From a virus: 64,000 bases of DNA. Numbering within the stretch: the stretch's first letter is position 1; the number at the start of each line of letters is the position of its first letter. Positions 1 through 64,000 of the stretch are shown in pieces. The notes under the pieces were generated by a model. The model was given only the letters and a program-made list of their open reading frames with translations, did not search any database and was not told the origin of the DNA. The stretch is taken from positions 1-64,000 of the IMG/VR virus record IMGVR_UViG_3300021599_002318. One strand, 5' to 3'. Position numbers and translations under genes: made by a program.

Positions 1-39
1 ATTTTCAGTGATATTTTTGTTCTGAATAAGATTTATTAA
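1..39 (+). CDS. possible 3' end of an upstream gene
   Basis: Frame 1 is open from the window edge to a TAA at 37-39 and would give the last 12 residues of a protein. The other two plus-strand frames stop within the first 30 bases. Nothing about function can be said, and this could simply be non-coding sequence before the promoter at 70. Confidence 0.2.
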   Translation: MFSDIFVLNKIY

Positions 40-69
40 AAAAGAAAATAAAATTGAGCGAGTTCTCAG

Positions 70-76
70 TATTTAT
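70..76 (+). promoter_or_regulatory. late-type motif TATTTAT
   Basis: TATTTATA starts at 70, 14 bases before the fibre-protein ATG at 91. It is one of fifteen gene-proximal copies in the window, all in the same orientation relative to their gene. Confidence 0.55.
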
Positions 77-90
77 ATAAAAAAAGTAAA

Positions 91-2109
91 ATGGCTTGTA
101 GTAAATATATTTTAACAAACACAGGTTCCACAATAGCAACTTTCAACTATAGAAGATGCGAAGATTCAATGTGGGATTACCAAGTAGAATTAGAACCAAA
201 TCAGGTAAAAAACATTTGGTTGATAGATGGAACATATTCCACGGCGAATACAACAATCGTTCTCCAAAATATGGGTGCGTTCCCACCAACTGGACCCACA
301 CCTACTCCGACATCTAGTCCGACTCAAACACCTTCGAACACTGCAACGCCTACAACAACACCAACCAATACTCAGACACCAACTGCGTCAGAAACACCGA
401 CAAATACTCCAACGTTCACACAGACTCCGACTAACACGGAAACTCCAACGCAAACTCCAACACCTACAAACGTTGAGAGAACTGCTATTGTGAGATGTCA
501 CGATGAGACGGATATATTACTAACTTGTGATTGTGTTCAAACAGCAAACATATTTGTAAATGGAACAAGTTTGGCGGATTCAACATTAGTTTGGTCAGAT
601 GCTACAGGTCCAAATACAGGTAATCCGGAAGGTTATTATACTGAAGATGGTATTATTTACATAGTTGCTTCTGGTTGTGGACCAGGTTGTATTACGGGAG
701 CTACAATTACAGTTGATGGAAATTGTGGTCCAACACCAACTCCTACTTCAAGTCAAACACCTACACCAACTCCAACTAACACAGAAACACCAACTCAAAC
801 TCCAACACCTACACCGACACCAGTAAGATTTGAGTTTTCAGTAGGTTCAGGTTCAACTGAGAATGAAGCATGTTCTTCAGGAATAGTTGGAAATATTTGG
901 GGTAATGCGGTTCTTTTCGATAACTGCACACAATTCTATCCTGAAAGTTTTGGTCCGTCAACAATGTTGGCAGGTTTTTATAACAGTTCAAATATTGTAA
1001 CAGAAATAGATTCGAATGGTGCTCAAGTGGGTGCATTCAGTTCTTGTTTGGTTGTTCCAACACCAACAGCAACTGTAACCGCATCTCCAACTGAAACACC
1101 AACACCGACTCCAACTACAACACCAACAGCAACATTTGGATACTATACATATAATTTAGGTTCAGGTTCAACTCCGAATGAAGCTTGTTTGGGTTCAACT
1201 AATCCTGTCTACGGAACTGTAGCGGGTGGAGTAGGTCCAAACGTTGGTGAGTCACTTTATCAAAATACAGCTCTGACAGTTCCTGTTATTGATGGTTATT
1301 ATTCTAATGGGATTGCTTGGTTTATTGTTAGCGGTGGAGCAGGATTGATTACAAGTTCCGACCCTAACGGATGTTCGAACTTACCGACACCGACACCTAC
1401 AGTGACTTCAACATCTACACCAATATCATCACCAACACCAACAACAACTCAAACACCAACCAACACAGAAACTCCAACTCAAACACCAACCAACACAGAA
1501 ACTCCAACTCAAACACCATCTCAAACTGCAACATACACACCAACACCTACTGAAACACCAGGAACTTTCGCATTAATTGGTGCAACTAAATTTTCAACAG
1601 TGTCTGGATTGGACGCTTGTTCAGGAGGAACTTCGACAACTTCTTATTACTATAATCAACCGTCATATCCGAATGATATCATATTTAGTGGGGCATCTTT
1701 CTCAGATATTTATCCATCAGGATGGCTTAACTTACTTGGCGGTGGCGGATGGGAATTAACTAACGGTGAAATAACAGGAACTCTTATTTGTCCCGAAATC
1801 ATAGCGGTTAACGAATCAACAGGTGGAGCGGAAATTATAGATTTTGTTGATGATGGTGGAAGTATAACACTTACCAATCTATCAGGAGCTTTACCTGTAA
1901 CATCAGGTCAAACTTTTACAGCACTACACGGTCTAACATTCGGTAATCCAAGAGCTTCTATAACAGGAACTCCTGTTAATTTTATAGTTGAACTTAATGG
2001 GTCGTTCTTATATTCAGGGTCAACAATCCCACCATCAATGATTGGATTAACTAGTGGTGGAGTTCCTTTACAAGATACAGATGTAGCAAAAATCACACTT
2101 ACAGATTAA
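91..2109 (+). CDS. multi-domain tail fibre/appendage protein with Pro-Thr linkers
   Basis: A 672-residue protein made of small globular domains joined by long PTPT/TNTETPTQ linkers. The domains lie at about residues 1-66, 127-213, 247-324, 350-431 and 490-672; the linkers are at about 67-126, 214-246, 325-349 and 432-489. Two middle domains share a motif of the form GSGST-NEAC near their start and a Cys near their end, so they look like copies of one module. Cys pairs and Gly/Ser-rich beta-type sequence suggest beta domains. Similar Pro-Thr linked appendage proteins are common in marine and Bacteroidota phages. A receptor-contacting virion fibre is the likely role, but no catalytic motif or known receptor-binding fold is recognisable. 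It has its own late-type motif and a terminator directly downstream, so it is a single-gene unit next to the glycosyltransferase cluster. Confidence 0.7.
   Translation: MACSKYILTNTGSTIATFNYRRCEDSMWDYQVELEPNQVKNIWLIDGTYSTANTTIVLQNMGAFPPTGPTPTPTSSPTQTPSNTATPTTTPTNTQTPTASETPTNTPTFTQTPTNTETPTQTPTPTNVERTAIVRCHDETDILLTCDCVQTANIFVNGTSLADSTLVWSDATGPNTGNPEGYYTEDGIIYIVASGCGPGCITGATITVDGNCGPTPTPTSSQTPTPTPTNTETPTQTPTPTPTPVRFEFSVGSGSTENEACSSGIVGNIWGNAVLFDNCTQFYPESFGPSTMLAGFYNSSNIVTEIDSNGAQVGAFSSCLVVPTPTATVTASPTETPTPTPTTTPTATFGYYTYNLGSGSTPNEACLGSTNPVYGTVAGGVGPNVGESLYQNTALTVPVIDGYYSNGIAWFIVSGGAGLITSSDPNGCSNLPTPTPTVTSTSTPISSPTPTTTQTPTNTETPTQTPTNTETPTQTPSQTATYTPTPTETPGTFALIGATKFSTVSGLDACSGGTSTTSYYYNQPSYPNDIIFSGASFSDIYPSGWLNLLGGGGWELTNGEITGTLICPEIIAVNESTGGAEIIDFVDDGGSITLTNLSGALPVTSGQTFTALHGLTFGNPRASITGTPVNFIVELNGSFLYSGSTIPPSMIGLTSGGVPLQDTDVAKITLTD
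1451..1518 (+). repeat. 30-bp perfect tandem repeat in a Pro-Thr linker
   Basis: Two identical 30-base units at 1451-1480 and 1481-1510 are followed by 8 bases of a third. Each unit encodes QTPTNTETPT. It lies in the fourth linker of the fibre gene and keeps the frame, so copy-number change would only lengthen or shorten the linker. Confidence 0.9.
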
Positions 2110-2130
2110 ATTTAAAAATAATAAAGATAA

Positions 2131-2158
2131 AACCCTCTACTTTCGTGGAGGGTTTTTT
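2131..2158 (+). terminator. intrinsic terminator after the fibre gene
   Basis: A ten-base stem (2131-2140 with 2145-2154, one G-T pair) closes a TTTC loop and runs into a T tract. It sits 21 bases after the fibre stop codon and before the glycosyltransferase operon. Confidence 0.85.
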
Positions 2159-2179
2159 ATTTTTAGACAAAAAGATAAT

Positions 2180-3454
2180 ATGTCTAACAGTAAAATTTTT
2201 ATTCAAATCGCATCATACAGGGACCCACAGTTAGTTCCAACACTCAAAGATATGATTGCAAACGCTAAAAAACCAAAGAACTTGGTTTTCTCAATCGCAA
2301 GACAATTTAGTGAAACAGATGGATTTGACAACTTAGATGAGTTTAGAGAAGATAAAAGATTCAAGATTTTAGATATACCTTATCAAGAATCTAGAGGCGT
2401 TTGTTGGGCAAGAAACTTAACCCAACAACTTTACGATGGTGAAGGATACACAATGCAAATTGATTCCCACATGAGATTTGTAAAGGATTGGGATGAAATA
2501 TTAATAAAAATGATTAAGGGTCTACAAAAGGATGGGTATGAAAAACCTCTACTTACGGGTTATGTGCCCTCCTTTGACCCTGAAAATGACCCAGCGGGAA
2601 GGGCACAAGATGCTTGGAGAATGGCATTTGATAGATTCATTCCTGAGGGTGCTGTGTTTTTTCTCCCTGAAACAATTCCTGGTTGGAGAGAGATGACAAA
2701 ACCCGTAACAGCGAGATTTTATTCTGCACATTTTTGTTTTACTTTGGGTCAGTTTTCTCTAGAAGTCCAACACAATCCTGAATATTACTTCCACGGAGAA
2801 GAAATCTCAATTGCAGCTAGAGCTTACACATGGGGTTATGATTTATTTCACCCTCACATTCCTGTTGTCTATCATGAATACACACGTAAGGGTAGGACAA
2901 AACAATGGGATGATGACAAAACTTGGGGTGAGAAAAACAAAGTATCCCATTTGACCAACAGAAAACTTTTTGGTATGGATGGTGAAACCCAAGAGGGTCA
3001 TGATGGACCTTATGGTTTTGGTCCTGTGAGAACTTTAAGAGAATATGAGAAGTATGCTGGTATTTTATTTGAAAAGAGAGCTGTTCAAAAATATACACTC
3101 GATAAGAATTATCCTCCAAACCCATATAACTATTCATCAGAGGAAGATTGGAAAAATGATTTTGCTAAGGTATTCAAACATTGTATAGATATTGGATACT
3201 CACAGGTTCCTGAAACGGATTATGATTTTTGGGTTGTGGCTTTCCACGGACCTAACGACGAAACTTTATTCAGAAAGGACTCCGACAAAAATGAAATTGC
3301 TGGTTATATGAGAGACCCTGACAAATATTGTAAGATTTGGAGAGAATTTCAAACGGACGTTACTCCCACATATTGGGTTGTTTGGCCTCACTCGGTATCA
3401 AAAGGATGGTGTGATAGAATCACTGGACAATTAAATCATAATGTTGTAAGCTAA
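2180..3454 (+). CDS. GlcNAc-type glycosyltransferase (GT60/Skp1-GnT-like)
   Basis: 424 residues. The N-terminus (KIFIQIASYRDPQLVPTLKD) and the QIDSHMRF block at about residues 92-99 match the GlcNAc glycosyltransferase family (Pfam PF11397 type), whose best-known members transfer GlcNAc to hydroxyproline of eukaryotic Skp1. The D-S-H triplet is the expected DXD-like metal and nucleotide-sugar site. No signal peptide or membrane segment is visible, so it should act in the infected-cell cytoplasm. First gene of a four-gene glycosyltransferase operon; the stop overlaps the next start as TAATG. The family call rests on recognised motifs; the acceptor is unknown. Confidence 0.8.
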   Translation: MSNSKIFIQIASYRDPQLVPTLKDMIANAKKPKNLVFSIARQFSETDGFDNLDEFREDKRFKILDIPYQESRGVCWARNLTQQLYDGEGYTMQIDSHMRFVKDWDEILIKMIKGLQKDGYEKPLLTGYVPSFDPENDPAGRAQDAWRMAFDRFIPEGAVFFLPETIPGWREMTKPVTARFYSAHFCFTLGQFSLEVQHNPEYYFHGEEISIAARAYTWGYDLFHPHIPVVYHEYTRKGRTKQWDDDKTWGEKNKVSHLTNRKLFGMDGETQEGHDGPYGFGPVRTLREYEKYAGILFEKRAVQKYTLDKNYPPNPYNYSSEEDWKNDFAKVFKHCIDIGYSQVPETDYDFWVVAFHGPNDETLFRKDSDKNEIAGYMRDPDKYCKIWREFQTDVTPTYWVVWPHSVSKGWCDRITGQLNHNVVS

Positions 3455-4197
3455 TGATTTTCAAAGACATACCAAAATTTGTTATAAATTTGGAAAGTAG
3501 ACCTGACAGACTTGAAGATATAAAGTTCGAGATGAATTACATCGGTTGGGATTACGATTTGTTTAAGGCTGTTCCACGTAACGATTATATGGGTTGTGCT
3601 CTTTCTCATTTGTCAATAATTGAAATGGCTAAAGAAAGAGGTTACAAGAGAGTAATGGTGATAGAAGATGATTGTGTATTTATGCCTTATGCAAAAAATT
3701 TCATTGAGGATTTGGAGAGAAATATAAATGGAATTGATTTTGGTGTATTGAATCTTTCTCCAACACTCAATCGTCCAATGAACGTCAGTGAAAAATACAG
3801 TATGCTTTTGGATTTGACAAACTTACCTCCAAAACCACATGAAAGATTGACCGAAACTTTCGCAACAAATATTCTGATATACGATGAATCATCTTTCGAA
3901 AAAATAGAAAAAATTAAAGATAAGTGTTTTTATAGTGGTGATTTTATCATTCCTATTGATGAACAATTGGTAAAACATGTGTATCCTTCAATTCAATCAT
4001 ATGCACCAATCTTACCAATTGCCCCTCAGAAAAATTCTTATTCTGATGTGTCGCAGGGAATGTATAACAATTTCTACGCCCAAACATACAATTGGAATGT
4101 CTATTCACCAATCAAGATTAATCACAGATTTTTGAATGAATCAGAAAATAAAAAAATGAAAACAGAAAAAAAATATTTACCTTATAATGTCAACTAA
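3454..4197 (+). CDS. GT25-family glycosyltransferase
   Basis: 247 residues. The start (PKFVINLESRPDRLEDIKFE), the central G-C-A-L-S-H-L-S block at about residues 47-54 and the acidic VIEDDCVF at about 71-78 are typical of glycosyltransferase family 25, the LPS-biosynthesis type that includes beta-galactosyltransferases. The EDD supplies the metal-binding acids. It is translationally coupled on both sides, by a one-base overlap with the gene before and 11 bases with the gene after. Substrate unknown: host surface sugar, virion protein or DNA are all possible. Confidence 0.8.
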   Translation: MIFKDIPKFVINLESRPDRLEDIKFEMNYIGWDYDLFKAVPRNDYMGCALSHLSIIEMAKERGYKRVMVIEDDCVFMPYAKNFIEDLERNINGIDFGVLNLSPTLNRPMNVSEKYSMLLDLTNLPPKPHERLTETFATNILIYDESSFEKIEKIKDKCFYSGDFIIPIDEQLVKHVYPSIQSYAPILPIAPQKNSYSDVSQGMYNNFYAQTYNWNVYSPIKINHRFLNESENKKMKTEKKYLPYNVN

Positions 4198-5071
4198 GTT
4201 TATAACCGCAATTTATAGTGACCTTTATGGAACTGAATTTGGTGGTAGACCTAACAGAGGTGCCCACTATAGATATAGTTTATTGTCATTATTGAAGATG
4301 ACCGATGCGGATTTTTTATGTTATACCTCGGATAGAGAAATAGATTCCCTAAAGAAATTTTTCTATGAAGAAAACAATATACCAGAATCCAAGTTGAAAT
4401 TTACAACATACGATATTTCAAATTCCAAGTTTAAACATTTAATTGATTCGAGAAAAAATGTCGATGAGATTAAAAGAGGGGATAGATGTATCGAAATACA
4501 ATATTCTAAATTTTCATGGTGGTGGAATGAGGATAAATCCTACGATAACTATTATTGGATAGACGCGGGATTATCCCATTGTGGTTTAATACCTCTCAAG
4601 TATTTGACTGAAACAAAACATGCCTTAAGAAGATTTTATGAAAGCAATTTGTTTGATAATGATTTTTTGAAAAATTTGATAGAAGACACTAAAGACAAAT
4701 TTTTAATTTTAGGAAAAGAAAATGAAAGAAACTATTGGTCAGGAACTGTAAGTCCAAGATGGTATAAAAATTATGATAGAAGTATTCATATCATAGGAGG
4801 ATTGTTTGGTGGTCACAGGGACAAGTGGGATAATATAGTCAATATATTCGAAAACTATGTCCAAGAAGTTTTATCTAACGATGAGGGTTTACCTCATGAA
4901 GAACAAATAATGACTCTTATGTATTTCAATCATATTGAGTTATTTGAGAGAAAACATTTTGATATTTGGTGGTGCAGGGATAATGCACCTCAAGGTGTAA
5001 CAGATGAGTTATTTCAGAAAAATAAAAGTTTCTATAAAATATTAGAAGAATTTAAAAGAATTTATGAGTAA
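4187..5071 (+). CDS. probable HtrL/YibB-like glycosyltransferase
   Basis: 294 residues. The region YYWIDAGLSHCG at about residues 123-134 parallels WIDGGLTN in the next protein and the Trp-(I/V)-Asp-(A/G/F)-Gly signature of the HtrL/YibB family. A second conserved-looking stretch, IIGGLFGGHRDKW at about 203-215, recurs as ARGGFFGGPKH in the next gene. These shared blocks suggest that genes three and four of the cluster are paralogous at their N-terminal domains. No signal peptide. It overlaps both neighbours. Glycosyltransferase is inferred from the motif and context; this gene on its own is less certain than the others. Confidence 0.55.
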   Translation: MSTKFITAIYSDLYGTEFGGRPNRGAHYRYSLLSLLKMTDADFLCYTSDREIDSLKKFFYEENNIPESKLKFTTYDISNSKFKHLIDSRKNVDEIKRGDRCIEIQYSKFSWWWNEDKSYDNYYWIDAGLSHCGLIPLKYLTETKHALRRFYESNLFDNDFLKNLIEDTKDKFLILGKENERNYWSGTVSPRWYKNYDRSIHIIGGLFGGHRDKWDNIVNIFENYVQEVLSNDEGLPHEEQIMTLMYFNHIELFERKHFDIWWCRDNAPQGVTDELFQKNKSFYKILEEFKRIYE

Positions 5072-6737
5072 TATAACACTTGTAACAGGAATTTGGGACA
5101 TCGGAAGAGGTGATTTAAGTGAAGGTTGGTCAAGACCTTTTCAACATTATTTGGATAAATTTGAAAAACTATTGGATGTCAATACCAATATGATTATCTA
5201 TGGTGATAAAAGTTTAGAGGAATTTGTTTTTTCAAAAAGGGATAAGTCAAATACACAATTTATTGTAAGAGACATGTCTTGGTTCAGGAATAATGAATTT
5301 TTTGATAAAATCCAAAACATAAGAAATAACCCTGAGTGGTATAATCAAGTTGGTTGGTTAAAAGATTCAACTCAATCGAGATTGGAAAACTATAACCCGT
5401 TGGTTATGTCAAAAGTTTATCTTTTGAATGATGCAAAAATAATGGATAGGTTTGATTCAGAATATCTGTTTTGGATTGACGGTGGGTTGACAAATACTGT
5501 GCATCCTGGTTACTTTACACACGACAAGGTTTTGGATAAATTAGTAAAATATATCTCCAAATTCAGTTTCGTTTGTTTTCCTTATGAAGCTAATACAGAA
5601 GTCCACGGGTTCAATTTCGATAAGATGAACTCTATGGCAGGTGCTAAAGTTGAGAGGGTTGCTAGAGGTGGGTTCTTCGGTGGACCAAAACACTCAATAT
5701 CAGAAATCAATTCAATATATTATTCTCTGATGAAAGAAACCTTGGATTCGGGATATATGGGAACTGAAGAATCTTTATTCAGCATAATGTGTTATAGACA
5801 CTCCGAGTTAATAAATTATTTTGAAATAGAATCAAATGGTTTGTTAGGTAAATTTTTTGAGGATTTGAAGAACGATGATTTGAAAGTAAAAACAGAATCA
5901 GTTCATAGACAAGTTTCAAATTTGGATATTAACAAAGTTGGTCTATATGTTATAACTTTCAATAGTCCAAACCAATTCAAAACGTTGATTAATTCAATGT
6001 TAATGTATGATAAAGAATTCATACTTAAAACAAAAAAATTCTTACTTGATAACTCAAGTGATTTGTCAACAACAGAAGAGTATAAACAACTTTGTGATGA
6101 ATATAATTTTGAACATATCAAAAAAGATAACTTGGGTATTTGTGGAGGAAGGCAGTGGATTGCAGAACATTTTGAAGAAACAGATTTGGATTATTATTTG
6201 TTTTTTGAAGATGACATGTTTTTTTATCCGAATGAAGGTTCGAAATGTAAAAACGGTTTTTCAAGATACGAACCAAATCTATTTTCAATCTCGATGCAAA
6301 TAATGCAAAAGGAAAACTTTGATTTCTTAAAATTGAATTATTCTGAATTCTACGGAGATAACGGGACTCAATGGTCTTGGTATAATGTTCCTCAAGATGT
6401 TAGGTCAAAGTATTGGCCCTTAAATCCAAGATTACCACAAATAGGATTGGACCCGAATGCGCCAAAGACAGAGTTCAAAAAAGTTCTTTCACACAGAAAA
6501 GTTCCATATGCGACAGGCGACATATATTATTGTAACTGGCCTCAAATTATTTCAAGACCAGGTAACAAAAAAATGTTTTTGGATGTTACTTGGGCACATC
6601 CATTTGAACAAACGTGGATGAGTCATATGTATCAACTGACAAAAGAAGAAAAATTAAATCCTGGTTTACTTCTAATGACACCAACTGAACACGACCGTTT
6701 CGAACATTACAACAGAGAGTTACGTAAAGAGTCCTAA
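5064..6737 (+). CDS. two-domain glycosyltransferase (HtrL/YibB-like + GT2-like)
   Basis: 557 residues. The N-terminal domain (about 1-270) has the family opening ITLVTGIWDIGRGD and an FWIDGGL acidic motif, as in HtrL/YibB proteins. The C-terminal domain (about 290-557) looks like a GT-A fold, family-2 enzyme: GLYVITFNSPNQF at its start, DNLGICGGRQW for the sugar-nucleotide pocket, and FFEDDMFF as the DXD-type site. A fusion of two transferase domains suggests two consecutive sugar additions. Last gene of the cluster; it overlaps the gene before by 8 bases and ends 16 bases before the next start, with a late-type motif between. Confidence 0.7.
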   Translation: MSNITLVTGIWDIGRGDLSEGWSRPFQHYLDKFEKLLDVNTNMIIYGDKSLEEFVFSKRDKSNTQFIVRDMSWFRNNEFFDKIQNIRNNPEWYNQVGWLKDSTQSRLENYNPLVMSKVYLLNDAKIMDRFDSEYLFWIDGGLTNTVHPGYFTHDKVLDKLVKYISKFSFVCFPYEANTEVHGFNFDKMNSMAGAKVERVARGGFFGGPKHSISEINSIYYSLMKETLDSGYMGTEESLFSIMCYRHSELINYFEIESNGLLGKFFEDLKNDDLKVKTESVHRQVSNLDINKVGLYVITFNSPNQFKTLINSMLMYDKEFILKTKKFLLDNSSDLSTTEEYKQLCDEYNFEHIKKDNLGICGGRQWIAEHFEETDLDYYLFFEDDMFFYPNEGSKCKNGFSRYEPNLFSISMQIMQKENFDFLKLNYSEFYGDNGTQWSWYNVPQDVRSKYWPLNPRLPQIGLDPNAPKTEFKKVLSHRKVPYATGDIYYCNWPQIISRPGNKKMFLDVTWAHPFEQTWMSHMYQLTKEEKLNPGLLLMTPTEHDRFEHYNRELRKES

Positions 6738-6742
6738 CAATA

Positions 6743-6749
6743 TATTTAT
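6743..6749 (+). promoter_or_regulatory. late-type motif TATTTAT
   Basis: The copy lies only 4 bases before the ATG at 6754. If it is a -10 element, the transcript would be essentially leaderless. Confidence 0.5.
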
Positions 6750-6753
6750 TGTT

Positions 6754-7131
6754 ATGGAATTTTATATCAAACAAAATGCTACGTTACCAGTTTTGAAAAT
6801 GCAAGTCGTAAAAGACGGTAGAGCGGGGTATATTCAGTTTATGGAAGCGTTGGAGGTTTCCACAATATATTTCACTATGATAGATTATGAGACTGGGATT
6901 CCAAAAATAGTTTCAGCCCCATGTGAAATAGTTAATCTCATTTTGGACCCTGGTGCTCCTGCAGAATACTACATTTATTTCAAATTTACTTCGAGAGATA
7001 CTGATACGCCAGGAAGATACGAAGGACAATTCTTAATCAAAAATGATGAAGGAAATTTAATTCTTCCAATCAGAGAACAACTTTATATTAATATTCAACC
7101 AAGTTTCATTTCCGAAACTGCGTGTTGTTGA
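6754..7131 (+). CDS. small beta-sandwich structural protein, possibly BppU-N-like
   Basis: 125 residues, no Cys until the C-terminal CC. Alternating hydrophobic strands and the final pattern GRYEGQFLIKNDEGNLILPI, followed by a strand, resemble the N-terminal domain of BppU-type baseplate proteins, in which G-x-Y-x-A/G-x-F precedes a strand and a Pro. I see no enzymatic motif. It has its own late-type motif, which fits a virion or assembly protein. The BppU comparison is by eye and weak; unknown structural protein is the safe reading. Confidence 0.5.
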   Translation: MEFYIKQNATLPVLKMQVVKDGRAGYIQFMEALEVSTIYFTMIDYETGIPKIVSAPCEIVNLILDPGAPAEYYIYFKFTSRDTDTPGRYEGQFLIKNDEGNLILPIREQLYINIQPSFISETACC

Positions 7132-7133
7132 TT

Positions 7134-7226
7134 TGATTAAGACTTAATTTTTTTTATATTTATTATTGAATGAGTAAGGTGAATTTCACGATAGTGTGAA
7201 AGCCAATAAACCACTCGTCTTAATCA
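7134..7226 (+). promoter_or_regulatory. foldable leader of the DNA polymerase gene
   Basis: Three nested or alternative pairings fill this spacer. TGATTAAGAC (7134-7143) pairs with GTCTTAATCA (7217-7226) next to the start codon. ATGAGT (7170-7175) pairs with ACTCGT (7213-7218). TTTCAC (7184-7189) pairs with GTGAAA (7196-7201) around a GATAGT loop. A late-type motif lies at 7157-7163, so a transcript starting there would keep the inner two stems and lose the outer strand. T4 gp43 represses its own mRNA through a leader hairpin; a comparable operator is an inference here. Confidence 0.5.
7157..7163 (+). promoter_or_regulatory. late-type motif TATTTAT
   Basis: The copy is inside the leader, 64 bases before the polymerase ATG, the longest spacing of the set. 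Confidence 0.4.
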
Positions 7227-7227
7227 T

Positions 7228-9960
7228 ATGTTCAGTCACGAAGCAATTGAGTCTTTCCTATTAGGAAACGACCCCGAAGAATTTATTGTAGCAATAGAAT
7301 TTGACTACGTCTCCAATTCAATTTTCAAGGTAAAAGAAATACCTGGTAAAGGTAAGGAAATACGTAAAGACACTTTTATCCCATTCGCATGGGTCGGTGA
7401 TTTACGTGGTGTAAATTTCTACAACGATTCCAAAATGGCTCAAAAAGAAGCCATGACAAAATATGGAATTGTAATACAAAAATTAGATACAAAGGATAAT
7501 GAAAGATTAGAAAACGGTTTGACCTATATGGTAAAATCGCTCAAGGGATACAGAGAACTGATTCAGTTTTTTAGAGATGGTGGATGCGACCCATGGGGAG
7601 AAAAAACGAAAGATAAAATATTAATCCTTCCACCTGTAGAACAATATTTGGTCTCTAAAGAAAAAAGATTATTCAAGGGGTTTACTGATTATGATGATGT
7701 GACACGTCTTGTATTTGACTTGGAAACAAATGCGTTAGACCCCAAAGATGGTAGAATATTCATGATAGGAATTAAGACCAATAAAGGATATCATAGAGTA
7801 ATTGAATGTTTGGATGAATCACAAGAGAAGGGTGCTATACAGGAGTTCTTCAATGTGATTGACCAACTCAAACCATCAATCATAGGTGGATATAATTCGG
7901 CAAACTTCGACTGGCACTGGATATTCGAAAGAGGTCAAAGACTTGGTTTAGATATGAGGAAGGCGATTAAATCCTTACATCCCCAACACTCATACACAAG
8001 AAAAGATACGATTCTCAAATTAGCAAATGAAGTCGAAGATTTTCTTCAAACATCAATTTGGGGATATAATGTAATCGATATAATTCATGCTGTTCGAAGA
8101 GCTCAAGCCATCAATTCAAATATCAAGGCGGCTGGTTTGAAGTATATCACAAAGTTTATTAATAAAGAGGCTCCTGACCGTGTTTATATCGAACACACGG
8201 ACATTGGAAAATTTTATGCCGCTAAGGAAGAATATTGGTTAAATATTAAAAACGGTAATTACAAGAAGGTTGGTTTGGACCCAAAGATTGATGAGGTATG
8301 TGAAAAAAGAAATGACATTTATATCAAAACTACTGGTGACAATCTTGTTGAGAGATATCTTGATGATGACTTGGAAGAAACCTTGGCTGTGGATAAAGAA
8401 TTTAACCAAGCGTCATTTCTACTTGCATCTATGATTCCTACGACTTACGAAAGAGTATCAACCATGGGAACTGCGACTCTTTGGAAAATGCTGATGCTTG
8501 CTTGGTCATACAAACACGGACTGGCAATCCCTGCCAAACAATCGAAGACAGACTTCGTAGGAGGTCTTTCTCGACTACTTAAGGTTGGTTATAGTAAGAA
8601 TGTATTAAAGCTCGACTTCTCCTCTCTATACCCCTCTATTCAGCTTGTGCATGATGTATTTCCTGATTGTGATGTGACAGGTGCGATGAAAGGAATGTTG
8701 AAGTATTTCCGTGACACACGTATTCGTTACAAACAACTTGCGGAAGAGTTTGAAAAGTCTGACCCACAAAAGTCCGCATCATATTCAAACAAACAATTGC
8801 CCATCAAAATATTCATCAACTCCATGTTTGGTGCTTTGTCTGCTCCACAAGTTTTTGCTTGGGGTGACATGTATATGGGGGAACAGATTACTTGCACAGG
8901 TAGACAATATCTGAGACAAATGATTAAATTTTTTATGTCTAAGGGTTATGTCCCACTTGTAATGGATACAGACGGTGTAAACTTCTCCAGTCCCGATGAT
9001 GTGGAAAGTCATCACTATGTTGGTCGTGGGTTGAATTGGAAGGTAAAGGCGGGAAAAGTTTATAAAGGTCCTGAAGCGGACGTTGCAGAATACAATGACA
9101 TATTCATGAGGGGTGAGATGGCTCTCGATACTGATGGTGTGTGGCCTTCATGTATTAATCTTGCCAGAAAAAATTATGCGGTCATGGACGCCAAAGGAAA
9201 GATTAAATTGACTGGCAATTCCATCAAATCAAAAAAACTTCCATTGTATATCGAGGAGTTTTTGGATAAAGGTATCAAATTACTTTTGGAGGGTAAGGGT
9301 AAAGACTTCGTGGAATATTATTATGAGTATCTTCAAAAAATATTCAACCAACAAATTCCCCTTTCAAAGATTGCACAAAGAGCGAAAGTTAAGTTAACAC
9401 TCGAGGATTATAAAAAAAGATTAACCCAAAAGACTAAAGCAGGGAATACAATGTCCCGTATGGCACACATGGAACTTGCACTTCAAACGGGGATAGGTGT
9501 AAACTTGGGAGATGTTATTATGTATGTTAATAATGGTGTCAAAGCCTCTCATGGTGATGTCCAAAAAAAGGGAGACAGTGTTCAGATTAATTGTTACATG
9601 TTGGATGCAAACATATTAGAAAATAACCCCAATCTGACAGGTGAATATAATGTTCCAAGAGCAATTGTAACTTTCAACAAAAGAATTGAACCTTTACTTG
9701 TTGTTTATAAACAAGACGTTCGTGACCAACTACTTGTTACGAATCCTGAAGAAAGGGGAATTTTTACGGGAGAACAATGTGAACTAATCAACGGTATGCC
9801 ATTCGAAGATGGAGACCAAGATAAACTTCAAGAAGATGTTTTAGATATAACATCGGATGAACTATCTTATTGGGAAAAACGTGGACTTGACCCTAATTAC
9901 ATGTATGAATTAGCCGAAGAAAATTGGGAAACTAAATTAGGATTGCTTAAGACCGTCTGA
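7228..9960 (+). CDS. 43: family B DNA polymerase (T4 gp43-like)
   Basis: 910 residues, close to T4 gp43 (898). It replicates the phage genome with 3'-5' proofreading. Exonuclease motifs: FDLETNAL near 165 (Exo I), GGYNSANFDW near 222 (Exo II) and YLDDDLEET near 383 (Exo III). Polymerase motifs: LDFSSLYPSI near 461 (A), KIFINSMFGALSAP near 527 (B) and MDTDGVNF near 578 (C), so all catalytic acids are present. No intein is visible. It is a stand-alone transcription unit with a foldable leader, away from the rest of the replication genes (39.5-47.3 kb). Its last 24 bases overlap a convergent minus-strand gene. Confidence 0.97.
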   Translation: MFSHEAIESFLLGNDPEEFIVAIEFDYVSNSIFKVKEIPGKGKEIRKDTFIPFAWVGDLRGVNFYNDSKMAQKEAMTKYGIVIQKLDTKDNERLENGLTYMVKSLKGYRELIQFFRDGGCDPWGEKTKDKILILPPVEQYLVSKEKRLFKGFTDYDDVTRLVFDLETNALDPKDGRIFMIGIKTNKGYHRVIECLDESQEKGAIQEFFNVIDQLKPSIIGGYNSANFDWHWIFERGQRLGLDMRKAIKSLHPQHSYTRKDTILKLANEVEDFLQTSIWGYNVIDIIHAVRRAQAINSNIKAAGLKYITKFINKEAPDRVYIEHTDIGKFYAAKEEYWLNIKNGNYKKVGLDPKIDEVCEKRNDIYIKTTGDNLVERYLDDDLEETLAVDKEFNQASFLLASMIPTTYERVSTMGTATLWKMLMLAWSYKHGLAIPAKQSKTDFVGGLSRLLKVGYSKNVLKLDFSSLYPSIQLVHDVFPDCDVTGAMKGMLKYFRDTRIRYKQLAEEFEKSDPQKSASYSNKQLPIKIFINSMFGALSAPQVFAWGDMYMGEQITCTGRQYLRQMIKFFMSKGYVPLVMDTDGVNFSSPDDVESHHYVGRGLNWKVKAGKVYKGPEADVAEYNDIFMRGEMALDTDGVWPSCINLARKNYAVMDAKGKIKLTGNSIKSKKLPLYIEEFLDKGIKLLLEGKGKDFVEYYYEYLQKIFNQQIPLSKIAQRAKVKLTLEDYKKRLTQKTKAGNTMSRMAHMELALQTGIGVNLGDVIMYVNNGVKASHGDVQKKGDSVQINCYMLDANILENNPNLTGEYNVPRAIVTFNKRIEPLLVVYKQDVRDQLLVTNPEERGIFTGEQCELINGMPFEDGDQDKLQEDVLDITSDELSYWEKRGLDPNYMYELAEENWETKLGLLKTV

Positions 9961-10272
9961 AGAAAGAATATACCAATTACCTCCAACGTATTGGAATTCT
10001 ACACAGGCAAACTTATCTAATACAATTTCGTCCCATTCCTCGTCAATTTTTCCGACATCGGGTCTTACTGTTACCATAGTCATAGCTTTGACTACAACAT
10101 GGTCTGTTGTTTTTGAATCTAAGACTAAAAATGATTGTGGGATTCCTCTAACAATTATACAAAATTCACCGTTGGTTCTATAATCCAATTCGGATACAAC
10201 TGAAAGTTCAGATGTATTGATTGCATGACCATTAATAATTCTTTTGGATGGGATTGATTTTACTATTGCCAT
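9937..10272 (-). CDS. small virion-associated protein of unknown function
   Basis: 111 residues with many beta-strand-like stretches. Its C-terminus (VGGNWYILSSDGLK) has the N-W-x-I-x-S-x-D-G ending often seen in phage decoration and fibre modules. It starts one base after the gp13 stop on the same strand, so it is translated from the gp13 message and is probably structural. The 3' end overlaps the convergent polymerase gene by 24 bases, with no terminator between. I recognise no family. Confidence 0.7.
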   Translation of the reverse strand: MAIVKSIPSKRIINGHAINTSELSVVSELDYRTNGEFCIIVRGIPQSFLVLDSKTTDHVVVKAMTMVTVRPDVGKIDEEWDEIVLDKFACVEFQYVGGNWYILSSDGLKQS

Positions 10273-10273
10273 A

Positions 10274-11401
10274 TTAGATTACGTAGATTTGACGAGGCAT
10301 TGCTCTGAATTTCATTTGTTTATTTAAATTTTCAGCAATTTGTGCTTCTCTTTCCATAACCTTTTCAGGTCTTAGTCTTGTAAGCCATCCTTCAGCGCCC
10401 GTCAATTCTTCCATCAGTTTAGATTTTTCATCCTTGGCTTCAGTTAAAAGACTGGTGTAATCCATTGTAATTTCAGAATCAGGTGTCTTAAGATTCCCAC
10501 TGTATTTACCTCTCACTCTTGCTAAGGTTTCTTTACAATATGCTGTAAACCATCTTCTTATCCATTGTTGTCCAGGAACATTGATATCTTCCCAACTCAA
10601 GGATTCAAGAGGAACGTCAGTCGGTAGTTTGATAATGTCAGGATTGTTTTTAAGACAATCAGCTCTACTGTCTGGTGTTACATCATAATACCAATACCAA
10701 ACCGCTTTACCAGCATACATGTTGAAATTAGCCCAGTTAAATTTACCACCAGGGGTATTCATCAAGTGTATCAACTTTTTACCATCAGGTAATGCGGTAA
10801 TCCTATATGTCATAGAACCACCGAGAATTCTATTCAAGATATTTGCTTCTTGCATTCTGATGAGGTAATCAAAACCAGACATCATAAAATAAGAACCTTG
10901 GTATCCCATCTGAGCGTATCCTGCTTCATTGGCACCCAAACCTATACCACCGAATCCAAATCCACCAAGACCTCCAAGTCCGAATGCTGTCCAAGCCTGA
11001 TTACTAAACCAAAGAAGTTCATTGACTTCTCTGTTGGCTGGTATTTCGTATGTCTGAACATTCTTTTCAATTATGAAATAATCTTTCTTCAAGACCCATG
11101 GTCCTACGGTCTGAAGTCCAACAATCTTAGAATACGAATATGCAAATTGTTGTTCGAAGTCCATTGTCCTTGTAACCAAAGCTCTGGCAACAGACTTTTC
11201 ATTCATATTGAGGTTTACTAAGTTAACCCATTGTGAATCGATTAGCCATTGTAGAATATATTCTTCATAATCACCAATAGATAATTCCATTAGCGAGTCC
11301 ATCATTTCGTCTTCTAATTCTACACTTCTTAAGGGTGCTCCCAACAAGTGTTTGACTCTTGTATAAATTTTACTTCTTTCTGGTTCTGGTAGTGCTGCCA
11401 T
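10274..11401 (-). CDS. 13: neck protein, T4 gp13-like
   Basis: 375 residues (T4 gp13 is 309). gp13 closes the filled head and joins it to the tail. The opening IYTRVKHLLGAPLRSVELEDEMM aligns with the gp13 opening, which contains LGAP followed by VEL. The C-terminal block (RRWFTAYCKETLARVRGKYSG, then a Leu-Thr-Glu-Ala/Lys-Glu helix) matches the gp13 C-terminal helices. A Gly-rich loop near residues 140-160 also occurs in T4 gp13. It is encoded on the minus strand although the next neck genes are on the plus strand. A late-type motif sits 5 bases before the ATG. Confidence 0.85.
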   Translation of the reverse strand: MAALPEPERSKIYTRVKHLLGAPLRSVELEDEMMDSLMELSIGDYEEYILQWLIDSQWVNLVNLNMNEKSVARALVTRTMDFEQQFAYSYSKIVGLQTVGPWVLKKDYFIIEKNVQTYEIPANREVNELLWFSNQAWTAFGLGGLGGFGFGGIGLGANEAGYAQMGYQGSYFMMSGFDYLIRMQEANILNRILGGSMTYRITALPDGKKLIHLMNTPGGKFNWANFNMYAGKAVWYWYYDVTPDSRADCLKNNPDIIKLPTDVPLESLSWEDINVPGQQWIRRWFTAYCKETLARVRGKYSGNLKTPDSEITMDYTSLLTEAKDEKSKLMEELTGAEGWLTRLRPEKVMEREAQIAENLNKQMKFRAMPRQIYVI

Positions 11402-11406
11402 ATCAA

Positions 11407-11413
11407 ATAAATA
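11407..11413 (-). promoter_or_regulatory. late-type motif TATTTAT (minus strand)
   Basis: It reads TATTTATT on the minus strand, 5 bases upstream of the gp13 start and partly in the gap after the SOD-fusion stop. Orientation relative to the gene is the same as for the plus-strand copies. Confidence 0.55.
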
Positions 11414-11419
11414 TCTTTA

Positions 11420-12958
11420 TTATTCTATTTCGTGTAGTAGTGAACTAACGTTGAAGACATATTGGTTTTTATCACTTATAGGGTCGTTTTTGAATATAAG
11501 TATCTTATTTGTTTTAGGATTAATAAAAATATACCAATCGACTTCGTAATGCTTAACATTTCCTGTATCCAAAAGTTTAACTCTGTCCTCGATTATTGAA
11601 ACATTAGAGAATGGTTTAACCTGTGCAGAAAACTTTTTTCCATCTAAAATCACATTTACATCAATACCTTTGAAGGCGTCTTGTTTTCCACCATGTGAAC
11701 CAATCTTTTCAATTTTAGCATTACCATCAAAATAGTCTTCTATTTTTTTAATTGCGTTGTCTTCAGACTTTTGACCCCTATCCCAAAGTTTTTTAAGGAC
11801 TTTGATTATATTGATAAAGTCTTCGTTATTCTCTGTAAAGATTTCGTTTCTGAAGTGGTCCAATGCTGAAATAAATCTAGTTGTTTCCTTTAGAGTTCTT
11901 TTTTCTTTTTTTGAAAAATCAAACTTCTTTTCTGACCTTCCAATTAATTCAATCTGTTTGTTTACTGCTTTTACCAATAAACAAAATGTATTGAAATTTG
12001 TATTAAGGTTATTGAGTATAGACCTACCCTCGGGTGATTCTACACCATAAAATCCTGACATCTCTTCAGTATTACCCTCAACCCAAAAATGTGAAAATAC
12101 TTTTTTTAGAACGTAGGATACTCCCTCCTGATATCTTTTTTTGATTGCGTAATTATTAATCAAGTCTCTATAGAACAATACTTCTTTTGGATTACAGAAT
12201 TGTGGTTCTTTTGATTCAGTAATTATTCCTTGAAATTTGTTCGACTCTAGTAGTTTTGTTTCAACTTTCATTTCATAAAGTTTCTGAACAAAATCCCAAT
12301 TGACCACCTTCCAAAAATTTGAAATGTATTCGTCTCTCTTATTTCTGTATTTCAAATAGTAGGCGTGTTCCCAAAGGTCCAAACCTAATAGAGGGAAACC
12401 TCCACCTTCGATAACATTCATAAGTGGATTGTCTTGATTTGGTGTCGACATTATTTTCAAAGTATTTTTTGAGGTTAAAATTAACCATACCCAACCTGAG
12501 CCAAATCTATCCTTTGCAACAGTTTCAAATTTCTTTTTGAATAGATTGAAACTACCGTATTCTTTGGTAATTTTTTTATACAATTCCCCTGTTAATTTTT
12601 TTGGTGTTGGAGACAACATATTCCAAAAAAGTGCGTGATTGAATGCTCCTCCAGCGTTGTTCCTTACTACTTGGTCGTATCGACTAATGTTTTTGACAAT
12701 TTTTTCTAAGTCTAAATCTCCATGTTTTTTCTTTGACAGGGCGGCATTTAATTTATCTACATATCCCTTATAGTGTTTGTTGTAGTGGAAATTCATCGTT
12801 TCTGCGTCGATGAATCCTTTGAGGGCTGAATAAGAATAGGGTAGTTTTTCTATTCCAATTTTTTTCATTTCTGTAATCAACAATTGTTTTTCTGTTTCGA
12901 TATGGTTTTCGGTAATTTGTTTTTCAATTTGTTGAATTCTTTCTTCTATTTTTTTCAT
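11420..12958 (-). CDS. Mn-type superoxide dismutase fused to a PD-(D/E)XK-like domain
   Basis: 512 residues. Residues 1-35 look like a coiled coil. About 40-225 is a full iron/manganese superoxide dismutase domain with all four metal ligands: His58, His108 (NNAGGAFNHALFW), Asp194 and His198 (LGLDLWEHAYYLKY). Gly103-104 and Gln175 (NQDNPLM) are the second-sphere pattern of the Mn form, so superoxide dismutation is expected. About 390-460 has a restriction-endonuclease-like pattern: E399, then GID with D433, then QVK with Q446 and K448. That domain may bind or cut DNA; activity is inferred. No signal peptide, so it acts in the cytoplasm or in the virion. It sits between gp13 and a helicase/SET operon with its own late-type motif. 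A standard bacterial SOD is about 200 residues, so more than half is extra sequence. Confidence 0.85.
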   Translation of the reverse strand: MKKIEERIQQIEKQITENHIETEKQLLITEMKKIGIEKLPYSYSALKGFIDAETMNFHYNKHYKGYVDKLNAALSKKKHGDLDLEKIVKNISRYDQVVRNNAGGAFNHALFWNMLSPTPKKLTGELYKKITKEYGSFNLFKKKFETVAKDRFGSGWVWLILTSKNTLKIMSTPNQDNPLMNVIEGGGFPLLGLDLWEHAYYLKYRNKRDEYISNFWKVVNWDFVQKLYEMKVETKLLESNKFQGIITESKEPQFCNPKEVLFYRDLINNYAIKKRYQEGVSYVLKKVFSHFWVEGNTEEMSGFYGVESPEGRSILNNLNTNFNTFCLLVKAVNKQIELIGRSEKKFDFSKKEKRTLKETTRFISALDHFRNEIFTENNEDFINIIKVLKKLWDRGQKSEDNAIKKIEDYFDGNAKIEKIGSHGGKQDAFKGIDVNVILDGKKFSAQVKPFSNVSIIEDRVKLLDTGNVKHYEVDWYIFINPKTNKILIFKNDPISDKNQYVFNVSSLLHEIE

Positions 12959-12964
12959 ATTGGC

Positions 12965-12991
12965 GAGTTATTCGTTTTATATAAATAACTC
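12965..12991. promoter_or_regulatory. inverted repeat around the SOD-fusion promoter
   Basis: GAGTTATT (12965-12972) and AATAACTC (12984-12991) are perfect inverted copies 11 bases apart. They overlap the late-type motif (12981-12987, minus strand) that lies 22 bases before the start codon. This could be an operator or an mRNA hairpin. Confidence 0.45.
12981..12987 (-). promoter_or_regulatory. late-type motif TATTTAT (minus strand)
   Basis: It lies 22 bases upstream of the SOD-fusion ATG, embedded in the right arm of the 8-base inverted repeat. Confidence 0.5.
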
Positions 12992-13017
12992 AGAATTGTT
13001 TTAAGGTTTGATTGACT

Positions 13018-13230
13018 TTAATTTATTTTAACATAAATGTCACTGTTGGTTGGTAGGGCTAATGTATTATGATGATATATAATTTTTCCGTTTTCTGAAA
13101 AACTTGTTATGACAACCTCTTCATTTAGGTCAACGTTAGCTAGTAATTTTGAATGTAATTTGTCTGATATAATTTTAATTCTATCACCAACTCTCAATTC
13201 AACTCCTTGGTGATTAGTTACTTTCTCCAT
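13018..13230 (-). CDS. 70-residue SH3/KOW-like small protein, function unknown
   Basis: The pattern QGVELRVGDRIKIIS, followed by alternating strands, suggests a small SH3- or KOW-like barrel such as is found in nucleic-acid-associated proteins. No catalytic motif is seen. It follows the SNF2 gene by five bases on the same strand, so it is the third gene of a SET-SNF2-small protein operon. The fold assignment is by eye only. Confidence 0.55.
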   Translation of the reverse strand: MEKVTNHQGVELRVGDRIKIISDKLHSKLLANVDLNEEVVITSFSENGKIIYHHNTLALPTNSDIYVKIN

Positions 13231-13235
13231 CTATG

Positions 13236-14996
13236 TTAAGGGCGTAATTCGTTTATTCTTTTCAGAATTTCTTCGGCAGTGTCACCGATGTTTTGATTGT
13301 CACCCATAACGGTCGCGATGACTTGCTTCTTATTATTAAGTATGTCATATATCGCGCCTTCGATTGTGTTTTCAAATATTGGATAATAGACTAACACATT
13401 ATTTTTTTGTCCAAATCTGTATGCCCTATCTTCAGCCTGAGAGTGGTCCGATGGTAGGAATGATAAGTCGTTCATAATAACCGCTTCTGCGGAAGTCAAA
13501 GTAAGTCCAACACCCGCAGCCTTTATGTTACCGACAAAAACTTTTATTTTATCATTTTCTTGAAATTGGTCAACACTAAATTGTCTATCTTGTTTTGTCA
13601 TTGACCCATCAACTTTGACGGCAGTTTTTCCAAAATGTTGAACAATTTGATTTAGTGAATCTGTGAAGTTACAAAATATGATAACTTTTTTGTCCTGCTC
13701 TAATATGTTTTCGGCAAGTTCTATTGTTTGAGATATTTTCTCGTTGGCAATAACTTGTCTAACTTTTGTAAGTTTTGAAAATTGAACTGTTAACGATTTT
13801 GACTCGTCGGGGTTTTTATCATACCAATTATAATATTCCCCCATGAGTTCTTCATAGTCCTTTGATTTGAGTCTGAGATAAACAGGTGTGATAATTTTTT
13901 CAGGTAAATCCAAAACGTCTTCTTTCAATCTCCTTAGGATTGTATTCGAGGTTCTATCCCTTAGTTCATCTAAATTAGACGCACCCATTACGTTCCATAC
14001 TTTCCTTGCTCCGACCTTGAATTGATATCCACTGCAATATCTTATGACGTAGGCCATCCAGTTCTTGGCAACAGGGGAATCTACGAGACTCAATAAATTA
14101 TAATAATCAATTGGTCTTGATGTCATCGGTGTTCCTGTTAATAACCAAAGTCTGTCAATTTTTTTTATGAAGTCGTTTATAAGTTTGGTTCTTTGTGCTT
14201 GAGCATTTTTGATATAGTGTGCTTCATCAATAACAACCAAATCAAAATTGGCTCTAAGAATTTGCGAATCATCTTTCTTTTTAGGGTCATGGAAGTTTTT
14301 TAGAATGTCGTAGTTTATGATTACAAAGTCGTGTTCTGTGCTAAAGTTTTTACCCTCCGCTATGTATATTGTCCTGTCAGAGTAATTTTCAATTTCACGC
14401 TTCCAGTTTATCTTCAAAGTTGCGGGACATATGATTAAAACCTTTTTAGCCCCTGTTTCTAAGGCTGCAATTATAGTTGAGGTTGTTTTACCCAAACCCA
14501 TATCATCGGCCAAAATATATTTTTTATTTTCAACCAGTTTCTGAATGGATTCTTTTTGATGGTTTAACGGGGGTCTGTTTGAATATTTTTCAAAATCGAT
14601 GACAACGTCTTTAACGGTGTTGTCTTTTATTATAGAAGCCTTGGGTAACCAAAAATCATGTAGTTGTTCAGAGTCCCAAATCTTTCCCCAAATATGATAA
14701 GCTTTGTCCTTCTCCGCTAGAAGTTTTTCAACCCAGACTTTTTGTGGGATTTCAGTATACATCTTGTCGTCAGCTAATTTCTGTGCAAAATATGCGTCTA
14801 AAATTACCCACTTTTTGGCAACTTTGGGTTGTTTGTCGTGGTTATTGATTATGTATTCTGATTGACTTCTTGTTGGGTAGAATTTTTTATTTACTTGGGA
14901 TTTCCTTTGTAGTTCCAAGATATAATTGTTATACCCCTCATATTGTTCAAGAAGTGTTAGTGCTTTTGACTCGAGTGATATTTCTGATAAGCTCAT
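13236..14996 (-). CDS. SNF2-family DNA translocase/helicase
   Basis: 586 residues. Motif I ADDMGLGKT (163-171), Ia ICPATLKINW, II DEAH, III TGTP, V GVGLTLTSA and VI QAEDRAYRFGQ are all intact. This is the SF2 SNF2 layout, closest by eye to the SMARCAL1/ZRANB3-like annealing helicases rather than to T4 UvsW. The first 140 residues form an extra N-terminal domain of unknown type. Likely role: ATP-driven remodelling of DNA-protein complexes or replication forks in the infected cell. Its start codon overlaps the SET gene stop (4 bases), so the two are translationally coupled. Confidence 0.92.
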   Translation of the reverse strand: MSLSEISLESKALTLLEQYEGYNNYILELQRKSQVNKKFYPTRSQSEYIINNHDKQPKVAKKWVILDAYFAQKLADDKMYTEIPQKVWVEKLLAEKDKAYHIWGKIWDSEQLHDFWLPKASIIKDNTVKDVVIDFEKYSNRPPLNHQKESIQKLVENKKYILADDMGLGKTTSTIIAALETGAKKVLIICPATLKINWKREIENYSDRTIYIAEGKNFSTEHDFVIINYDILKNFHDPKKKDDSQILRANFDLVVIDEAHYIKNAQAQRTKLINDFIKKIDRLWLLTGTPMTSRPIDYYNLLSLVDSPVAKNWMAYVIRYCSGYQFKVGARKVWNVMGASNLDELRDRTSNTILRRLKEDVLDLPEKIITPVYLRLKSKDYEELMGEYYNWYDKNPDESKSLTVQFSKLTKVRQVIANEKISQTIELAENILEQDKKVIIFCNFTDSLNQIVQHFGKTAVKVDGSMTKQDRQFSVDQFQENDKIKVFVGNIKAAGVGLTLTSAEAVIMNDLSFLPSDHSQAEDRAYRFGQKNNVLVYYPIFENTIEGAIYDILNNKKQVIATVMGDNQNIGDTAEEILKRINELRP

Positions 14997-15388
14997 TTTA
15001 CTTCAATGTGACTTCTACCGTCAGACCAATAACTTTCATCACCATAATAAGTTGTGACTTCCTCATCTTTCGAAATTGGTTTTGTTGCTTTAAATCTTAA
15101 AATGTCTTTGTCCAAATCGTCTTCCCATGTTGCGTTATAGTTTTCGGAATGGTTATATAGTGAACCATATCCAAGAGCAATAACGTGGTTTTGCCAATTC
15201 TCTCCTTTTGGAAATACAAATGTATAGTCAATTAAGGTGTAGTTTGTTTCTCCTCTTTGAACAGGTAATCTAAGAATCGGACACTCTTCAATAACCTCAC
15301 CCTCGTTTATGTCTTCACATGCGAAAACCCCCCAACCGTGAATTGAACTTTTTCTTACTTGTAGTTTTGTATTTCTTTGAATTTCCAT
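14993..15388 (-). CDS. SET-domain protein (putative protein lysine methyltransferase)
   Basis: 131 residues, essentially a bare SET domain. SSIHGWGVFA (14-23) is the SAM-binding motif. GSLYNHSENYNATW (75-88) corresponds to the N-H-S/C-x-x-P-N motif, and KDEEVTTYYGD (108-118) is the GEE-x-x-x-x-Y motif with the candidate catalytic Tyr. No post-SET cysteines. SET enzymes methylate lysines on proteins using SAM; the target is unknown (host nucleoid protein, ribosome or virion). First gene of the minus-strand operon; it diverges from the neck gene at 15447. Confidence 0.88.
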   Translation of the reverse strand: MEIQRNTKLQVRKSSIHGWGVFACEDINEGEVIEECPILRLPVQRGETNYTLIDYTFVFPKGENWQNHVIALGYGSLYNHSENYNATWEDDLDKDILRFKATKPISKDEEVTTYYGDESYWSDGRSHIEVK

Positions 15389-15415
15389 TTGGATTAAATA
15401 TAATAAACTTAAAAG

Positions 15416-15422
15416 TATTTAT
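15416..15422 (+). promoter_or_regulatory. late-type motif TATTTAT
   Basis: It lies 24 bases before the ATG at 15447, in the 58-base divergent spacer between the SET gene and the neck gene. Confidence 0.5.
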
Positions 15423-15446
15423 CAATATAAACAAGTTCAGCTGACT

Positions 15447-15962
15447 ATGGCAGAGAAATTAGTTCCAATTACAAGACTCGGTAAATTTTTTGGCGGTGAG
15501 GATTACGCTCTCGACATTGGTATGGGTGAGGAGTGGTTAATTGGTGATATGAATTTCACCGTAATTTTATATAGAATAGATAGATACAAAACCAAAACTG
15601 ATGATGTATATGGTGAAGTTTTGGAAGATGGTATTCAGTTCTTAGCTCCCGTTGAATTGAAGGGTTACGTTCAGGTTATGGCTCCTACAAATAAAACTGT
15701 TGGTAACTCTAGAGTTGAGTTACAAGAACCAGGTAATATGAGATTTAGTATTTACCAAAAAACTTTGGATGACATGGGTGTTGATATATTCATGGGTGAT
15801 TATTTTGGATATTATGAAAGTGAAGATAGAGTAAGATATTATGTTGTTAGTGATGATGGATATGTAAAGTCAGACAATAAACACACCTATGGTGGTTACA
15901 AACCTTTCTATAGAACTGTTGTTGCCACATGGGTTAGTGAAAACGAATTTAACGGAATCTAA
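15447..15962 (+). CDS. probable neck protein, T4 gp14-like
   Basis: 171 residues (T4 gp14 is 256). The order of features resembles gp14: a Tyr-x-Ile/Arg strand, D-D-V-Y-G-E-x-L, a region with F and E-L-K-G-Y, then MGDYFGYYES, and a final strand with YKPFYRTVVATW where gp14 has an interface strand ending in a P-F-Y block. Context supports it, since gp13 lies on the other side of the island and gp15 and gp18 follow. Sequence similarity is weak, so this is an inferred ortholog; an unrelated head-tail connector is possible. Confidence 0.6.
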   Translation: MAEKLVPITRLGKFFGGEDYALDIGMGEEWLIGDMNFTVILYRIDRYKTKTDDVYGEVLEDGIQFLAPVELKGYVQVMAPTNKTVGNSRVELQEPGNMRFSIYQKTLDDMGVDIFMGDYFGYYESEDRVRYYVVSDDGYVKSDNKHTYGGYKPFYRTVVATWVSENEFNGI

Positions 15963-15964
15963 TT

Positions 15965-16657
15965 ATGAGATTTATTTTAAAAGAATCACAATTGGGTTTT
16001 TTATTAGAACAAATATCCTATGACCCAAATGTTGAAATCATACAAAAGTATCTGATAAAAAAGGGGTATGATTTGGGTAAGTATGGTCCAAACAAAGATG
16101 GAGTGGATGGTAAGTTAGGACCTTTGACAAGAGGTGCGATGGAACAAGAGTTTGGTTTGAAAATTGTGAGAAAAGGTTCCTCATCACAAAAAACATCTGG
16201 TGAGTATGATGCAATTTTAGTTGGGGGGTTAGATAATAGGTCTGGTGACTTAAATATAGATTCACAAGTAAGTTTATTGAAACAGGGGATTGGAACTGAA
16301 AAGAATGTTAAAGGTTTTAGGTTTAACACACCATCCTCTACAATTATAGATTTTATCAATAAAAACCCAGGAATCCCGATTTATCTTTTCAGTGCGGGAT
16401 GCAGGAAATCTAATGAGATTTCAAATGTCTTGGGTCAAAATAAAAATAACTTGTTCATCATTGAGCCATATGCTGCTGGAAGTGAAACGAAAAATAATGT
16501 AAGAAATGCTGTGAACAACGGAGTTCCTGCTTCAAATGTTTTTGTTGGAAACTCAGTCGGGAGAGGACAAGGGATTGTGATTGGGGCGAGTTCATCCAAG
16601 TCAGACTCTCATTGGAATGCACTTAAAACTGTGGGTTCAATGACTAAAAATAATTAA
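15965..16657 (+). CDS. peptidoglycan-binding-domain protein with unknown C-terminal domain
   Basis: 230 residues. Residues about 18-65 fit a PG_binding_1 repeat: VEIIQKYLIKKGYDLGKYG, then GVDGKLGPLTRGAMEQEFG. This binds cell-wall peptides in endolysins and amidases. The C-terminal 150 residues (from about YDAILVGGLDN) look like an alpha/beta domain with strand-loop patterns such as IYLFSAGC and NVFVGNSVGRGQG. I cannot assign it to a known lysin class. It lies two bases after the gp14-like gene and one base before the gp15-like gene, so it is part of the neck operon. It may be a virion-associated or lysis enzyme; no signal peptide. Confidence 0.7.
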   Translation: MRFILKESQLGFLLEQISYDPNVEIIQKYLIKKGYDLGKYGPNKDGVDGKLGPLTRGAMEQEFGLKIVRKGSSSQKTSGEYDAILVGGLDNRSGDLNIDSQVSLLKQGIGTEKNVKGFRFNTPSSTIIDFINKNPGIPIYLFSAGCRKSNEISNVLGQNKNNLFIIEPYAAGSETKNNVRNAVNNGVPASNVFVGNSVGRGQGIVIGASSSKSDSHWNALKTVGSMTKNN

Positions 16658-16658
16658 T

Positions 16659-17699
16659 ATGCCATTACCAAAACAAGTCATACCAACTTTACCATTAGTT
16701 CCCAAGAAGACTCTTTCTGCAAGGAGGGAGCAACTCTTAGAATATATTAATAAGGATGGGACTTATCTTCCTAAATCAGTATTACATGCGGATTTGGACA
16801 GAGGTATGTTGGACTTTGTAAAAAACGATTTGAAGGTTGTTACTGGAGGTAAAACTGTTCCGATGATTGACATACTATTGACAACACAAAATTGGAGTCA
16901 GTATGTTGAAACTGCAACATTTGTTAACTTAGATTATAATGTCGAACCTCCATTCGTTACTGTTGTGAGAAATCCTGAGGTGAAATACGGAACCAATCCA
17001 TCTTTACAATACACAATACCAAACAGAAAACAATTTTATTATGCATCTGTTCCGACTTGGAATGGTAACGAACAAGGTATGGACATATATACAATTCCAC
17101 AACCAGTTCCTGTTGATATTAATTATAGTGTGAAGATTGTGTGTAACAGAATGAGAGAATTGAATCAGTTAAATAAAATTACACTTCAGAAGTTTTCTTC
17201 GCGTCAAGCCTATACCTTCATAAAAGGGCAGTATGTTCCGATAATTATGAACAATATTTCAGATGAATCACAAATGACATTGGAGTCAAGGAAGTATTAT
17301 GTTCAATCATATGATTTTACAATGTTGGGTTACTTGATTGATGAGGAGGAGTTTCAGGTGAAACCAGCCATTGCTCGCGTCGCTCAAGTTGTGGAACTTG
17401 ACACATCTACGATTAGTAAAAGAAGAAGGAAGTTTCCTGAAAATCCTGACGAGTTTTTGTCAAATTTTCAATACGTGGTTGGTAATGACTCTTTGTCTGA
17501 GTTCATTGATTTCACTGCAGATATGACTTGGGTTGGTTCTGAGAACATCTCTAATTTTGATGTCTTTATTAATGGAGATTATTTCGGTTCGAATGTTAAT
17601 AAAATACAAATAACAACCAACGACATTCTTACAATATCCGTAATGAAACAAGACAACCTGAAAGAAGGTTCTATAAAGTTTGATAGTAAGTTGGTTTAG
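16659..17699 (+). CDS. tail terminator/completion protein, T4 gp15-like
   Basis: 346 residues (T4 gp15 is 272). gp15 caps the tail tube and sheath and joins tail to neck. The central region PVPVDINYSVKIVCNRMRELNQL, then KFSSRQAYTFIKGQYVPIIM, then SYDFTMLGYLIDEEEF, has the same order as T4 gp15: an Ile-Tyr-Glu-Leu strand, a multi-helix region and a V-N-G-W-M-Y-P strand. Its location just before the sheath gene agrees. The C-terminal 90 residues (from about 255) are an extra domain. Moderately confident. Confidence 0.65.
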   Translation: MPLPKQVIPTLPLVPKKTLSARREQLLEYINKDGTYLPKSVLHADLDRGMLDFVKNDLKVVTGGKTVPMIDILLTTQNWSQYVETATFVNLDYNVEPPFVTVVRNPEVKYGTNPSLQYTIPNRKQFYYASVPTWNGNEQGMDIYTIPQPVPVDINYSVKIVCNRMRELNQLNKITLQKFSSRQAYTFIKGQYVPIIMNNISDESQMTLESRKYYVQSYDFTMLGYLIDEEEFQVKPAIARVAQVVELDTSTISKRRRKFPENPDEFLSNFQYVVGNDSLSEFIDFTADMTWVGSENISNFDVFINGDYFGSNVNKIQITTNDILTISVMKQDNLKEGSIKFDSKLV

Positions 17700-17890
17700 T
17701 CCTCCCCATACAAATCTTTCTTTTCTTTACACTTCTCTAATATTAAATTTTCTAAGAATTTATAAATCTTTATCCCCCTTTTATCACAGTATTTTTTCAA
17801 TACCTCGTGAACCTCAGGTGCTATCTTTATATTCTTTATTTCTTTCTTTTTATTCATAGGTAGAAAAAAGGTAGAATTTATTCTCACCAT
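17696..17890 (-). CDS. ribbon-helix-helix DNA-binding protein
   Basis: 64 residues, or 53 if translation begins at the second ATG (17857). The core NIKIAPEVHEVLKKYCDKRG, then KIYKFLENLILEK, has the strand-helix-helix pattern of Arc/MetJ-type repressors: a beta strand entering the DNA groove, helix, turn, helix. It is on the minus strand, overlaps the 3' end of gp15 by four bases and starts 86 bases from the divergent sheath gene. It could repress the sheath promoter or its own. Its small size and lone orientation make it the only regulator I can identify here. Confidence 0.65.
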   Translation of the reverse strand: MVRINSTFFLPMNKKKEIKNIKIAPEVHEVLKKYCDKRGIKIYKFLENLILEKCKEKKDLYGED

Positions 17891-17936
17891 TTACAAATAG
17901 ATATTCAAAAGTCAAGTTTTTTCATTCAGATTAGAA

Positions 17937-17943
17937 TATTTAT
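17937..17943 (+). promoter_or_regulatory. late-type motif TATTTAT
   Basis: It lies 33 bases before the sheath ATG, in the divergent spacer with the ribbon-helix-helix gene. Confidence 0.55.
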
Positions 17944-17976
17944 CATTAAAATAAATCTGCATAGAATAATTTAATA

Positions 17977-20900
17977 ATGGCAACAGCACAAGCAAATCAA
18001 AAAGTTTATGTTTCACCTGGTGTTTATACCTCTGAAACGGATTTATCATTCGTGGCTCAGAGTGTGGGTGTTACTACGTTAGGTTTAGTTGGGGAAACAA
18101 TTAAGGGTCCCGCATTTGAACCGATTTTTATAACGAACTACGATGAATTTCAGGCATATTTCGGGGGGTCCGAGCCTGTAAAATTTGTTAATACACAAAT
18201 CCCTAAATATGAAGCGGCTTACATTGCCAAATCTTACTTACAACAATCTAATCAATTGTTCGTAACAAGAATCCTTGGTCTTTCAGGATACGACGCAGGT
18301 CCGTCTTGGAGTATCAAAGTTGTTGCTAATGTTGACCCAACTACGGTTGGTTTCAATCCTGCAACAGCTACCCCTTGGGTGGTAAACTTTACAGGAAGTT
18401 CGACAGGGAATACAATTTCTTTTCTTAATTCATTCCCTTCACAAATTAACAATTCGTTGACTTCACTTTATAGAATGAGTGACGGAAGCACATCTAATAT
18501 CCAATCCGATATTTTAGGGTTTGTGAAAGATGTTCTAACAACAAATTCATTGTCTTCAACAACTGCAAATGTATATGGTGCAATTCCAGAAAGTGACTAT
18601 TATAGTTTGTCTACAGGACGTAACTTAGTCAACGTATATAATTGTGATAATATAAATTATCCTCTTAATGATTTAACAAGTGGTTTGAATGATTCTTGGT
18701 TCTATGCAAACTTTAACAACTATTCCAATGATAACTATTCAGGTTATTCTATGGACTATATTGTTTCATCAATAGCAACAGGAGCTTCTAATAGTTTCTC
18801 GGGTAGTATTTCTGGTAATGTATATACATGGTCAGGAACTGCTTTCAGTGAATATAATAACATGGTTGTAGCGACAATCCGTTCAAGAGGTATATCACTT
18901 TTTGAAAATAGTGCAGCAAGTAATGCTCACGGTCCAATTTACGAGGTAAACTCGGGTGGAACTGTTTCAGGATTGAGTGCATTAACTATGGTTTGTTCGG
19001 GACAATACTCAGGGGTTACAATTAATCCTTACGAAACCTTCTTGTTATCAGGTATAACGAAAGATAATGATAATTTCAGTTTTGAAGTTTCATTGTCGGC
19101 ACTTTCTTCTAAGTTTATAACTAAAGTATTAGGGACGGACAATTTCGGAAAATCTAGACAGGAGGTTCCTGTATTCGTTGAGGAAGTTTATCCAGCTTCT
19201 TTGGCTTATGCTTATAATCAAAGTTATATCCGTGGATTAGATTGTCAGTTGATTGGTTTACCTGGAGCAAGAACAGAAGACCCAAGTTCAATTGCTTATA
19301 ACGTAGAAAAATATCAATCACCTATGACACCATTCTTGGTTTCAGAGTTGAGAGGTAATAAAGTTTATAAATTATTCAGATTCATATCAATCTCTGATGG
19401 AGATGCAGCTAACGTTGAAGTAAAAGTTTCAATCGCGAACTTGTCTTTTAACAACATGACATTTGATGTTTTAGTTAGAAATTTCTTTGACACCGATGCG
19501 AACCCTGTTGTGATTGAGAAATTCACAAATTGCACTATGGACCCAGCTTCAAATAACTTTGTGGCTAAAAAGATTGGTTCTTCTAATGGTGAGTTTGCTT
19601 TAATATCAAAATATGTGATGGTTGAAATGTCTGAAGAGGCACCAATAGATGCACTTCCTTGTGGATTCTACGGATACACTCAAAGAGAATATGCATCTGT
19701 TAGTAATCCATCTCCTGTTCCAAAGTTCAAAACAAAATACTACTTCCCTGGTGAAGTTATCTATAACCCACCTTTCGGTGCAGCAACTGGAGGTGATAAT
19801 TTAGTCGAGTCACCTGGTGATATAGTGAGAAGAAGTTACTTAGGTTTTTCAACTCAGTTCGGAATTGACGAATCATTCCTTTCTTATAAAGGTAAACAAA
19901 ATCCACCTTCTTGGGTCATTGCTCCAATCCCTGTCGAGGGTGCTACTTGGAACTACTTAAGTAAAGGTTTCCATATGGACTCAGGTGCAACTGTAGTTAC
20001 TATTGGTAATGTTTATCAAACAAGTGGAACACCGGCATTTGAGTGTGGGGTTGCTGATTTCAGATTTGACCCAGAAACACAAGAAAATCCTTACTACTTT
20101 ATCTACTCAAGAAAATACACAGTATGTTTCGCTGGTGGGTTTGATGGTTGGGACATTTATAGAGAATATAGAACAAACCAAGATAGATTCCAATTGGGAG
20201 CATCAGGTTACTTGGCGGGTGCATCTGCATCATCAAGATATCCTTCAGCAACTGGTCAAGGTTTATTTAAGAGAATTGTGGTTGAAAACAATACACAAGA
20301 TTTTGCTAACACTGACTATTATGCTTATCTATTAGGTATTCTTACGTTCAGAAATCCTGAAGCTACTAATATCAATGTATTTGCAACTTCAAGTATCGAT
20401 TATTACAATAACTCAAACCTTGTTGAAGAAGCTATCGACATGATTCAGTTCCAAAGGGCTGATTCTGTTTATATAGCAACGACACCAGATTATAACATGT
20501 ATACTCCTGATGGAACAAACTCTTTGGATATTATTTATCCTCAGGAAGCGGTTGATAACTTAGATAACACAGGAATTGATTCTAACTATACATCTACTTA
20601 CTATCCTTGGATTTTGGTGAGAGATACAGTAAACAATACACAGATTTACTTACCACCAACAGGTGAAGTTTGTAGAAATTTAGCTCTTACAGATAACATA
20701 TCCTTCCCATGGTTCGCGTCAGCGGGTTACACAAGAGGTCTTGTAAATTCAATAAAGGCAAGATTGAAGTTGACTCAAGAGGATAGAGATACTCTTTATC
20801 AAGGAAGAATCAACCCTATTGCAACTTTTGCGGACGTTGGAACTGTAATTTGGGGTAACAAAACCCTACAGGTTGCGGATACCGCTCTAAACAGACTTAA

Positions 20901-21201
20901 CGTAAGAAGATTGTTACTTCAGGCTCGTAAGTTAATTTCAGCGGTGGCTGTAAGATTACTGTTCGAACAGAACGACCAAGTAGTAAGACAACAATTCTTG
21001 GATAGTGTGAACCCAATCCTTGATTCAATTAGAAGAGATAGAGGTCTATATGATTTCCGTGTGACAGTATCTTCTTCACCTGAAGATTTAGACAGAAACA
21101 CATTAACAGGAAAGATTTACTTAAAACCAACGAAGGCTCTCGAATTCATAGATATTGAATTCTTTATTACACCAACAGGAGCTTCGTTCGAAAATATCTA
21201 A
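17977..21201 (+). CDS. 18: tail sheath protein, T4 gp18-like
   Basis: 1074 residues. The contractile sheath subunit. The N-terminus VYVSPGVYTSETDLS followed by VGETIKGPAFEPIF is the classic sheath opening. The C-terminal 200 residues (LTQEDRDTLYQGRINPIA, W-G-N-K-T-L, NVRRLLLQARKLI, FFITPTGASFENI) are the conserved sheath core and exchange arms. T4 gp18 has 659 residues, so about 400 extra residues lie in the variable outer domains (roughly 100-750) and would decorate the tail surface. It is a single-gene unit with its own late-type motif and a strong terminator. Confidence 0.97.
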   Translation: MATAQANQKVYVSPGVYTSETDLSFVAQSVGVTTLGLVGETIKGPAFEPIFITNYDEFQAYFGGSEPVKFVNTQIPKYEAAYIAKSYLQQSNQLFVTRILGLSGYDAGPSWSIKVVANVDPTTVGFNPATATPWVVNFTGSSTGNTISFLNSFPSQINNSLTSLYRMSDGSTSNIQSDILGFVKDVLTTNSLSSTTANVYGAIPESDYYSLSTGRNLVNVYNCDNINYPLNDLTSGLNDSWFYANFNNYSNDNYSGYSMDYIVSSIATGASNSFSGSISGNVYTWSGTAFSEYNNMVVATIRSRGISLFENSAASNAHGPIYEVNSGGTVSGLSALTMVCSGQYSGVTINPYETFLLSGITKDNDNFSFEVSLSALSSKFITKVLGTDNFGKSRQEVPVFVEEVYPASLAYAYNQSYIRGLDCQLIGLPGARTEDPSSIAYNVEKYQSPMTPFLVSELRGNKVYKLFRFISISDGDAANVEVKVSIANLSFNNMTFDVLVRNFFDTDANPVVIEKFTNCTMDPASNNFVAKKIGSSNGEFALISKYVMVEMSEEAPIDALPCGFYGYTQREYASVSNPSPVPKFKTKYYFPGEVIYNPPFGAATGGDNLVESPGDIVRRSYLGFSTQFGIDESFLSYKGKQNPPSWVIAPIPVEGATWNYLSKGFHMDSGATVVTIGNVYQTSGTPAFECGVADFRFDPETQENPYYFIYSRKYTVCFAGGFDGWDIYREYRTNQDRFQLGASGYLAGASASSRYPSATGQGLFKRIVVENNTQDFANTDYYAYLLGILTFRNPEATNINVFATSSIDYYNNSNLVEEAIDMIQFQRADSVYIATTPDYNMYTPDGTNSLDIIYPQEAVDNLDNTGIDSNYTSTYYPWILVRDTVNNTQIYLPPTGEVCRNLALTDNISFPWFASAGYTRGLVNSIKARLKLTQEDRDTLYQGRINPIATFADVGTVIWGNKTLQVADTALNRLNVRRLLLQARKLISAVAVRLLFEQNDQVVRQQFLDSVNPILDSIRRDRGLYDFRVTVSSSPEDLDRNTLTGKIYLKPTKALEFIDIEFFITPTGASFENI

Positions 21202-21208
21202 TAAAAAC

Positions 21209-21234
21209 GGGGGGACAAAATCCCCCCATTTTTT
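21209..21234 (+). terminator. intrinsic terminator after the sheath gene
   Basis: GGGGGGA (21209-21215) pairs with TCCCCCC (21221-21227) around CAAAA, followed by six T. It is the most GC-rich stem in the window. Confidence 0.93.
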
Positions 21235-21245
21235 AGCCATACTAA

Positions 21246-22076
21246 ATGAGAAAAGAGATTACAGAAGGTTTCAAAGACGAGAAAACCCCGGATTTAAAAT
21301 ATTACGCTTTCGACTGGGATGACAATATTGTGCACATGCCGACAAAGATAATTCTGAAAGATTCAGACGGAGAAGAGGTAGGTATGTCAACCGAAGATTT
21401 TGCAGAATACCGACACATTGTAGGAAAAGAAGATTTTGAATATAACGGACATAAGATTGTTGGGTTCGGTGACAATCCGTTTAGAAACTTTCGAACTGAA
21501 GGAGACAAAGACTTTTTGATTGATTCTATGCAAGCAAAGAAGGGACCAGCTTTTGATGACTTTAGAGAAGCAATAAATAATGGTTCAATATTTGCAATAA
21601 TCACTGCAAGGGGTCATAATCCCGAAACCCTGAAACAATCCGTCTACAATTATATTGTAAATGATTTCGGCGGGATATCCAAAGATGAACTAATCAAAAA
21701 TTTAAAAAAATATAGGAACTTTACAGGTGAAGAAGATTTATCTGATAAAGAACTTATCGACCTTTATTTGGATTTAAACAAATACCATCCCGTTTCTTTT
21801 GGAGATGAGTCGGGTGCCACAAATCCCGAGGAGGCGAAGGTTAGAGCGATGAATGATTTTGTGGACTACATTAAGAATATGGCAGCATTACTTAATAAAA
21901 GAGCATGGTTAAAAAACGACATAGGAAACAAATTTACACCATCTAAACCATCAATTGGTTTTTCAGACGATGACCCAAGAAATGTAGAAGTAATGAGAAA
22001 AGCCTTTAAAGATAAACCAGATAATTTAGTTAAAACATATTCTACTGCTGGAGGAACTAAGAAGGAAGTGCAATAA
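21246..22076 (+). CDS. HAD-superfamily phosphatase-like protein
   Basis: 276 residues. Motif I is FDWDDNIVHMPT, with nucleophile Asp23 and acid Asp25. Motif II is IITARG at about residues 118-123, and GFSDDDPRNVEVM at about 238-250 supplies the metal-binding acids. The layout resembles the polynucleotide phosphatase type of HAD enzymes, and a 3'-phosphatase in nucleic-acid repair is one option; the substrate is not shown by the sequence. It lies between the sheath and tube genes, right after the sheath terminator, so it needs a promoter of its own or read-through. Confidence 0.8.
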   Translation: MRKEITEGFKDEKTPDLKYYAFDWDDNIVHMPTKIILKDSDGEEVGMSTEDFAEYRHIVGKEDFEYNGHKIVGFGDNPFRNFRTEGDKDFLIDSMQAKKGPAFDDFREAINNGSIFAIITARGHNPETLKQSVYNYIVNDFGGISKDELIKNLKKYRNFTGEEDLSDKELIDLYLDLNKYHPVSFGDESGATNPEEAKVRAMNDFVDYIKNMAALLNKRAWLKNDIGNKFTPSKPSIGFSDDDPRNVEVMRKAFKDKPDNLVKTYSTAGGTKKEVQ

Positions 22077-22127
22077 GAATACTTTTTTTAAAAATTAAAG
22101 TAAAGAGAAATATTTTCTAACAGACTA

Positions 22128-22134
22128 TATTTAT
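22128..22134 (+). promoter_or_regulatory. late-type motif TATTTAT
   Basis: It lies 34 bases before the tube-gene ATG. The 92-base spacer is otherwise AT-rich with no hairpin. Confidence 0.55.
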
Positions 22135-22168
22135 AACATATAAACACTGAAAACAAAAAATTAATTAT

Positions 22169-22657
22169 ATGGCTGATTTACTGATGAAAATGCCCATACC
22201 TTACGAACCGAAACGTCAGAATCGATTCATTCTAAGGTTTCCGTCAAGTTTAGGTATTAATGAGTGGTTCGTGGAGTCTGCTTCAAGACCATCTATCAAG
22301 ATAAACTCAACTGAAATTCAATTCTTAAACACTTCAACATTTGTTGCAGGTAGATTTAACTGGGATGAAATTCAGGTAAAATTTAGAGACCCAATTGGTC
22401 CTTCAGCTGCACAAGCACTTATGGAATGGGTTCGTCTACACGCTGAGTCGGTAACAGGTCGTATGGGTTACGCAGCGGGTTATAAAAAAGATATTGACCT
22501 TGAGATGTTGGACCCAACAGGGGTGGTGGTAGAAAAATGGATTCTCTATGGAACCTTCCTAACAAGTGCAAACTTCGGAAGTCTGTCTTACAGTCAGGAC
22601 GCTCTTGCAGATATTACTTGTGGATTGAGAATGGATAGATGTGTGTTAGTTTACTAA
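22169..22657 (+). CDS. 19: tail tube protein, T4 gp19-like
   Basis: 162 residues, the same length as T4 gp19 (163). Subunit of the inner tail tube. RQNRFILRFPSSLGINEWFVESASRPS, NTSTFVAGRFNWDEIQVKFRDPIGPS and the final SQDALADITCGLRMDRCVL are the strand patterns of gp19-family tube proteins. It follows the sheath unit and precedes the tail chaperone, the expected order for a contractile tail. Flanked by a late-type motif and a terminator, so it can be expressed at high level alone. Confidence 0.95.
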   Translation: MADLLMKMPIPYEPKRQNRFILRFPSSLGINEWFVESASRPSIKINSTEIQFLNTSTFVAGRFNWDEIQVKFRDPIGPSAAQALMEWVRLHAESVTGRMGYAAGYKKDIDLEMLDPTGVVVEKWILYGTFLTSANFGSLSYSQDALADITCGLRMDRCVLVY

Positions 22658-22691
22658 TACTCTTTATAAAAAATCGTTTCTAATTATATTT

Positions 22692-22727
22692 AACCGTAGA
22701 CATAAACTCTACGGTTATTTTTTTTTT
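22692..22727 (+). terminator. intrinsic terminator abutting the next start codon
   Basis: AACCGTAGA (22692-22700) pairs with TCTACGGTT (22708-22716), then a run of ten T up to 22727. The ATG of the chaperone gene begins at the very next base, so the chaperone can only be read by read-through or from a promoter within the tube gene. Confidence 0.9.
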
Positions 22728-23477
22728 ATGGATGAACAAACAAGAAATTATGCACAGAGTAATTTAACATTACCTCACGATATCGTGCCCTTACCATCTG
22801 AAGGGGTATTTTACAAGAATAAAAAGAAATCTGTGAAGGTTGGTTATCTGACCGCAGCTGATGAAAACATTCTTATGGCTGGTGGATTGGATATTACCAC
22901 TAATCTTTTGAGAAATAAATTATACGAACCTGACATGAGGATTGATGATTTATTGGAAGGAGATGTGGAAGCTATTTTAGTATTTTTAAGAAACACAGGT
23001 TTTGGACCAGAGATGAACTTAAACCTTACCGACCCACAAACCAAAAAGACTTTTCCTGCGACAATTGTATTGGACGAATTGAATGTAAATAAAGGACAAA
23101 AACCAAATGAAGACGGAACTTTTATCACTACTTTACCAAAATCAAATTCAACAGTCAAACTCAAACCTATTACATATGGTGAGATAAACGAAATACAAAA
23201 AATCATAGATACATATCCCCAAGGGAGAGTTGCACCAAAAGTTACTCTCAGGCTTAATAAAGAAATTGTTGAGGTAAATGGAACTAGTGACAGAGCGGAA
23301 ATTGCCAAGTTTGTAGAACAAATGCCAATTATGGACTCCAAGTATATTCGTAAGTTCATGGATGAAAATGAACCTAAATTGGATTTGAGAAGAGAAGTAA
23401 TAGCCCCATCAGGAGAAAGACTAACAGTCAACGTTGGTTTTGGGGTTGAATTTTTTCGCCCTTTCTTCGGATTATAG
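22728..23477 (+). CDS. tail/baseplate assembly protein (T4 gp26/gp51-type chaperone)
   Basis: 249 residues. The opening LPHDIVPLPSEGVFYKNKKKSV, then LTAADENILMAGG and DDLLEGDVEAILVFLRNTGFG, is the pattern of the T4-type baseplate-assembly family (gp26/gp51, Pfam PF12322 type). Its position between tube and tape measure is that of tail-assembly chaperones in most tailed phages. The normal product ends VEFFRPFFGL at TAG 23475-23477. A slippery TTT TTT CGC C at 23451-23460 could send some ribosomes +1 to add 50 residues, as described for the next feature. It should act in tail assembly and not be in the virion. Confidence 0.8.
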   Translation: MDEQTRNYAQSNLTLPHDIVPLPSEGVFYKNKKKSVKVGYLTAADENILMAGGLDITTNLLRNKLYEPDMRIDDLLEGDVEAILVFLRNTGFGPEMNLNLTDPQTKKTFPATIVLDELNVNKGQKPNEDGTFITTLPKSNSTVKLKPITYGEINEIQKIIDTYPQGRVAPKVTLRLNKEIVEVNGTSDRAEIAKFVEQMPIMDSKYIRKFMDENEPKLDLRREVIAPSGERLTVNVGFGVEFFRPFFGL

Positions 23478-23610
23478 GAAAGGTCAAATTGATGAATTCT
23501 ATTATTTGAATAGATTGTTGAATATAAGTTGGACCGATTTTGAAAAAATGCCTCTTTTTGTGAGAAGATATATTTTGGATAAATGGGTTGAAGAAAATCA
23601 AAAGGACTGA
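23458..23610 (+). CDS. +1-frame extension of the tail-assembly chaperone
   Basis: A 50-codon open stretch in the +1 frame. It starts ALSSDYRKGQIDEFYYLNR, contains ISWTDFEKMPLFVRRY and ends EENQKD at TGA 23608-23610. It has no ATG of its own apart from a late one at 23554, only 18 codons from the stop. Upstream it is open back to a TAA at 23422-23424, overlapping the chaperone gene across TTT TTT CGC. Slippage of tRNA-Phe from TTT to TTC (23455-23457) yields a 293-residue fusion. The residue pattern (aromatic-rich, Leu-x-x-x-W-x-x-F-E-x-M-P) suits the C-terminal T domain of chaperones. The stop lies in the terminator stem, so the unit ends here. Translation from TTG 23446 is the alternative. 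Confidence 0.6.
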   Translation, partial: ALSSDYRKGQIDEFYYLNRLLNISWTDFEKMPLFVRRYILDKWVEENQKD

Positions 23611-23625
23611 AAAATCAGTCCTTTT
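23600..23625 (+). terminator. intrinsic terminator at the end of the chaperone unit
   Basis: An 11-base stem, AAAAGGACTGA (23600-23610) with TCAGTCCTTTT (23615-23625), closes an AAAA loop. It contains the TGA of the +1-frame extension. The T tract is short. Confidence 0.75.
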
Positions 23626-23626
23626 G

Positions 23627-23633
23627 TATTTAT
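23627..23633 (+). promoter_or_regulatory. late-type motif TATTTAT
   Basis: It lies directly after the chaperone terminator, 16 bases before the tape-measure ATG. Confidence 0.55.
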
Positions 23634-23649
23634 ATAATATTACTAAATT

Positions 23650-25500
23650 ATGCAAGCAGATTACGGAGGACAAATAGGCGGGGAAACAACACCAGAAGGA
23701 TTTGCCGCAAGGATAAAATCGCTTTTAGATATTGGTGTAGAAGACTTTGCTTCAGCGGTCACAAGATTGAGTCAGGCCTCAACCGATATCAATAAGGTAT
23801 TCACCCAAGGAAGACAAAGAGTAGTTGAACTTCAGCAGGCAGTTGCGGATTCAGTTCCTGACGTTCTTAGACTTGGAGGTTCAGTTCAAGATGTTAGTAG
23901 TGCAATCGAAGGAGTTGCCAAAGCGGCAAACAGGAATGTGTTGGCAACACAAGAACAAATCGAAAAGTTATATGCTGCAAATAAAATTCTAGACCTGAGT
24001 GCAGAGAGTCTTACCAACAGTTTCATGAATGTTGGTATGTCTGTGAAAGACATTGGAAAGAATTTAGAGTCATCAATACAGTATGTTCAAAGTATAGGAG
24101 GAAACGCTGCTGAGGTTGTCAAAGACATGACTGCAAACATGGACCAACTCAACCGTTATCAGTTTGAGGGTGGTGTGAAAGGTTTAACAAAAATGGCAGC
24201 ACAAGCCTCAATGTTAAGGTTTGACATGAACCAAACTTTTCAATTGGCGGAAAAGGTTCTGAGCCCTGAGGGTGCAATTCAAGTAGCATCAGCATTCCAA
24301 AGATTAGGTGTTTCCGTAGGAAACTTAGTTGACCCTTTTCAACTGATGAATCAATCCATCAACGACCCATCAGGTTTACAAGATAGTTTAGCCCAAATGA
24401 CAAAACAGTTTTCTTATTTCGATGAGGAAACTAAAACATTCAAAATCAATCCACAGGGAGTTCTGACAATTAATGAGATTGCAAATCAAACTCAAATGAG
24501 TGCTAAAGAACTTAGAGAAATGTCTTTAGCTGCTTTAGAATTGGACAGGAGATTATCTGCGGTAAGTGCTGCAGGTCTTTCTATTGCAAGTGAAGAGGAC
24601 AAACAATACTTAGCTAACATAGCCACAATGACGAGTGAGGGGACCTATGAAGTAAAAATCAAAGATGAAAAGTCTGGTGAGTATATTACAAAAGAACTTT
24701 CACAAGTTACTCAAACAGAATTTGACAAATTGATACAGGAACAAAAAAAAGGACCAAAAACTTTAGAGGATTTGGTTAGAAGTCAAATGAATTATACGGA
24801 GTCAATTGAGGCTGACGTATCTGCAATAAGAAATAAGTTGGTTGGTGGACTTGCCTCTGCTTCTCCTGTCTTAAGAGGATTTGAGGGTGCAAGAAATGTT
24901 ATCTCTACAATTGGTGGTGAACTTTCGGATATAGGTGGAACAAAAGAAGTTAGAGAAAAGGTTCAAAAATTCATGTCGGGTATGGGAAGTATTGTTGATG
25001 AATTAGCAGACCCAAACACAAATAAGTTGTCGGTTATCCAAAAATACATGGCAAGTTTTGGAACTGAACTTGATGATATAAAAAATGATTTGAATAAAGC
25101 AATAAAAAGTGCTTTAGAAAAATCAAAAAACAAACTCAATACAGATAATAAAGTTGAAGCTGCTGGTTCGTGGGTGCTCGGTAAAGTTCTTGGTCAAGAA
25201 ACAACTAACACAAAGGCAAGTAAACAAGCTGAAATTTTGAATGACGCTTCGAAAAAAGCAGAATCTTTAGCCAAAGAAGGTAAGATTCCTTATGGGACAC
25301 AGGTAAATTCAAAAGTGGAGTTTGGTGTATTGAAAGTTGATTTGAACATCCAAGGAAACCAAACCTTAAACGAAACGCAAAAACAAGAGATAGTTAAAAT
25401 TTTAAGTGATAAATTTAGAGAAATTGGGGTCCAAAATTATATGGTTCAGGTTAGCCAAAAGAATCCTTCAACAGCATCTGGTATAGCCAAAGCCAAATAA
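23650..25500 (+). CDS. probable tail tape-measure protein
   Basis: 616 residues (T4 tape measure gp29 is 590). Long amphipathic helical stretches with heptad-like spacing dominate residues 30-330 and 380-520. Examples are FASAVTRLSQASTDINKVF and ALDLDRRL-type repeats around LREMSLAALELDRRLSAVSAA. No enzyme motif and no clear transmembrane run. Position right after the tail-assembly chaperone and before the hub/baseplate giants is that of a tape measure, whose length sets tail length. Assignment is from context and helical character, not from a family motif. Confidence 0.65.
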   Translation: MQADYGGQIGGETTPEGFAARIKSLLDIGVEDFASAVTRLSQASTDINKVFTQGRQRVVELQQAVADSVPDVLRLGGSVQDVSSAIEGVAKAANRNVLATQEQIEKLYAANKILDLSAESLTNSFMNVGMSVKDIGKNLESSIQYVQSIGGNAAEVVKDMTANMDQLNRYQFEGGVKGLTKMAAQASMLRFDMNQTFQLAEKVLSPEGAIQVASAFQRLGVSVGNLVDPFQLMNQSINDPSGLQDSLAQMTKQFSYFDEETKTFKINPQGVLTINEIANQTQMSAKELREMSLAALELDRRLSAVSAAGLSIASEEDKQYLANIATMTSEGTYEVKIKDEKSGEYITKELSQVTQTEFDKLIQEQKKGPKTLEDLVRSQMNYTESIEADVSAIRNKLVGGLASASPVLRGFEGARNVISTIGGELSDIGGTKEVREKVQKFMSGMGSIVDELADPNTNKLSVIQKYMASFGTELDDIKNDLNKAIKSALEKSKNKLNTDNKVEAAGSWVLGKVLGQETTNTKASKQAEILNDASKKAESLAKEGKIPYGTQVNSKVEFGVLKVDLNIQGNQTLNETQKQEIVKILSDKFREIGVQNYMVQVSQKNPSTASGIAKAK

Positions 25501-25516
25501 AAAATACTATATAACC

Positions 25517-25523
25517 TATTTAT
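25517..25523 (+). promoter_or_regulatory. late-type motif TATTTAT
   Basis: It lies 13 bases before the ATG at 25537. The 20-base string CTATTTATAGAAAAATAATT (25516-25535) recurs exactly before the gene at 58541. Confidence 0.6.
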
Positions 25524-25536
25524 AGAAAAATAATTG

Positions 25537-28500
25537 ATGGCGAGTTTATTAGAATTTTCATCTTCCTCAGGATTCAGAAAAAAGTTACTCACAAGGAACC
25601 TTACACCATATGCTAAGGCTCCTAATAGACCGTCACAACCGATAGACACGGAATATATCCAAAGCGATTCTTCTGTTCAAGACAGTCCAGACCAACTTAT
25701 TGATGAACCTAGTTTTGCTAACAGACTCTACCCTCTCAACCAATGGGGGTCAGACGGTGGATATAAACAAGCACCAGACCCGACAGGATTACTTAATACG
25801 AAGTCAAATCAAGGAGAATATGGACCAGGTCAACAAGATGCAAGATTACTTGGTCAGGCCGAACCTGAATCGTTGAGATGGAAAACGGTTAACGCATATT
25901 CAAATGGTTCTGAAGCTCTGTTAGACAGTGGGGAATATATTACTGAACCTAATTTTGTTATAGGTGGAACAAGATTATATAATAATCAACCCTACCCGAC
26001 AACATTCGTCCCTTCATTATATGGACCTGTTACTATTCTATTAACCAAAGACCCACTGGGTAGTAATGGGTTATTGAGTCAAGATTCCTTCATTGCCAAG
26101 TTGGGAGCTCAAACCTTGAGGAAATCTTTTGAGGAAAGAATTGCTGCACAAATAAGACAAAATACATTAGGTAGAGTAAATCTATTCAATGTTGACAGCG
26201 GGAACGATGTTTTGAATTTAATAACAGGAAGAGTTCCATTGTTGGAACCAAACTGGACTATTACAACCCCAAGTAACCCAATATTAGCCGCAACAGATTT
26301 TGCGCTCAGACTTGCTGGAAGTATATTACCTGTATCCCCAATCCCAGGTTCTTATTGGGACCCATCAATAAATTCAGGACAGCCAACAACAATACAACAA
26401 CTACAGAATGCATTTAGAAGAAGTGCTGTTGGAAACTTTTTCAATAGACTTTTAGGTGCCCCTCAATCAGGTTCTCAACTCTTCCTTAATAACACAGGTG
26501 GAGGACAAAAGTCTAGACTTTTCGCCAACATCGATTTTAACAAATTCAAACCGAACTACGAAAGAACTTTCTTGGACAGAGCCGCTGGTGCAATTGTTGG
26601 TGGTTTATCAGACAATAGTAACTATTATGTTGGTTCAAGAACATCAGAACCATCACAAGTCTTTTCTCCTGCGGGTGCATTACCCGTAAATGAGTTTGGG
26701 GTAGTCCAACAATCTCCTGTTTTTGGACCAACTGAGTTAGCTCAACTTTATGAAGGACCTAGTCAAGATGTAAAATTAGGTGCTAATGGACCAACGTATA
26801 GTGACGGTGGTGGTATCGAAGGTGGGTTTACTTGGGTTTCACCGAAATACAAGGGAAATGCTGGTAAGAGAGTGGGTCTTGGTGGGGAGGTGACAAGAGA
26901 AGATGAAGATTTCAGACCATCATCCTATAACTCAACAGAATCAACTGAAAGAAGATTTAGAGAGGGTTCAATTCTTGATGACACTCAAAGATTAATAGAC
27001 AGTCAACCACAAGGAGGAAAAAGATTACAACACGTAGGTAATGCCATAGACCAAGTATCCAAAGTTTTCAACGACGGATATAAAGAAATGACAAAGGGTT
27101 CTAGAGTTTATAGATACGAAGGGGCTGTAGGACAGGAAGTTGGAACAGAATATTGTAGAGTTTTTGCTAAGGATACTCCATATCTTCAATATAATGATTT
27201 ACAAAAGGTAGATGGTATAACAATTAATGGAAGAAGATTTGTAGATTCAGTTTTAGATAACACATATAATTTGAACATTGCTCCAAACAAACAAGAAGGT
27301 GGTCAAAGTTCTACAAATTTAATAGGAACTACAAATACCGCATTTGCAAAAAAATACATGTTCTCATTGGAAAATCTTGCTTGGAGAACCTCTTCTACAC
27401 CAGGAGCATCAGTCTCTGATTTACCTGTTTGTGAGAGAGGACCTAATGGAGGAAGGGTTATGTGGTTCCCACCTTATGGACTTACCTTTAATGAAAACGT
27501 ATCTGCGTCATGGAACACTAGTGAGTTCCTTGGTAGACCAGAGCCAATATATACATATAAGTCAACAAGTAGAGGTGGGACTTTGGCTTGGAAGATAGTT
27601 GTTGACCATCCTTCAGTTTTGAATGTTATAGTCAACAAGGTTCTTGCAAATGAAACCAATAGAACAAGAGTTAATAGTATTATAGATTCATTCTTTGCGG
27701 GATGTAGGAAATACGATTTATATGAATTAGCTAAGAAGTATTACACAATCAATCCGAATGACTTGTATCAATTACAAGAAGCTATTACCTCAAAGAAGTT
27801 GACAAGAGAACAAATTGAATGGTCTAAACTTGAGATTCAAACAGGGGTTGATGGTGGACAAGGTCAAGACATCAGTCAACCTGGACCCACTGAAAGTGAA
27901 CTATTAAAATATAAAGATGTTGGTTTGTATTTCGCAAATGATTATCCAAAAAAAGGGGACGTTACAGGATATGACCAGCAGAAACTGATATATGATGGTC
28001 AACGTGCAAAGTATGACACAAGTGCAGATACAAAAAGTTTTTTCGATGTTGTTGTAGATACTAACTTTAAAGTTGCTCAAAAACTAATTGATGATTTAGT
28101 TGCAAAATTAAAACAAACTAAAGGGTCTATTACAATCGTAATTGACTCAAGTTGTTCCGCACCACAAACACAAAGTTATAACGTAGAGTTATCAAAAAGA
28201 AGAATTGAGTCTGCTCAATTATTTTTCAATAAAAACCCTAAATTGTCCCAATACGTTAGTGAAGGGAGATTATTAGTTCAAGCTGGTAAAGGGTTTGGAG
28301 AATCTTTCATTTCTCAACCAAGAAAGTTTGAAGGACCTGAACCATATGATTTATCTGTTAAAAATTTGGGAAACTCATATAATTGCACTGACACCGATAG
28401 TAGCGTTGTGGGTGGAGATATACAAGTTCAAGCTAAAGATGTTTTCACACCAGGAGCAATGGCCTGTAGGAGGGCTTATATCTATAATATCATAGATAAT

Positions 28501-30558
28501 ACCACCGACAACACCCCTGAACCAGTTCCCACACCTCAATATACCGATGTATTAGTGTCTAATACAGTTGTAACAACAACTGAGACAGAGGAGATTTCAA
28601 GAGAATGGAGAAGAAGAGATAACATTACTAAAAGGGTTATTAGGTCCCTTCTATCTGAGTGTGATTACTTTGAGACAATAAAGGCAGAAACACCTATGGT
28701 TTTTGACAACCTAAAAGACAAACTAAAGTTCTTCACACCGGCATTCCACTCAATGACACCAGAGGGATTAAACTCGAGGTTAACATTCTTACAACAGTGT
28801 ATGAGACCTGGTGACACAATTCCTACAATCAAAGAAGTCAATGGTTCACCTGTGTTACAATACAACAATGCTGTAAACACAACATTTGGAGCACCTCCAG
28901 TTTTAGTTTTGAGAATTGGTGATTTTTATAATACCAAAATCATACCTGAGAGTTTATCATTACAATATGAGGAGTTGGACATAAATCCTGAGGGTATAGG
29001 GGTTCAACCAATGATTGCAAATGTTAGTTTGAATTTCAAGTTCGTTGGGGGTAGCGGTCTAAAAGAATCTGTTGATAGATTACAAAACGCTTTGACATTC
29101 AATTATTATGCGAATACTGAGATATATGATGACAGAGCCGATGTTACAGCACAAGAGGATTTCTTGAAAGTCTTAGATGACGAGTTTCTGGCAATGGCGG
29201 TTCCACCAAAACCACCTGCAGCTAATCAAGCGGCACCAAATAATGGACAAAATAATAACCAAACAATCGGTAGTATTCTAAACAGAACGAATCAACCTTT
29301 TGGTGAAAACGGAACTATTTCATATTCTGATTTCATGGTAAATTTTGTCAATCAAACTCAAACTTATTTTCAAAATGTTGTTAACAAACAAATTACAATC
29401 ACATCTCAGTATAATAACGCGGTAAGGCAACAATGGATGGCTGAGAGAAATTATACATACGGAGGAACATCTGTGGATACCGCACCAGTATCAATATACA
29501 TTTTTGGAAAACCAAATAATGTTGAGAACAGATTCAATCAGATATTTGCTAATTTGGAGGAAGACATTACAAATGATGATGACCAATTTATCAACTTCAT
29601 TTCAGATACCACAAAAAATCTGACTCCAAGAGTAATAAATGCAATTAAGACAAACTATTCAAATGTTATTAAAAACAAGAGGGGTGTTTTCCAAAATGCC
29701 GTAACCCAAATAACACAAGAGTTGGTTACACTGGAGACACAATATATTCAAAGTTGGTCAAGAGCCAACATAATTACTTATGATTATACGACTGGTTTTG
29801 CTTTCGATGGATTCCAATCAGCGAAAGGTGATGTGACGGTTTATGAAATATCAGGATTATCTGAAGTAGATGTTTCATCCACTTCTGCAACTGATACCTT
29901 GGATGAGTTGGTGATTGATTTACAAAAAGTGAGAGATAATATTTCAGAATTTAATGATATTATTTGGGCGACAAATTCTTTTGTTTATTCTCAAGACAAT
30001 TTAACTTATGATGGTGTTATGGTTTATAAAACTGAGAATGGAATTGCAGACGGAGCACCTTCAACCGACGTAGTGTTTGAACCTTTTTCAAAAAAGGATG
30101 AGTTCACAAACGGTAATTTCAAAAGACAATATATGATATTCTCTGATGACATTTTGGATGACAAGAAATATCAAACATTCAAACAATCAATTATCGGAGA
30201 CGTTATTAATAACACTGCACTCATAGGAGATTCAACAGCCGACGTTAGTAAGATTTTTGACGACTTTTGGATTGTAAAATCCAAACCTTTATATATTGAG
30301 GAAAATAACATAACTAAAGGATTCTTGGATAGTGTGGCTAAGAATGAGTTGAAAGATTTCTTAATCTATACACCATTCCCCAAAAAGAATAGAATCCTTG
30401 GATTTTCAACGGAAAACGTGTTTCCTGACCCAAGTTTGTTCGACCTTGAAAAATCTTGGATTAAAAGTTTGGCTGCACAAACAAACAGCTCGAACGACCA
30501 AGCCACTTGGAATGATGACATTTCAGGGGCATTAATATCTAAAGCAAAACTTAACTAA
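25537..30558 (+). CDS. giant baseplate protein with OmpA-like domain
   Basis: 1673 residues from the ATG at 25537; a TTG three bases earlier is a weaker start. Residues about 850-920 have an OmpA-like pattern (ITIVIDSSCSAPQTQSYN, then LSKRRIESAQLFF), the fold that binds diaminopimelate in peptidoglycan, although the canonical TD-x-x-G acid is replaced. About 1118-1200 (VLVLRIGDFYNTKIIPESL, PEGIGVQPMIANVSL, F-V-G-G-S-G-L) is a baseplate beta module seen near LysM parts of contractile machines. The first 600 residues are Pro/Gly-rich and probably extended. It overlaps the gp53-like gene by one base (TAATG), which places it in the baseplate hub or wedge. Confidence 0.75.
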   Translation: MASLLEFSSSSGFRKKLLTRNLTPYAKAPNRPSQPIDTEYIQSDSSVQDSPDQLIDEPSFANRLYPLNQWGSDGGYKQAPDPTGLLNTKSNQGEYGPGQQDARLLGQAEPESLRWKTVNAYSNGSEALLDSGEYITEPNFVIGGTRLYNNQPYPTTFVPSLYGPVTILLTKDPLGSNGLLSQDSFIAKLGAQTLRKSFEERIAAQIRQNTLGRVNLFNVDSGNDVLNLITGRVPLLEPNWTITTPSNPILAATDFALRLAGSILPVSPIPGSYWDPSINSGQPTTIQQLQNAFRRSAVGNFFNRLLGAPQSGSQLFLNNTGGGQKSRLFANIDFNKFKPNYERTFLDRAAGAIVGGLSDNSNYYVGSRTSEPSQVFSPAGALPVNEFGVVQQSPVFGPTELAQLYEGPSQDVKLGANGPTYSDGGGIEGGFTWVSPKYKGNAGKRVGLGGEVTREDEDFRPSSYNSTESTERRFREGSILDDTQRLIDSQPQGGKRLQHVGNAIDQVSKVFNDGYKEMTKGSRVYRYEGAVGQEVGTEYCRVFAKDTPYLQYNDLQKVDGITINGRRFVDSVLDNTYNLNIAPNKQEGGQSSTNLIGTTNTAFAKKYMFSLENLAWRTSSTPGASVSDLPVCERGPNGGRVMWFPPYGLTFNENVSASWNTSEFLGRPEPIYTYKSTSRGGTLAWKIVVDHPSVLNVIVNKVLANETNRTRVNSIIDSFFAGCRKYDLYELAKKYYTINPNDLYQLQEAITSKKLTREQIEWSKLEIQTGVDGGQGQDISQPGPTESELLKYKDVGLYFANDYPKKGDVTGYDQQKLIYDGQRAKYDTSADTKSFFDVVVDTNFKVAQKLIDDLVAKLKQTKGSITIVIDSSCSAPQTQSYNVELSKRRIESAQLFFNKNPKLSQYVSEGRLLVQAGKGFGESFISQPRKFEGPEPYDLSVKNLGNSYNCTDTDSSVVGGDIQVQAKDVFTPGAMACRRAYIYNIIDNTTDNTPEPVPTPQYTDVLVSNTVVTTTETEEISREWRRRDNITKRVIRSLLSECDYFETIKAETPMVFDNLKDKLKFFTPAFHSMTPEGLNSRLTFLQQCMRPGDTIPTIKEVNGSPVLQYNNAVNTTFGAPPVLVLRIGDFYNTKIIPESLSLQYEELDINPEGIGVQPMIANVSLNFKFVGGSGLKESVDRLQNALTFNYYANTEIYDDRADVTAQEDFLKVLDDEFLAMAVPPKPPAANQAAPNNGQNNNQTIGSILNRTNQPFGENGTISYSDFMVNFVNQTQTYFQNVVNKQITITSQYNNAVRQQWMAERNYTYGGTSVDTAPVSIYIFGKPNNVENRFNQIFANLEEDITNDDDQFINFISDTTKNLTPRVINAIKTNYSNVIKNKRGVFQNAVTQITQELVTLETQYIQSWSRANIITYDYTTGFAFDGFQSAKGDVTVYEISGLSEVDVSSTSATDTLDELVIDLQKVRDNISEFNDIIWATNSFVYSQDNLTYDGVMVYKTENGIADGAPSTDVVFEPFSKKDEFTNGNFKRQYMIFSDDILDDKKYQTFKQSIIGDVINNTALIGDSTADVSKIFDDFWIVKSKPLYIEENNITKGFLDSVAKNELKDFLIYTPFPKKNRILGFSTENVFPDPSLFDLEKSWIKSLAAQTNSSNDQATWNDDISGALISKAKLN

Positions 30559-30881
30559 TGGCGTATCCATATTGGAATAGATATAGTCAATTTATCATTA
30601 ATGGAGAACAAACAGTTGTCCCTTATGTTCAATTGCCTTCAAAACCAACCGATAAGGCTTACATTTATAAAGTTGGTAGAAGTAGGTTAGATAGAGTCTC
30701 ACAAGAATATTACAACTCACCATTTTTTGGTTGGTTGATATTACAAGCCAACCCTCAGTTTGGGGGTTTAGAAAATAATATTTTCGATGGTGCAATTTTG
30801 AGTATTCCATTTCCATTGATACCATCATTACAAGATTATAAAGCGGCAATAGACAACCAATTCTTTTATTATGGCAGGTAA
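30558..30881 (+). CDS. 53: baseplate wedge protein, T4 gp53-like (LysM-type)
   Basis: 107 residues. WNRYSQFIINGEQTVVPYVQLP, YIYKVGRSRLDRVSQEYYNSPFF, WLILQANPQF and ILSIPFPL match the gp53 wedge family: a small LysM-like domain that holds wedges together around the hub. T4 gp53 is longer (196 residues), so this is the compact core. It overlaps the genes on both sides (1 and 11 bases), so the three baseplate genes are translated as a coupled set. Confidence 0.75.
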   Translation: MAYPYWNRYSQFIINGEQTVVPYVQLPSKPTDKAYIYKVGRSRLDRVSQEYYNSPFFGWLILQANPQFGGLENNIFDGAILSIPFPLIPSLQDYKAAIDNQFFYYGR

Positions 30882-33800
30882 TGTACAAGCGGACAACAGT
30901 GGGAATATCCTTGTCGAGTTTGATTATAACAACATTATCGTAGTCGACCCAAACAAAACAATTGATGCTTTCGGAAAGATAAGAGAAAGATTAGTCGACC
31001 ACGAAAATTTAGTTATGTATGCTAACTTGGAAGCCGAAGTGTTACCAAGAACAAAACTTGCTGTGGGGGCATCACCCGAAGATAGAGTAAGAATTGTTTC
31101 AATAGCGAAAATGAATTTTTTAAAACCGACAAAAGATTCATTCTTAGGAACAGGTTATTATGATGAGATTACTGGAGACAACACAACAAAGTTTAAAGGG
31201 GTCAATCAAATGTATACGGGAACTGTTGTTCCTAAAGATGGGACTAAGGCTTATATAGTCGATAGACCAAATGATTTATCTGATGTGTTGGATAACGGTT
31301 TGTTGGGGATTACACAAATCACTATCGACACAAACATGTCCTTCATACCAAGTGTGAGAATTTCTTTGGAGGATATTCAAGGAAGAGCCTTATTTCAGTT
31401 GGGTAATAACTCACCCTATGCGGCTTTCTTTAACTTACCATATCCACCATTTTATCTAACACTCAAAGGTTTTTATGGTCAAGCAATAAGATATCAATTG
31501 AATTTGGAAACCTTTAATGCCAGGTTCAACACGTTTAGTGGGAATTATCAAATTGATTTAGATTTCAAAGGATATAAGTTTAATATATTAAATGAGATTG
31601 CGGTAGGACATCTTATTGCGACACCGCACATGTATTCTCAACAATTCAATGTAACAACAAACCCTGTTGGTCCACAATCTAATCTGAAATCACAGGAAAC
31701 AAATGCTGCAACCCAAACTAAACTTCTTACCGCCACAGACGGAAGACAAAATGAGAATACTGTCCAAATAACTGCAGAGAGAGGGTATCAAAAAATACGA
31801 GAAGTTTATAGTGAATATAAATCCAAGGGTTTGATACCTCCTGACTTCCCTGAGTATTCATTCCCACAATTTGTAAACGCTCTTGAGTTATTTGAACAAA
31901 ACGTTGCTAGTCAGTTTAACCCTGTTGAAGTTGCGCCTTTGACTAACATTCGAAACTATAAAACTTCACTCAGAAACTATTTTGAAGGTGTAAGGGGAGG
32001 TCAAACGTCATGGTTCAATAGATACTTGAACCCTAACCCAGTTATTCTAAAAACAGGTGAGAGAGCGTATTTCTTCAAAGAAATTGATTTGAAAGCTAAG
32101 TTAGAGGCCGAATCACAGTTACAGAAAATTATTACAGAATATAATTTACAACTTTCAAAAAATCCAACTTTAGGGGATGACGGACCATCTAAAATTACTA
32201 ACCCGATTGTATATTCTACAATTAGTATCAAACCAGCACCTACAGAAAGTCAGATTAATTGGGAGGAAACAACAAAAATCCAAACGGGTATTTTGAAACC
32301 GAATCCTACGCAGATTAATCAATTGAAAGACCAGCTAAAAAACTTAACAACACCAATATATGAAACAAAAAATGTAAACGGTCAAACAACATTAGAAGAT
32401 GTAAGACCTCCTTTTTTTGTTTTTGAGGGTAAAAACAGATTTGACAAAATAATTGCACTTCTTGAAACCCAAGCAAATAAAAAACTTTCAGAGTTTGAAG
32501 ACTCAATTACGAAGAAACTCTTAGAAAAAATTGAGAGTGGAACAAACGGTATTGGCTTCAAACCAACAGTTAGAAATATTATCGCAGTTCTTATGGCATC
32601 AGCAGAGGCATTCATAAGACTTTTAGACGATGTTCACACTTCGGCTTGGGCTTTAAAATATGATGATGTCAGAAAAAAGGCGATTCTAGAAAATCCATCG
32701 TCAGCACCTGGTTCAGATACCGTTGATGAAATTAAAATAACAAGACAAGCGATTGAAAGTTCAACAGGTTTAAAATACGCTGAAATACCTGTTTACCCAT
32801 GGCCACAGTTTTTTGTTGAAACACCGGAGGATAAAAAAGGTAGATTCCAACTCAAATATATTGCAGACCCGACTGTTGTTGAGTTAACGGGAGGTTGGGA
32901 CTATTCTAAATGGCCAGAGGTGCAATTTGTGGAAGAATATATGAGAGGTCTCACCATGAAATTTAATCCCCCATTAGCGCCGCCACCTTTAGACAACCAA
33001 ATAGAAACAAATCTTATTAACATTAACGCAATTGAATTTCCAACAGTTGGGGTTGCATACACTAATAAAGAAGAGATTAAGTTCTTCTATGAAATCTATG
33101 AAAGACAATTGGTAACATCGAGATACTCTAATTACATTAGGGCTAATCAAAATCAAATAGATGAGTTAATTAAGTTAAATACAGAAACAGAAGTTAACAA
33201 TATTGTTAAAAGTTTAGGATTAAATTCTCCATACATAACAATGAAGTTGAAGAATTACGCAATTAACTCAAGTAATTATTTGTCATTTTTGGAGAACATA
33301 TCAAACCAAGGGACTGGAAGAGCATGGCAAGATTTTATTAGGGATTTTTATGTAACACCATACTTGAGAAATTTGACTGAAAATTCATTTGCAATTCTGA
33401 ATTTAGATGAACAGGGTAAGCTACCTCAATCCACAGCACAGTCTTTAGCATTGGAAAGTTTGGTAACAAATTCAACGAACATACCAAATGTGACAGATAC
33501 TATCCCTTTCACGGACCCTCAGTGGAATATAAAAAATTTATCGAACGGAGATGGGTCAACTTTGGATGAAGTATATAACACCAACCGAGTTCTTACAATT
33601 TTTGACGCTAGAAAAATAATATCAAATTTCAACAACATTTATAACGTCAATGAAAAAAGACCAGTTACAAATTTTTCATATCTAAAAAATGACAACCCTA
33701 ATTCAACAGTTACTGATTTGGCTGACAATGATGTTAGTTTGAGTTCTTTTTATCAAACGAGAACCCCGATTGACTTCATGGCGACCGAGGGTTACTATAT

Positions 33801-36800
33801 TCACACCCCACCAACTTTTTCTGAAGATGTCCCGTTAGAAAACGAGTTTCCGAGATTGACAACTACGTCAATGTTGAACACACCATATTTTGTTAATGCA
33901 ATACAGAATGGGGTTCAGAACCAAAGAGCGAGCTTAGCGTATCCATACGTTCAAGCAGGTTATCTTTTTATAAATTCTTTACCTTTAGCTTCCTTGAGAG
34001 AAAAATATAAAACACAAGCCAATGGTGCCCAAACTGATTTAGATTATATTGCATCATGTTTCAAAAAATTTGGTGCAATTCACAAACTACCCTATGCTTG
34101 GATTTTGAAATTTGGTTCGATATGGCATAGATACAAAGTCTACAAGCAATCGAATACAGATATATTACAAACAGCGTGGACAAATTTTAATCAAGTTCAA
34201 AACTTTTCGCCAATACAGAACTCTCCAAGTCAAACTTATTCATTCAAATATGGAACTGCTGATAGAGAAATTGCTTTGGAAAAAACAGATACAACTAATG
34301 TGAATCTACAGGTTGGATTTTACCCTAAAGTGATAAATGATTTTTATAAGTTTTGTATAGGTTATGATGTATATAAAGACTATACAAATGCCGAAATTCA
34401 GAACACCATTAAAGGTGGTATGAAAGTCTACAACTACGTTCAATCGAATATACAAACCCAACAGGAAGATAAAGTTCTGAGACTTACAACTTGGTCCGTT
34501 CTAATCCCTGGTGGGATTTCATCTACTGAGGAAAATTGTGGAACTGATAGTGTGACGAAACAAACAATTTATTTTGTTGTTCCATCCTTCGGTTCTTCCG
34601 TTAACCAAACATCAGACGAGTGTATTGTAAATACAAATAATCAATCAAGTACAGTTGTTAATTTAAATAATAATAGTGCGGTTTACAACGGTTCTGTAAG
34701 AACAATGTGGTCGGCTCCTAACTATGGGTATTTTGACGGTTCAGCGGTTGTCAAACCAACTCCAGAACAATACGTTAATAGAATTTTACCTAACACTGAC
34801 GAACAATCACCATTCATATTATTAGATTCTAATGAGTATTCGAACATTGAAGAGATTTTTTCGGTTTTCGATAAAAAAATATTAGATAGTTTTGAACAAG
34901 AGTTTTTAAACTTCTGTAAGCCAATTACTGATGCAGATACAGCACCAACAAATCTTGGTATTGGTGAAACCTCAGTATCAGGTGATATTAATTTTAGAAA
35001 CTTCCAATCCTTATTCAAAAGTTTGATTACCGTGATTCCACAACTTCCGGCAACAAATGAAACAGAGTATTTCAACGAAGTTATAAATTTACAATATTCA
35101 AATTCTCAGAACACACTCAGAGCCTTCATGGAATATGATGTTCTTTTTAAATATGGAAATCCTTCAAATTACAAGAGAAGAACTTTGGATTCCTACCTTT
35201 CACATGGTGGACAACCTGAGGTTACTGACCCTATACAATTTCAACCATATGTTCAAGGTTCTTTACCGAGTATAGGCGGGTCAACAACATTGACTCTTTC
35301 AAAGACACAAAATGTTGATGCTTGGTTAGCTTTGGAACTTGAAGTTGGATTCTCATCCATACCGAGTGTTGAGTATTCTTCGAATGGTTCTTACATAACT
35401 GATTTCTTCATAGATAACAACATCGAATTTACCTTACCCAACGTTACAATACTGAGTCCTATAATAAAGATGTATGCAACTTATAAGTTGAGTAATCCAA
35501 ATTCTACCGTCGCTCAGTTCAAGAACGCTCTACAGGATTTACTAAATTCTGAGGAATTATTACAAAGTAATTTCTTGAATGACCTATTGGCTAAGCTTAA
35601 CAAGGCATTACCAAATCAAAGTCAAATACCTCAAGGAACGATAAATAGTGTTTTTACGGGACAACAAAGTAAAGTCGAGAACTGGGAAGTGTTCAAAGCC
35701 TTAAATGATAAATGGATTGCTGGTGGTGATTACAAAACAAAAACTCTATTCGAAGACATTTTATTCTTGGATAGGGCTTCAAGAAACATTGGACAGACCG
35801 TTCTCTTAGATATCTTCGAGTTGAAAAATATGATTGGAAGAAACTCTCTGAATAATGCCATGAGTATCTTCACTTTGATAAGTGGTATTCTAATTAAGAA
35901 TAACTTTACAGTAATGAACCTTCCGGCTTATGTAAACTTCTATAATATTCAAGATGTGGACGGAACAACAATACCTCAACCTGAGGGTTCTTTGGAATTT
36001 GCAAATAACATGTGGGGAACTTTCTTGAATGTTGATTATAGAAATTCATCACCTAAAATGGTTTGCACATATGTTGGAAAACCATCACAATATTTGGATT
36101 TACCAAAAGGAAATTTCAGATTTCGTGATGATGGATTTGAAATGAGAAGGGCGTCTGAAAATCCTTTGATTGAGAATCAGGAGGGAAAAAAAGACTGGGC
36201 GACATCAAATAAGTGCGTTGGTTTTAATGTCGATATCGGAAATAGAAATCAAAACATATTCTATTCATTCCAAGTCGAGCAAGCGTCAGGAGTGGCAACC
36301 TCGGAATCAATTAACACTCAATTGAATATTGTAAACCAATCCACAGGTAGAAATGTCGCAACACAAAACGTGTCACTCTATAATCTTTATAAACAAAGAA
36401 GTTATAAATGTTCTGTGGTTTGTTTAGGAAATGCTATTATTCAACCAACAATGTATTTCAATTTGAGACATGTCCCAATGTTTAACGGACCTTATCTGAT
36501 TGATAGTATCAACCACTCTATACAGCCTGGAAATTTCCAAACAACCTTTACTGGTATCAGACAAGGAATTTATGATTTACCTGCAATTGATTCTTTCCTA
36601 CAAAGTATTAATCAAAACTTATTAACAAGATTGGAGGCAATTTTGAAAATTAAGAAAGACGTTCCTAAACCTATTGCTAATACACAACAACAGAAAACAG
36701 ACGAAGTAGTTCAGGTTTCAAATAATACATTGGATGCTCAAAATAGTTGCACATCAAAAGTTGACGTGATAACATATCAAGGATATGAGGTTCAATCTGG

Positions 36801-38559
36801 AACCGTAACAGAACTCACACCTCAGAAGTTCAAGGAGGCATTGGAAAGAGAAATTCCTGGTTCAGACAACACATTATTGAGATTCTACATATATGCGATT
36901 TCATATGTGAATAGTTTTGTCAAAAGCTCGAACACAGATGCGGGAAAGTTTGTTGGATATAATCACAACTTTTCATTATTATCACTCGATAAAAATTTCC
37001 AACCAATTCAAACAACAAATTTATATTTCAATAAAAAATATTGTTGTGTTAACGTGACATCCTCAGGTTCGTCAAATTCATTACCAATTGCTGCATTCAA
37101 TAGTCTCAAGGAATATATTGGTTTTATGAGGTCTAGATTGGAAAACAATTTGGAAAGAATTAGACAATTGAAATTAACAAAATATTACGTGTGTTATTGG
37201 CCGAAAGAGAGTGTTGCTGAGAACTACTACGAGTTGAATGCCGAGTCAGAATTTTCAACGGTGATTGGAACAATGCAAGAAGCCTATGTTTCTGCGGTTC
37301 AACTTGGAATAATACCAAAAGAATTAGCAGAAAAGAATGATAAGGAAGCAAAAGAGATTCAAAAAGATACAACAGTCCCTACACCTCCACCACCTAATCC
37401 TGGACAAACATGCCCACCTCCAATCATAACAACATTTGCGCCAACGATTGGTAACTCAGGAACAATAGTTCAAATCAAAGGTAACTGCTTGGATTCAACA
37501 ATAGCCGTATTCATAAACGGTGTTCAAGTTGAACCGAGAAATATAACCATAGTCAATCCTCAAACTATTAGAGTAGTTGTCCCCGAAGTGGGAACTACAG
37601 TATCAACAGGAAACATTAAAGTCGATACTTTCTATGGAACATTTACAACAGTTTCTACTTTCAATTTTGACCCATCAATTTCACCATCAGCGGCTTCATC
37701 TCCAGGTTCATATGTAAACAACGCAAGTAATGTTACTGCGGCTGCATCAGGTGTTATTACTAATCCACAACAGACTGGACCAAATCCTCTTGAGATTATA
37801 ACTCAAACCAAAAACACAATTGGTGGTGATGAGTTGTTAGTTGTTAAAATATCTCCTAATAGTGGAACGTGGGAGATGGATGACCAACCCGTAATGTCCT
37901 ACACATTATATACAATAAAGAAGGGTCCAAATAATTCAATCACAAGAACTGTTGAAAGTAGACAAAACACTAGACTTGTTGGTTTCGTTTCTCAAGATAA
38001 ACAAACATTCACCTGTTCGAGAGCGGCATTAATAAGTGCTGAGTTTCAGGGTGAACTTGAGGACTATGAGGGCGACGAAATAGAAATAACAACACAAATT
38101 AAGATATTAGCTAATAATACGTCAACACAGGAAACAGTCCGACAAAATTACAATTTTTTAATTTATGTTCCACCTGCAACCCCATCGACCCAAACACCGC
38201 CAGGCTCATTAGTTATAGTGAGTAATACTAACAGTGGTGAACTACCTAATTTTTCGGGACCCGACATCTACAATATTAAAAAACCTACGGGAGGTTATGT
38301 TACTTTACAATTCAGTTGTCCGAACTTGATTCAGAAAGGTGAATTTGAGTTAGTTTTAATACCTGAGATAGAAATTCAGTCCATTGTAATAACAAATAAT
38401 CCTGGCACAAAATATACTAATTTGGTTGAGACAAGTGCAAAAGGTAGATTCCAAGCTTCCGTAAGATATAAATCGAGCAGTTATACACACATCTTCCCGA
38501 ACACATCAGACCCTGTTCCTATAAATGCCGGAGCAACAAGTCCTCCTTTCACTTTATAA
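30871..38559 (+). CDS. giant baseplate hub/spike protein with IPT/TIG domain
   Basis: 2562 residues, the largest gene here. About 1685-1905 looks like a hub module: MYFNLRHVPMFNGPYLIDSI, followed by GNFQTTFTGIRQG, is the typical end of gp27-like hub domains. About 1980-2095 (LLRFYIYAISYVNSF, FVGYNHNF, LPIAAFNSLKEYIGFMRSRL) has the loop-and-helix pattern of muramidase/glucosaminidase domains but lacks the usual catalytic Glu in the first helix. About 2183-2268 is an IPT/TIG Ig-like domain (IITTFAPTIGNSGTIVQIKG). Further beta domains complete the C-terminus, and residues 1-1680 are unassigned. It should lie at the tip or centre of the baseplate, where cell-wall contact occurs. Confidence 0.75.
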   Translation: MAGNVQADNSGNILVEFDYNNIIVVDPNKTIDAFGKIRERLVDHENLVMYANLEAEVLPRTKLAVGASPEDRVRIVSIAKMNFLKPTKDSFLGTGYYDEITGDNTTKFKGVNQMYTGTVVPKDGTKAYIVDRPNDLSDVLDNGLLGITQITIDTNMSFIPSVRISLEDIQGRALFQLGNNSPYAAFFNLPYPPFYLTLKGFYGQAIRYQLNLETFNARFNTFSGNYQIDLDFKGYKFNILNEIAVGHLIATPHMYSQQFNVTTNPVGPQSNLKSQETNAATQTKLLTATDGRQNENTVQITAERGYQKIREVYSEYKSKGLIPPDFPEYSFPQFVNALELFEQNVASQFNPVEVAPLTNIRNYKTSLRNYFEGVRGGQTSWFNRYLNPNPVILKTGERAYFFKEIDLKAKLEAESQLQKIITEYNLQLSKNPTLGDDGPSKITNPIVYSTISIKPAPTESQINWEETTKIQTGILKPNPTQINQLKDQLKNLTTPIYETKNVNGQTTLEDVRPPFFVFEGKNRFDKIIALLETQANKKLSEFEDSITKKLLEKIESGTNGIGFKPTVRNIIAVLMASAEAFIRLLDDVHTSAWALKYDDVRKKAILENPSSAPGSDTVDEIKITRQAIESSTGLKYAEIPVYPWPQFFVETPEDKKGRFQLKYIADPTVVELTGGWDYSKWPEVQFVEEYMRGLTMKFNPPLAPPPLDNQIETNLININAIEFPTVGVAYTNKEEIKFFYEIYERQLVTSRYSNYIRANQNQIDELIKLNTETEVNNIVKSLGLNSPYITMKLKNYAINSSNYLSFLENISNQGTGRAWQDFIRDFYVTPYLRNLTENSFAILNLDEQGKLPQSTAQSLALESLVTNSTNIPNVTDTIPFTDPQWNIKNLSNGDGSTLDEVYNTNRVLTIFDARKIISNFNNIYNVNEKRPVTNFSYLKNDNPNSTVTDLADNDVSLSSFYQTRTPIDFMATEGYYIHTPPTFSEDVPLENEFPRLTTTSMLNTPYFVNAIQNGVQNQRASLAYPYVQAGYLFINSLPLASLREKYKTQANGAQTDLDYIASCFKKFGAIHKLPYAWILKFGSIWHRYKVYKQSNTDILQTAWTNFNQVQNFSPIQNSPSQTYSFKYGTADREIALEKTDTTNVNLQVGFYPKVINDFYKFCIGYDVYKDYTNAEIQNTIKGGMKVYNYVQSNIQTQQEDKVLRLTTWSVLIPGGISSTEENCGTDSVTKQTIYFVVPSFGSSVNQTSDECIVNTNNQSSTVVNLNNNSAVYNGSVRTMWSAPNYGYFDGSAVVKPTPEQYVNRILPNTDEQSPFILLDSNEYSNIEEIFSVFDKKILDSFEQEFLNFCKPITDADTAPTNLGIGETSVSGDINFRNFQSLFKSLITVIPQLPATNETEYFNEVINLQYSNSQNTLRAFMEYDVLFKYGNPSNYKRRTLDSYLSHGGQPEVTDPIQFQPYVQGSLPSIGGSTTLTLSKTQNVDAWLALELEVGFSSIPSVEYSSNGSYITDFFIDNNIEFTLPNVTILSPIIKMYATYKLSNPNSTVAQFKNALQDLLNSEELLQSNFLNDLLAKLNKALPNQSQIPQGTINSVFTGQQSKVENWEVFKALNDKWIAGGDYKTKTLFEDILFLDRASRNIGQTVLLDIFELKNMIGRNSLNNAMSIFTLISGILIKNNFTVMNLPAYVNFYNIQDVDGTTIPQPEGSLEFANNMWGTFLNVDYRNSSPKMVCTYVGKPSQYLDLPKGNFRFRDDGFEMRRASENPLIENQEGKKDWATSNKCVGFNVDIGNRNQNIFYSFQVEQASGVATSESINTQLNIVNQSTGRNVATQNVSLYNLYKQRSYKCSVVCLGNAIIQPTMYFNLRHVPMFNGPYLIDSINHSIQPGNFQTTFTGIRQGIYDLPAIDSFLQSINQNLLTRLEAILKIKKDVPKPIANTQQQKTDEVVQVSNNTLDAQNSCTSKVDVITYQGYEVQSGTVTELTPQKFKEALEREIPGSDNTLLRFYIYAISYVNSFVKSSNTDAGKFVGYNHNFSLLSLDKNFQPIQTTNLYFNKKYCCVNVTSSGSSNSLPIAAFNSLKEYIGFMRSRLENNLERIRQLKLTKYYVCYWPKESVAENYYELNAESEFSTVIGTMQEAYVSAVQLGIIPKELAEKNDKEAKEIQKDTTVPTPPPPNPGQTCPPPIITTFAPTIGNSGTIVQIKGNCLDSTIAVFINGVQVEPRNITIVNPQTIRVVVPEVGTTVSTGNIKVDTFYGTFTTVSTFNFDPSISPSAASSPGSYVNNASNVTAAASGVITNPQQTGPNPLEIITQTKNTIGGDELLVVKISPNSGTWEMDDQPVMSYTLYTIKKGPNNSITRTVESRQNTRLVGFVSQDKQTFTCSRAALISAEFQGELEDYEGDEIEITTQIKILANNTSTQETVRQNYNFLIYVPPATPSTQTPPGSLVIVSNTNSGELPNFSGPDIYNIKKPTGGYVTLQFSCPNLIQKGEFELVLIPEIEIQSIVITNNPGTKYTNLVETSAKGRFQASVRYKSSSYTHIFPNTSDPVPINAGATSPPFTL

Positions 38560-38569
38560 CATAACAATA

Positions 38570-38576
38570 TATTTAT
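38570..38576 (+). promoter_or_regulatory. late-type motif TATTTAT
   Basis: It lies 13 bases before the ATG at 38590, immediately after the giant hub gene. Confidence 0.55.
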
Positions 38577-38589
38577 AATAAAGAATTTT

Positions 38590-38814
38590 ATGAGTTTAAA
38601 ATCAACATTGGACAATTATTTAGGAAAATCGGTTAAATTTTCTGAAGAAGATTTGGGTGATGGAACTAAACAAGTTTGCGACTTAGAAACAGGAGACTGT
38701 TACGTAGTTAGAGAAAGAGATGGTCTAATCGAAAGAGCCGGACACATGCAAACTGCAAACAGAAAAGTAAGGGTTGAAACTTCAAGAGGTATAAAGCAAT
38801 TACTAAATGGTTAA
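38590..38814 (+). CDS. 74-residue protein of unknown function
   Basis: Begins MSLKSTLDNYLGKSVKFSEED, contains a Cys pair (QVCDLETGDCYVV) and a basic C-terminus. No family recognised. It has its own late-type motif and overlaps the next gene by 8 bases, so the two are coupled and probably work at the same stage. The late-type promoter suggests a virion or assembly role. Confidence 0.65.
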   Translation: MSLKSTLDNYLGKSVKFSEEDLGDGTKQVCDLETGDCYVVRERDGLIERAGHMQTANRKVRVETSRGIKQLLNG

Positions 38815-39490
38815 AACTATGAGTTTAGATAGAAAAATTATTAGCGAGATTGAACGCTACAGACAAATTAACAAATACATTGTAGAACAAGCAGAACTAC
38901 CATTACCTGAAGACCCAGGTGCAATTCCTCCTCCGCCAGCAGCACCCGAAGCCGGAGCGGTTCCCCCACCACCAGCTGGTGAGGAACCAGCTACAGACAC
39001 AGCACCTCAACCTATTGATGTAGAGAATGACCCTGACGTAGAGAAAATTGACGATGAGGGAAAATCAGAAGAGGGTGAAGGTGATGGAACTGAAGAGGTA
39101 GAAGTTACTGATTTAGTGGATAGTCAAAAAAACATCGAAAAGAAACAAGATGAGTATTTTAATAATTTATTTGGTCAATTAAATAACCTCGAATCCAAGC
39201 TCAAGGAAATGGATGGACTTATGTCTAAACTTAACTCTTTGGAGATGAAGATTGAAAAGTATAGAGAGAAAACTCCACAAGAAAAGTTAGAACTAAGAAC
39301 ATATGATTCATATCCATTCAATCAAAAACTTACAGACTTTTTTGAGGATAAAAAAGAAGAGATGGAAAAAACAGGTAAACATGATTATGTGTTAACAACG
39401 GATGATGTTAAAAACATCAACGTGAATGATATCAAAAACTCATTCCAACCTGGTGATGTAGATAGTTACGAAAACGAATTTAACAGATAA
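38807..39490 (+). CDS. acidic Pro-rich coiled-coil protein, unknown function
   Basis: 227 residues, or 223 from ATG 38819, which gives MSLDRKIISEIERYRQINKY. Residues about 28-65 are Pro/Ala-rich (PPPPA clusters), about 65-105 are strongly acidic, and about 105-160 form a coiled coil (LFGQLNNLESKLKEMDGLM). The C-terminus is charged and helical. Scaffold- or chaperone-like proteins often have this make-up, but no family is recognised. It is the last gene before a terminator and the switch to the replication module. Confidence 0.65.
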   Translation: MVKTMSLDRKIISEIERYRQINKYIVEQAELPLPEDPGAIPPPPAAPEAGAVPPPPAGEEPATDTAPQPIDVENDPDVEKIDDEGKSEEGEGDGTEEVEVTDLVDSQKNIEKKQDEYFNNLFGQLNNLESKLKEMDGLMSKLNSLEMKIEKYREKTPQEKLELRTYDSYPFNQKLTDFFEDKKEEMEKTGKHDYVLTTDDVKNINVNDIKNSFQPGDVDSYENEFNR

Positions 39491-39493
39491 AAT

Positions 39494-39517
39494 AAAGGGA
39501 CTGAAAGGTCCCTTTTT
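39494..39517 (+). terminator. intrinsic terminator before the replication module
   Basis: AAAGGGAC (39494-39501) pairs with GTCCCTTT (39508-39515) around TGAAAG and runs into five T. It ends the late-type unit four bases before the sigma70-type promoter. Confidence 0.9.
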
Positions 39518-39520
39518 AAT

Positions 39521-39549
39521 TTGACATATAGGGATTTCCCAATTATAAT
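39521..39549 (+). promoter_or_regulatory. consensus sigma70-type promoter of the gp32 gene
   Basis: TTGACA (39521-39526), a spacer of exactly 17 bases, then TATAAT (39544-39549). The ATG of the ssDNA-binding gene is 25 bases downstream. The spacer contains GGGATTTCCC, a short inverted repeat (GGGA/TCCC) that could be an operator. No late-type motif is present here. Confidence 0.85.
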
Positions 39550-39574
39550 TAATAAACAATAAAAACAATTCAAA

Positions 39575-40432
39575 ATGACAAATGTATTAGATGCCGTATT
39601 GGCGCAGTATGAAAAAAATCAAATCGGGGGCGGGGCCCAATCCAAAATGTCGCAAGACGAAAGAATGAAAAAGTATTTCGCTTTAATCCTTGGTGATAAA
39701 GAGAAATCAGGTCAGAGAAGAATTAGAATTCTCCCTACACAAGATGGTTCCTCACCATTCAAAGAGGCTTGGTATCACGAAATCCAAGTAGGAGGTCAAT
39801 GGCAAAAGTTCTATGACCCAGGAAAAAACGACAATGAGCGTTCTCCACTTAACGAAGTTTATGAAGAATTGATGAGCACAGGTAAGGAATCTGACAAGGA
39901 ACTTGCTAAGCAATACAAATCTCGTAAGTTTTACATCGTAAAAGTTATCGACAGAGATAACGAAGCTGATGGACCAAAGTTTTGGAGATTCAAACACAAC
40001 TACAAGAACGAAGGTATCTTAGATAAAATCATTCCAATTTGGAGAAACAAAGGTGATGTTACTGACCCTGAGAATGGTCGTGACCTTATCATCGAACTTG
40101 CTAAATCCAAAACACCTAAGGGTAAAGAATACACAACCGTATCTGCGATTATGTATGATGACCCGGCTCCTGTTCATACAGACAAGGACCAAGCTAAAGA
40201 GTGGATTAACGATGAGTTAAGTTGGACTGATGTATACAGTAAGAAACCTGTTGAGTACCTTGAGGCAATCGCAAGAGGTGAAACTCCAAAGTGGGATACT
40301 GAAAAAGGTGGATATGTTTATGGTGACAGCACAGTTTCTGAGGAAACACTCGGTGGTTCATCAAAACCAACTACCAAAAAGGTTCAAGACCCACAAGCAG
40401 ATTCTGAAGTAGACGAAGATTTACCATTCTAA
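39575..40432 (+). CDS. 32: single-stranded DNA-binding protein, T4 gp32-like
   Basis: 285 residues (T4 gp32 is 301). It coats ssDNA and coordinates replication and recombination. The gp32 core is visible: KYFALILGDKEKSGQRRIRILPTQDGSSPF near 33-62, FYIVKVIDRDNEADGPKFWRF, and ILDKIIPIW. The protein contains no cysteine, so the zinc site of T4 gp32 (three Cys and a His) is lost. The C-terminus is acidic and ends DEDLPF, close to the DDDIPF tip of bacterial SSB. It has its own sigma70-type promoter and terminator, hence a single-gene unit. Confidence 0.85.
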   Translation: MTNVLDAVLAQYEKNQIGGGAQSKMSQDERMKKYFALILGDKEKSGQRRIRILPTQDGSSPFKEAWYHEIQVGGQWQKFYDPGKNDNERSPLNEVYEELMSTGKESDKELAKQYKSRKFYIVKVIDRDNEADGPKFWRFKHNYKNEGILDKIIPIWRNKGDVTDPENGRDLIIELAKSKTPKGKEYTTVSAIMYDDPAPVHTDKDQAKEWINDELSWTDVYSKKPVEYLEAIARGETPKWDTEKGGYVYGDSTVSEETLGGSSKPTTKKVQDPQADSEVDEDLPF

Positions 40433-40441
40433 TTTTATAAC

Positions 40442-40470
40442 AAGGGCGGTGTTGAGCCGCCCTTATTTTT
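40442..40470 (+). terminator. intrinsic terminator after gp32
   Basis: AAGGGCGG (40442-40449) pairs with CCGCCCTT (40457-40464) around TGTTGAG, then ATTTTT. It lies between gp32 and uvsX, so gp32 messages can be made in excess. Confidence 0.9.
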
Positions 40471-40482
40471 ATGTAACACAAT

Positions 40483-41484
40483 ATGGCTATTAAGAAAAAC
40501 GATTTCGGTAATTTAAAAAAGAAGTTCTCAACTTCAGCAAGATATAAACCACAAAGATTTTTGGACTTAGGTTCTGACTTTTTGGATGCAGTTGGACTTC
40601 CAGGTCCCGCAGTTGGACATATCAACATGTTCCTCGGGCACTCAGATACAGGTAAAACAACTGCAGCCATCAAAGCTGCGGTAGATGCTCAGAAGAAAGA
40701 AATACTTCCTGTATTCATAATCACAGAACAGAAATGGAGTTTTGACCACGCCAAACTTATGGGTTTCCAATGCGAAGAAGTTGTTGATAAAGAAACAGGC
40801 GAACTTGATTGGGATGGATTTTTCTTATTCAATAACAATTTCAGTTACATTGAACAAATCACAGACTACATCAATCAACTCCTTGATGCACAAGAAAAAG
40901 GGGAATTGAATTACAGTTTATGTTTTATATGGGATTCAGTTGGTTCTGTTCCTTGTAAAATGACATACGAAGGTAAAGGTGGTAAACAACACAACGCATC
41001 TGTGTTATCAGATAAAATTGGTATGGGTATCAACCAAAGAATCTCAGGCTCTAGAAAGGCAGACACCGAATACGAAAATACACTTATTATTATCAACCAA
41101 CCATGGGTAGAACTACCCGACAATCCTTTTGGTCAACCAAAGATTAAGGCTAAAGGTGGAGAATCAGTTTGGTTAAACTCATCATTAGTTTTCCTTTTCG
41201 GAAATCAAAAAGGTGCTGGAACTACCAAGATTACTGCTACCAAAGACAAACGCTCAGTGAAATTTGCAGTAAGAAGTAAAATCTCAGTTATGAAAAATCA
41301 CATCAACGGATTGGGTTTTGATGACGGAAAGATTATTGTTACTCCTCACGGGTTCTTGGCTGGTAAAGATTCAACCGAAGAAAAAGCGTCTATCGAGGCC
41401 TACAAAAAAGAATACGCCGACTATTGGAAAGATATTATCGGTGCTGAAGGGGATTTTACACTCACAGAAGAAAAAGAAGATTGA
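40483..41484 (+). CDS. uvsX: RecA-like recombinase, UvsX
   Basis: 333 residues. Walker A GHSDTGKTT at about 52-60, Walker B LCFIWDSVGS at about 146-155, and the ATP-linked NQPWVELPDNPF block near 205 give the RecA/UvsX core. T4 UvsX is 391 residues; the C-terminal part here is shorter. It pairs homologous strands on gp32-coated DNA for recombination-dependent replication, and lies directly downstream of gp32. The acidic C-terminus (TLTEEKED) is typical of RecA-type proteins. Confidence 0.9.
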   Translation: MAIKKNDFGNLKKKFSTSARYKPQRFLDLGSDFLDAVGLPGPAVGHINMFLGHSDTGKTTAAIKAAVDAQKKEILPVFIITEQKWSFDHAKLMGFQCEEVVDKETGELDWDGFFLFNNNFSYIEQITDYINQLLDAQEKGELNYSLCFIWDSVGSVPCKMTYEGKGGKQHNASVLSDKIGMGINQRISGSRKADTEYENTLIIINQPWVELPDNPFGQPKIKAKGGESVWLNSSLVFLFGNQKGAGTTKITATKDKRSVKFAVRSKISVMKNHINGLGFDDGKIIVTPHGFLAGKDSTEEKASIEAYKKEYADYWKDIIGAEGDFTLTEEKED

Positions 41485-41507
41485 TTGTTCACCATTAAAT
41501 TGAATAT

Positions 41508-42500
41508 GTGACGAAGACATTGTTGGTGGATGGGGACAACCTATTCAAAATTGGATTTCACGGGGTCAGAGACCTTTATAGTGACGGTTCTCATATAGGT
41601 GGAGTATATCACTTCATCAACACAATCAGGAGATTTTTAGAGATGCATAATCACGATAAAGTGATTGTATTTTGGGACGGTGATTCTAACTCATCAATCA
41701 GAAAATCTTTATACCCACAATACAAGGGTAATCGTCGTCAAGACATGAATGAATACAAATACGAATCTTACTTGCAACAAAAGGCAAGAGTAAAGATGTA
41801 TTTGGAGGAGGTCTATGTGCGACAAGTCGAAATGATTAACAATGAAGCTGACGACCTAATATCCTATTATACTCAAATAGCGACCGATGAAGAGATTATC
41901 ATATTCTCGGCAGACAAAGACTTAACACAGTTAATTAACCCAAGGGTGACCATCTATTCACCCGTAGGTAAAGGTTATCTAAAGAACGGGGATAAGGTAA
42001 CAATCAATAAAGTGGATATTCCACATTACAACGTTACTTTGACAAAAATCATGACAGGTGATAAGTCAGATAATATAGATGGTATCGAAGGCCTGGGTGA
42101 AAAAACTTTAGTAAAACTTTTTCCGATTATGCTTGAAAAACAATGCACTATCGAAGAAATATTGGATTATGCACGAAATATCCCGCAAAAAAAACCTATT
42201 AAAAGTTTATCTAATATTTTGACAGGAAAGACAAAAAGCGGTATACTTGGAGAACAGTTCTACAGAATAAATAAACAAATTGTTGATTTGAATACACCCC
42301 TAATAACCGACGAAGGTAAAACCTTAGTAGAACAAATCTACACAGACACCATAGACCCAACAGATAGGGGATATAAAAACTTAATGAGATTGATGATGGA
42401 GGACGGACTCTTCAAATATCTCCCCACAAATGATGAGGCATGGGTTAATTTCCTCAAACCTTTTTTAAAATTAATAAGAAAAGAAAAACGAAAGAAATGA
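41508..42500 (+). CDS. rnh: 5'-3' exonuclease/RNase H (FEN-like, T4 rnh type)
   Basis: 330 residues starting at GTG 41508; the frame starts directly at MTKTLLVDGDNLFKIGFHG and no upstream in-frame ATG exists. Acidic motifs of the flap-endonuclease family are in order: LVDGDN (near 8), FWDGDSN (near 57), NNEADDLIS (near 111) and SADKD (near 134). The TGDKSDNIDGIEGLGEKT helix-hairpin-helix follows near 187. It removes RNA primers from lagging strands. It overlaps the next gene by four bases. Confidence 0.9.
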   Translation: MTKTLLVDGDNLFKIGFHGVRDLYSDGSHIGGVYHFINTIRRFLEMHNHDKVIVFWDGDSNSSIRKSLYPQYKGNRRQDMNEYKYESYLQQKARVKMYLEEVYVRQVEMINNEADDLISYYTQIATDEEIIIFSADKDLTQLINPRVTIYSPVGKGYLKNGDKVTINKVDIPHYNVTLTKIMTGDKSDNIDGIEGLGEKTLVKLFPIMLEKQCTIEEILDYARNIPQKKPIKSLSNILTGKTKSGILGEQFYRINKQIVDLNTPLITDEGKTLVEQIYTDTIDPTDRGYKNLMRLMMEDGLFKYLPTNDEAWVNFLKPFLKLIRKEKRKK

Positions 42501-43237
42501 TAGACTACACTTTATCAGATAAACTGAAAATTCAGTATCAAACTGCGAAACCTTTTCCATACATTGTGATTGATAATTTTTTACCAGACTTCTTACTAAA
42601 AAGTTGTTTAGAAGAAATTAAAAAACACAAGAAATGGTTTTCTAATGAAGAAGAATGGGTTGAAGAGTTTGAGAAAAACAAATTATATTACCCAACACAT
42701 TCTACCGATATGGAAGAGTTTAAAAACTACCTTCCTATTACCAATATGATTACAGAGTATATGAATTCAGAACCATTTATTAAATTTTTAGAAAATTTAA
42801 CAGGGTTTGAGAAATTATATAGAGACCCTATAATGTTGGGAGGGGGAATACATAAAATAAATAAAGGGGGTAAGTTATCTATTCACATTGATTATAACCA
42901 ACACCCTGGTAAAAAATGGAAACGTAACTTAAATCTATTACTTTATTTAAATGAAACTTGGTTGAAAGAATGGGGAGGTAATTTAGAGTTATGGGGTGGA
43001 GACCCTTGGAAAAAAGAAATAGAGATAGAACCAATATTCAATAGAGCGGTTATTTTTTCTATTGAAGATGCACCTCATGGGCATCCACTACCATTAAAAA
43101 CACCTGATGATGTGTCAAGATATTCATTAGCACTTTATTACTTCACCGATGAAGAAGTAAAAAACAAACACACAGTTATCTTCTACAAAGAAGAAGAATT
43201 GGGTATAAATGAAACAGATAACTTATTTAAATTTTAA
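42497..43237 (+). CDS. 2OG-Fe(II) oxygenase, prolyl-hydroxylase-like
   Basis: 246 residues. The iron triad is His130-x-Asp132 (LSIHIDYN) and His194 or His196 (APHGHPLP), with Arg208 (VSRYSLALYY) as the 2-oxoglutarate contact; NLLLYLNETW and WGGNLELW complete the jelly-roll pattern of the P4H-type 2OG superfamily. Such enzymes hydroxylate protein residues or oxidise nucleic-acid bases. T4-like cyanophages carry similar genes with unknown targets. It overlaps rnh by four bases, so it is expressed with the replication genes. Confidence 0.85.
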   Translation: MIDYTLSDKLKIQYQTAKPFPYIVIDNFLPDFLLKSCLEEIKKHKKWFSNEEEWVEEFEKNKLYYPTHSTDMEEFKNYLPITNMITEYMNSEPFIKFLENLTGFEKLYRDPIMLGGGIHKINKGGKLSIHIDYNQHPGKKWKRNLNLLLYLNETWLKEWGGNLELWGGDPWKKEIEIEPIFNRAVIFSIEDAPHGHPLPLKTPDDVSRYSLALYYFTDEEVKNKHTVIFYKEEELGINETDNLFKF

Positions 43238-43264
43238 GCAAATACAAACAAAAATTAAACAAAC

Positions 43265-43714
43265 ATGAAAGAGCAAGACAGCACAAAAATGGAATTTCTA
43301 TTGACCCTCAATGAAAACATTGTTGTTCAGAGGTTTTTTAATGTTCGTGGTTACAACCCGAAAGCTAAGAACTCTATGGAACTTTATGGATTCATGAAGG
43401 CATTCAGTGAGGAACTCCATTATTATCTAAAAATGAAGACTGTGATTTACATGATGGATAACAAGGACGCCATCAATGATAATCCAGCAATTATGGAAAC
43501 ATCGTTCACAGAAGGTCCTGAATTTTTCAACCTTTATGTCAAGTTGGGCGACACGACAATTTGTCATAGAAGAATTGATGGAAAACTTTATCCACCAAAA
43601 GTTCGTTATACAGTTGACGTAAGACCATTCTTGAAAGAATTACTTAGAGAATTAACTGACATTTTTTCAGCAAAAAAATTAACTCACGAGTATTTGGAAT
43701 TTGACCTTATCTAA
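43265..43714 (+). CDS. 149-residue protein of unknown function in the replication operon
   Basis: Begins MKEQDSTKMEFLLTLNENIVVQRFFNVRGYN. A mixed helix/strand protein with one Cys and a helical C-terminus (FLKELLRELTDIFSAKKLTHEYLEFDLI). I recognise no family. It lies between the oxygenase and the replicative helicase with short spacers and an A-rich leader, so a role in replication is likely from context only. It does not resemble UvsY or gp59 by eye. Confidence 0.7.
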   Translation: MKEQDSTKMEFLLTLNENIVVQRFFNVRGYNPKAKNSMELYGFMKAFSEELHYYLKMKTVIYMMDNKDAINDNPAIMETSFTEGPEFFNLYVKLGDTTICHRRIDGKLYPPKVRYTVDVRPFLKELLRELTDIFSAKKLTHEYLEFDLI

Positions 43715-43753
43715 GGACTATTTAAATTATAAGGGGGGAATCACAGAGAGTTT

Positions 43754-45133
43754 ATGAATAAGAATTTTGACTACTTAGGTAATACATTTCAGATACAATT
43801 AATAAATCAAATAATCCTTGATAAGGACTTTTCAAGTTCAATCTTGGATGTTATTGAGAGTTCATATTTCGATAACAAATACTTTAAAATCATTATTCAA
43901 ATGATTAAAGAGTATTATGTAAAATATGAATCAACACCAAACTTCGAAACTTTAGAACAAATTATAAAGTCCGAGGTTAGTCAAGAACTTGTAGCTAAAA
44001 TTGTTTTAGATACTCTCAATCAAGTAAAAGATGCACCATTAGAAGGAACTCAGTTCGTTCAAGAGAAGGCATTGAAATTCTGTAAACAACAAGAGTTACA
44101 GAAAGCAATGGACAAGGCACAAAAGATAATCACTGAGGGTGATTTCGAATCCTACGATAAAGTCGAAGGTCTTGTTAGAGAGGCTCTTCAAGTTGGTGAA
44201 ATCGAGAAAGGACAATCAGACGTATTCAACGATTTGGAAAATGTTCTTGTTGAAGATTATAGACACCCAATTCCAATGGGTATTGCAGGAATTGACAAAC
44301 TACTCAAAGGTGGTTTAGCGAAAGGTGAGATTGGTGTTATCTTGGCACCAACAGGTGTTGGTAAGACAACCGTCCTCACAAAAATTTCTAATACAGCTTT
44401 CAATATGGGATATAACGTTCTTCAAATATTTTTTGAGGACAACCCAAAAATTATCCAAAGAAAACATTTTACCATTTGGACTGGCATAGAACCCGATAAC
44501 TTGGTTTTCCATAAAGAAAAAGTTATGGAAAAAATTACTGAGATTAAGGAAACGATGCAAAACAAATTAGTTCTTAAGAAATTAGCTTCAGATACAATGA
44601 CCATGAATCAAATAAAGAATCAGGTCAGAAAAATGATAGCGGATGGAACAAGGATTGATATGATAGTAATGGACTATATTGATTGTGTTCTACCAGAATC
44701 AAGTGCTAAAGACGAATGGAAAGCCGAAGGTTCAATTATGAGAGCATTCGAAGCCATGTGTCATGAACTTGACATAGCTGGTTGGACAGCAACCCAAGGT
44801 AATAGAAGTTCAATCTCATCTGAGGTTGTTACTACTGACCAAATGGGAGGTTCAATTAAGAAAGCCCAAGTCGGTCACGTCATCATAACCGTGGCAAAAA
44901 CACTACAACAAAAAGAAATGAACTTAGCAACTATTGCAATTACTAAGTCTCGTTTAGGTAAAGATGGTGTTGTATTCGAAAACTGTAAATTCAACAACGA
45001 ATTACTTGAAATAGATACGGAATCATCTGTAACCTTCTTAGGTTTTGAAGAACAACAAGAAGAAAGAAAAAGAGATAGAGTTAAGGAGCTTCTCGAGAAA
45101 AGAAAAGAAAGAGAGCAACAAAAAAATCCATAA
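43754..45133 (+). CDS. 41: replicative DNA helicase, DnaB/gp41 family
   Basis: 459 residues (T4 gp41 is 475). The N-terminal helical domain (1-165) is followed by a RecA-like motor: Walker A APTGVGKTT at about 199-207, FFEDNPK (motif 1a region), Walker B MIVMDYIDCVLP near 300, and the QGNRSSISS and AITKSRLGKDG blocks near 350 and 397. It unwinds DNA 5'-3' at the fork. The C-terminus is a charged coil. It is the last replication-fork gene before the reductase leader; no primase gene is seen in the window. Confidence 0.9.
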   Translation: MNKNFDYLGNTFQIQLINQIILDKDFSSSILDVIESSYFDNKYFKIIIQMIKEYYVKYESTPNFETLEQIIKSEVSQELVAKIVLDTLNQVKDAPLEGTQFVQEKALKFCKQQELQKAMDKAQKIITEGDFESYDKVEGLVREALQVGEIEKGQSDVFNDLENVLVEDYRHPIPMGIAGIDKLLKGGLAKGEIGVILAPTGVGKTTVLTKISNTAFNMGYNVLQIFFEDNPKIIQRKHFTIWTGIEPDNLVFHKEKVMEKITEIKETMQNKLVLKKLASDTMTMNQIKNQVRKMIADGTRIDMIVMDYIDCVLPESSAKDEWKAEGSIMRAFEAMCHELDIAGWTATQGNRSSISSEVVTTDQMGGSIKKAQVGHVIITVAKTLQQKEMNLATIAITKSRLGKDGVVFENCKFNNELLEIDTESSVTFLGFEEQQEERKRDRVKELLEKRKEREQQKNP

Positions 45134-45182
45134 TTAAATATCTACTTTATAACAAAAAAACTTATTTTTTTTTAATTAATTT

Positions 45183-45241
45183 TGTGGTCGGAAAGTGTTC
45201 GACCGCATATTTATCATAAAAATCGACGATTTTTTGATAAA
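45183..45241 (+). promoter_or_regulatory. two-hairpin leader of the ribonucleotide reductase gene
   Basis: TGTGGTCG (45183-45190) pairs with CGACCGCA (45200-45207). A second stem pairs TTTATCA (45210-45216) and AAAATC (45219-45224) with GATTTT (45228-45233) and TGATAAA (45235-45241) around GAC. The late-type motif (45208-45214) lies between and inside these stems, so transcripts starting upstream would fold both, while a transcript from the motif would lose the first. No cobalamin-riboswitch signature is seen. Confidence 0.45.
45208..45214 (+). promoter_or_regulatory. late-type motif TATTTAT
   Basis: It lies 53 bases before the reductase ATG and overlaps the 5' arm of the second leader hairpin. 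Confidence 0.4.
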
Positions 45242-45267
45242 AACTTACACAACAAAAACTACAAAAA

Positions 45268-47130
45268 ATGGACATTTCGAACAGGATTTTATCGGAGATT
45301 ACAGTATACATGAAGTATGCTAAGTATATTCCCGAACTTAAGAGAAGAGAAACGTGGCAAGAATTAGTCACAAGAAACATGGAGATGCATATCAAAAAGT
45401 ATCCCAAACTAGAAGAAGAAATCAGAGAGAACTATAAATACGTTTATAGAAAACAAGTTCTTCCTTCAATGAGGTCAATGCAATTTGCAGGTAAACCCAT
45501 TGAAATTTCTCCAAACAGAATTTACAACTGTGCATTTGCACCGATTGATGATTGGAGAGTATTTTCTGAAATCATGTTCTTACTCTTAGGTGGAACAGGT
45601 GTTGGATACTCAGTTCAAAAACACCATGTTGAGTTGTTACCTGAGGTTAGAAAACCAAATAAAGAGAGAGGTAGAAGATGGTTAGTTGCAGACTCTATCG
45701 AGGGATGGGCTGATGCTGTTAAAGTATTAGTCAAGTCATACTTCTTTGGTGGTTCTCATATCGAGTTTGATTATAGTGATATCAGACCAAAAGGTGCTAG
45801 ACTTGTAACATCGGGTGGTAAGGCTCCTGGTCCTCAACCACTGAAAGAATGTCTAATCAAATTAGAAGGTATTTTAGAAGCGAAAGAAGATGGAGAAAAA
45901 TTAACTCCAATCGAAGTTCATGACATGGTATGTCACATTGCGGACGCAGTGTTAGCTGGTGGTATCAGAAGAGCGGCTTTGATTTGTTTATTCTCAGCAA
46001 CTGATGAAGATATGATTGGTTGTAAAAGTGGTGCTTGGTGGGAACAAAATCCACAAAGAGGAAGAGCTAATAACTCAGCAGTATTGATGAGACACAAAAT
46101 TACAAAGGACTATTTTATGGACCTTTGGAAAAGAATCGAAGCAAGTGGTGCTGGCGAACCTGGTATCTACTTAAGTAATGACAAAGATTGGGGAACTAAC
46201 CCATGTTGTGAAATTGCACTTCGTCCTTTCCAATTCTGTAACTTGACTGAAGTGAACGTTTCAAATGTCGTATCTCAAGAAGATTACGAAGATAGAGTTA
46301 AGGCTGCTTCTTTCATTGGCACTCTTCAGGCAGGATATACTGATTTCCATTATCTAAGACCAATTTGGCAAAGAACTACAGAAAAAGATGCCCTTATTGG
46401 TATCTCAATGACAGGAATTGGCTCAGGAGCGGTTATGGGTCTCAACATGAAATCAGCGGCTAAAGTGGTAAAAGAAGAAAATGAAAGAGTAACATCCCTA
46501 ATTGGTATTAATAAGTCGGCTAGAACCACAACAGTAAAACCGGCAGGAACTACCTCACTAACACTTGGAACTTCATCAGGTATTCACGCATGGCATAACG
46601 ATTACTATATCAGAAGAGTTAGAGTTGGTAAAAACGAAGCAATATACACACACCTAAAGAATAATCATCCTGAACTTGTTGAAGATGAATATTTCAGACC
46701 ACATGACACTGCAGTTATTAGTATACCACAAAAGGCACCTGAAGGGTCTATCTTAAGAAATGAATCACCCATTCAACTCTTAGAAAGAGTTAAAAAGGTT
46801 CAACAAGAATGGATTAAACCAGGTCATAGAAATGGTTCAAATGCACATAACGTATCTGCAACAGTTTCTATTCGTGAACATGAATGGCCGGCAGTTGGTG
46901 AATGGATGTGGGAAAATAAGGAACATTATAATGGACTTTCAGTTTTACCTTACAATGGTGGAACATATATTCAAGCACCTTTTGAAGATTGCACAAAAGA
47001 AAAATACGAAGAGCTATTACAAACGCTAAAAGATGTTGATTTGTCAAAAATTGTTGAAAATGATGATGATACTGATTTAAGTGGAGAACTAGCATGTGCT
47101 GGAGGAGCTTGTGAGATTACATTGGTATAA
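45268..47130 (+). CDS. nrdJ: B12-dependent class II ribonucleotide reductase (monomeric)
   Basis: 620 residues (Lactobacillus RTPR is 739). It reduces ribonucleoside triphosphates to deoxy forms using adenosylcobalamin. KYAKYIPELKRRETW at the start and LLGGTGVGYSVQKHHV near 110 are the monomeric class II signatures. The active-site stretch NPCCEI near 310 gives Asn, thiyl Cys and Glu; redox partners are the Cys near 87 (NRIYNCAFAP) and that in FQFCNL. The C-terminal shuttle pair is Cys610 and Cys615 (CAGGAC). No intein or insertion. It needs B12 but no oxygen, so it works in any oxygen state. Confidence 0.95.
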   Translation: MDISNRILSEITVYMKYAKYIPELKRRETWQELVTRNMEMHIKKYPKLEEEIRENYKYVYRKQVLPSMRSMQFAGKPIEISPNRIYNCAFAPIDDWRVFSEIMFLLLGGTGVGYSVQKHHVELLPEVRKPNKERGRRWLVADSIEGWADAVKVLVKSYFFGGSHIEFDYSDIRPKGARLVTSGGKAPGPQPLKECLIKLEGILEAKEDGEKLTPIEVHDMVCHIADAVLAGGIRRAALICLFSATDEDMIGCKSGAWWEQNPQRGRANNSAVLMRHKITKDYFMDLWKRIEASGAGEPGIYLSNDKDWGTNPCCEIALRPFQFCNLTEVNVSNVVSQEDYEDRVKAASFIGTLQAGYTDFHYLRPIWQRTTEKDALIGISMTGIGSGAVMGLNMKSAAKVVKEENERVTSLIGINKSARTTTVKPAGTTSLTLGTSSGIHAWHNDYYIRRVRVGKNEAIYTHLKNNHPELVEDEYFRPHDTAVISIPQKAPEGSILRNESPIQLLERVKKVQQEWIKPGHRNGSNAHNVSATVSIREHEWPAVGEWMWENKEHYNGLSVLPYNGGTYIQAPFEDCTKEKYEELLQTLKDVDLSKIVENDDDTDLSGELACAGGACEITLV

Positions 47131-47133
47131 CCT

Positions 47134-47322
47134 ATGAAAAATAATGAAGATAAAAGGGTCGAGCCTAAAAAACTTGACCCTTCTTATTTCTACGAAGAGA
47201 ACGGTAGAATAGTGTTCACAGAGAATTATCACACTAACAGAGGATATTGTTGTGGAAATAATTGTAGACATTGTCCATTCGAACCGAGAGCTGAAAGAGG
47301 AAATACTATATTAAAAAAATAA
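47134..47322 (+). CDS. DUF5522-type Cys-rich small protein
   Basis: 62 residues. DPSYFYEENGRIVFTENYH followed by RGYCCGNNCRHCPF is the hallmark of DUF5522, a short family found mainly in Bacteroidota. The CCxxxCxxC arrangement suggests a metal site. It follows the reductase by three bases, so it may be co-transcribed with it. Function unknown. Presence of this family in a phage is a hint to the host. Confidence 0.8.
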   Translation: MKNNEDKRVEPKKLDPSYFYEENGRIVFTENYHTNRGYCCGNNCRHCPFEPRAERGNTILKK

Positions 47323-47330
47323 TCCAACTA

Positions 47331-47337
47331 TATTTAT
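47331..47337 (+). promoter_or_regulatory. late-type motif TATTTAT
   Basis: It lies 5 bases before the gp25-like ATG and marks the return from the replication module to virion genes. Confidence 0.6.
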
Positions 47338-47342
47338 ACAAT

Positions 47343-47813
47343 ATGGCAGATGGAATTACATATGGTATAAATTTCCCCTTTAGGGATTCGAGGAAAGGAG
47401 ACTACTTAGCACTTACTGAATTTGAGGCTCAGGAAATCAAAGCTGACCTTCTACATTTAATTCTTACAAGAAAGGGTTCGAGATATTTTCTACCAGAATT
47501 CGGAACGAGACTTTATGAATTTATATTTGAACCTTTCGATGGGTTGACATTTGCAGCAATCGAATCAGATATCAGAGATGCGGTTTCCCAATTTATGCCA
47601 GAGTTACTTTTGAATAATATAACAATAGAACCTGCTGATATCCAAGAGGAAATCGATTCAGCCAATACTCCAAACATCGCAGGTCCTGGTGATATATCAA
47701 TATATCGTTTCCCGGGTAAAGGGACTTCTGAATATACCGCAAAATTAAGAATTGACTATTCAACCGAAAGGAATGCGTTTGGTCAAAGTGATTTTATAAT
47801 TGTCAATATTTAA
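47343..47813 (+). CDS. 25: baseplate wedge protein, T4 gp25-like
   Basis: 156 residues (T4 gp25 is 132). GINFPFRDSRKGDYL, then EIKADLLHLILTRKGSRYFLPEFGTRLYEFIFEP, is the GPW/gp25 family core, including the E-F-G-(T/S)-x-L motif. This protein joins the sheath to the inner baseplate. First gene of the second baseplate operon, five bases before gp6. Confidence 0.95.
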   Translation: MADGITYGINFPFRDSRKGDYLALTEFEAQEIKADLLHLILTRKGSRYFLPEFGTRLYEFIFEPFDGLTFAAIESDIRDAVSQFMPELLLNNITIEPADIQEEIDSANTPNIAGPGDISIYRFPGKGTSEYTAKLRIDYSTERNAFGQSDFIIVNI

Positions 47814-47818
47814 AATAG

Positions 47819-49657
47819 ATGGCGAACAGAAAAATATCATATACTACAAGAGATTATCAAGCAATAAGAACCGAGCTTCTTAATTACGTCAGAACATTCT
47901 ACCCTGAATTAATTCAGGACTTTAATGATGCATCTGTTTTTTCAGTGTTCTTAGACATGAATGCCGCGATTGCCGACAATTTACATTACAATATCGATAG
48001 AAGTATTCAAGAAACAGTATTACAATACGCACAACAAAGGTCATCTGTTTATAACATAGCAAGAACTTATGGATTAAAGGTTCCTGGTCAAAGACCTTCA
48101 GTTGCACTTGTTGACTTTTCAATTACCGTTCCAGCCTTTGGAGACAAAGAAGATGAAAGATACCTCGGAGTTTTAACGAGAGGTTCACAGTTTACCGGTG
48201 GTGGGATTGTTTTTGAAAATATTAATGATATTGATTTTGCATCACCATACAACTCTCAAGGTTTTCCAAACAGATTGAAGATACCAAATTTCAACGCAAA
48301 CAATGTCTTGATAAATTATACAATTACCAAGAGAGAACTTGTCGTAAATGGTATTACAAAGGTTTTCAAAAGGGTTATTACCCCGAATGATGTAAGACCA
48401 TTCTTAGAGTTATTCCTACCTGAAAAAAATGTTCTAGGTATCACAAGTGTATTGTTGAAAAATGGAACTGAATATACTAACATCCCTTCAGTTGCTGAAT
48501 TCTTGGGGGCACAGAATAGGTGGTATGAAGTTGACTCATTGGCCGAAGACAGAATCTTTGTTGAAGACCCGACCAAAGTTTCAGACCAGCCTGGTATAAA
48601 AGTAGGAAGATATATTCAAACTCAGAATAGGTTTATTTCAGAATACACAGCCGAAGGATTCAAAAAATTAACTTTCGGAGGCGGAACAAATACCGCACAA
48701 GATGCATTAGATGAATTTACAACTTTAGGTTTGACTGCTGAAATACAAAGATACTCTAATAATATGTCTTTGGGTGCGGCTTTAGTCCCTAATTCGACAC
48801 TGTTTATTCAATATAGAATCGGTGGTGGATTGGCAACAAACTTGGGAACAAATGTAATCAATCAAATCGGAACGGTTTCGTTTTATGTTAACGGACCATC
48901 AGAATCGACTAATTCGTCAGTGGTTAACTCATTGAGATGTAATAACGTAACAGCAGCTGTTGGAGGTGCTGGAGTTCCAACAGTAGAAGAGGTTAGAAAC
49001 TATGTTTCATTCAACTTTTCGGCACAAAAAAGAGCTGTTACGGTTCAAGATTATGAATCATTGATAAGAACAATGCCATCACAATATGGTGCACCTGCCA
49101 AAGTTTCAATTACCGAAAATGATAATAAGATTCTCATCCAATTATTATCATATGACACCTCAGGAAAACTAACAAGTATTGTCTCAAACACGTTGAGACA
49201 AAATGTTGCAACTTATCTTTCTAATTACAGAATGATGAACGACTATATTTCGATTTTGACTGCAGAAGTAATTGACCTTTCTTTTGAAATTTCAATTGTT
49301 CTCGACTCCGCACAAAATTCAGGACAAGTTATTACCGCTGTAGTGGATAGAATCTCTGCATACATGGACCCACTCGGAAGAGAAATGGGTCAGAATGTAA
49401 ATTTATCTGAACTCGAAAGTATTGTTCAAAACCAAAACGGAGTTCTGACAGTTGCTGACGTAAAAGTTTTTAATAAAGTAGGTGGTCAATATTCTTCAGC
49501 CGAAACGTCAATGGAATATTCAGACCCAGAAACAAAACAGATACAACCTGTAGACAATACAATCTTTGCACAACCCTCACAGGTTTACCAAGTTAGATAC
49601 CCAACAAAAGATATCAAAATCTTAGTTAAGAATTTCCAATCTGTAACCTTTTCTTAA
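47819..49657 (+). CDS. 6: baseplate wedge protein, T4 gp6/gpJ-like
   Basis: 612 residues (T4 gp6 is 660). SYTTRDYQAIRTELLNYVRTFYPELIQDFNDASVFSVFLD-type opening (residues about 6-46), the R-A-V-T-V-Q-D-Y-E-S motif near 404 and the C-terminal dimerisation region mark the baseplate J-like family. gp6 forms the inner ring that transmits the contraction signal. It follows gp25 as in most contractile tails. Confidence 0.95.
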   Translation: MANRKISYTTRDYQAIRTELLNYVRTFYPELIQDFNDASVFSVFLDMNAAIADNLHYNIDRSIQETVLQYAQQRSSVYNIARTYGLKVPGQRPSVALVDFSITVPAFGDKEDERYLGVLTRGSQFTGGGIVFENINDIDFASPYNSQGFPNRLKIPNFNANNVLINYTITKRELVVNGITKVFKRVITPNDVRPFLELFLPEKNVLGITSVLLKNGTEYTNIPSVAEFLGAQNRWYEVDSLAEDRIFVEDPTKVSDQPGIKVGRYIQTQNRFISEYTAEGFKKLTFGGGTNTAQDALDEFTTLGLTAEIQRYSNNMSLGAALVPNSTLFIQYRIGGGLATNLGTNVINQIGTVSFYVNGPSESTNSSVVNSLRCNNVTAAVGGAGVPTVEEVRNYVSFNFSAQKRAVTVQDYESLIRTMPSQYGAPAKVSITENDNKILIQLLSYDTSGKLTSIVSNTLRQNVATYLSNYRMMNDYISILTAEVIDLSFEISIVLDSAQNSGQVITAVVDRISAYMDPLGREMGQNVNLSELESIVQNQNGVLTVADVKVFNKVGGQYSSAETSMEYSDPETKQIQPVDNTIFAQPSQVYQVRYPTKDIKILVKNFQSVTFS

Positions 49658-49730
49658 TTAGTTTATTTCGTAATCAATTCACTTATTTTTAAGTGGTGTG
49701 TGATTTCGTCTTTGAAAATTACAGTTAAAC

Positions 49731-49737
49731 TATTTAT
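49731..49737 (+). promoter_or_regulatory. late-type motif TATTTAT
   Basis: It lies 14 bases before ATG 49752. A small CACTTA/TAAGTG hairpin (49680-49695) precedes it but has no T run. Confidence 0.55.
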
Positions 49738-49751
49738 TGAAAAACTAGTTG

Positions 49752-52700
49752 ATGGGTCAATCCTATAGAATAAGAACCGAATTAGGTGTAAACAAAACAA
49801 TTAATGTTCAACTCGACCAAGACTTTGAATTTTTAGAAATTCTGTCTTTGACAATACAACAAACGGATGTTTATATAAGAGCTTGTGCTGATTACGGTGT
49901 GGTTGTAGGAAGAGTTACTGCTAATAACGGATTTGGATTACCCAACGCAAGGGTCTCGGTTTTTGTTCCTATCACTGAGGTAGACCAATCGAACCCTATC
50001 ATTTCAAGTATATATCCTTATAAGTCTCCTGAAGACAAAAATGAAGATGGATATCGATACAATCTCCTACCTTACGAAAGGTCACATAGCGGACACAATC
50101 CTACAGGAACTTTACCAAGTAGGCTTGATGCATTGACCGCGTCTACGGTTGTTGAGTTATACGATAGGTATTACAAATTTACCGCAAAAACAAACGAAAG
50201 TGGGGACTACATGATAATGGGAGTTCCGGTTGGTAATCAACAATTTGTGATGGACGTTGATTTGTCGGACATGGGTGAATTCTCATTGACACCACAAGAT
50301 TTAATTAGAATTGGAAGGGCAACGGAATCACAAGTGGCGGGAAATAGATTTAGAAGCTCAACTGATTTGAATTCTCTTCCTCAAATTGTAAATTTGAATA
50401 GAACAATTGAAGTTAGTCCTTTATGGGGTGACCCTGATGTTTGTCAAATAGCAATCAACCGACTTGATTTTGATTTGAGGGATGATGCAAACATTGACAT
50501 ACAGCCTACTTCTGTTTTCATGGGTTCGGTTTATTCCACACCTGACAAGTTTAGGTTAAGACCCGATTTGAAATTAGGTTCTATAACAATAAGGGGTGGT
50601 AAACCGAGAGATAATTTCGGTAACCTATGTTCACTTGTTGCAGGACCTGGTCAAATACTTGCAGTAAGACAAACAATTAATACTGACTTGAGCGGCAATC
50701 CAATTCTTGAAGAATACAGATTGGAACAAAGTGGAAATTTAATAGACGAAAATGGGGTATGGTTGGTAGAACTCCCAATGAATTTGGATTATTTAGTCAC
50801 AAACGAGTTTGGTGAAAAAATTCTATCAAACGACCCAACGATTGGAATTCCCACTAAGGGAAAATATAGATTTAAAATTAAATGGCAACAATCAAATAGT
50901 CTAAGTGAATCTGTCAAAAGACCGTATTTTTTAGTTCCAAACGTTAGAGAGTATGGTTGGAGTAGCACTGCGGTTGACCCAAACAATCCTAATGTTAACC
51001 CTCCTTTACAACAAAGAAATCAACTAAAAAGTTCTTATTATTTTGGGCTAGATTGGTCAGGTTATACTAACGGGTTTTCTGTTCAGGACGCAACAACAAA
51101 ACTTAATGAGATGATAAACTGTGAAGACACATTTTATCAATTCGAATATAATAGAGTTTATACAGTTTCAGGTTTGATAGACCAATATAAAGATGGGGGT
51201 AGAGGAAGGTTTATAGGAATCAAAGAAATTGATGATGATTCATGTTCTGACACAGTGAATAAATTTCCGGTAAACGAAGGGTTCAAAAACTTTGACTTTT
51301 TATTTTTTATTGTCTCACTTTTACTTCAACTCCTTCAGATTGTTTCAATCCCACTTTTAATTGCACTCCATTTTATAGTCTTCTTTTTAAATCTTTTGTT
51401 GGGTTTGAAAAATATCCTTATTGGTTTATTTGCGGCTTTAGTTGGATATCATTTATACCTTTTCGGAAAAGGTGTTATTAAAGGTATTAAACTTTATATT
51501 GAAGCTGGTAAGTTAACTGCGGCTGGTGCAAACTTGGTTGGAACTGGAGTTGCATCTATTGCTGGTGCTGCTTTAAAATTTTTGGCAGGTCAAAAAACTA
51601 CAGAAGCAAAAGATACTTTAGCAATTGCAGGGAAAAACTTAGCAATTTCAATAAAATATGGATTATCTATTTTTGCTATAAATAAAATATACCAAATTTT
51701 CCGAGGTCAGAAAATAAAAGTTATATCCCTACCGGTATTAACATATCCAGACTGCCAAGGTTGCGAGTGTAAACCAAAAGATATATCTCAAGACCAATCA
51801 TTAACATCAAGTCAAAGTGGATTACTCTCAAGATTCTCAGATTCAATTCAATATTATGAAAAATTATTAGCAAGCCCTTATGTTCAGTCGTTCGATGAGG
51901 ATAGTAGAGATGCGGTGGCACTTGCATTCGCAAGTGCTGCGGGTGGAAATGACGGTGACCCATTCAGTAGAAACTCATACAAGGTTATGGATTCAGGGGA
52001 TGATGGTAGTATTTTTATAGATGGTTGTCCTGTTGATTTTTTCGCTTACTCAAATTATCTCCCCTTAGGTGAAAGAGTTAATATTTTTAACACGAGAAAA
52101 AAATATTTTGATGGTGTTAATCGTATCAAAGTTACATTTAATTCACCAAATAATTTGGTTAATCACTTGGATAATACACTTACAATCTTTTTGTCAGACA
52201 AACTTGAAACTGGCACATTGTTAAGTTTTGTTAACCCCTTAGATACAACCGACGTTAACTTTAATTTCACAGGAAATACACCACAAACAAGTGGTATTTA
52301 TGGACAGGCTCTTAATCCTGGTCCATCAACATATAATGTGGGATATTGTGACCCTAACAACCCTTATAGTAACCTCACAACAACCTACCAATTAAATAGA
52401 GGTTCCGAGATAACGGGGTATACATATCCGGCGGATATCGAATATTATCAAGTAATTACTGCACTAACAATAAATCAAGCGATAAACTTATTTGGTGGAG
52501 CTCCAGATGAATCTTTACCGCAAATTGTAAATTCAGGGACGGTTATTATTGGAAATAATCAGAAACACATTAAAATTCTTGGTATTTGTATCAACACTGG
52601 TTGGCTCAACGGATATTACACCAACGAAATTCCTTATTCACAAATTTTCCAAGATTATGGAAATCAGTATATCACAATCTTACAAAGAGGTGTTGACCCG

Positions 52701-54806
52701 TATTCACCAACCTACGTGAACAAATACGGTTTAGGAGTTCTTTTTGGTTTCAATGACCCTGATGCATTAACCTTGACCGCAGAAACAAGACTTAATATTC
52801 CAATCCAGAAACTTAATTCCAATATAATGAGCGTTCAACCATTCACACAAAATGGTCAATCTGAAATATTTTACCCATCTCATTTCTTCAGGGGTGGTAT
52901 AAATAACACGACTGAAATAGGAAAACAGTGGTCAGCATTCACAACTTTCAACGTGGGATATTATAGTAGTTTGGATAGAACAACTAATCCATCTGGTTCA
53001 TTAGATTTTTCAAACGGAGTCGTTTCTAGCCCATATAATGGTGCATACTCATCTATTGTAACAACACCTTCACAACGTGTTGGAAAATATAATACAGCTG
53101 AAGATATTTCTGGTGCAGCTTTCTTTTATGTTCAAGAATCTGGAAGGAGACCCAAAGATGTAGAAATAACCTATTACACAAATGTGTTCTTACCATCATT
53201 TACAGGTAATCCAATGAATATTTCCACTAACACTCTAAATGTGATGAGAACCGACAGATTACCCTCTTCAGATAACTTGGATGGTGGAACTTGGACATTG
53301 AATCCCGCTTTGTTACAACAAAACATTGGTTTTGCAATTTATCAAATCTCTGCGTATGGTGAAGGTGCAATTTCAGTGGATGCTTACAGCACAGGTGCGG
53401 ACATAACAACCGCAGATATTGTAGGACAATACAGTTACACCAACGTTATAGATACATTAAATCTTTGTTCACAAATAGTTTCACTCAAATGTTACGAGGG
53501 AAATGGAACGACATTTAAAGTGAATACAGGATGCACTGAAACTGATGCAGTAGTAAGCGGATGTTACCAGTTCTTACGAAGACCACTTTTGGATATTGGA
53601 AAAGATATTAGAAATTTTAATGAGTGGGCATATAGATTCCGATTTAACTATGGTTTGTGTAGAGGGGTTTTGTCTCAATCATTTACGAATAATTGGATAA
53701 ACGGTTCTTTATTTATGTTCCCAATCCAAATAGATGTATTTTTTGATTTGAACAATAAACCTTTGGCACCAAAGTATCCTTCAAGGTTAACTTATTTTGA
53801 TAGTGATACAAACAATTTTTATTTTAGAAGTAGTCCATTTTTAAGTGGTTCAACATCTTCGAGATTTATAGGTTCCCCCGCAAATACATTAGGGCCACAA
53901 TATTCAATTAATTCGAGAAATCTTTTATTTCCAACAACAATCATAAATTTGGGTATGAAGGATTCGTTTTACCAAGAAATTATAATGGAGGCATCCGCAA
54001 AGGCTTATGTGATGTCAAATCTGAATCCTACAAGTTACTCCGACACATCAGATATTGTAAACCTATTTGTTCTTTCTAGAATCACGAGTGCGACTTTCTT
54101 ACAACAAATGTTGGGATTGAGAGATAACTCAATCAATAGTTTATTCACGAGGTCATCGACAGTTGGAATTATTCAACCTAAGAATAGGGTGGATGCCGAC
54201 TTGGTTCAAATGATGTCAATTAATAGTGAAATTGGAATAGTTCCTTTCAGCACAGAATTTTATCCTTTTGATGCAAATGACCCGAACAATGCTGTTGTAG
54301 TTTTACAAACCGCAGGTAATAATGTTATGGGAATATTCTTCTCATCCTCAACTGCAGATTTACAGATAAAAGACTATATTTCACCAGGGGTTATTAACTT
54401 CAGACCAGCATCTAACGCAAATGCACTGACATATCCTTTCGGTATTAAATCACAAAGAGTTCCTTTTTATCAGTGGGGTTTAGAAGGCGGTAATTCAATT
54501 TTTGGAACTGAAAAAAATAATTGGAAAACGAACATATCAGATGGTATTATCTCTTACGAATATCAATCTTTGAGTAGAAGATTTACGAATGCACCATCTT
54601 ATTTCAGTGGTTCATACAACAACGTAAGTGACATATATCAAAGAGGTTATATTTTTGCTGTTAACCAAAACCAACAATATTCTGCAACGGCTGGAACTTG
54701 GACAAACAATTTTATGATTGGTGCTCCAAACCAGTTTTACTTTGGATTAGTTGCAGGTGCGTCTGCTTTGGATAAATTTAAGACAAAATATAGTGCAGAT
54801 GAATAA
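49752..54806 (+). CDS. giant baseplate/appendage protein with internal membrane-like helices
   Basis: 1684 residues from ATG 49752; a TTG directly before it is a weaker start. Residues 1-230 carry a carboxypeptidase-regulatory-like beta module (VVVGRVTANNGFGLPNARVS near 52-71, then D-Y-M-I-M-G-V-P near 157). Residues about 512-575 are almost wholly hydrophobic (FLFFIVSLLLQLLQIVSIPL, then ALHFIVFFLNLLLGL), enough for two to three membrane spans. About 575-650 is Ala/Gly-rich and amphipathic. A Cys cluster (DCQGCECKP) follows near 665. Residues 700-1684 are beta-rich fibre-like. Gene order suggests a wedge or peripheral baseplate part. A membrane-active segment in a baseplate protein is unusual. 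No known family. Confidence 0.75.
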   Translation: MGQSYRIRTELGVNKTINVQLDQDFEFLEILSLTIQQTDVYIRACADYGVVVGRVTANNGFGLPNARVSVFVPITEVDQSNPIISSIYPYKSPEDKNEDGYRYNLLPYERSHSGHNPTGTLPSRLDALTASTVVELYDRYYKFTAKTNESGDYMIMGVPVGNQQFVMDVDLSDMGEFSLTPQDLIRIGRATESQVAGNRFRSSTDLNSLPQIVNLNRTIEVSPLWGDPDVCQIAINRLDFDLRDDANIDIQPTSVFMGSVYSTPDKFRLRPDLKLGSITIRGGKPRDNFGNLCSLVAGPGQILAVRQTINTDLSGNPILEEYRLEQSGNLIDENGVWLVELPMNLDYLVTNEFGEKILSNDPTIGIPTKGKYRFKIKWQQSNSLSESVKRPYFLVPNVREYGWSSTAVDPNNPNVNPPLQQRNQLKSSYYFGLDWSGYTNGFSVQDATTKLNEMINCEDTFYQFEYNRVYTVSGLIDQYKDGGRGRFIGIKEIDDDSCSDTVNKFPVNEGFKNFDFLFFIVSLLLQLLQIVSIPLLIALHFIVFFLNLLLGLKNILIGLFAALVGYHLYLFGKGVIKGIKLYIEAGKLTAAGANLVGTGVASIAGAALKFLAGQKTTEAKDTLAIAGKNLAISIKYGLSIFAINKIYQIFRGQKIKVISLPVLTYPDCQGCECKPKDISQDQSLTSSQSGLLSRFSDSIQYYEKLLASPYVQSFDEDSRDAVALAFASAAGGNDGDPFSRNSYKVMDSGDDGSIFIDGCPVDFFAYSNYLPLGERVNIFNTRKKYFDGVNRIKVTFNSPNNLVNHLDNTLTIFLSDKLETGTLLSFVNPLDTTDVNFNFTGNTPQTSGIYGQALNPGPSTYNVGYCDPNNPYSNLTTTYQLNRGSEITGYTYPADIEYYQVITALTINQAINLFGGAPDESLPQIVNSGTVIIGNNQKHIKILGICINTGWLNGYYTNEIPYSQIFQDYGNQYITILQRGVDPYSPTYVNKYGLGVLFGFNDPDALTLTAETRLNIPIQKLNSNIMSVQPFTQNGQSEIFYPSHFFRGGINNTTEIGKQWSAFTTFNVGYYSSLDRTTNPSGSLDFSNGVVSSPYNGAYSSIVTTPSQRVGKYNTAEDISGAAFFYVQESGRRPKDVEITYYTNVFLPSFTGNPMNISTNTLNVMRTDRLPSSDNLDGGTWTLNPALLQQNIGFAIYQISAYGEGAISVDAYSTGADITTADIVGQYSYTNVIDTLNLCSQIVSLKCYEGNGTTFKVNTGCTETDAVVSGCYQFLRRPLLDIGKDIRNFNEWAYRFRFNYGLCRGVLSQSFTNNWINGSLFMFPIQIDVFFDLNNKPLAPKYPSRLTYFDSDTNNFYFRSSPFLSGSTSSRFIGSPANTLGPQYSINSRNLLFPTTIINLGMKDSFYQEIIMEASAKAYVMSNLNPTSYSDTSDIVNLFVLSRITSATFLQQMLGLRDNSINSLFTRSSTVGIIQPKNRVDADLVQMMSINSEIGIVPFSTEFYPFDANDPNNAVVVLQTAGNNVMGIFFSSSTADLQIKDYISPGVINFRPASNANALTYPFGIKSQRVPFYQWGLEGGNSIFGTEKNNWKTNISDGIISYEYQSLSRRFTNAPSYFSGSYNNVSDIYQRGYIFAVNQNQQYSATAGTWTNNFMIGAPNQFYFGLVAGASALDKFKTKYSADE

Positions 54807-56493
54807 CTATAAAATTATACCGAGTAGTCTGACTTTCCAAAGTGCTCCTTTTGTTGACCAGGAAATCACCTTGACCTTACAAGAAAAACAACAAGAAATT
54901 ACTGAATATGATAGAAGTCAAACAATAAGTTTAGCTCAGGTTTATGACGATGAGAGACAGGAATCTACAGTCTTCAGACCGACATTCAAACTTAGTTATT
55001 TGTATTCCAACACTTATACAGGAACAACTGAATACATTCCATTTAGAAATAATCTGTTTTATGTAAACCCTGAGGTTTCAACGGTCAGCACAATTTGGAA
55101 AGGATTCCCTCAGTTTTATGAGTTTGATTTCTACAGACCCGATGTTAAAGACCAACATTTTCCATATAAATCTAAAAGTGCTTATACCTACAATTGGACA
55201 TATTATCTAACATATCCTTACGAAAACCAATATAATAAACAATTAACATATTATTCTAATAACACACCAATCAATTGGGTTGCAGGAGACGGAATTCCAT
55301 TTGAAATATTTAACTCACAACAAAATGGTGACAACATAATAAGTTTTAGATGTATTGCTCCTCATGGAGTTTTACCTAATGAATATGTCGAACTATCACT
55401 CACATATAGGAATGAAAAGATTTTCCAAGTATATTCTTTAGGTAACGGATTAGTTGAATCTGACCCTTATATCTTCAATGTTTTAAATGTTGGATACACT
55501 GGCTCTACTTTCAACAACGGAACTAGAGGAACTTTTAAAAGAGTTATCAATCCAGATAATCTTAATGAGACTAAATCGAAATACTACATCAAAAAACTAA
55601 AGGTTGTGACAAATTTGGACGATATCATTGTAACAAAAGCTGGTTTTGAAAAAAATGTTTTTGGTGAAGAAAGAAAATTTGAATACAGTTCGATTACTCC
55701 CAATAAAGTCACGAGGGTTTCTCAGAAGACAAGTAGTAACGCTTATTCGTTCACGTCCGCATACGATTTGGATTTCGCTTCCCTAAAAGATAACAACGGT
55801 AGACCGTTAAACGAGATTAATCTAACTGTGATAAATAAAGGTTATTCAGGTTATTTCAATCAGCCTAATAATGGTGTCGGAATAAAACAGGGATGGGAAT
55901 TCAATCTTTCAAAAAATATTAATCCGTGGTGGGATTTGAATAACACACAGTCAAACTCATCTATTCAAACATCAGCATATACTTTGACAAGTGGTGTAAC
56001 AAAGACATTCACTTATAATTTAGACTTGAAAAGAGCAGATGTTATTGATGGTGATTTTTGTGAGTGGAATGATTATGAACAAATCGAAAGGGTCATATCA
56101 AAATACTATCAAAAAATAAAATACAATCAAAGTGTGTTTCAAACAACAAATAACAGTAATACGAACTCACCTGGTTTTTACTATGAGCCACATATCCCTA
56201 TGACCATAAGAATATTTTCAGATTACATCGAAACAGGAAATGTCGACGCGATTGAGAATATACCAAGCTGGGCTTTTTATTCTACCCAAGACAGAGAATT
56301 CAGATGGAGAGACCTATACACATATGGATTCAAAGATAGTTCAAACAGGGGTGTGGATTATCCTTTCTTTAACACGGCGCATTACCCTTTTGTATCTGCC
56401 GTATTTAGATTAATACCTGAGGGAATAGATTACAATGAATCTATTTTAGGTGTAGATGAACCAATTAAACCTTTGATAGATGGATGTGAATAA
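54799..56493 (+). CDS. baseplate-associated structural protein, unknown type
   Basis: 564 residues from ATG 54799, which overlaps the previous stop; a TTG at 54751 would add 16 residues but is unlikely. Aromatic- and Asn-rich beta sequence throughout, with a YYEPHIPMTIRIFSDYIE block near 455. Position after gp6 and the giant protein is where T4 has gp8, but I see no gp8 motif. It overlaps the next gene by 14 bases, so the four following genes are coupled structural proteins. Confidence 0.7.
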   Translation: MNNYKIIPSSLTFQSAPFVDQEITLTLQEKQQEITEYDRSQTISLAQVYDDERQESTVFRPTFKLSYLYSNTYTGTTEYIPFRNNLFYVNPEVSTVSTIWKGFPQFYEFDFYRPDVKDQHFPYKSKSAYTYNWTYYLTYPYENQYNKQLTYYSNNTPINWVAGDGIPFEIFNSQQNGDNIISFRCIAPHGVLPNEYVELSLTYRNEKIFQVYSLGNGLVESDPYIFNVLNVGYTGSTFNNGTRGTFKRVINPDNLNETKSKYYIKKLKVVTNLDDIIVTKAGFEKNVFGEERKFEYSSITPNKVTRVSQKTSSNAYSFTSAYDLDFASLKDNNGRPLNEINLTVINKGYSGYFNQPNNGVGIKQGWEFNLSKNINPWWDLNNTQSNSSIQTSAYTLTSGVTKTFTYNLDLKRADVIDGDFCEWNDYEQIERVISKYYQKIKYNQSVFQTTNNSNTNSPGFYYEPHIPMTIRIFSDYIETGNVDAIENIPSWAFYSTQDREFRWRDLYTYGFKDSSNRGVDYPFFNTAHYPFVSAVFRLIPEGIDYNESILGVDEPIKPLIDGCE

Positions 56494-57412
56494 ATTTCAA
56501 ATTTTAAGAGAGGGGGGAATATCCAAACAAATTAATATTCCGATTCAGATGACTTGGGATTATTTGGGTTTGGATGACTCTATTGATGAATATGAAACTC
56601 AAATAGTTAAAGAGGTTATTGGTGATGGTAGAGACTTTGAGGTAACAAGATTTAGTCACGCCCCACATAACAGCCCCTCAATCTTTATCAATCCAACGAC
56701 GGGCCAAGTAACTCAATCAAATATAGTTGGAGGTTCAGACTCTACTGTATGTAATTATGAATTTTATTTTTATTCAGGTGGTTCGATTAATGATTTGAAT
56801 AATTGGCAGATTAACTACTTAGGAGAAGGATTTACACCTCAAGACTTATACTACTATAATAACTCATTTACGAACTCGTTTTTTAAGTTGGACCTTTATG
56901 ACACTCCTGATGAAAAAAGACAAACAAACTACCTAACAATCATCATACCAACCCAACAAGGTCTGAAGATGGACACTCGAATGCAAAGAGCCACAGTCTC
57001 AGTAAAGAAACCAAAGTTTATTTTGGATTTCATCGGAGACAAAGAGGGTTTCTTTATCTACTGGTTAAAGAAAAGAGAATTTTTGAACATATCAACATTC
57101 TATATGTCAGCCAAGTTTTATAACGCAGGAACTGGTCAATTTACCAAAATGATGACAGGTAGAGGATGGGACCCTCAAAGTTCGACTCCTCCTTGTCAAC
57201 AACAATGGCCAACTCCATTTAATGTTGATAGAACCTTGGGACCACAGTCATGTATGTCGGTAGGAGAAAGAAATACATTCGACAACACACAATATTTTTA
57301 TTACACAGTTCAAATAGATTATCCAACACAAACATATCAGGTGTATAATACTGCTGGACAAAGATTGGGAACAAGTATACCCATAAAATGGTTTGAATAT
57401 ATAAATCCATGA
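56480..57412 (+). CDS. tail/baseplate structural protein, unknown type
   Basis: 310 residues. Begins MDVNKFQILREGGISKQINIP. Beta-rich with a Pro/Cys/Gln patch (STPPCQQQWPTPF) near 235. No family is recognised. It overlaps both neighbours (14 bases and ATGA, 4 bases). Confidence 0.65.
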   Translation: MDVNKFQILREGGISKQINIPIQMTWDYLGLDDSIDEYETQIVKEVIGDGRDFEVTRFSHAPHNSPSIFINPTTGQVTQSNIVGGSDSTVCNYEFYFYSGGSINDLNNWQINYLGEGFTPQDLYYYNNSFTNSFFKLDLYDTPDEKRQTNYLTIIIPTQQGLKMDTRMQRATVSVKKPKFILDFIGDKEGFFIYWLKKREFLNISTFYMSAKFYNAGTGQFTKMMTGRGWDPQSSTPPCQQQWPTPFNVDRTLGPQSCMSVGERNTFDNTQYFYYTVQIDYPTQTYQVYNTAGQRLGTSIPIKWFEYINP

Positions 57413-58515
57413 GTCAAGATTACTATAAGGTTATTATTTCACCTGAGACCGTAAAAGGGGATATTGCTGTTGTAAATTACAATAATACTTCAGTCGGTGT
57501 ATATTCTGCAATGACCAAGGTTGTGAGTTCAGGACCTGGTGGGTCCTCGTTATTGAAGGAGGTGTCGGTTCCGATATTACTTAGACAAAGTGCGGTTGAT
57601 TGTGGCTATTATAGTCCTTTTGACGGAGCGGTATTACAGAAAGATGTTGTGGCGAATTTTTTGTTCTCAGCAACTACTGGAAGTCCAATGACATATTATG
57701 TTTATAATACTTCGGACCAATTCCAAAATTTCTTGCAGCTCTCTGCCTACAGAGTCGATTGGGGTGATAATTCACCAAAACAATCAATTACAAATTATGC
57801 ACCCAATTCAATAAACCATACATATCCCACTCCGCCAGTTGGAACTACAAAAGATTACAAAATCACGTTGGAACAAATCAACCCTTGGGGTGTAACAACT
57901 GTCACTAAAACAATTTCAGTTCCTTACAGTAAAGTAACAATATTCAATCCACAAGGTGAATGTTTCTTTGCACCATCATTTGGTAATTGGATTGGAACCC
58001 CTGTTTCATATGATTATATATTTTCAGGTGATGCAGAAAACAATGTTCAAGACCAAGTGAGTTCGAAATATATAACAATTCCGTTTACGGTGTCAGGGGT
58101 AAGTAGGTCTAGAATCACAGAATTGAAACCTTACGGTAATTTAACAATTAATCAAAGAATCAATTTACCAATCATAAATAATGGGGTGCTGTGGGGTTCA
58201 ATTACTAATGTTGGAAATGGTTTTACTGCTTACACTATCCAAGACACCAACTATATTGACTATGGAGATGGAACTACAATTTTCTATCAACCATCATCTG
58301 GTTTAACCGAATATAACATAACCGCGGTGCCGATAACAAAAAATGAAACTTTGCTTAAAGTAATGGACCAACCTCAGATTCAAACAAACGTATTTGTTGA
58401 GAGAGGGAAGAACAGTGCTTACGAAAGGGTCCAAAGACTTGGTGAGGTGGACAACTTGGGTGACATGATAAACTATGGTTATGGTTTTTTTAATGTCATT
58501 AAAAAAGATACATAA
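57409..58515 (+). CDS. structural protein with PKD-like domain
   Basis: 368 residues. YRVDWGDNSPKQSITNYAPN followed by INHTYPTPP and a YKITL strand at about 115-160 is a PKD/Ig-type repeat (W-G-D-x-S, then H-x-Y), common in extracellular adhesins. A second W/Y-G-D-G pattern (DYGDGTTIFYQ) occurs near 283. It is likely part of the baseplate periphery or a fibre attachment. It follows the previous gene with an ATGA overlap. Confidence 0.7.
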   Translation: MSQDYYKVIISPETVKGDIAVVNYNNTSVGVYSAMTKVVSSGPGGSSLLKEVSVPILLRQSAVDCGYYSPFDGAVLQKDVVANFLFSATTGSPMTYYVYNTSDQFQNFLQLSAYRVDWGDNSPKQSITNYAPNSINHTYPTPPVGTTKDYKITLEQINPWGVTTVTKTISVPYSKVTIFNPQGECFFAPSFGNWIGTPVSYDYIFSGDAENNVQDQVSSKYITIPFTVSGVSRSRITELKPYGNLTINQRINLPIINNGVLWGSITNVGNGFTAYTIQDTNYIDYGDGTTIFYQPSSGLTEYNITAVPITKNETLLKVMDQPQIQTNVFVERGKNSAYERVQRLGEVDNLGDMINYGYGFFNVIKKDT

Positions 58516-58517
58516 AC

Positions 58518-58524
58518 TATTTAT
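58518..58524 (+). promoter_or_regulatory. late-type motif TATTTAT
   Basis: It lies 16 bases before ATG 58541, within the same 20-base string as at 25516-25535. Confidence 0.6.
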
Positions 58525-58540
58525 AGAAAAATAATTTTAT

Positions 58541-59449
58541 ATGGCAATTGGCTCATATGGCACGATAAGACCTTCAGATGTTTCACCAGAAGATGTTGAA
58601 ATCATAATGAATTATACCCCGACAAGAGACGCCACAGATAACTTCGTTTTAAGTAAACTCGATGCTCAAACAATATTGAGACCATATTTCGAAAACACTG
58701 AAACAGGAGGAAACTCAGGGGTTGAAGTAATAGGAGGATTATATAATCTAACTCTTCCTGCAAATCAGTTCAATGCTTTGGGAATCTATACTCTATATTT
58801 GAGACCAGCTCAGATAAGAACAATAATCACAGATTGTGGTGTTTTAAGTGCATTACCTAATGTCAAAGGACTTGTGATTGACTTAAACAACGTTGACCCA
58901 CAATTCCTTAACAAATTTGTTCCACAAGGGTTGGTGGGATTCAGAATCGAATATCTTAATCCTGATGGTTCGAAGATTCCAAACTTCTTCAGAGTTGTAA
59001 CTTCTTGTTTCTACTGTGAGGCGGTGGTTGCAAATGAGGTTAATACATCTCAAAAGTCAATCAGATATAGATACGTTGATAACAATTCTAACTTGTTATT
59101 CCTGACGGTATCACCATCTTCATCACCAACAAACAGACCAAATGCAACACCGTATATTGGACAACCTGACCAAGGAATAATAATAACAAACACCTTTTTC
59201 AATCCTGTAACTGTTGAAATTGAAATGGTCGAATACGATATATCATCTCTTGCAATTGCACTTTATGGTAATCAAACCAAATCTATCGACGATGGAATCT
59301 ACACCATCTATGATAGTCAAAATAACATTTACAGACAGTATAACTTGTATGAAATTAGAGACCAATTCAATGCATTATTATATGAGGTTAGACAGAACAG
59401 AGGTGATAATATTGATTTCAGTAAGAATTTTACATCAATTACTAGTTAA
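58541..59449 (+). CDS. tail/baseplate structural protein, unknown type
   Basis: 302 residues. Begins MAIGSYGTIRPSDVSPEDVE. Beta-rich with a short Ser/Pro/Thr stretch near 190-200 (VSPSSSPTNRPN). No known motif. It ends with TAATG overlapping the wedge gene, so the pair is translated together. Confidence 0.7.
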   Translation: MAIGSYGTIRPSDVSPEDVEIIMNYTPTRDATDNFVLSKLDAQTILRPYFENTETGGNSGVEVIGGLYNLTLPANQFNALGIYTLYLRPAQIRTIITDCGVLSALPNVKGLVIDLNNVDPQFLNKFVPQGLVGFRIEYLNPDGSKIPNFFRVVTSCFYCEAVVANEVNTSQKSIRYRYVDNNSNLLFLTVSPSSSPTNRPNATPYIGQPDQGIIITNTFFNPVTVEIEMVEYDISSLAIALYGNQTKSIDDGIYTIYDSQNNIYRQYNLYEIRDQFNALLYEVRQNRGDNIDFSKNFTSITS

Positions 59450-62427
59450 TGGCGACATCAAGAAGAACAACTAAATTTTTCTATCCGCCAAGACCAGGAA
59501 GTGGGGCGGCTACCTTCTCTGACAATATTGTAGGATTGCAGACAGTTGAAGGGGGCGGTCTCACGCAAGGTAACTTCGAATTCACAACTTCTATTGTGGA
59601 GAAAGTGAATCGTAGATTTAATGTTGGTGCTTTTTCGGAGCCTATAGATTTGGATTATCTTGATGTTGATACACTTGCTGAGAGTAGAAGAATTCAAGCG
59701 ACTCAATTCAGGGTTTACCCGAACTATGATTTGTCTCAGGTTACAAATTTCACATTATATGGTTCACTATCAAAAAGATTTCAAGTATCAATTACTCATA
59801 TTATAAGTGTATTTCCTGCTTCTTTAGATATTCAATTTTTGAACGATGATTTCCTAACTGGATTTACAGCACAGAATGTCGCGTATGACCCGATTTATGA
59901 TGAAACAAGTTTTGAAGTAAGTGTTAATAGAATCAAAAACCCATTTGACGTTGATTATTCTGTAAGTGCGGCCACAAACCTAAACATGAGAGAAATTGGT
60001 GTGTCACCTTATAGGAATCTCTACAATACTTACTTAGATTACTGCGTATCAATCAATGATGATATTTTCAAAGTTATTTCATTTACACCCTCTCAAACAT
60101 TATCAAGTGGTATAATCAAATTCACTGTTTCCGGTGCACCTTTTGGACAAACCGCAACAACAAGTATTCAAGAGTATCAAATAAGACCGAATGATTTCAT
60201 AGTTGACAGAATTTTTGCTGAGAGTTTGGATGAGGTTGAAAAGTTTCTGATGAATAGATTGGTTAGACCTGAATACACAGCTGTGTTCCAAATACCACAG
60301 CAAACGGAAGGGGGTCAGTTTTATACAAACAACCAATCTGTAACATGGCCTAAGGACGGTCCATGGAATTTAGATATTCGTTCTTTCTTATTCGAAGAGT
60401 ATTTGACACAATTGGAAACAATTGCGGTAAATCTTGATTCATATAAAACAAATTTAATTTCAAGATTTTTTGTTTCAGATTCATTGAAAGAATTTGATAC
60501 ATTAGGAAGGAAAGCCGAAAAGATTTTTCAAATTTACGGAAGAAGTTTTGACCAAGTCAAAAACTTCATCGACGCTTTAGCGTTTATGAACTCTGTAAAT
60601 TATAATGTTGGTAATGACATCCCATCTCAATTGTTAGTTAACCTATCTCAAACCTTGGGATGGAGTTCAAATTTTTCACCTATTACTGATACGGACTTTT
60701 TAGATTCGATTTTTGGAAATACACAAACACCTTCATATCCAGGTTATGCGAGAGCCCTTACACCAACTGAAATCAACTACGCATTTTATAGGAATTTGAT
60801 TCTCAACTCAGCATACCTTTTCAAATCAAAAGGAACGAGACGAAGTGTTGAGTTTATGATGAGATTGATTGGTGCACCCGAGTCGTTAATAGAATTCAAC
60901 GAGCACATCTATTTGGCTGACCAAAAAATCAACATGGAACAGTTCGACACACAATATGCGGCCATAACAGGTGGAACTTATGTTCAAAACACACCGGCTT
61001 ATCTACCAGGTTCTACATATAAAATAAAAGGAAAAACCTTTACAGCCTTCACAACTGTTGACACCTATCAAGATGTTCAGATAAATCTAGATGATTATCC
61101 AATAGACGCTCAAGGATTTCCTAAGGCTCCCGTAAATACGGAATCTTATTTCTTCCAATTGGGTGCTGGTTGGTATGAAAGCACACCACAACATAGAAGT
61201 CCAGATGAGGTTCAAATTACAGGACAAATCTATACAGGTCAGAACTACGATATTCAAACTCAACTACAACCATTTACATATGGTCAAAAATATCTCGATA
61301 GGTTCAGAGATTTTCCTTATATGACCGAGGGATTCAAACTTAAAAAAGTTGTTGACAATAATAAGTCGTGGCTTGAAGAGGATGACAAGATAAGAGTTTC
61401 AAGGGATGCTAATTTCAACGCTTATTATTATGCGGACAATGAAAAACTCGTATTGAATGTTAAAAACATAGATTTGTTTTTGAATGCTTCACAAGGACTT
61501 GTTTACGACGTTTGGGTTTCTTCAAGAAAATACGACTACCCGATTCCTGAATCAGGTCTGACAATTGGATATCCAGTTCCAGGTGGAGTCGACTCAACTT
61601 TTATCAAACCCGAACCAAAAAAGAAAACATTCTTCGAATTCTACCAAACTTTTTGGGAGAATATGATTAATACTAGAAACAGACAATATATCACTGATGG
61701 TAAAACAGGAGGATATCCAACTCTTCAATCGGTTTGGTGGAAGTATATCCAATCAGAACAAACAGTGGGTATACCAAACAACAAATATACGTATCAAAAA
61801 CTAATCGACTACATCAACGGATTGGGTCCGTGGTGGATGAAGTTAGTAGAGCAAATGATACCTGCAACCACAATATGGAATACAGGTTCAAGACTCGAAA
61901 ACTCAATACTACACAGACAAAAATACGTTTATAGAAGACAAAGAGGTTGTGAAATAATTCCTGTGCCAGTTGAGCCTTGTTTTATAATAACAAACATTTT
62001 TGATTACACATGTCAAACAGAATATGTTGACTTCAACATATATCCTTGGTTAAATGGTGATACAAATGTATCAAACTTCCAATCGATTTTAGCAAATAGA
62101 CTAAACATAATGCTCGAAGCACAAGTATTAACCTTAAACGATTGTGTTCAAAGTTCAGTTGAAACAAATTGGTATGTTGATTTGGAAATTGCGGGACAAA
62201 AAATTATACAACAACCTTTCTACACAGGGTATGGATTCACGGATGTTCCAACAAATTCAAATTGGAGAAATGCTTTGATTCAATATCTACCAGCAGTCTA
62301 CGATTATGGGTTTACATATTTCCTAAATGGAAATAATTTATCAATAACTAATTCGACATGCACACCAAGAAACATGAATGAAACAGTCAAACTAAACGTA
62401 TGTATTAACATAAGCATAAATTGTTAA
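59449..62427 (+). CDS. baseplate wedge protein, gp7/gpI-like
   Basis: 992 residues (T4 gp7 is 1032). The central part, about 355-485, has the gpI-type pattern: AEKIFQIYGRSFDQVKNFID, INYAFYRNLILNSAYLFKSK, then GTRRSVEFMMRLIGAPE. In these proteins a helical bundle interlocks with gp6, and K-G-T-R-x-S-(V/I)-E-F is a hallmark. C-terminal beta domains (from about 840) with several Cys may anchor fibres. It directly precedes the SprB-repeat fibre gene, consistent with a wedge that carries a fibre. Confidence 0.8.
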   Translation: MATSRRTTKFFYPPRPGSGAATFSDNIVGLQTVEGGGLTQGNFEFTTSIVEKVNRRFNVGAFSEPIDLDYLDVDTLAESRRIQATQFRVYPNYDLSQVTNFTLYGSLSKRFQVSITHIISVFPASLDIQFLNDDFLTGFTAQNVAYDPIYDETSFEVSVNRIKNPFDVDYSVSAATNLNMREIGVSPYRNLYNTYLDYCVSINDDIFKVISFTPSQTLSSGIIKFTVSGAPFGQTATTSIQEYQIRPNDFIVDRIFAESLDEVEKFLMNRLVRPEYTAVFQIPQQTEGGQFYTNNQSVTWPKDGPWNLDIRSFLFEEYLTQLETIAVNLDSYKTNLISRFFVSDSLKEFDTLGRKAEKIFQIYGRSFDQVKNFIDALAFMNSVNYNVGNDIPSQLLVNLSQTLGWSSNFSPITDTDFLDSIFGNTQTPSYPGYARALTPTEINYAFYRNLILNSAYLFKSKGTRRSVEFMMRLIGAPESLIEFNEHIYLADQKINMEQFDTQYAAITGGTYVQNTPAYLPGSTYKIKGKTFTAFTTVDTYQDVQINLDDYPIDAQGFPKAPVNTESYFFQLGAGWYESTPQHRSPDEVQITGQIYTGQNYDIQTQLQPFTYGQKYLDRFRDFPYMTEGFKLKKVVDNNKSWLEEDDKIRVSRDANFNAYYYADNEKLVLNVKNIDLFLNASQGLVYDVWVSSRKYDYPIPESGLTIGYPVPGGVDSTFIKPEPKKKTFFEFYQTFWENMINTRNRQYITDGKTGGYPTLQSVWWKYIQSEQTVGIPNNKYTYQKLIDYINGLGPWWMKLVEQMIPATTIWNTGSRLENSILHRQKYVYRRQRGCEIIPVPVEPCFIITNIFDYTCQTEYVDFNIYPWLNGDTNVSNFQSILANRLNIMLEAQVLTLNDCVQSSVETNWYVDLEIAGQKIIQQPFYTGYGFTDVPTNSNWRNALIQYLPAVYDYGFTYFLNGNNLSITNSTCTPRNMNETVKLNVCINISINC

Positions 62428-62432
62428 ATTGA

Positions 62433-64000
62433 ATGGCATTATTTGATTATACATTATTAGTAACAGGGGATTGTCAAAATAACGGAAGCGGTGCATTCCA
62501 AATCTCTTTCTCAGGTGGTATAGAACCATATACCGTCCAATTTGTTGACCCTTATTATCCGACGGTTACATTAGCTGAAAATGCGCCAGTAACCAAATCA
62601 GGATTATTTAGTTCAGTCGTCCTAATGACTGTGAATGATAGCACTTTACCAACAAATCAAGAAATTAATGTTAACATACCTATTTCGAGTGGAGTGTGTT
62701 GTAGTGTTCTCGGTGTTCAGAACACCACTTGTGCTGAAAACAATGGTTCTGTTACTGGTTCCTCTAATACGATTTATTCTTCTGCAAATTATTCTGTCTT
62801 CTCAGGTGACGGAACACTTGTTCAAACTTTCCTTTCAAGCAACCCAACCGTAATTTTTGAAAATCTTTCGGCCGGAACATATTACTTGGCCGTTAGTGAT
62901 TTAGGTGGATGCTCAGGTTTTAGCCAAAGTTTTATCGTTGAACAATCTCTTCTCACCAACTACGGTTTATATTCCATACCTAATTCGAGTTGTGGAGGAA
63001 CCCCGATTGGTAAGATAATGGTCACGGGACTAACGGGACAAGGACCTTTTACTTATTTGTGGTCTAATGGTCAGACAGGTGCAACTGCAACAGGATTGAC
63101 TGAAGGATTATATTCGGTTGAAGTTAAAGATGGTTTTGGTTGTGTAAACATAAAAGATGCTGCTGTCGTCAACGTCGACCAAATGGGTGCGTTTTTCACA
63201 ACAGAAACCAATCCAAGTTGTTTCCAAAGCGATGGCTCAATTACTCTCACAATAACAGGTGGAAGTCAACCATATTATTACTCCGCGTCAACAGGCCAAG
63301 TTCTCATATCATATGCTCAAGATTTTACGATATCAGGATTATCTGCTGGTGATTACAATTTCTCAGTCACAGATGCTGGACTGTGTCAAATATTCACGGG
63401 GACTACTTTACTAACACCAAACGGGATGAGTTCTGTAAGTGTTGTTGGAACTAATTCTTATTGTTCAAGTAATGATGGATTGATAACTGTCACAGTTATA
63501 GGAGGACAAGGTCCCTTTACCTACACCTTGGTTGGCGACGGAGGAAACCAAAAAATTATTGTAGGACAACAACAAATTCAAACCTTTGAGAATTTATCTG
63601 CGGACACTTACTCAGTATTTGTTGAGGATTCTACAGGATGCCAATTTAGTCAAGAAGTGATAATATTGGCAATTAATAAATTCACACTTTCAACAGAAAT
63701 CACAGGAACAACGTGTAATCAAAACAACGGAAGTGTAAGAATTACTACATCACCAGGATATACTCTACCATTGGATTATTCAGTTGATGGAATATTGAAT
63801 GTTGTTGATACAAATTTAACAGCGGTAACATTTAATAACTTAACTTTTGGAAACCATGTTGTTACTGTTACTGACTCAACGGGATGTCAACAAACTCAAA
63901 CAATTTTCATCCCAAAAGGAGACAACTTAGATTTTAGTTTATATAGTATTAATTGTGGCTCAGGAAACGATGGTCAAATTACCGCATTCATCACTTCGGG
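62433..64000 (+). CDS. SprB-repeat tail fibre/adhesin-like protein (3' partial)
   Basis: Open from ATG 62433 to the window end (522 codons, no stop), six bases after the wedge gene. After an N-terminal domain of about 88 residues, Cys-containing repeats of about 75-95 residues begin near 62698, 62985, 63208, 63460, 63710 and 63950. The clearest copy reads TGQGPFTYLWSNGQTGATAT, then GLTEGLYSVEVKDGFGC: the SprB repeat (PF13573 type), known from the Flavobacterium gliding adhesin SprB. Ig-like beta modules in tandem suit a long fibre. Binding host surface structures is inferred; no catalytic motif. No signal peptide, as expected for a virion protein. Confidence 0.85.
   Translation, partial: MALFDYTLLVTGDCQNNGSGAFQISFSGGIEPYTVQFVDPYYPTVTLAENAPVTKSGLFSSVVLMTVNDSTLPTNQEINVNIPISSGVCCSVLGVQNTTCAENNGSVTGSSNTIYSSANYSVFSGDGTLVQTFLSSNPTVIFENLSAGTYYLAVSDLGGCSGFSQSFIVEQSLLTNYGLYSIPNSSCGGTPIGKIMVTGLTGQGPFTYLWSNGQTGATATGLTEGLYSVEVKDGFGCVNIKDAAVVNVDQMGAFFTTETNPSCFQSDGSITLTITGGSQPYYYSASTGQVLISYAQDFTISGLSAGDYNFSVTDAGLCQIFTGTTLLTPNGMSSVSVVGTNSYCSSNDGLITVTVIGGQGPFTYTLVGDGGNQKIIVGQQQIQTFENLSADTYSVFVEDSTGCQFSQEVIILAINKFTLSTEITGTTCNQNNGSVRITTSPGYTLPLDYSVDGILNVVDTNLTAVTFNNLTFGNHVVTVTDSTGCQQTQTIFIPKGDNLDFSLYSINCGSGNDGQITAFITS

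Follow-up and report, generated by a model that had tools for sequence, protein, structure and literature searches.

A phage protein family joining a superoxide dismutase to a predicted PD-(D/E)XK-type nuclease domain, with C-terminal modules exchanged at one locus

Phage-encoded superoxide dismutases (SODs) have been interpreted as auxiliary metabolic genes (e.g., PMC12542629), and giant eukaryotic viruses are described as carrying SOD in their virions (PMC9405923). In phage T4, short N-terminal capsid-targeting sequences bring proteins into the head, and L/I-X-E is given as the published cleavage motif of the prohead protease gp21 (PMC9026906). The main text of the survey of polyvalent phage proteins does not contain the word superoxide (PMC5512222), and the main text of the paper on moraphages, large phages that come mostly from freshwater and whose hosts are predicted to be Bacteroidota, is silent on it (PMC12619734). 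The DREN nuclease of the SPARDA system is described as having a PD-(D/E)-XK fold with catalytic residues D41, Q60, and K62 on strands 2 and 3 (PMC12205087). A first-pass annotation of the DNA studied here had reported a SOD joined to such a nuclease domain and knew of no described family combining the two; in the open-licence literature, we likewise came across no account of a SOD fused to a nuclease, nor of exchanged modules following the SODs of phages.

The window analyzed is a stretch of 64,000 nucleotides (positions 1 to 64,000 of IMG/VR record IMGVR_UViG_3300021599_002318). The fusion gene and the features around it are as follows, with counts out of 75 referring to the distinct fusion proteins described below.

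11420..12958, minus strand: whole ORF, ATG start, 512 aa, SOD-middle-nuclease protein
12869..12958, minus strand: residues 1-30, N-terminal helical extension ending in ITE30, possibly resembling a capsid-targeting sequence
12269..12853, minus strand: residues 36-230, Fe/Mn superoxide dismutase of the Mn type (Pfam, PDB relatives, invariant residues)
12245..12253, minus strand: residues 236-238, LLE, candidate prohead-protease site, kept in 75/75
12215..12223, minus strand: residues 246-248, ITE, candidate prohead-protease site, kept in 71/75
11825..12214, minus strand: residues 249-378, helical middle region (model)
11423..11824, minus strand: residues 379-512, predicted PD-(D/E)XK-type nuclease domain (model, structure comparison, invariant motif)
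11762..11764, minus strand: codon of E399, in the helix before strand 1, 75/75
11660..11662, minus strand: codon of D433, in strand 2, 75/75
11615..11623, minus strand: codons of Q446-x-K448, in strand 3, 75/75
10274..11401, minus strand: gp13-like neck gene, downstream neighbor (phrog_211, E 1e-9)
13236..14996, minus strand: SNF2-type helicase, a large gene, upstream neighbor
12980..12987, minus strand: promoter-like TATTTATA, read on the coding strand, 21 nt ahead of the start codon

The first ~35 residues of the 512-aa protein form a helical extension, modeled with low confidence as a single helix (residues 2-33) in the full-length model, after which the SOD begins. Pfam matched Sod_Fe_N at residues 36-116 (E 1e-22) and Sod_Fe_C at residues 123-226 (E 1.4e-39), both far above cut-off, and NCBIfam also identified this half as a SOD. 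Its closest PDB relatives are bacterial SODs (best 6gsc, E 1.4e-60), to which H58, H108, D194, and H198 align. We take these three histidines and one aspartate to be the metal ligands, and Q175 of the C-terminal domain together with the G103/G104 pair of the N-terminal domain to be signs of a Mn-type enzyme. By its domains and residues, the first half of the ORF is a complete Mn-type Fe/Mn SOD, with dismutation as its predicted activity. The first-pass annotation had read it in this way, and both Pfam domains, together with H58, H108, Q175, D194, and H198, which are present here and invariant in 75/75 fusion proteins, bear it out.

A scan of viral contigs with the fusion protein returned at least 595 related stretches, many of which are probably other SODs, as the search patterns included SOD peptides. 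The best 80 of these covered the query end to end or from residue 10, with 71 to 100% identity, and the matches listed included identical copies of the fusion on contigs of 317 to 321 kb; an assembly join is ruled out by the presence of the identical fusion on several long contigs. The family set, restricted to stop-terminated ORFs of 480 aa or more, comprises at least 75 distinct fusion proteins and leaves out a frame-shifted copy (L097) and two copies at contig ends (L099 and L108). The frame-shifted gene (L097:834-2278) is the only split copy seen and could reflect either an assembly error or decay. A search for the same domain pair in other phages, as the first-pass annotation had suggested, was thus answered by at least 75 distinct complete proteins in which both active sites are invariant.

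In the SOD half, H58, H62, Y66, G103, G104, H108, W156, Q175, D194, W196, E197, H198, and Y201 are found in 75/75 proteins, and in the C-terminal half the same is true of E399, G423, D427, G431, D433, Q446, K448, V468, Y471, and W475. Five diverged relatives (44 to 58% identity) retain E399, D427, D433, Q446, and K448, and they also keep the SOD residues H58, H108, Q175, D194, and H198. Every part of the fusion is under purifying selection, the median dN/dS being 0.021 for the SOD, 0.062 for the middle region, and 0.076 for the nuclease (135 pairs, 74 distinct coding sequences); decay of the nuclease half is ruled out by the last of these values. Further scans took as query the whole C-terminal half, just the nuclease, or a short middle-region motif; two of them returned the best 80 of 126 and the best 80 of 112 relatives, and among the relatives listed no C-terminal half without a SOD was seen. 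In the first 241 overlapping loci, 238 ORFs matched both halves, the three SOD-only ORFs were phage SODs fetched as such, and the sole ORF matching only the C-terminal half belonged to the frame-shifted copy. Named phages matched the SOD half only (29 records, query residues up to 246).

Profile searches assigned the C-terminal half to no family. Pfam on residues 236-512 gave no credible match, PHROGs gave nothing credible (best E 0.053, residues 430-458), NCBIfam, which recognized the SOD only, and PADLOC gave no match, and PDB sequence-profile searches (A2 and A6) gave no convincing one (best E 0.21 and 0.38). When Pfam was searched member by member, Pox_polyA_pol_N was hit by 7/16 and 2/11 members (best E 0.028) and ArsA_ATPase by one member (E 0.00024); both were taken as chance. 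A bacterial-genome scan with this half yielded 49 stretches fitting the pattern, with no relative among them. For the nuclease domain proposed by the first-pass annotation, none of these profile searches gave a convincing match.

Modeling the whole protein gave a poor result (pLDDT 70) that matched only SODs in the structure comparison; residues 238-512, modeled separately from 39 sequences, reached a mean pLDDT of 85. In this second model, D433 lies in strand 2, Q446 and K448 lie in strand 3, and E399 lies in the long preceding helix; two extra strands follow strand 3, and the last core strand has no helix assigned ahead of it. By title, the first 30 rows of the structure comparison were restriction enzymes, Holliday-junction resolvases, the SPARDA nuclease, or I-Ssp6803I, and, DREN apart, we take these enzymes to be members of the PD-(D/E)XK superfamily. 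The top row was the resolvase Hjc (2wiw; Z 6.6, 3.8 A across 99 residues), a best score that falls under the tool's caution line of 8. SPARDA chains stood third and fourth (Z 6.2 and 6.1; 9qcc, Z 6.2 over 115 residues), and further rows included NhoI (8q5n, Z 6.1), I-Ssp6803I (2ost, Z 5.8), PvuII, and DpnI. Foldseek against the PDB gave no match at an E value of 0.001 or below, the best being 2ost (I-Ssp6803I; E 0.025, probability 0.99).

With Z below 8 and no Foldseek PDB match at that threshold, the nuclease assignment rests on the fold and the invariant motif together. Taken in this way, the C-terminal domain is supported as being of the PD-(D/E)XK type, with nuclease activity predicted. 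The earlier PD-(D/E)XK proposal is upheld by the pLDDT of 85, the nuclease titles of the first 30 rows, and the motif invariant in 75/75, the structural match being a modest one, and a separate prediction of the C-terminal half (residues 238-512), a check of the kind that this annotation had proposed, did yield a nuclease-type fold, at Z below 8. For the middle region (residues 249-378) no fold match was seen; the structure rows mostly cover model residues 154-275 and so hardly bear on it. In a viral structure library, the top match, at 29% identity (E 4e-16), was a 501-aa protein of an uncultured Caudovirales phage that bears the name superoxide dismutase, suggesting that a relative of the fusion is already public under the name of its first half. 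The second library match, a 1113-aa protein of an uncultured marine phage (BFVD A0A8D9CCA0), resembles the middle-plus-nuclease model with 20% identity (E 7e-13).

The high rank of the SPARDA chains (third and fourth, Z 6.2 and 6.1) raises the possibility that the SOD oligomer is a scaffold holding nuclease domains together, much as oligomerization switches on DREN, a tetramerization-activated nuclease whose reported D41, Q60, and K62 (PMC12205087) follow the same D..QxK order as the residues of the fusion. We consider such a role improbable, given that all SOD ligands and the other checked SOD residues are kept, which argues that the SOD is no mere scaffold, and that the candidate cleavage sites described below lie between the SOD and the nuclease. 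In its pure form the scaffold role is ruled out by the retained active-site residues, and the first-pass suggestion that the SOD fold could serve as a scaffold for DNA cutting found no direct support.

A wider scan of viral contigs used the SOD motif DLWEHAYY with Val, Ile, or Met replacing Leu; the SODs it returned were picked by a motif close to that of the fusion family and are thus no random sample. It gave at least 95 distinct ORFs, namely, 31 plain SODs (two cut at the start), 3 with a short stub, and 61 extended SODs, defined as having at least 100 residues past the SOD joint. Among the modules of the listed extended SODs, type A accounts for 19 ORFs, type B for 18, and type C for 16 (window included), and the others form small groups or singletons. 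Type C is the nuclease module of the 512-aa window protein and the only one modeled. Profile comparison related it to type A (probability 97.2, E 4.6e-11), in which nE..A and GQD...QVKP, both invariant, align with E399 and the QxK strand; a weaker relation (89.4, E 2e-6) linked it to the L401/L458 module, represented by two sequences only. No relation to type C was detected for type B (probability 0.0), and type B as another nuclease is ruled out. In light of these profile relations, two payload types, and perhaps a third, look similar to PD-(D/E)XK nucleases. Type B (L419:1172-3364, L446:7184-9376, L400, L405, and others) is a module of ~370 aa with a conserved LYWSnKGQrgCdEKRl.IRFRI stretch, and Pfam on one such module gave no match.

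These comparisons also bear on whether the C-terminal domain has a nuclease fold without nuclease function, acting instead in DNA binding or as a structural element. We think this improbable, even though neither Foldseek, at an E value of 0.001 or below against the PDB, nor sequence profiles gave a convincing match: E, D, Q, and K are invariant in 75/75 proteins and persist in the diverged relatives, and the second module type matches the same four residues in the profile alignment (probability 97.2).

Ahead of the SOD, an HExxH sequence occurs in 36/61 extended and 23/29 scorable plain phage SODs (listed ORFs) and is absent from the 512-aa window protein. In L446, L395, L402, L418, and others, the N-terminal 150 residues hold this module, with LAHEWVHEYQ in L446 and L401. 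Pfam on the pre-SOD region of ten phage proteins found no named domain despite the HExxH, which may mark a metallopeptidase of the polyvalent-protein kind. Among bacterial SODs, 0/86 ORFs from the 80 nearest genome loci (45 to 58% identity; ~68/80 Bacteroidota by title) had more than 60 residues after the SOD. For a midpoint-rooted tree, the bacterial SODs were thinned to every second one (40 sequences) and the window's fusion family to one in eight; the sampled phage SODs (78/78) grouped together, separate from the bacterial ones, with a support of 0.67 for the phage side and 1.0 for the bacterial side.

The first-pass annotation had placed the fusion among neck genes. This is right for the downstream side, where the gp13-like gene lies (phrog_211, E 1e-9), and not for the upstream side, where the neighbor is the SNF2-type helicase; a DNA polymerase gene is also close to the fusion ORF. 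Directly upstream of the helicase, a SET-domain protein (14993-15388, minus strand; Pfam SET, E 5e-13) forms a pairing that struck us as unusual. In the window's fusion family, an SNF2 helicase match lies upstream in 73/75 loci and a gp13-like match downstream in 75/75, all on the same strand. The corresponding counts are 17/19 and 13/19 for type A, 16/18 and 17/18 for type B, 13/15 and 12/15 for other type C, and 28/31 and 23/31 for plain phage SODs, three of which have gp13 upstream instead; the count scored side and strand within the locus, not adjacency. A downstream flank of more than 1.2 kb was present in 64 fusion-family, 13 type A, 17 type B, 8 other type C, and 18 plain loci, indicating that many of the neighbor misses are contig or locus ends. 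All phage SOD architectures thus share one locus, SNF2 helicase-SOD-gp13-like neck gene.

A gp13 tree was built from the 65 distinct proteins among 72 sequences no shorter than 300 aa, the window's fusion family being sampled at one in six. Along it, the module type switches 19 times, a number that recombination between the gp13 and SOD genes could inflate; the minimum is 4, and shuffled labels give a mean of 36 (lowest 31). Lying between these bounds, the observed number indicates that module types are partly inherited, yet often replaced. In the closest unlike pair, L419 and L373, gp13 is 99%, the SOD 96%, and the N-terminal module 96% identical; one of the two carries a long type B module, and the other ends soon after the SOD. 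The SOD is the constant core of this locus, and close relatives gain, lose, or swap the C-terminal module.

Repeated gain and loss at one site would be expected if the C-terminal modules were mobile homing-type endonucleases that had joined the end of the SOD reading frame and propagated by cleaving alleles that lack them, and the best Foldseek PDB match is indeed the homing endonuclease I-Ssp6803I (E 0.025, probability 0.99). However, no free-standing copy was seen among the 414 module-matching ORFs from overlapping loci, 412 of which contain a SOD, the others being one at a contig edge and the frame-shifted copy. Moreover, the exchanged type B module has no profile relation to the nuclease, and in the window's clade the module is fixed and under purifying selection. 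We therefore regard a homing-type origin as decidedly unlikely.

The sequence [LI]-x-E recurs where the parts of these proteins meet. In the 75 fusion proteins it is found at residues 28-30 (75/75), 236-238 (75/75), 246-248 (71/75), and 15-17 (70/75), and outside the joints it is similarly frequent only at 195-197 in the SOD active-site stretch (71/75) and at 508-510 (68/75), with 40 each at 4-6 and 227-229. The 61 other extended phage SODs (distinct, listed) carry it in the post-SOD joint in 61/61 and in the pre-SOD joint in 51/51 scorable cases; in these ORFs it occurs 285 times in 4225 joint positions versus 251 times in 25337 others, with the joints of related proteins not being independent. 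Against 301 observed occurrences, a composition control in which the joints' own residues were shuffled 500 times gave a mean of 133 and a maximum of 164. Directly before the SOD, the motif is present in 27/29 scorable plain phage SODs versus 7/75 bacterial SODs. The N-terminal extension resembles a coiled coil, where L/I and E recur, and the residue following the first site (ITE30) is Met, unlike the E-A of the capsid protein.

A gp21-type protease (PF03420) was found in 6/6 long contigs of the window's fusion family (5 over cut-off) and in 0/14 controls; four of the six carry an identical fusion protein, so that they represent three distinct phages. A gp23-type capsid gene was present in 3/3 records of this family, and in its product SHLINE-ASS aligned with SFLTE-AEI of T4 gp23, which we take to be the exact cut position in the T4 protein. 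Among 16 further phage-SOD records, PF03420 occurred in 2, both with a plain SOD and none with a long C-terminal module, and gp23 in 4; the two gp23-bearing records without PF03420, with modules A and C, carry this capsid gene right at a contig end, and 12/16 are without gp23 as well as PF03420. We infer that ITE30, LLE238, and ITE248 are candidate prohead-protease sites. A similar L-T/K-E-S...[LI]xE start was noticed in several phage proteins (L476, 3561-4031 and 5991-6572; window, 15965-16657) and is possibly a capsid-targeting signature of this phage group.

The same motif could instead reflect coiled-coil heptads or helix caps in a cytosolic bifunctional enzyme that is never packaged, the SOD protecting replicating or packaging DNA and the nuclease trimming or resolving phage DNA. 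The helix modeled with low confidence at residues 2-33, the helicase and polymerase genes nearby, and the Hjc resolvases heading the structure list would all suit such an enzyme. Nevertheless, [LI]xE is enriched above the composition control in the post-SOD joint too, phage SODs without a C-terminal module retain the pre-SOD motif, and frequent module exchange is unexpected for a housekeeping resolvase, so that we judge the cytosolic enzyme to be unlikely.

The first-pass annotation had also given the gene a late-type promoter. The exact TATAAATA lies on the opposite strand, whereas the coding strand carries TATTTATA, which the gene has in common with six other genes of the window. Within 50 nt upstream of the start and on the coding strand, TATTTATA precedes 7/40 window genes versus 0.17 expected, namely, the fusion ORF, a gp25-like baseplate gene, and five genes without a named family; it stands 4 to 33 nt before the starts at 91, 12958, 22169, 23650, 25534, 47343, and 58541. 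The looser TATTTAT precedes 12/40 window genes, adding the sheath gene and the neck gene. TATTTATA is perhaps a late-promoter element of this phage group, and its position before the fusion gene is suggestive, no more, of late expression. The protein is possibly made late and packaged, as the first-pass annotation had suggested, and TATTTATA before the baseplate gene, the [LI]-x-E joints, and the gp21-type protease fit this. Near the window start lie a GlcNAc-type glycosyltransferase (E 5e-66) and an HtrL_YibB-family protein (2180-3454 and 5064-6737).

That the SOD stays constant while the apparently processed polyprotein around it is often reshuffled, next to a neck gene, points to cargo of the virion, and module exchange at one locus is as expected of cargo in an arms race. 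With the fusion being a family, its module exchanged, its joints marked by [LI]-x-E, and a gp21-type protease encoded alongside, what looked like an odd bifunctional enzyme becomes probably processed, exchangeable cargo. In full, we would put at slightly under an even chance that the fusion is a polyprotein made late, packed into the head, and cut by the prohead protease, so that the SOD and the nuclease are delivered together with the DNA. Transcription would start from the TATTTATA promoter-like site, also found ahead of the baseplate gene, and the N-terminal extension would target the polyprotein into the prohead. There the protease would cut after ITE30, LLE238, and/or ITE248, as the conserved motifs and the gp21-type protease in the genome suggest, freeing the Mn-SOD and a middle-plus-nuclease fragment inside the head. 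Both fragments would then enter the cell with the DNA, the SOD removing superoxide around the incoming genome and the nuclease fragment cutting host or rival DNA.

More tentatively, the phage SODs as a whole may form a polymorphic effector class, in which a constant, captured Mn-SOD carrier with prohead-protease joints, encoded at one fixed locus, would be packed in the head and released on infection; within minutes, the phage would be quenching superoxide and attacking nucleic acid of the host or of rivals. Its C-terminal payloads would be interchangeable (two or three PD-(D/E)XK types, at least one unrelated type, or none), often with an N-terminal HExxH module. Superoxide would then be a possible challenge to a phage as it enters the cell, and the link between oxidative stress and phage infection becomes testable. 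The locus also offers a set of uncharacterised payload modules named by position, and the T4 internal-protein idea would be extended to large uncultured phages.

Compared with known systems, the phage SOD is like bacterial Fe/Mn SODs in both Pfam domains and all ligands, but the sampled phage SODs form their own clade, stand behind an [LI]xE joint, and in many cases carry C-terminal modules. The stand-alone SODs of Vibrio phage 2.275.O and the PA5oct group are likewise Fe/Mn SODs of large phages, at 27 to 28% identity, but, unlike the fusion, consist of the SOD only. The nuclease domain shares with Hjc resolvases, SPARDA DREN, and I-Ssp6803I the order of helices and strands and the placement of E, D, and QxK (best rows Z 5.8 to 6.6 over 99 to 115 residues), but differs from them in its 8 to 14% identity, the absence of a sequence-profile match, its two extra strands, and its fusion to a SOD. 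For homing endonucleases, a free-standing or intron- or intein-encoded gene would be expected, whereas the phage module ORFs hold a SOD in 412/414 cases. With the gp21-processed internal head proteins of T4 (IPI-III and Alt), the likeness lies in the gp21-type protease, the gp23-type capsid protein, and the L/I-X-E joints, while the fusion, whose packaging is predicted, combines two predicted enzymes in one chain with internal candidate sites. Like the polyvalent proteins surveyed by Iyer et al. (2017, PMC5512222), the fusion unites domains of disparate predicted activity in one phage polypeptide; a zincin-like metallopeptidase is given as the commonest domain of that class, which the N-terminal HExxH modules of the relatives may resemble, by motif, although the window protein has no HExxH. 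We would place the fusion, as a proposed member, among the virion-delivered multi-domain phage proteins, to which it would bring a new core, a new combination of domains, and a history of exchanged cargo that is unusually clear.
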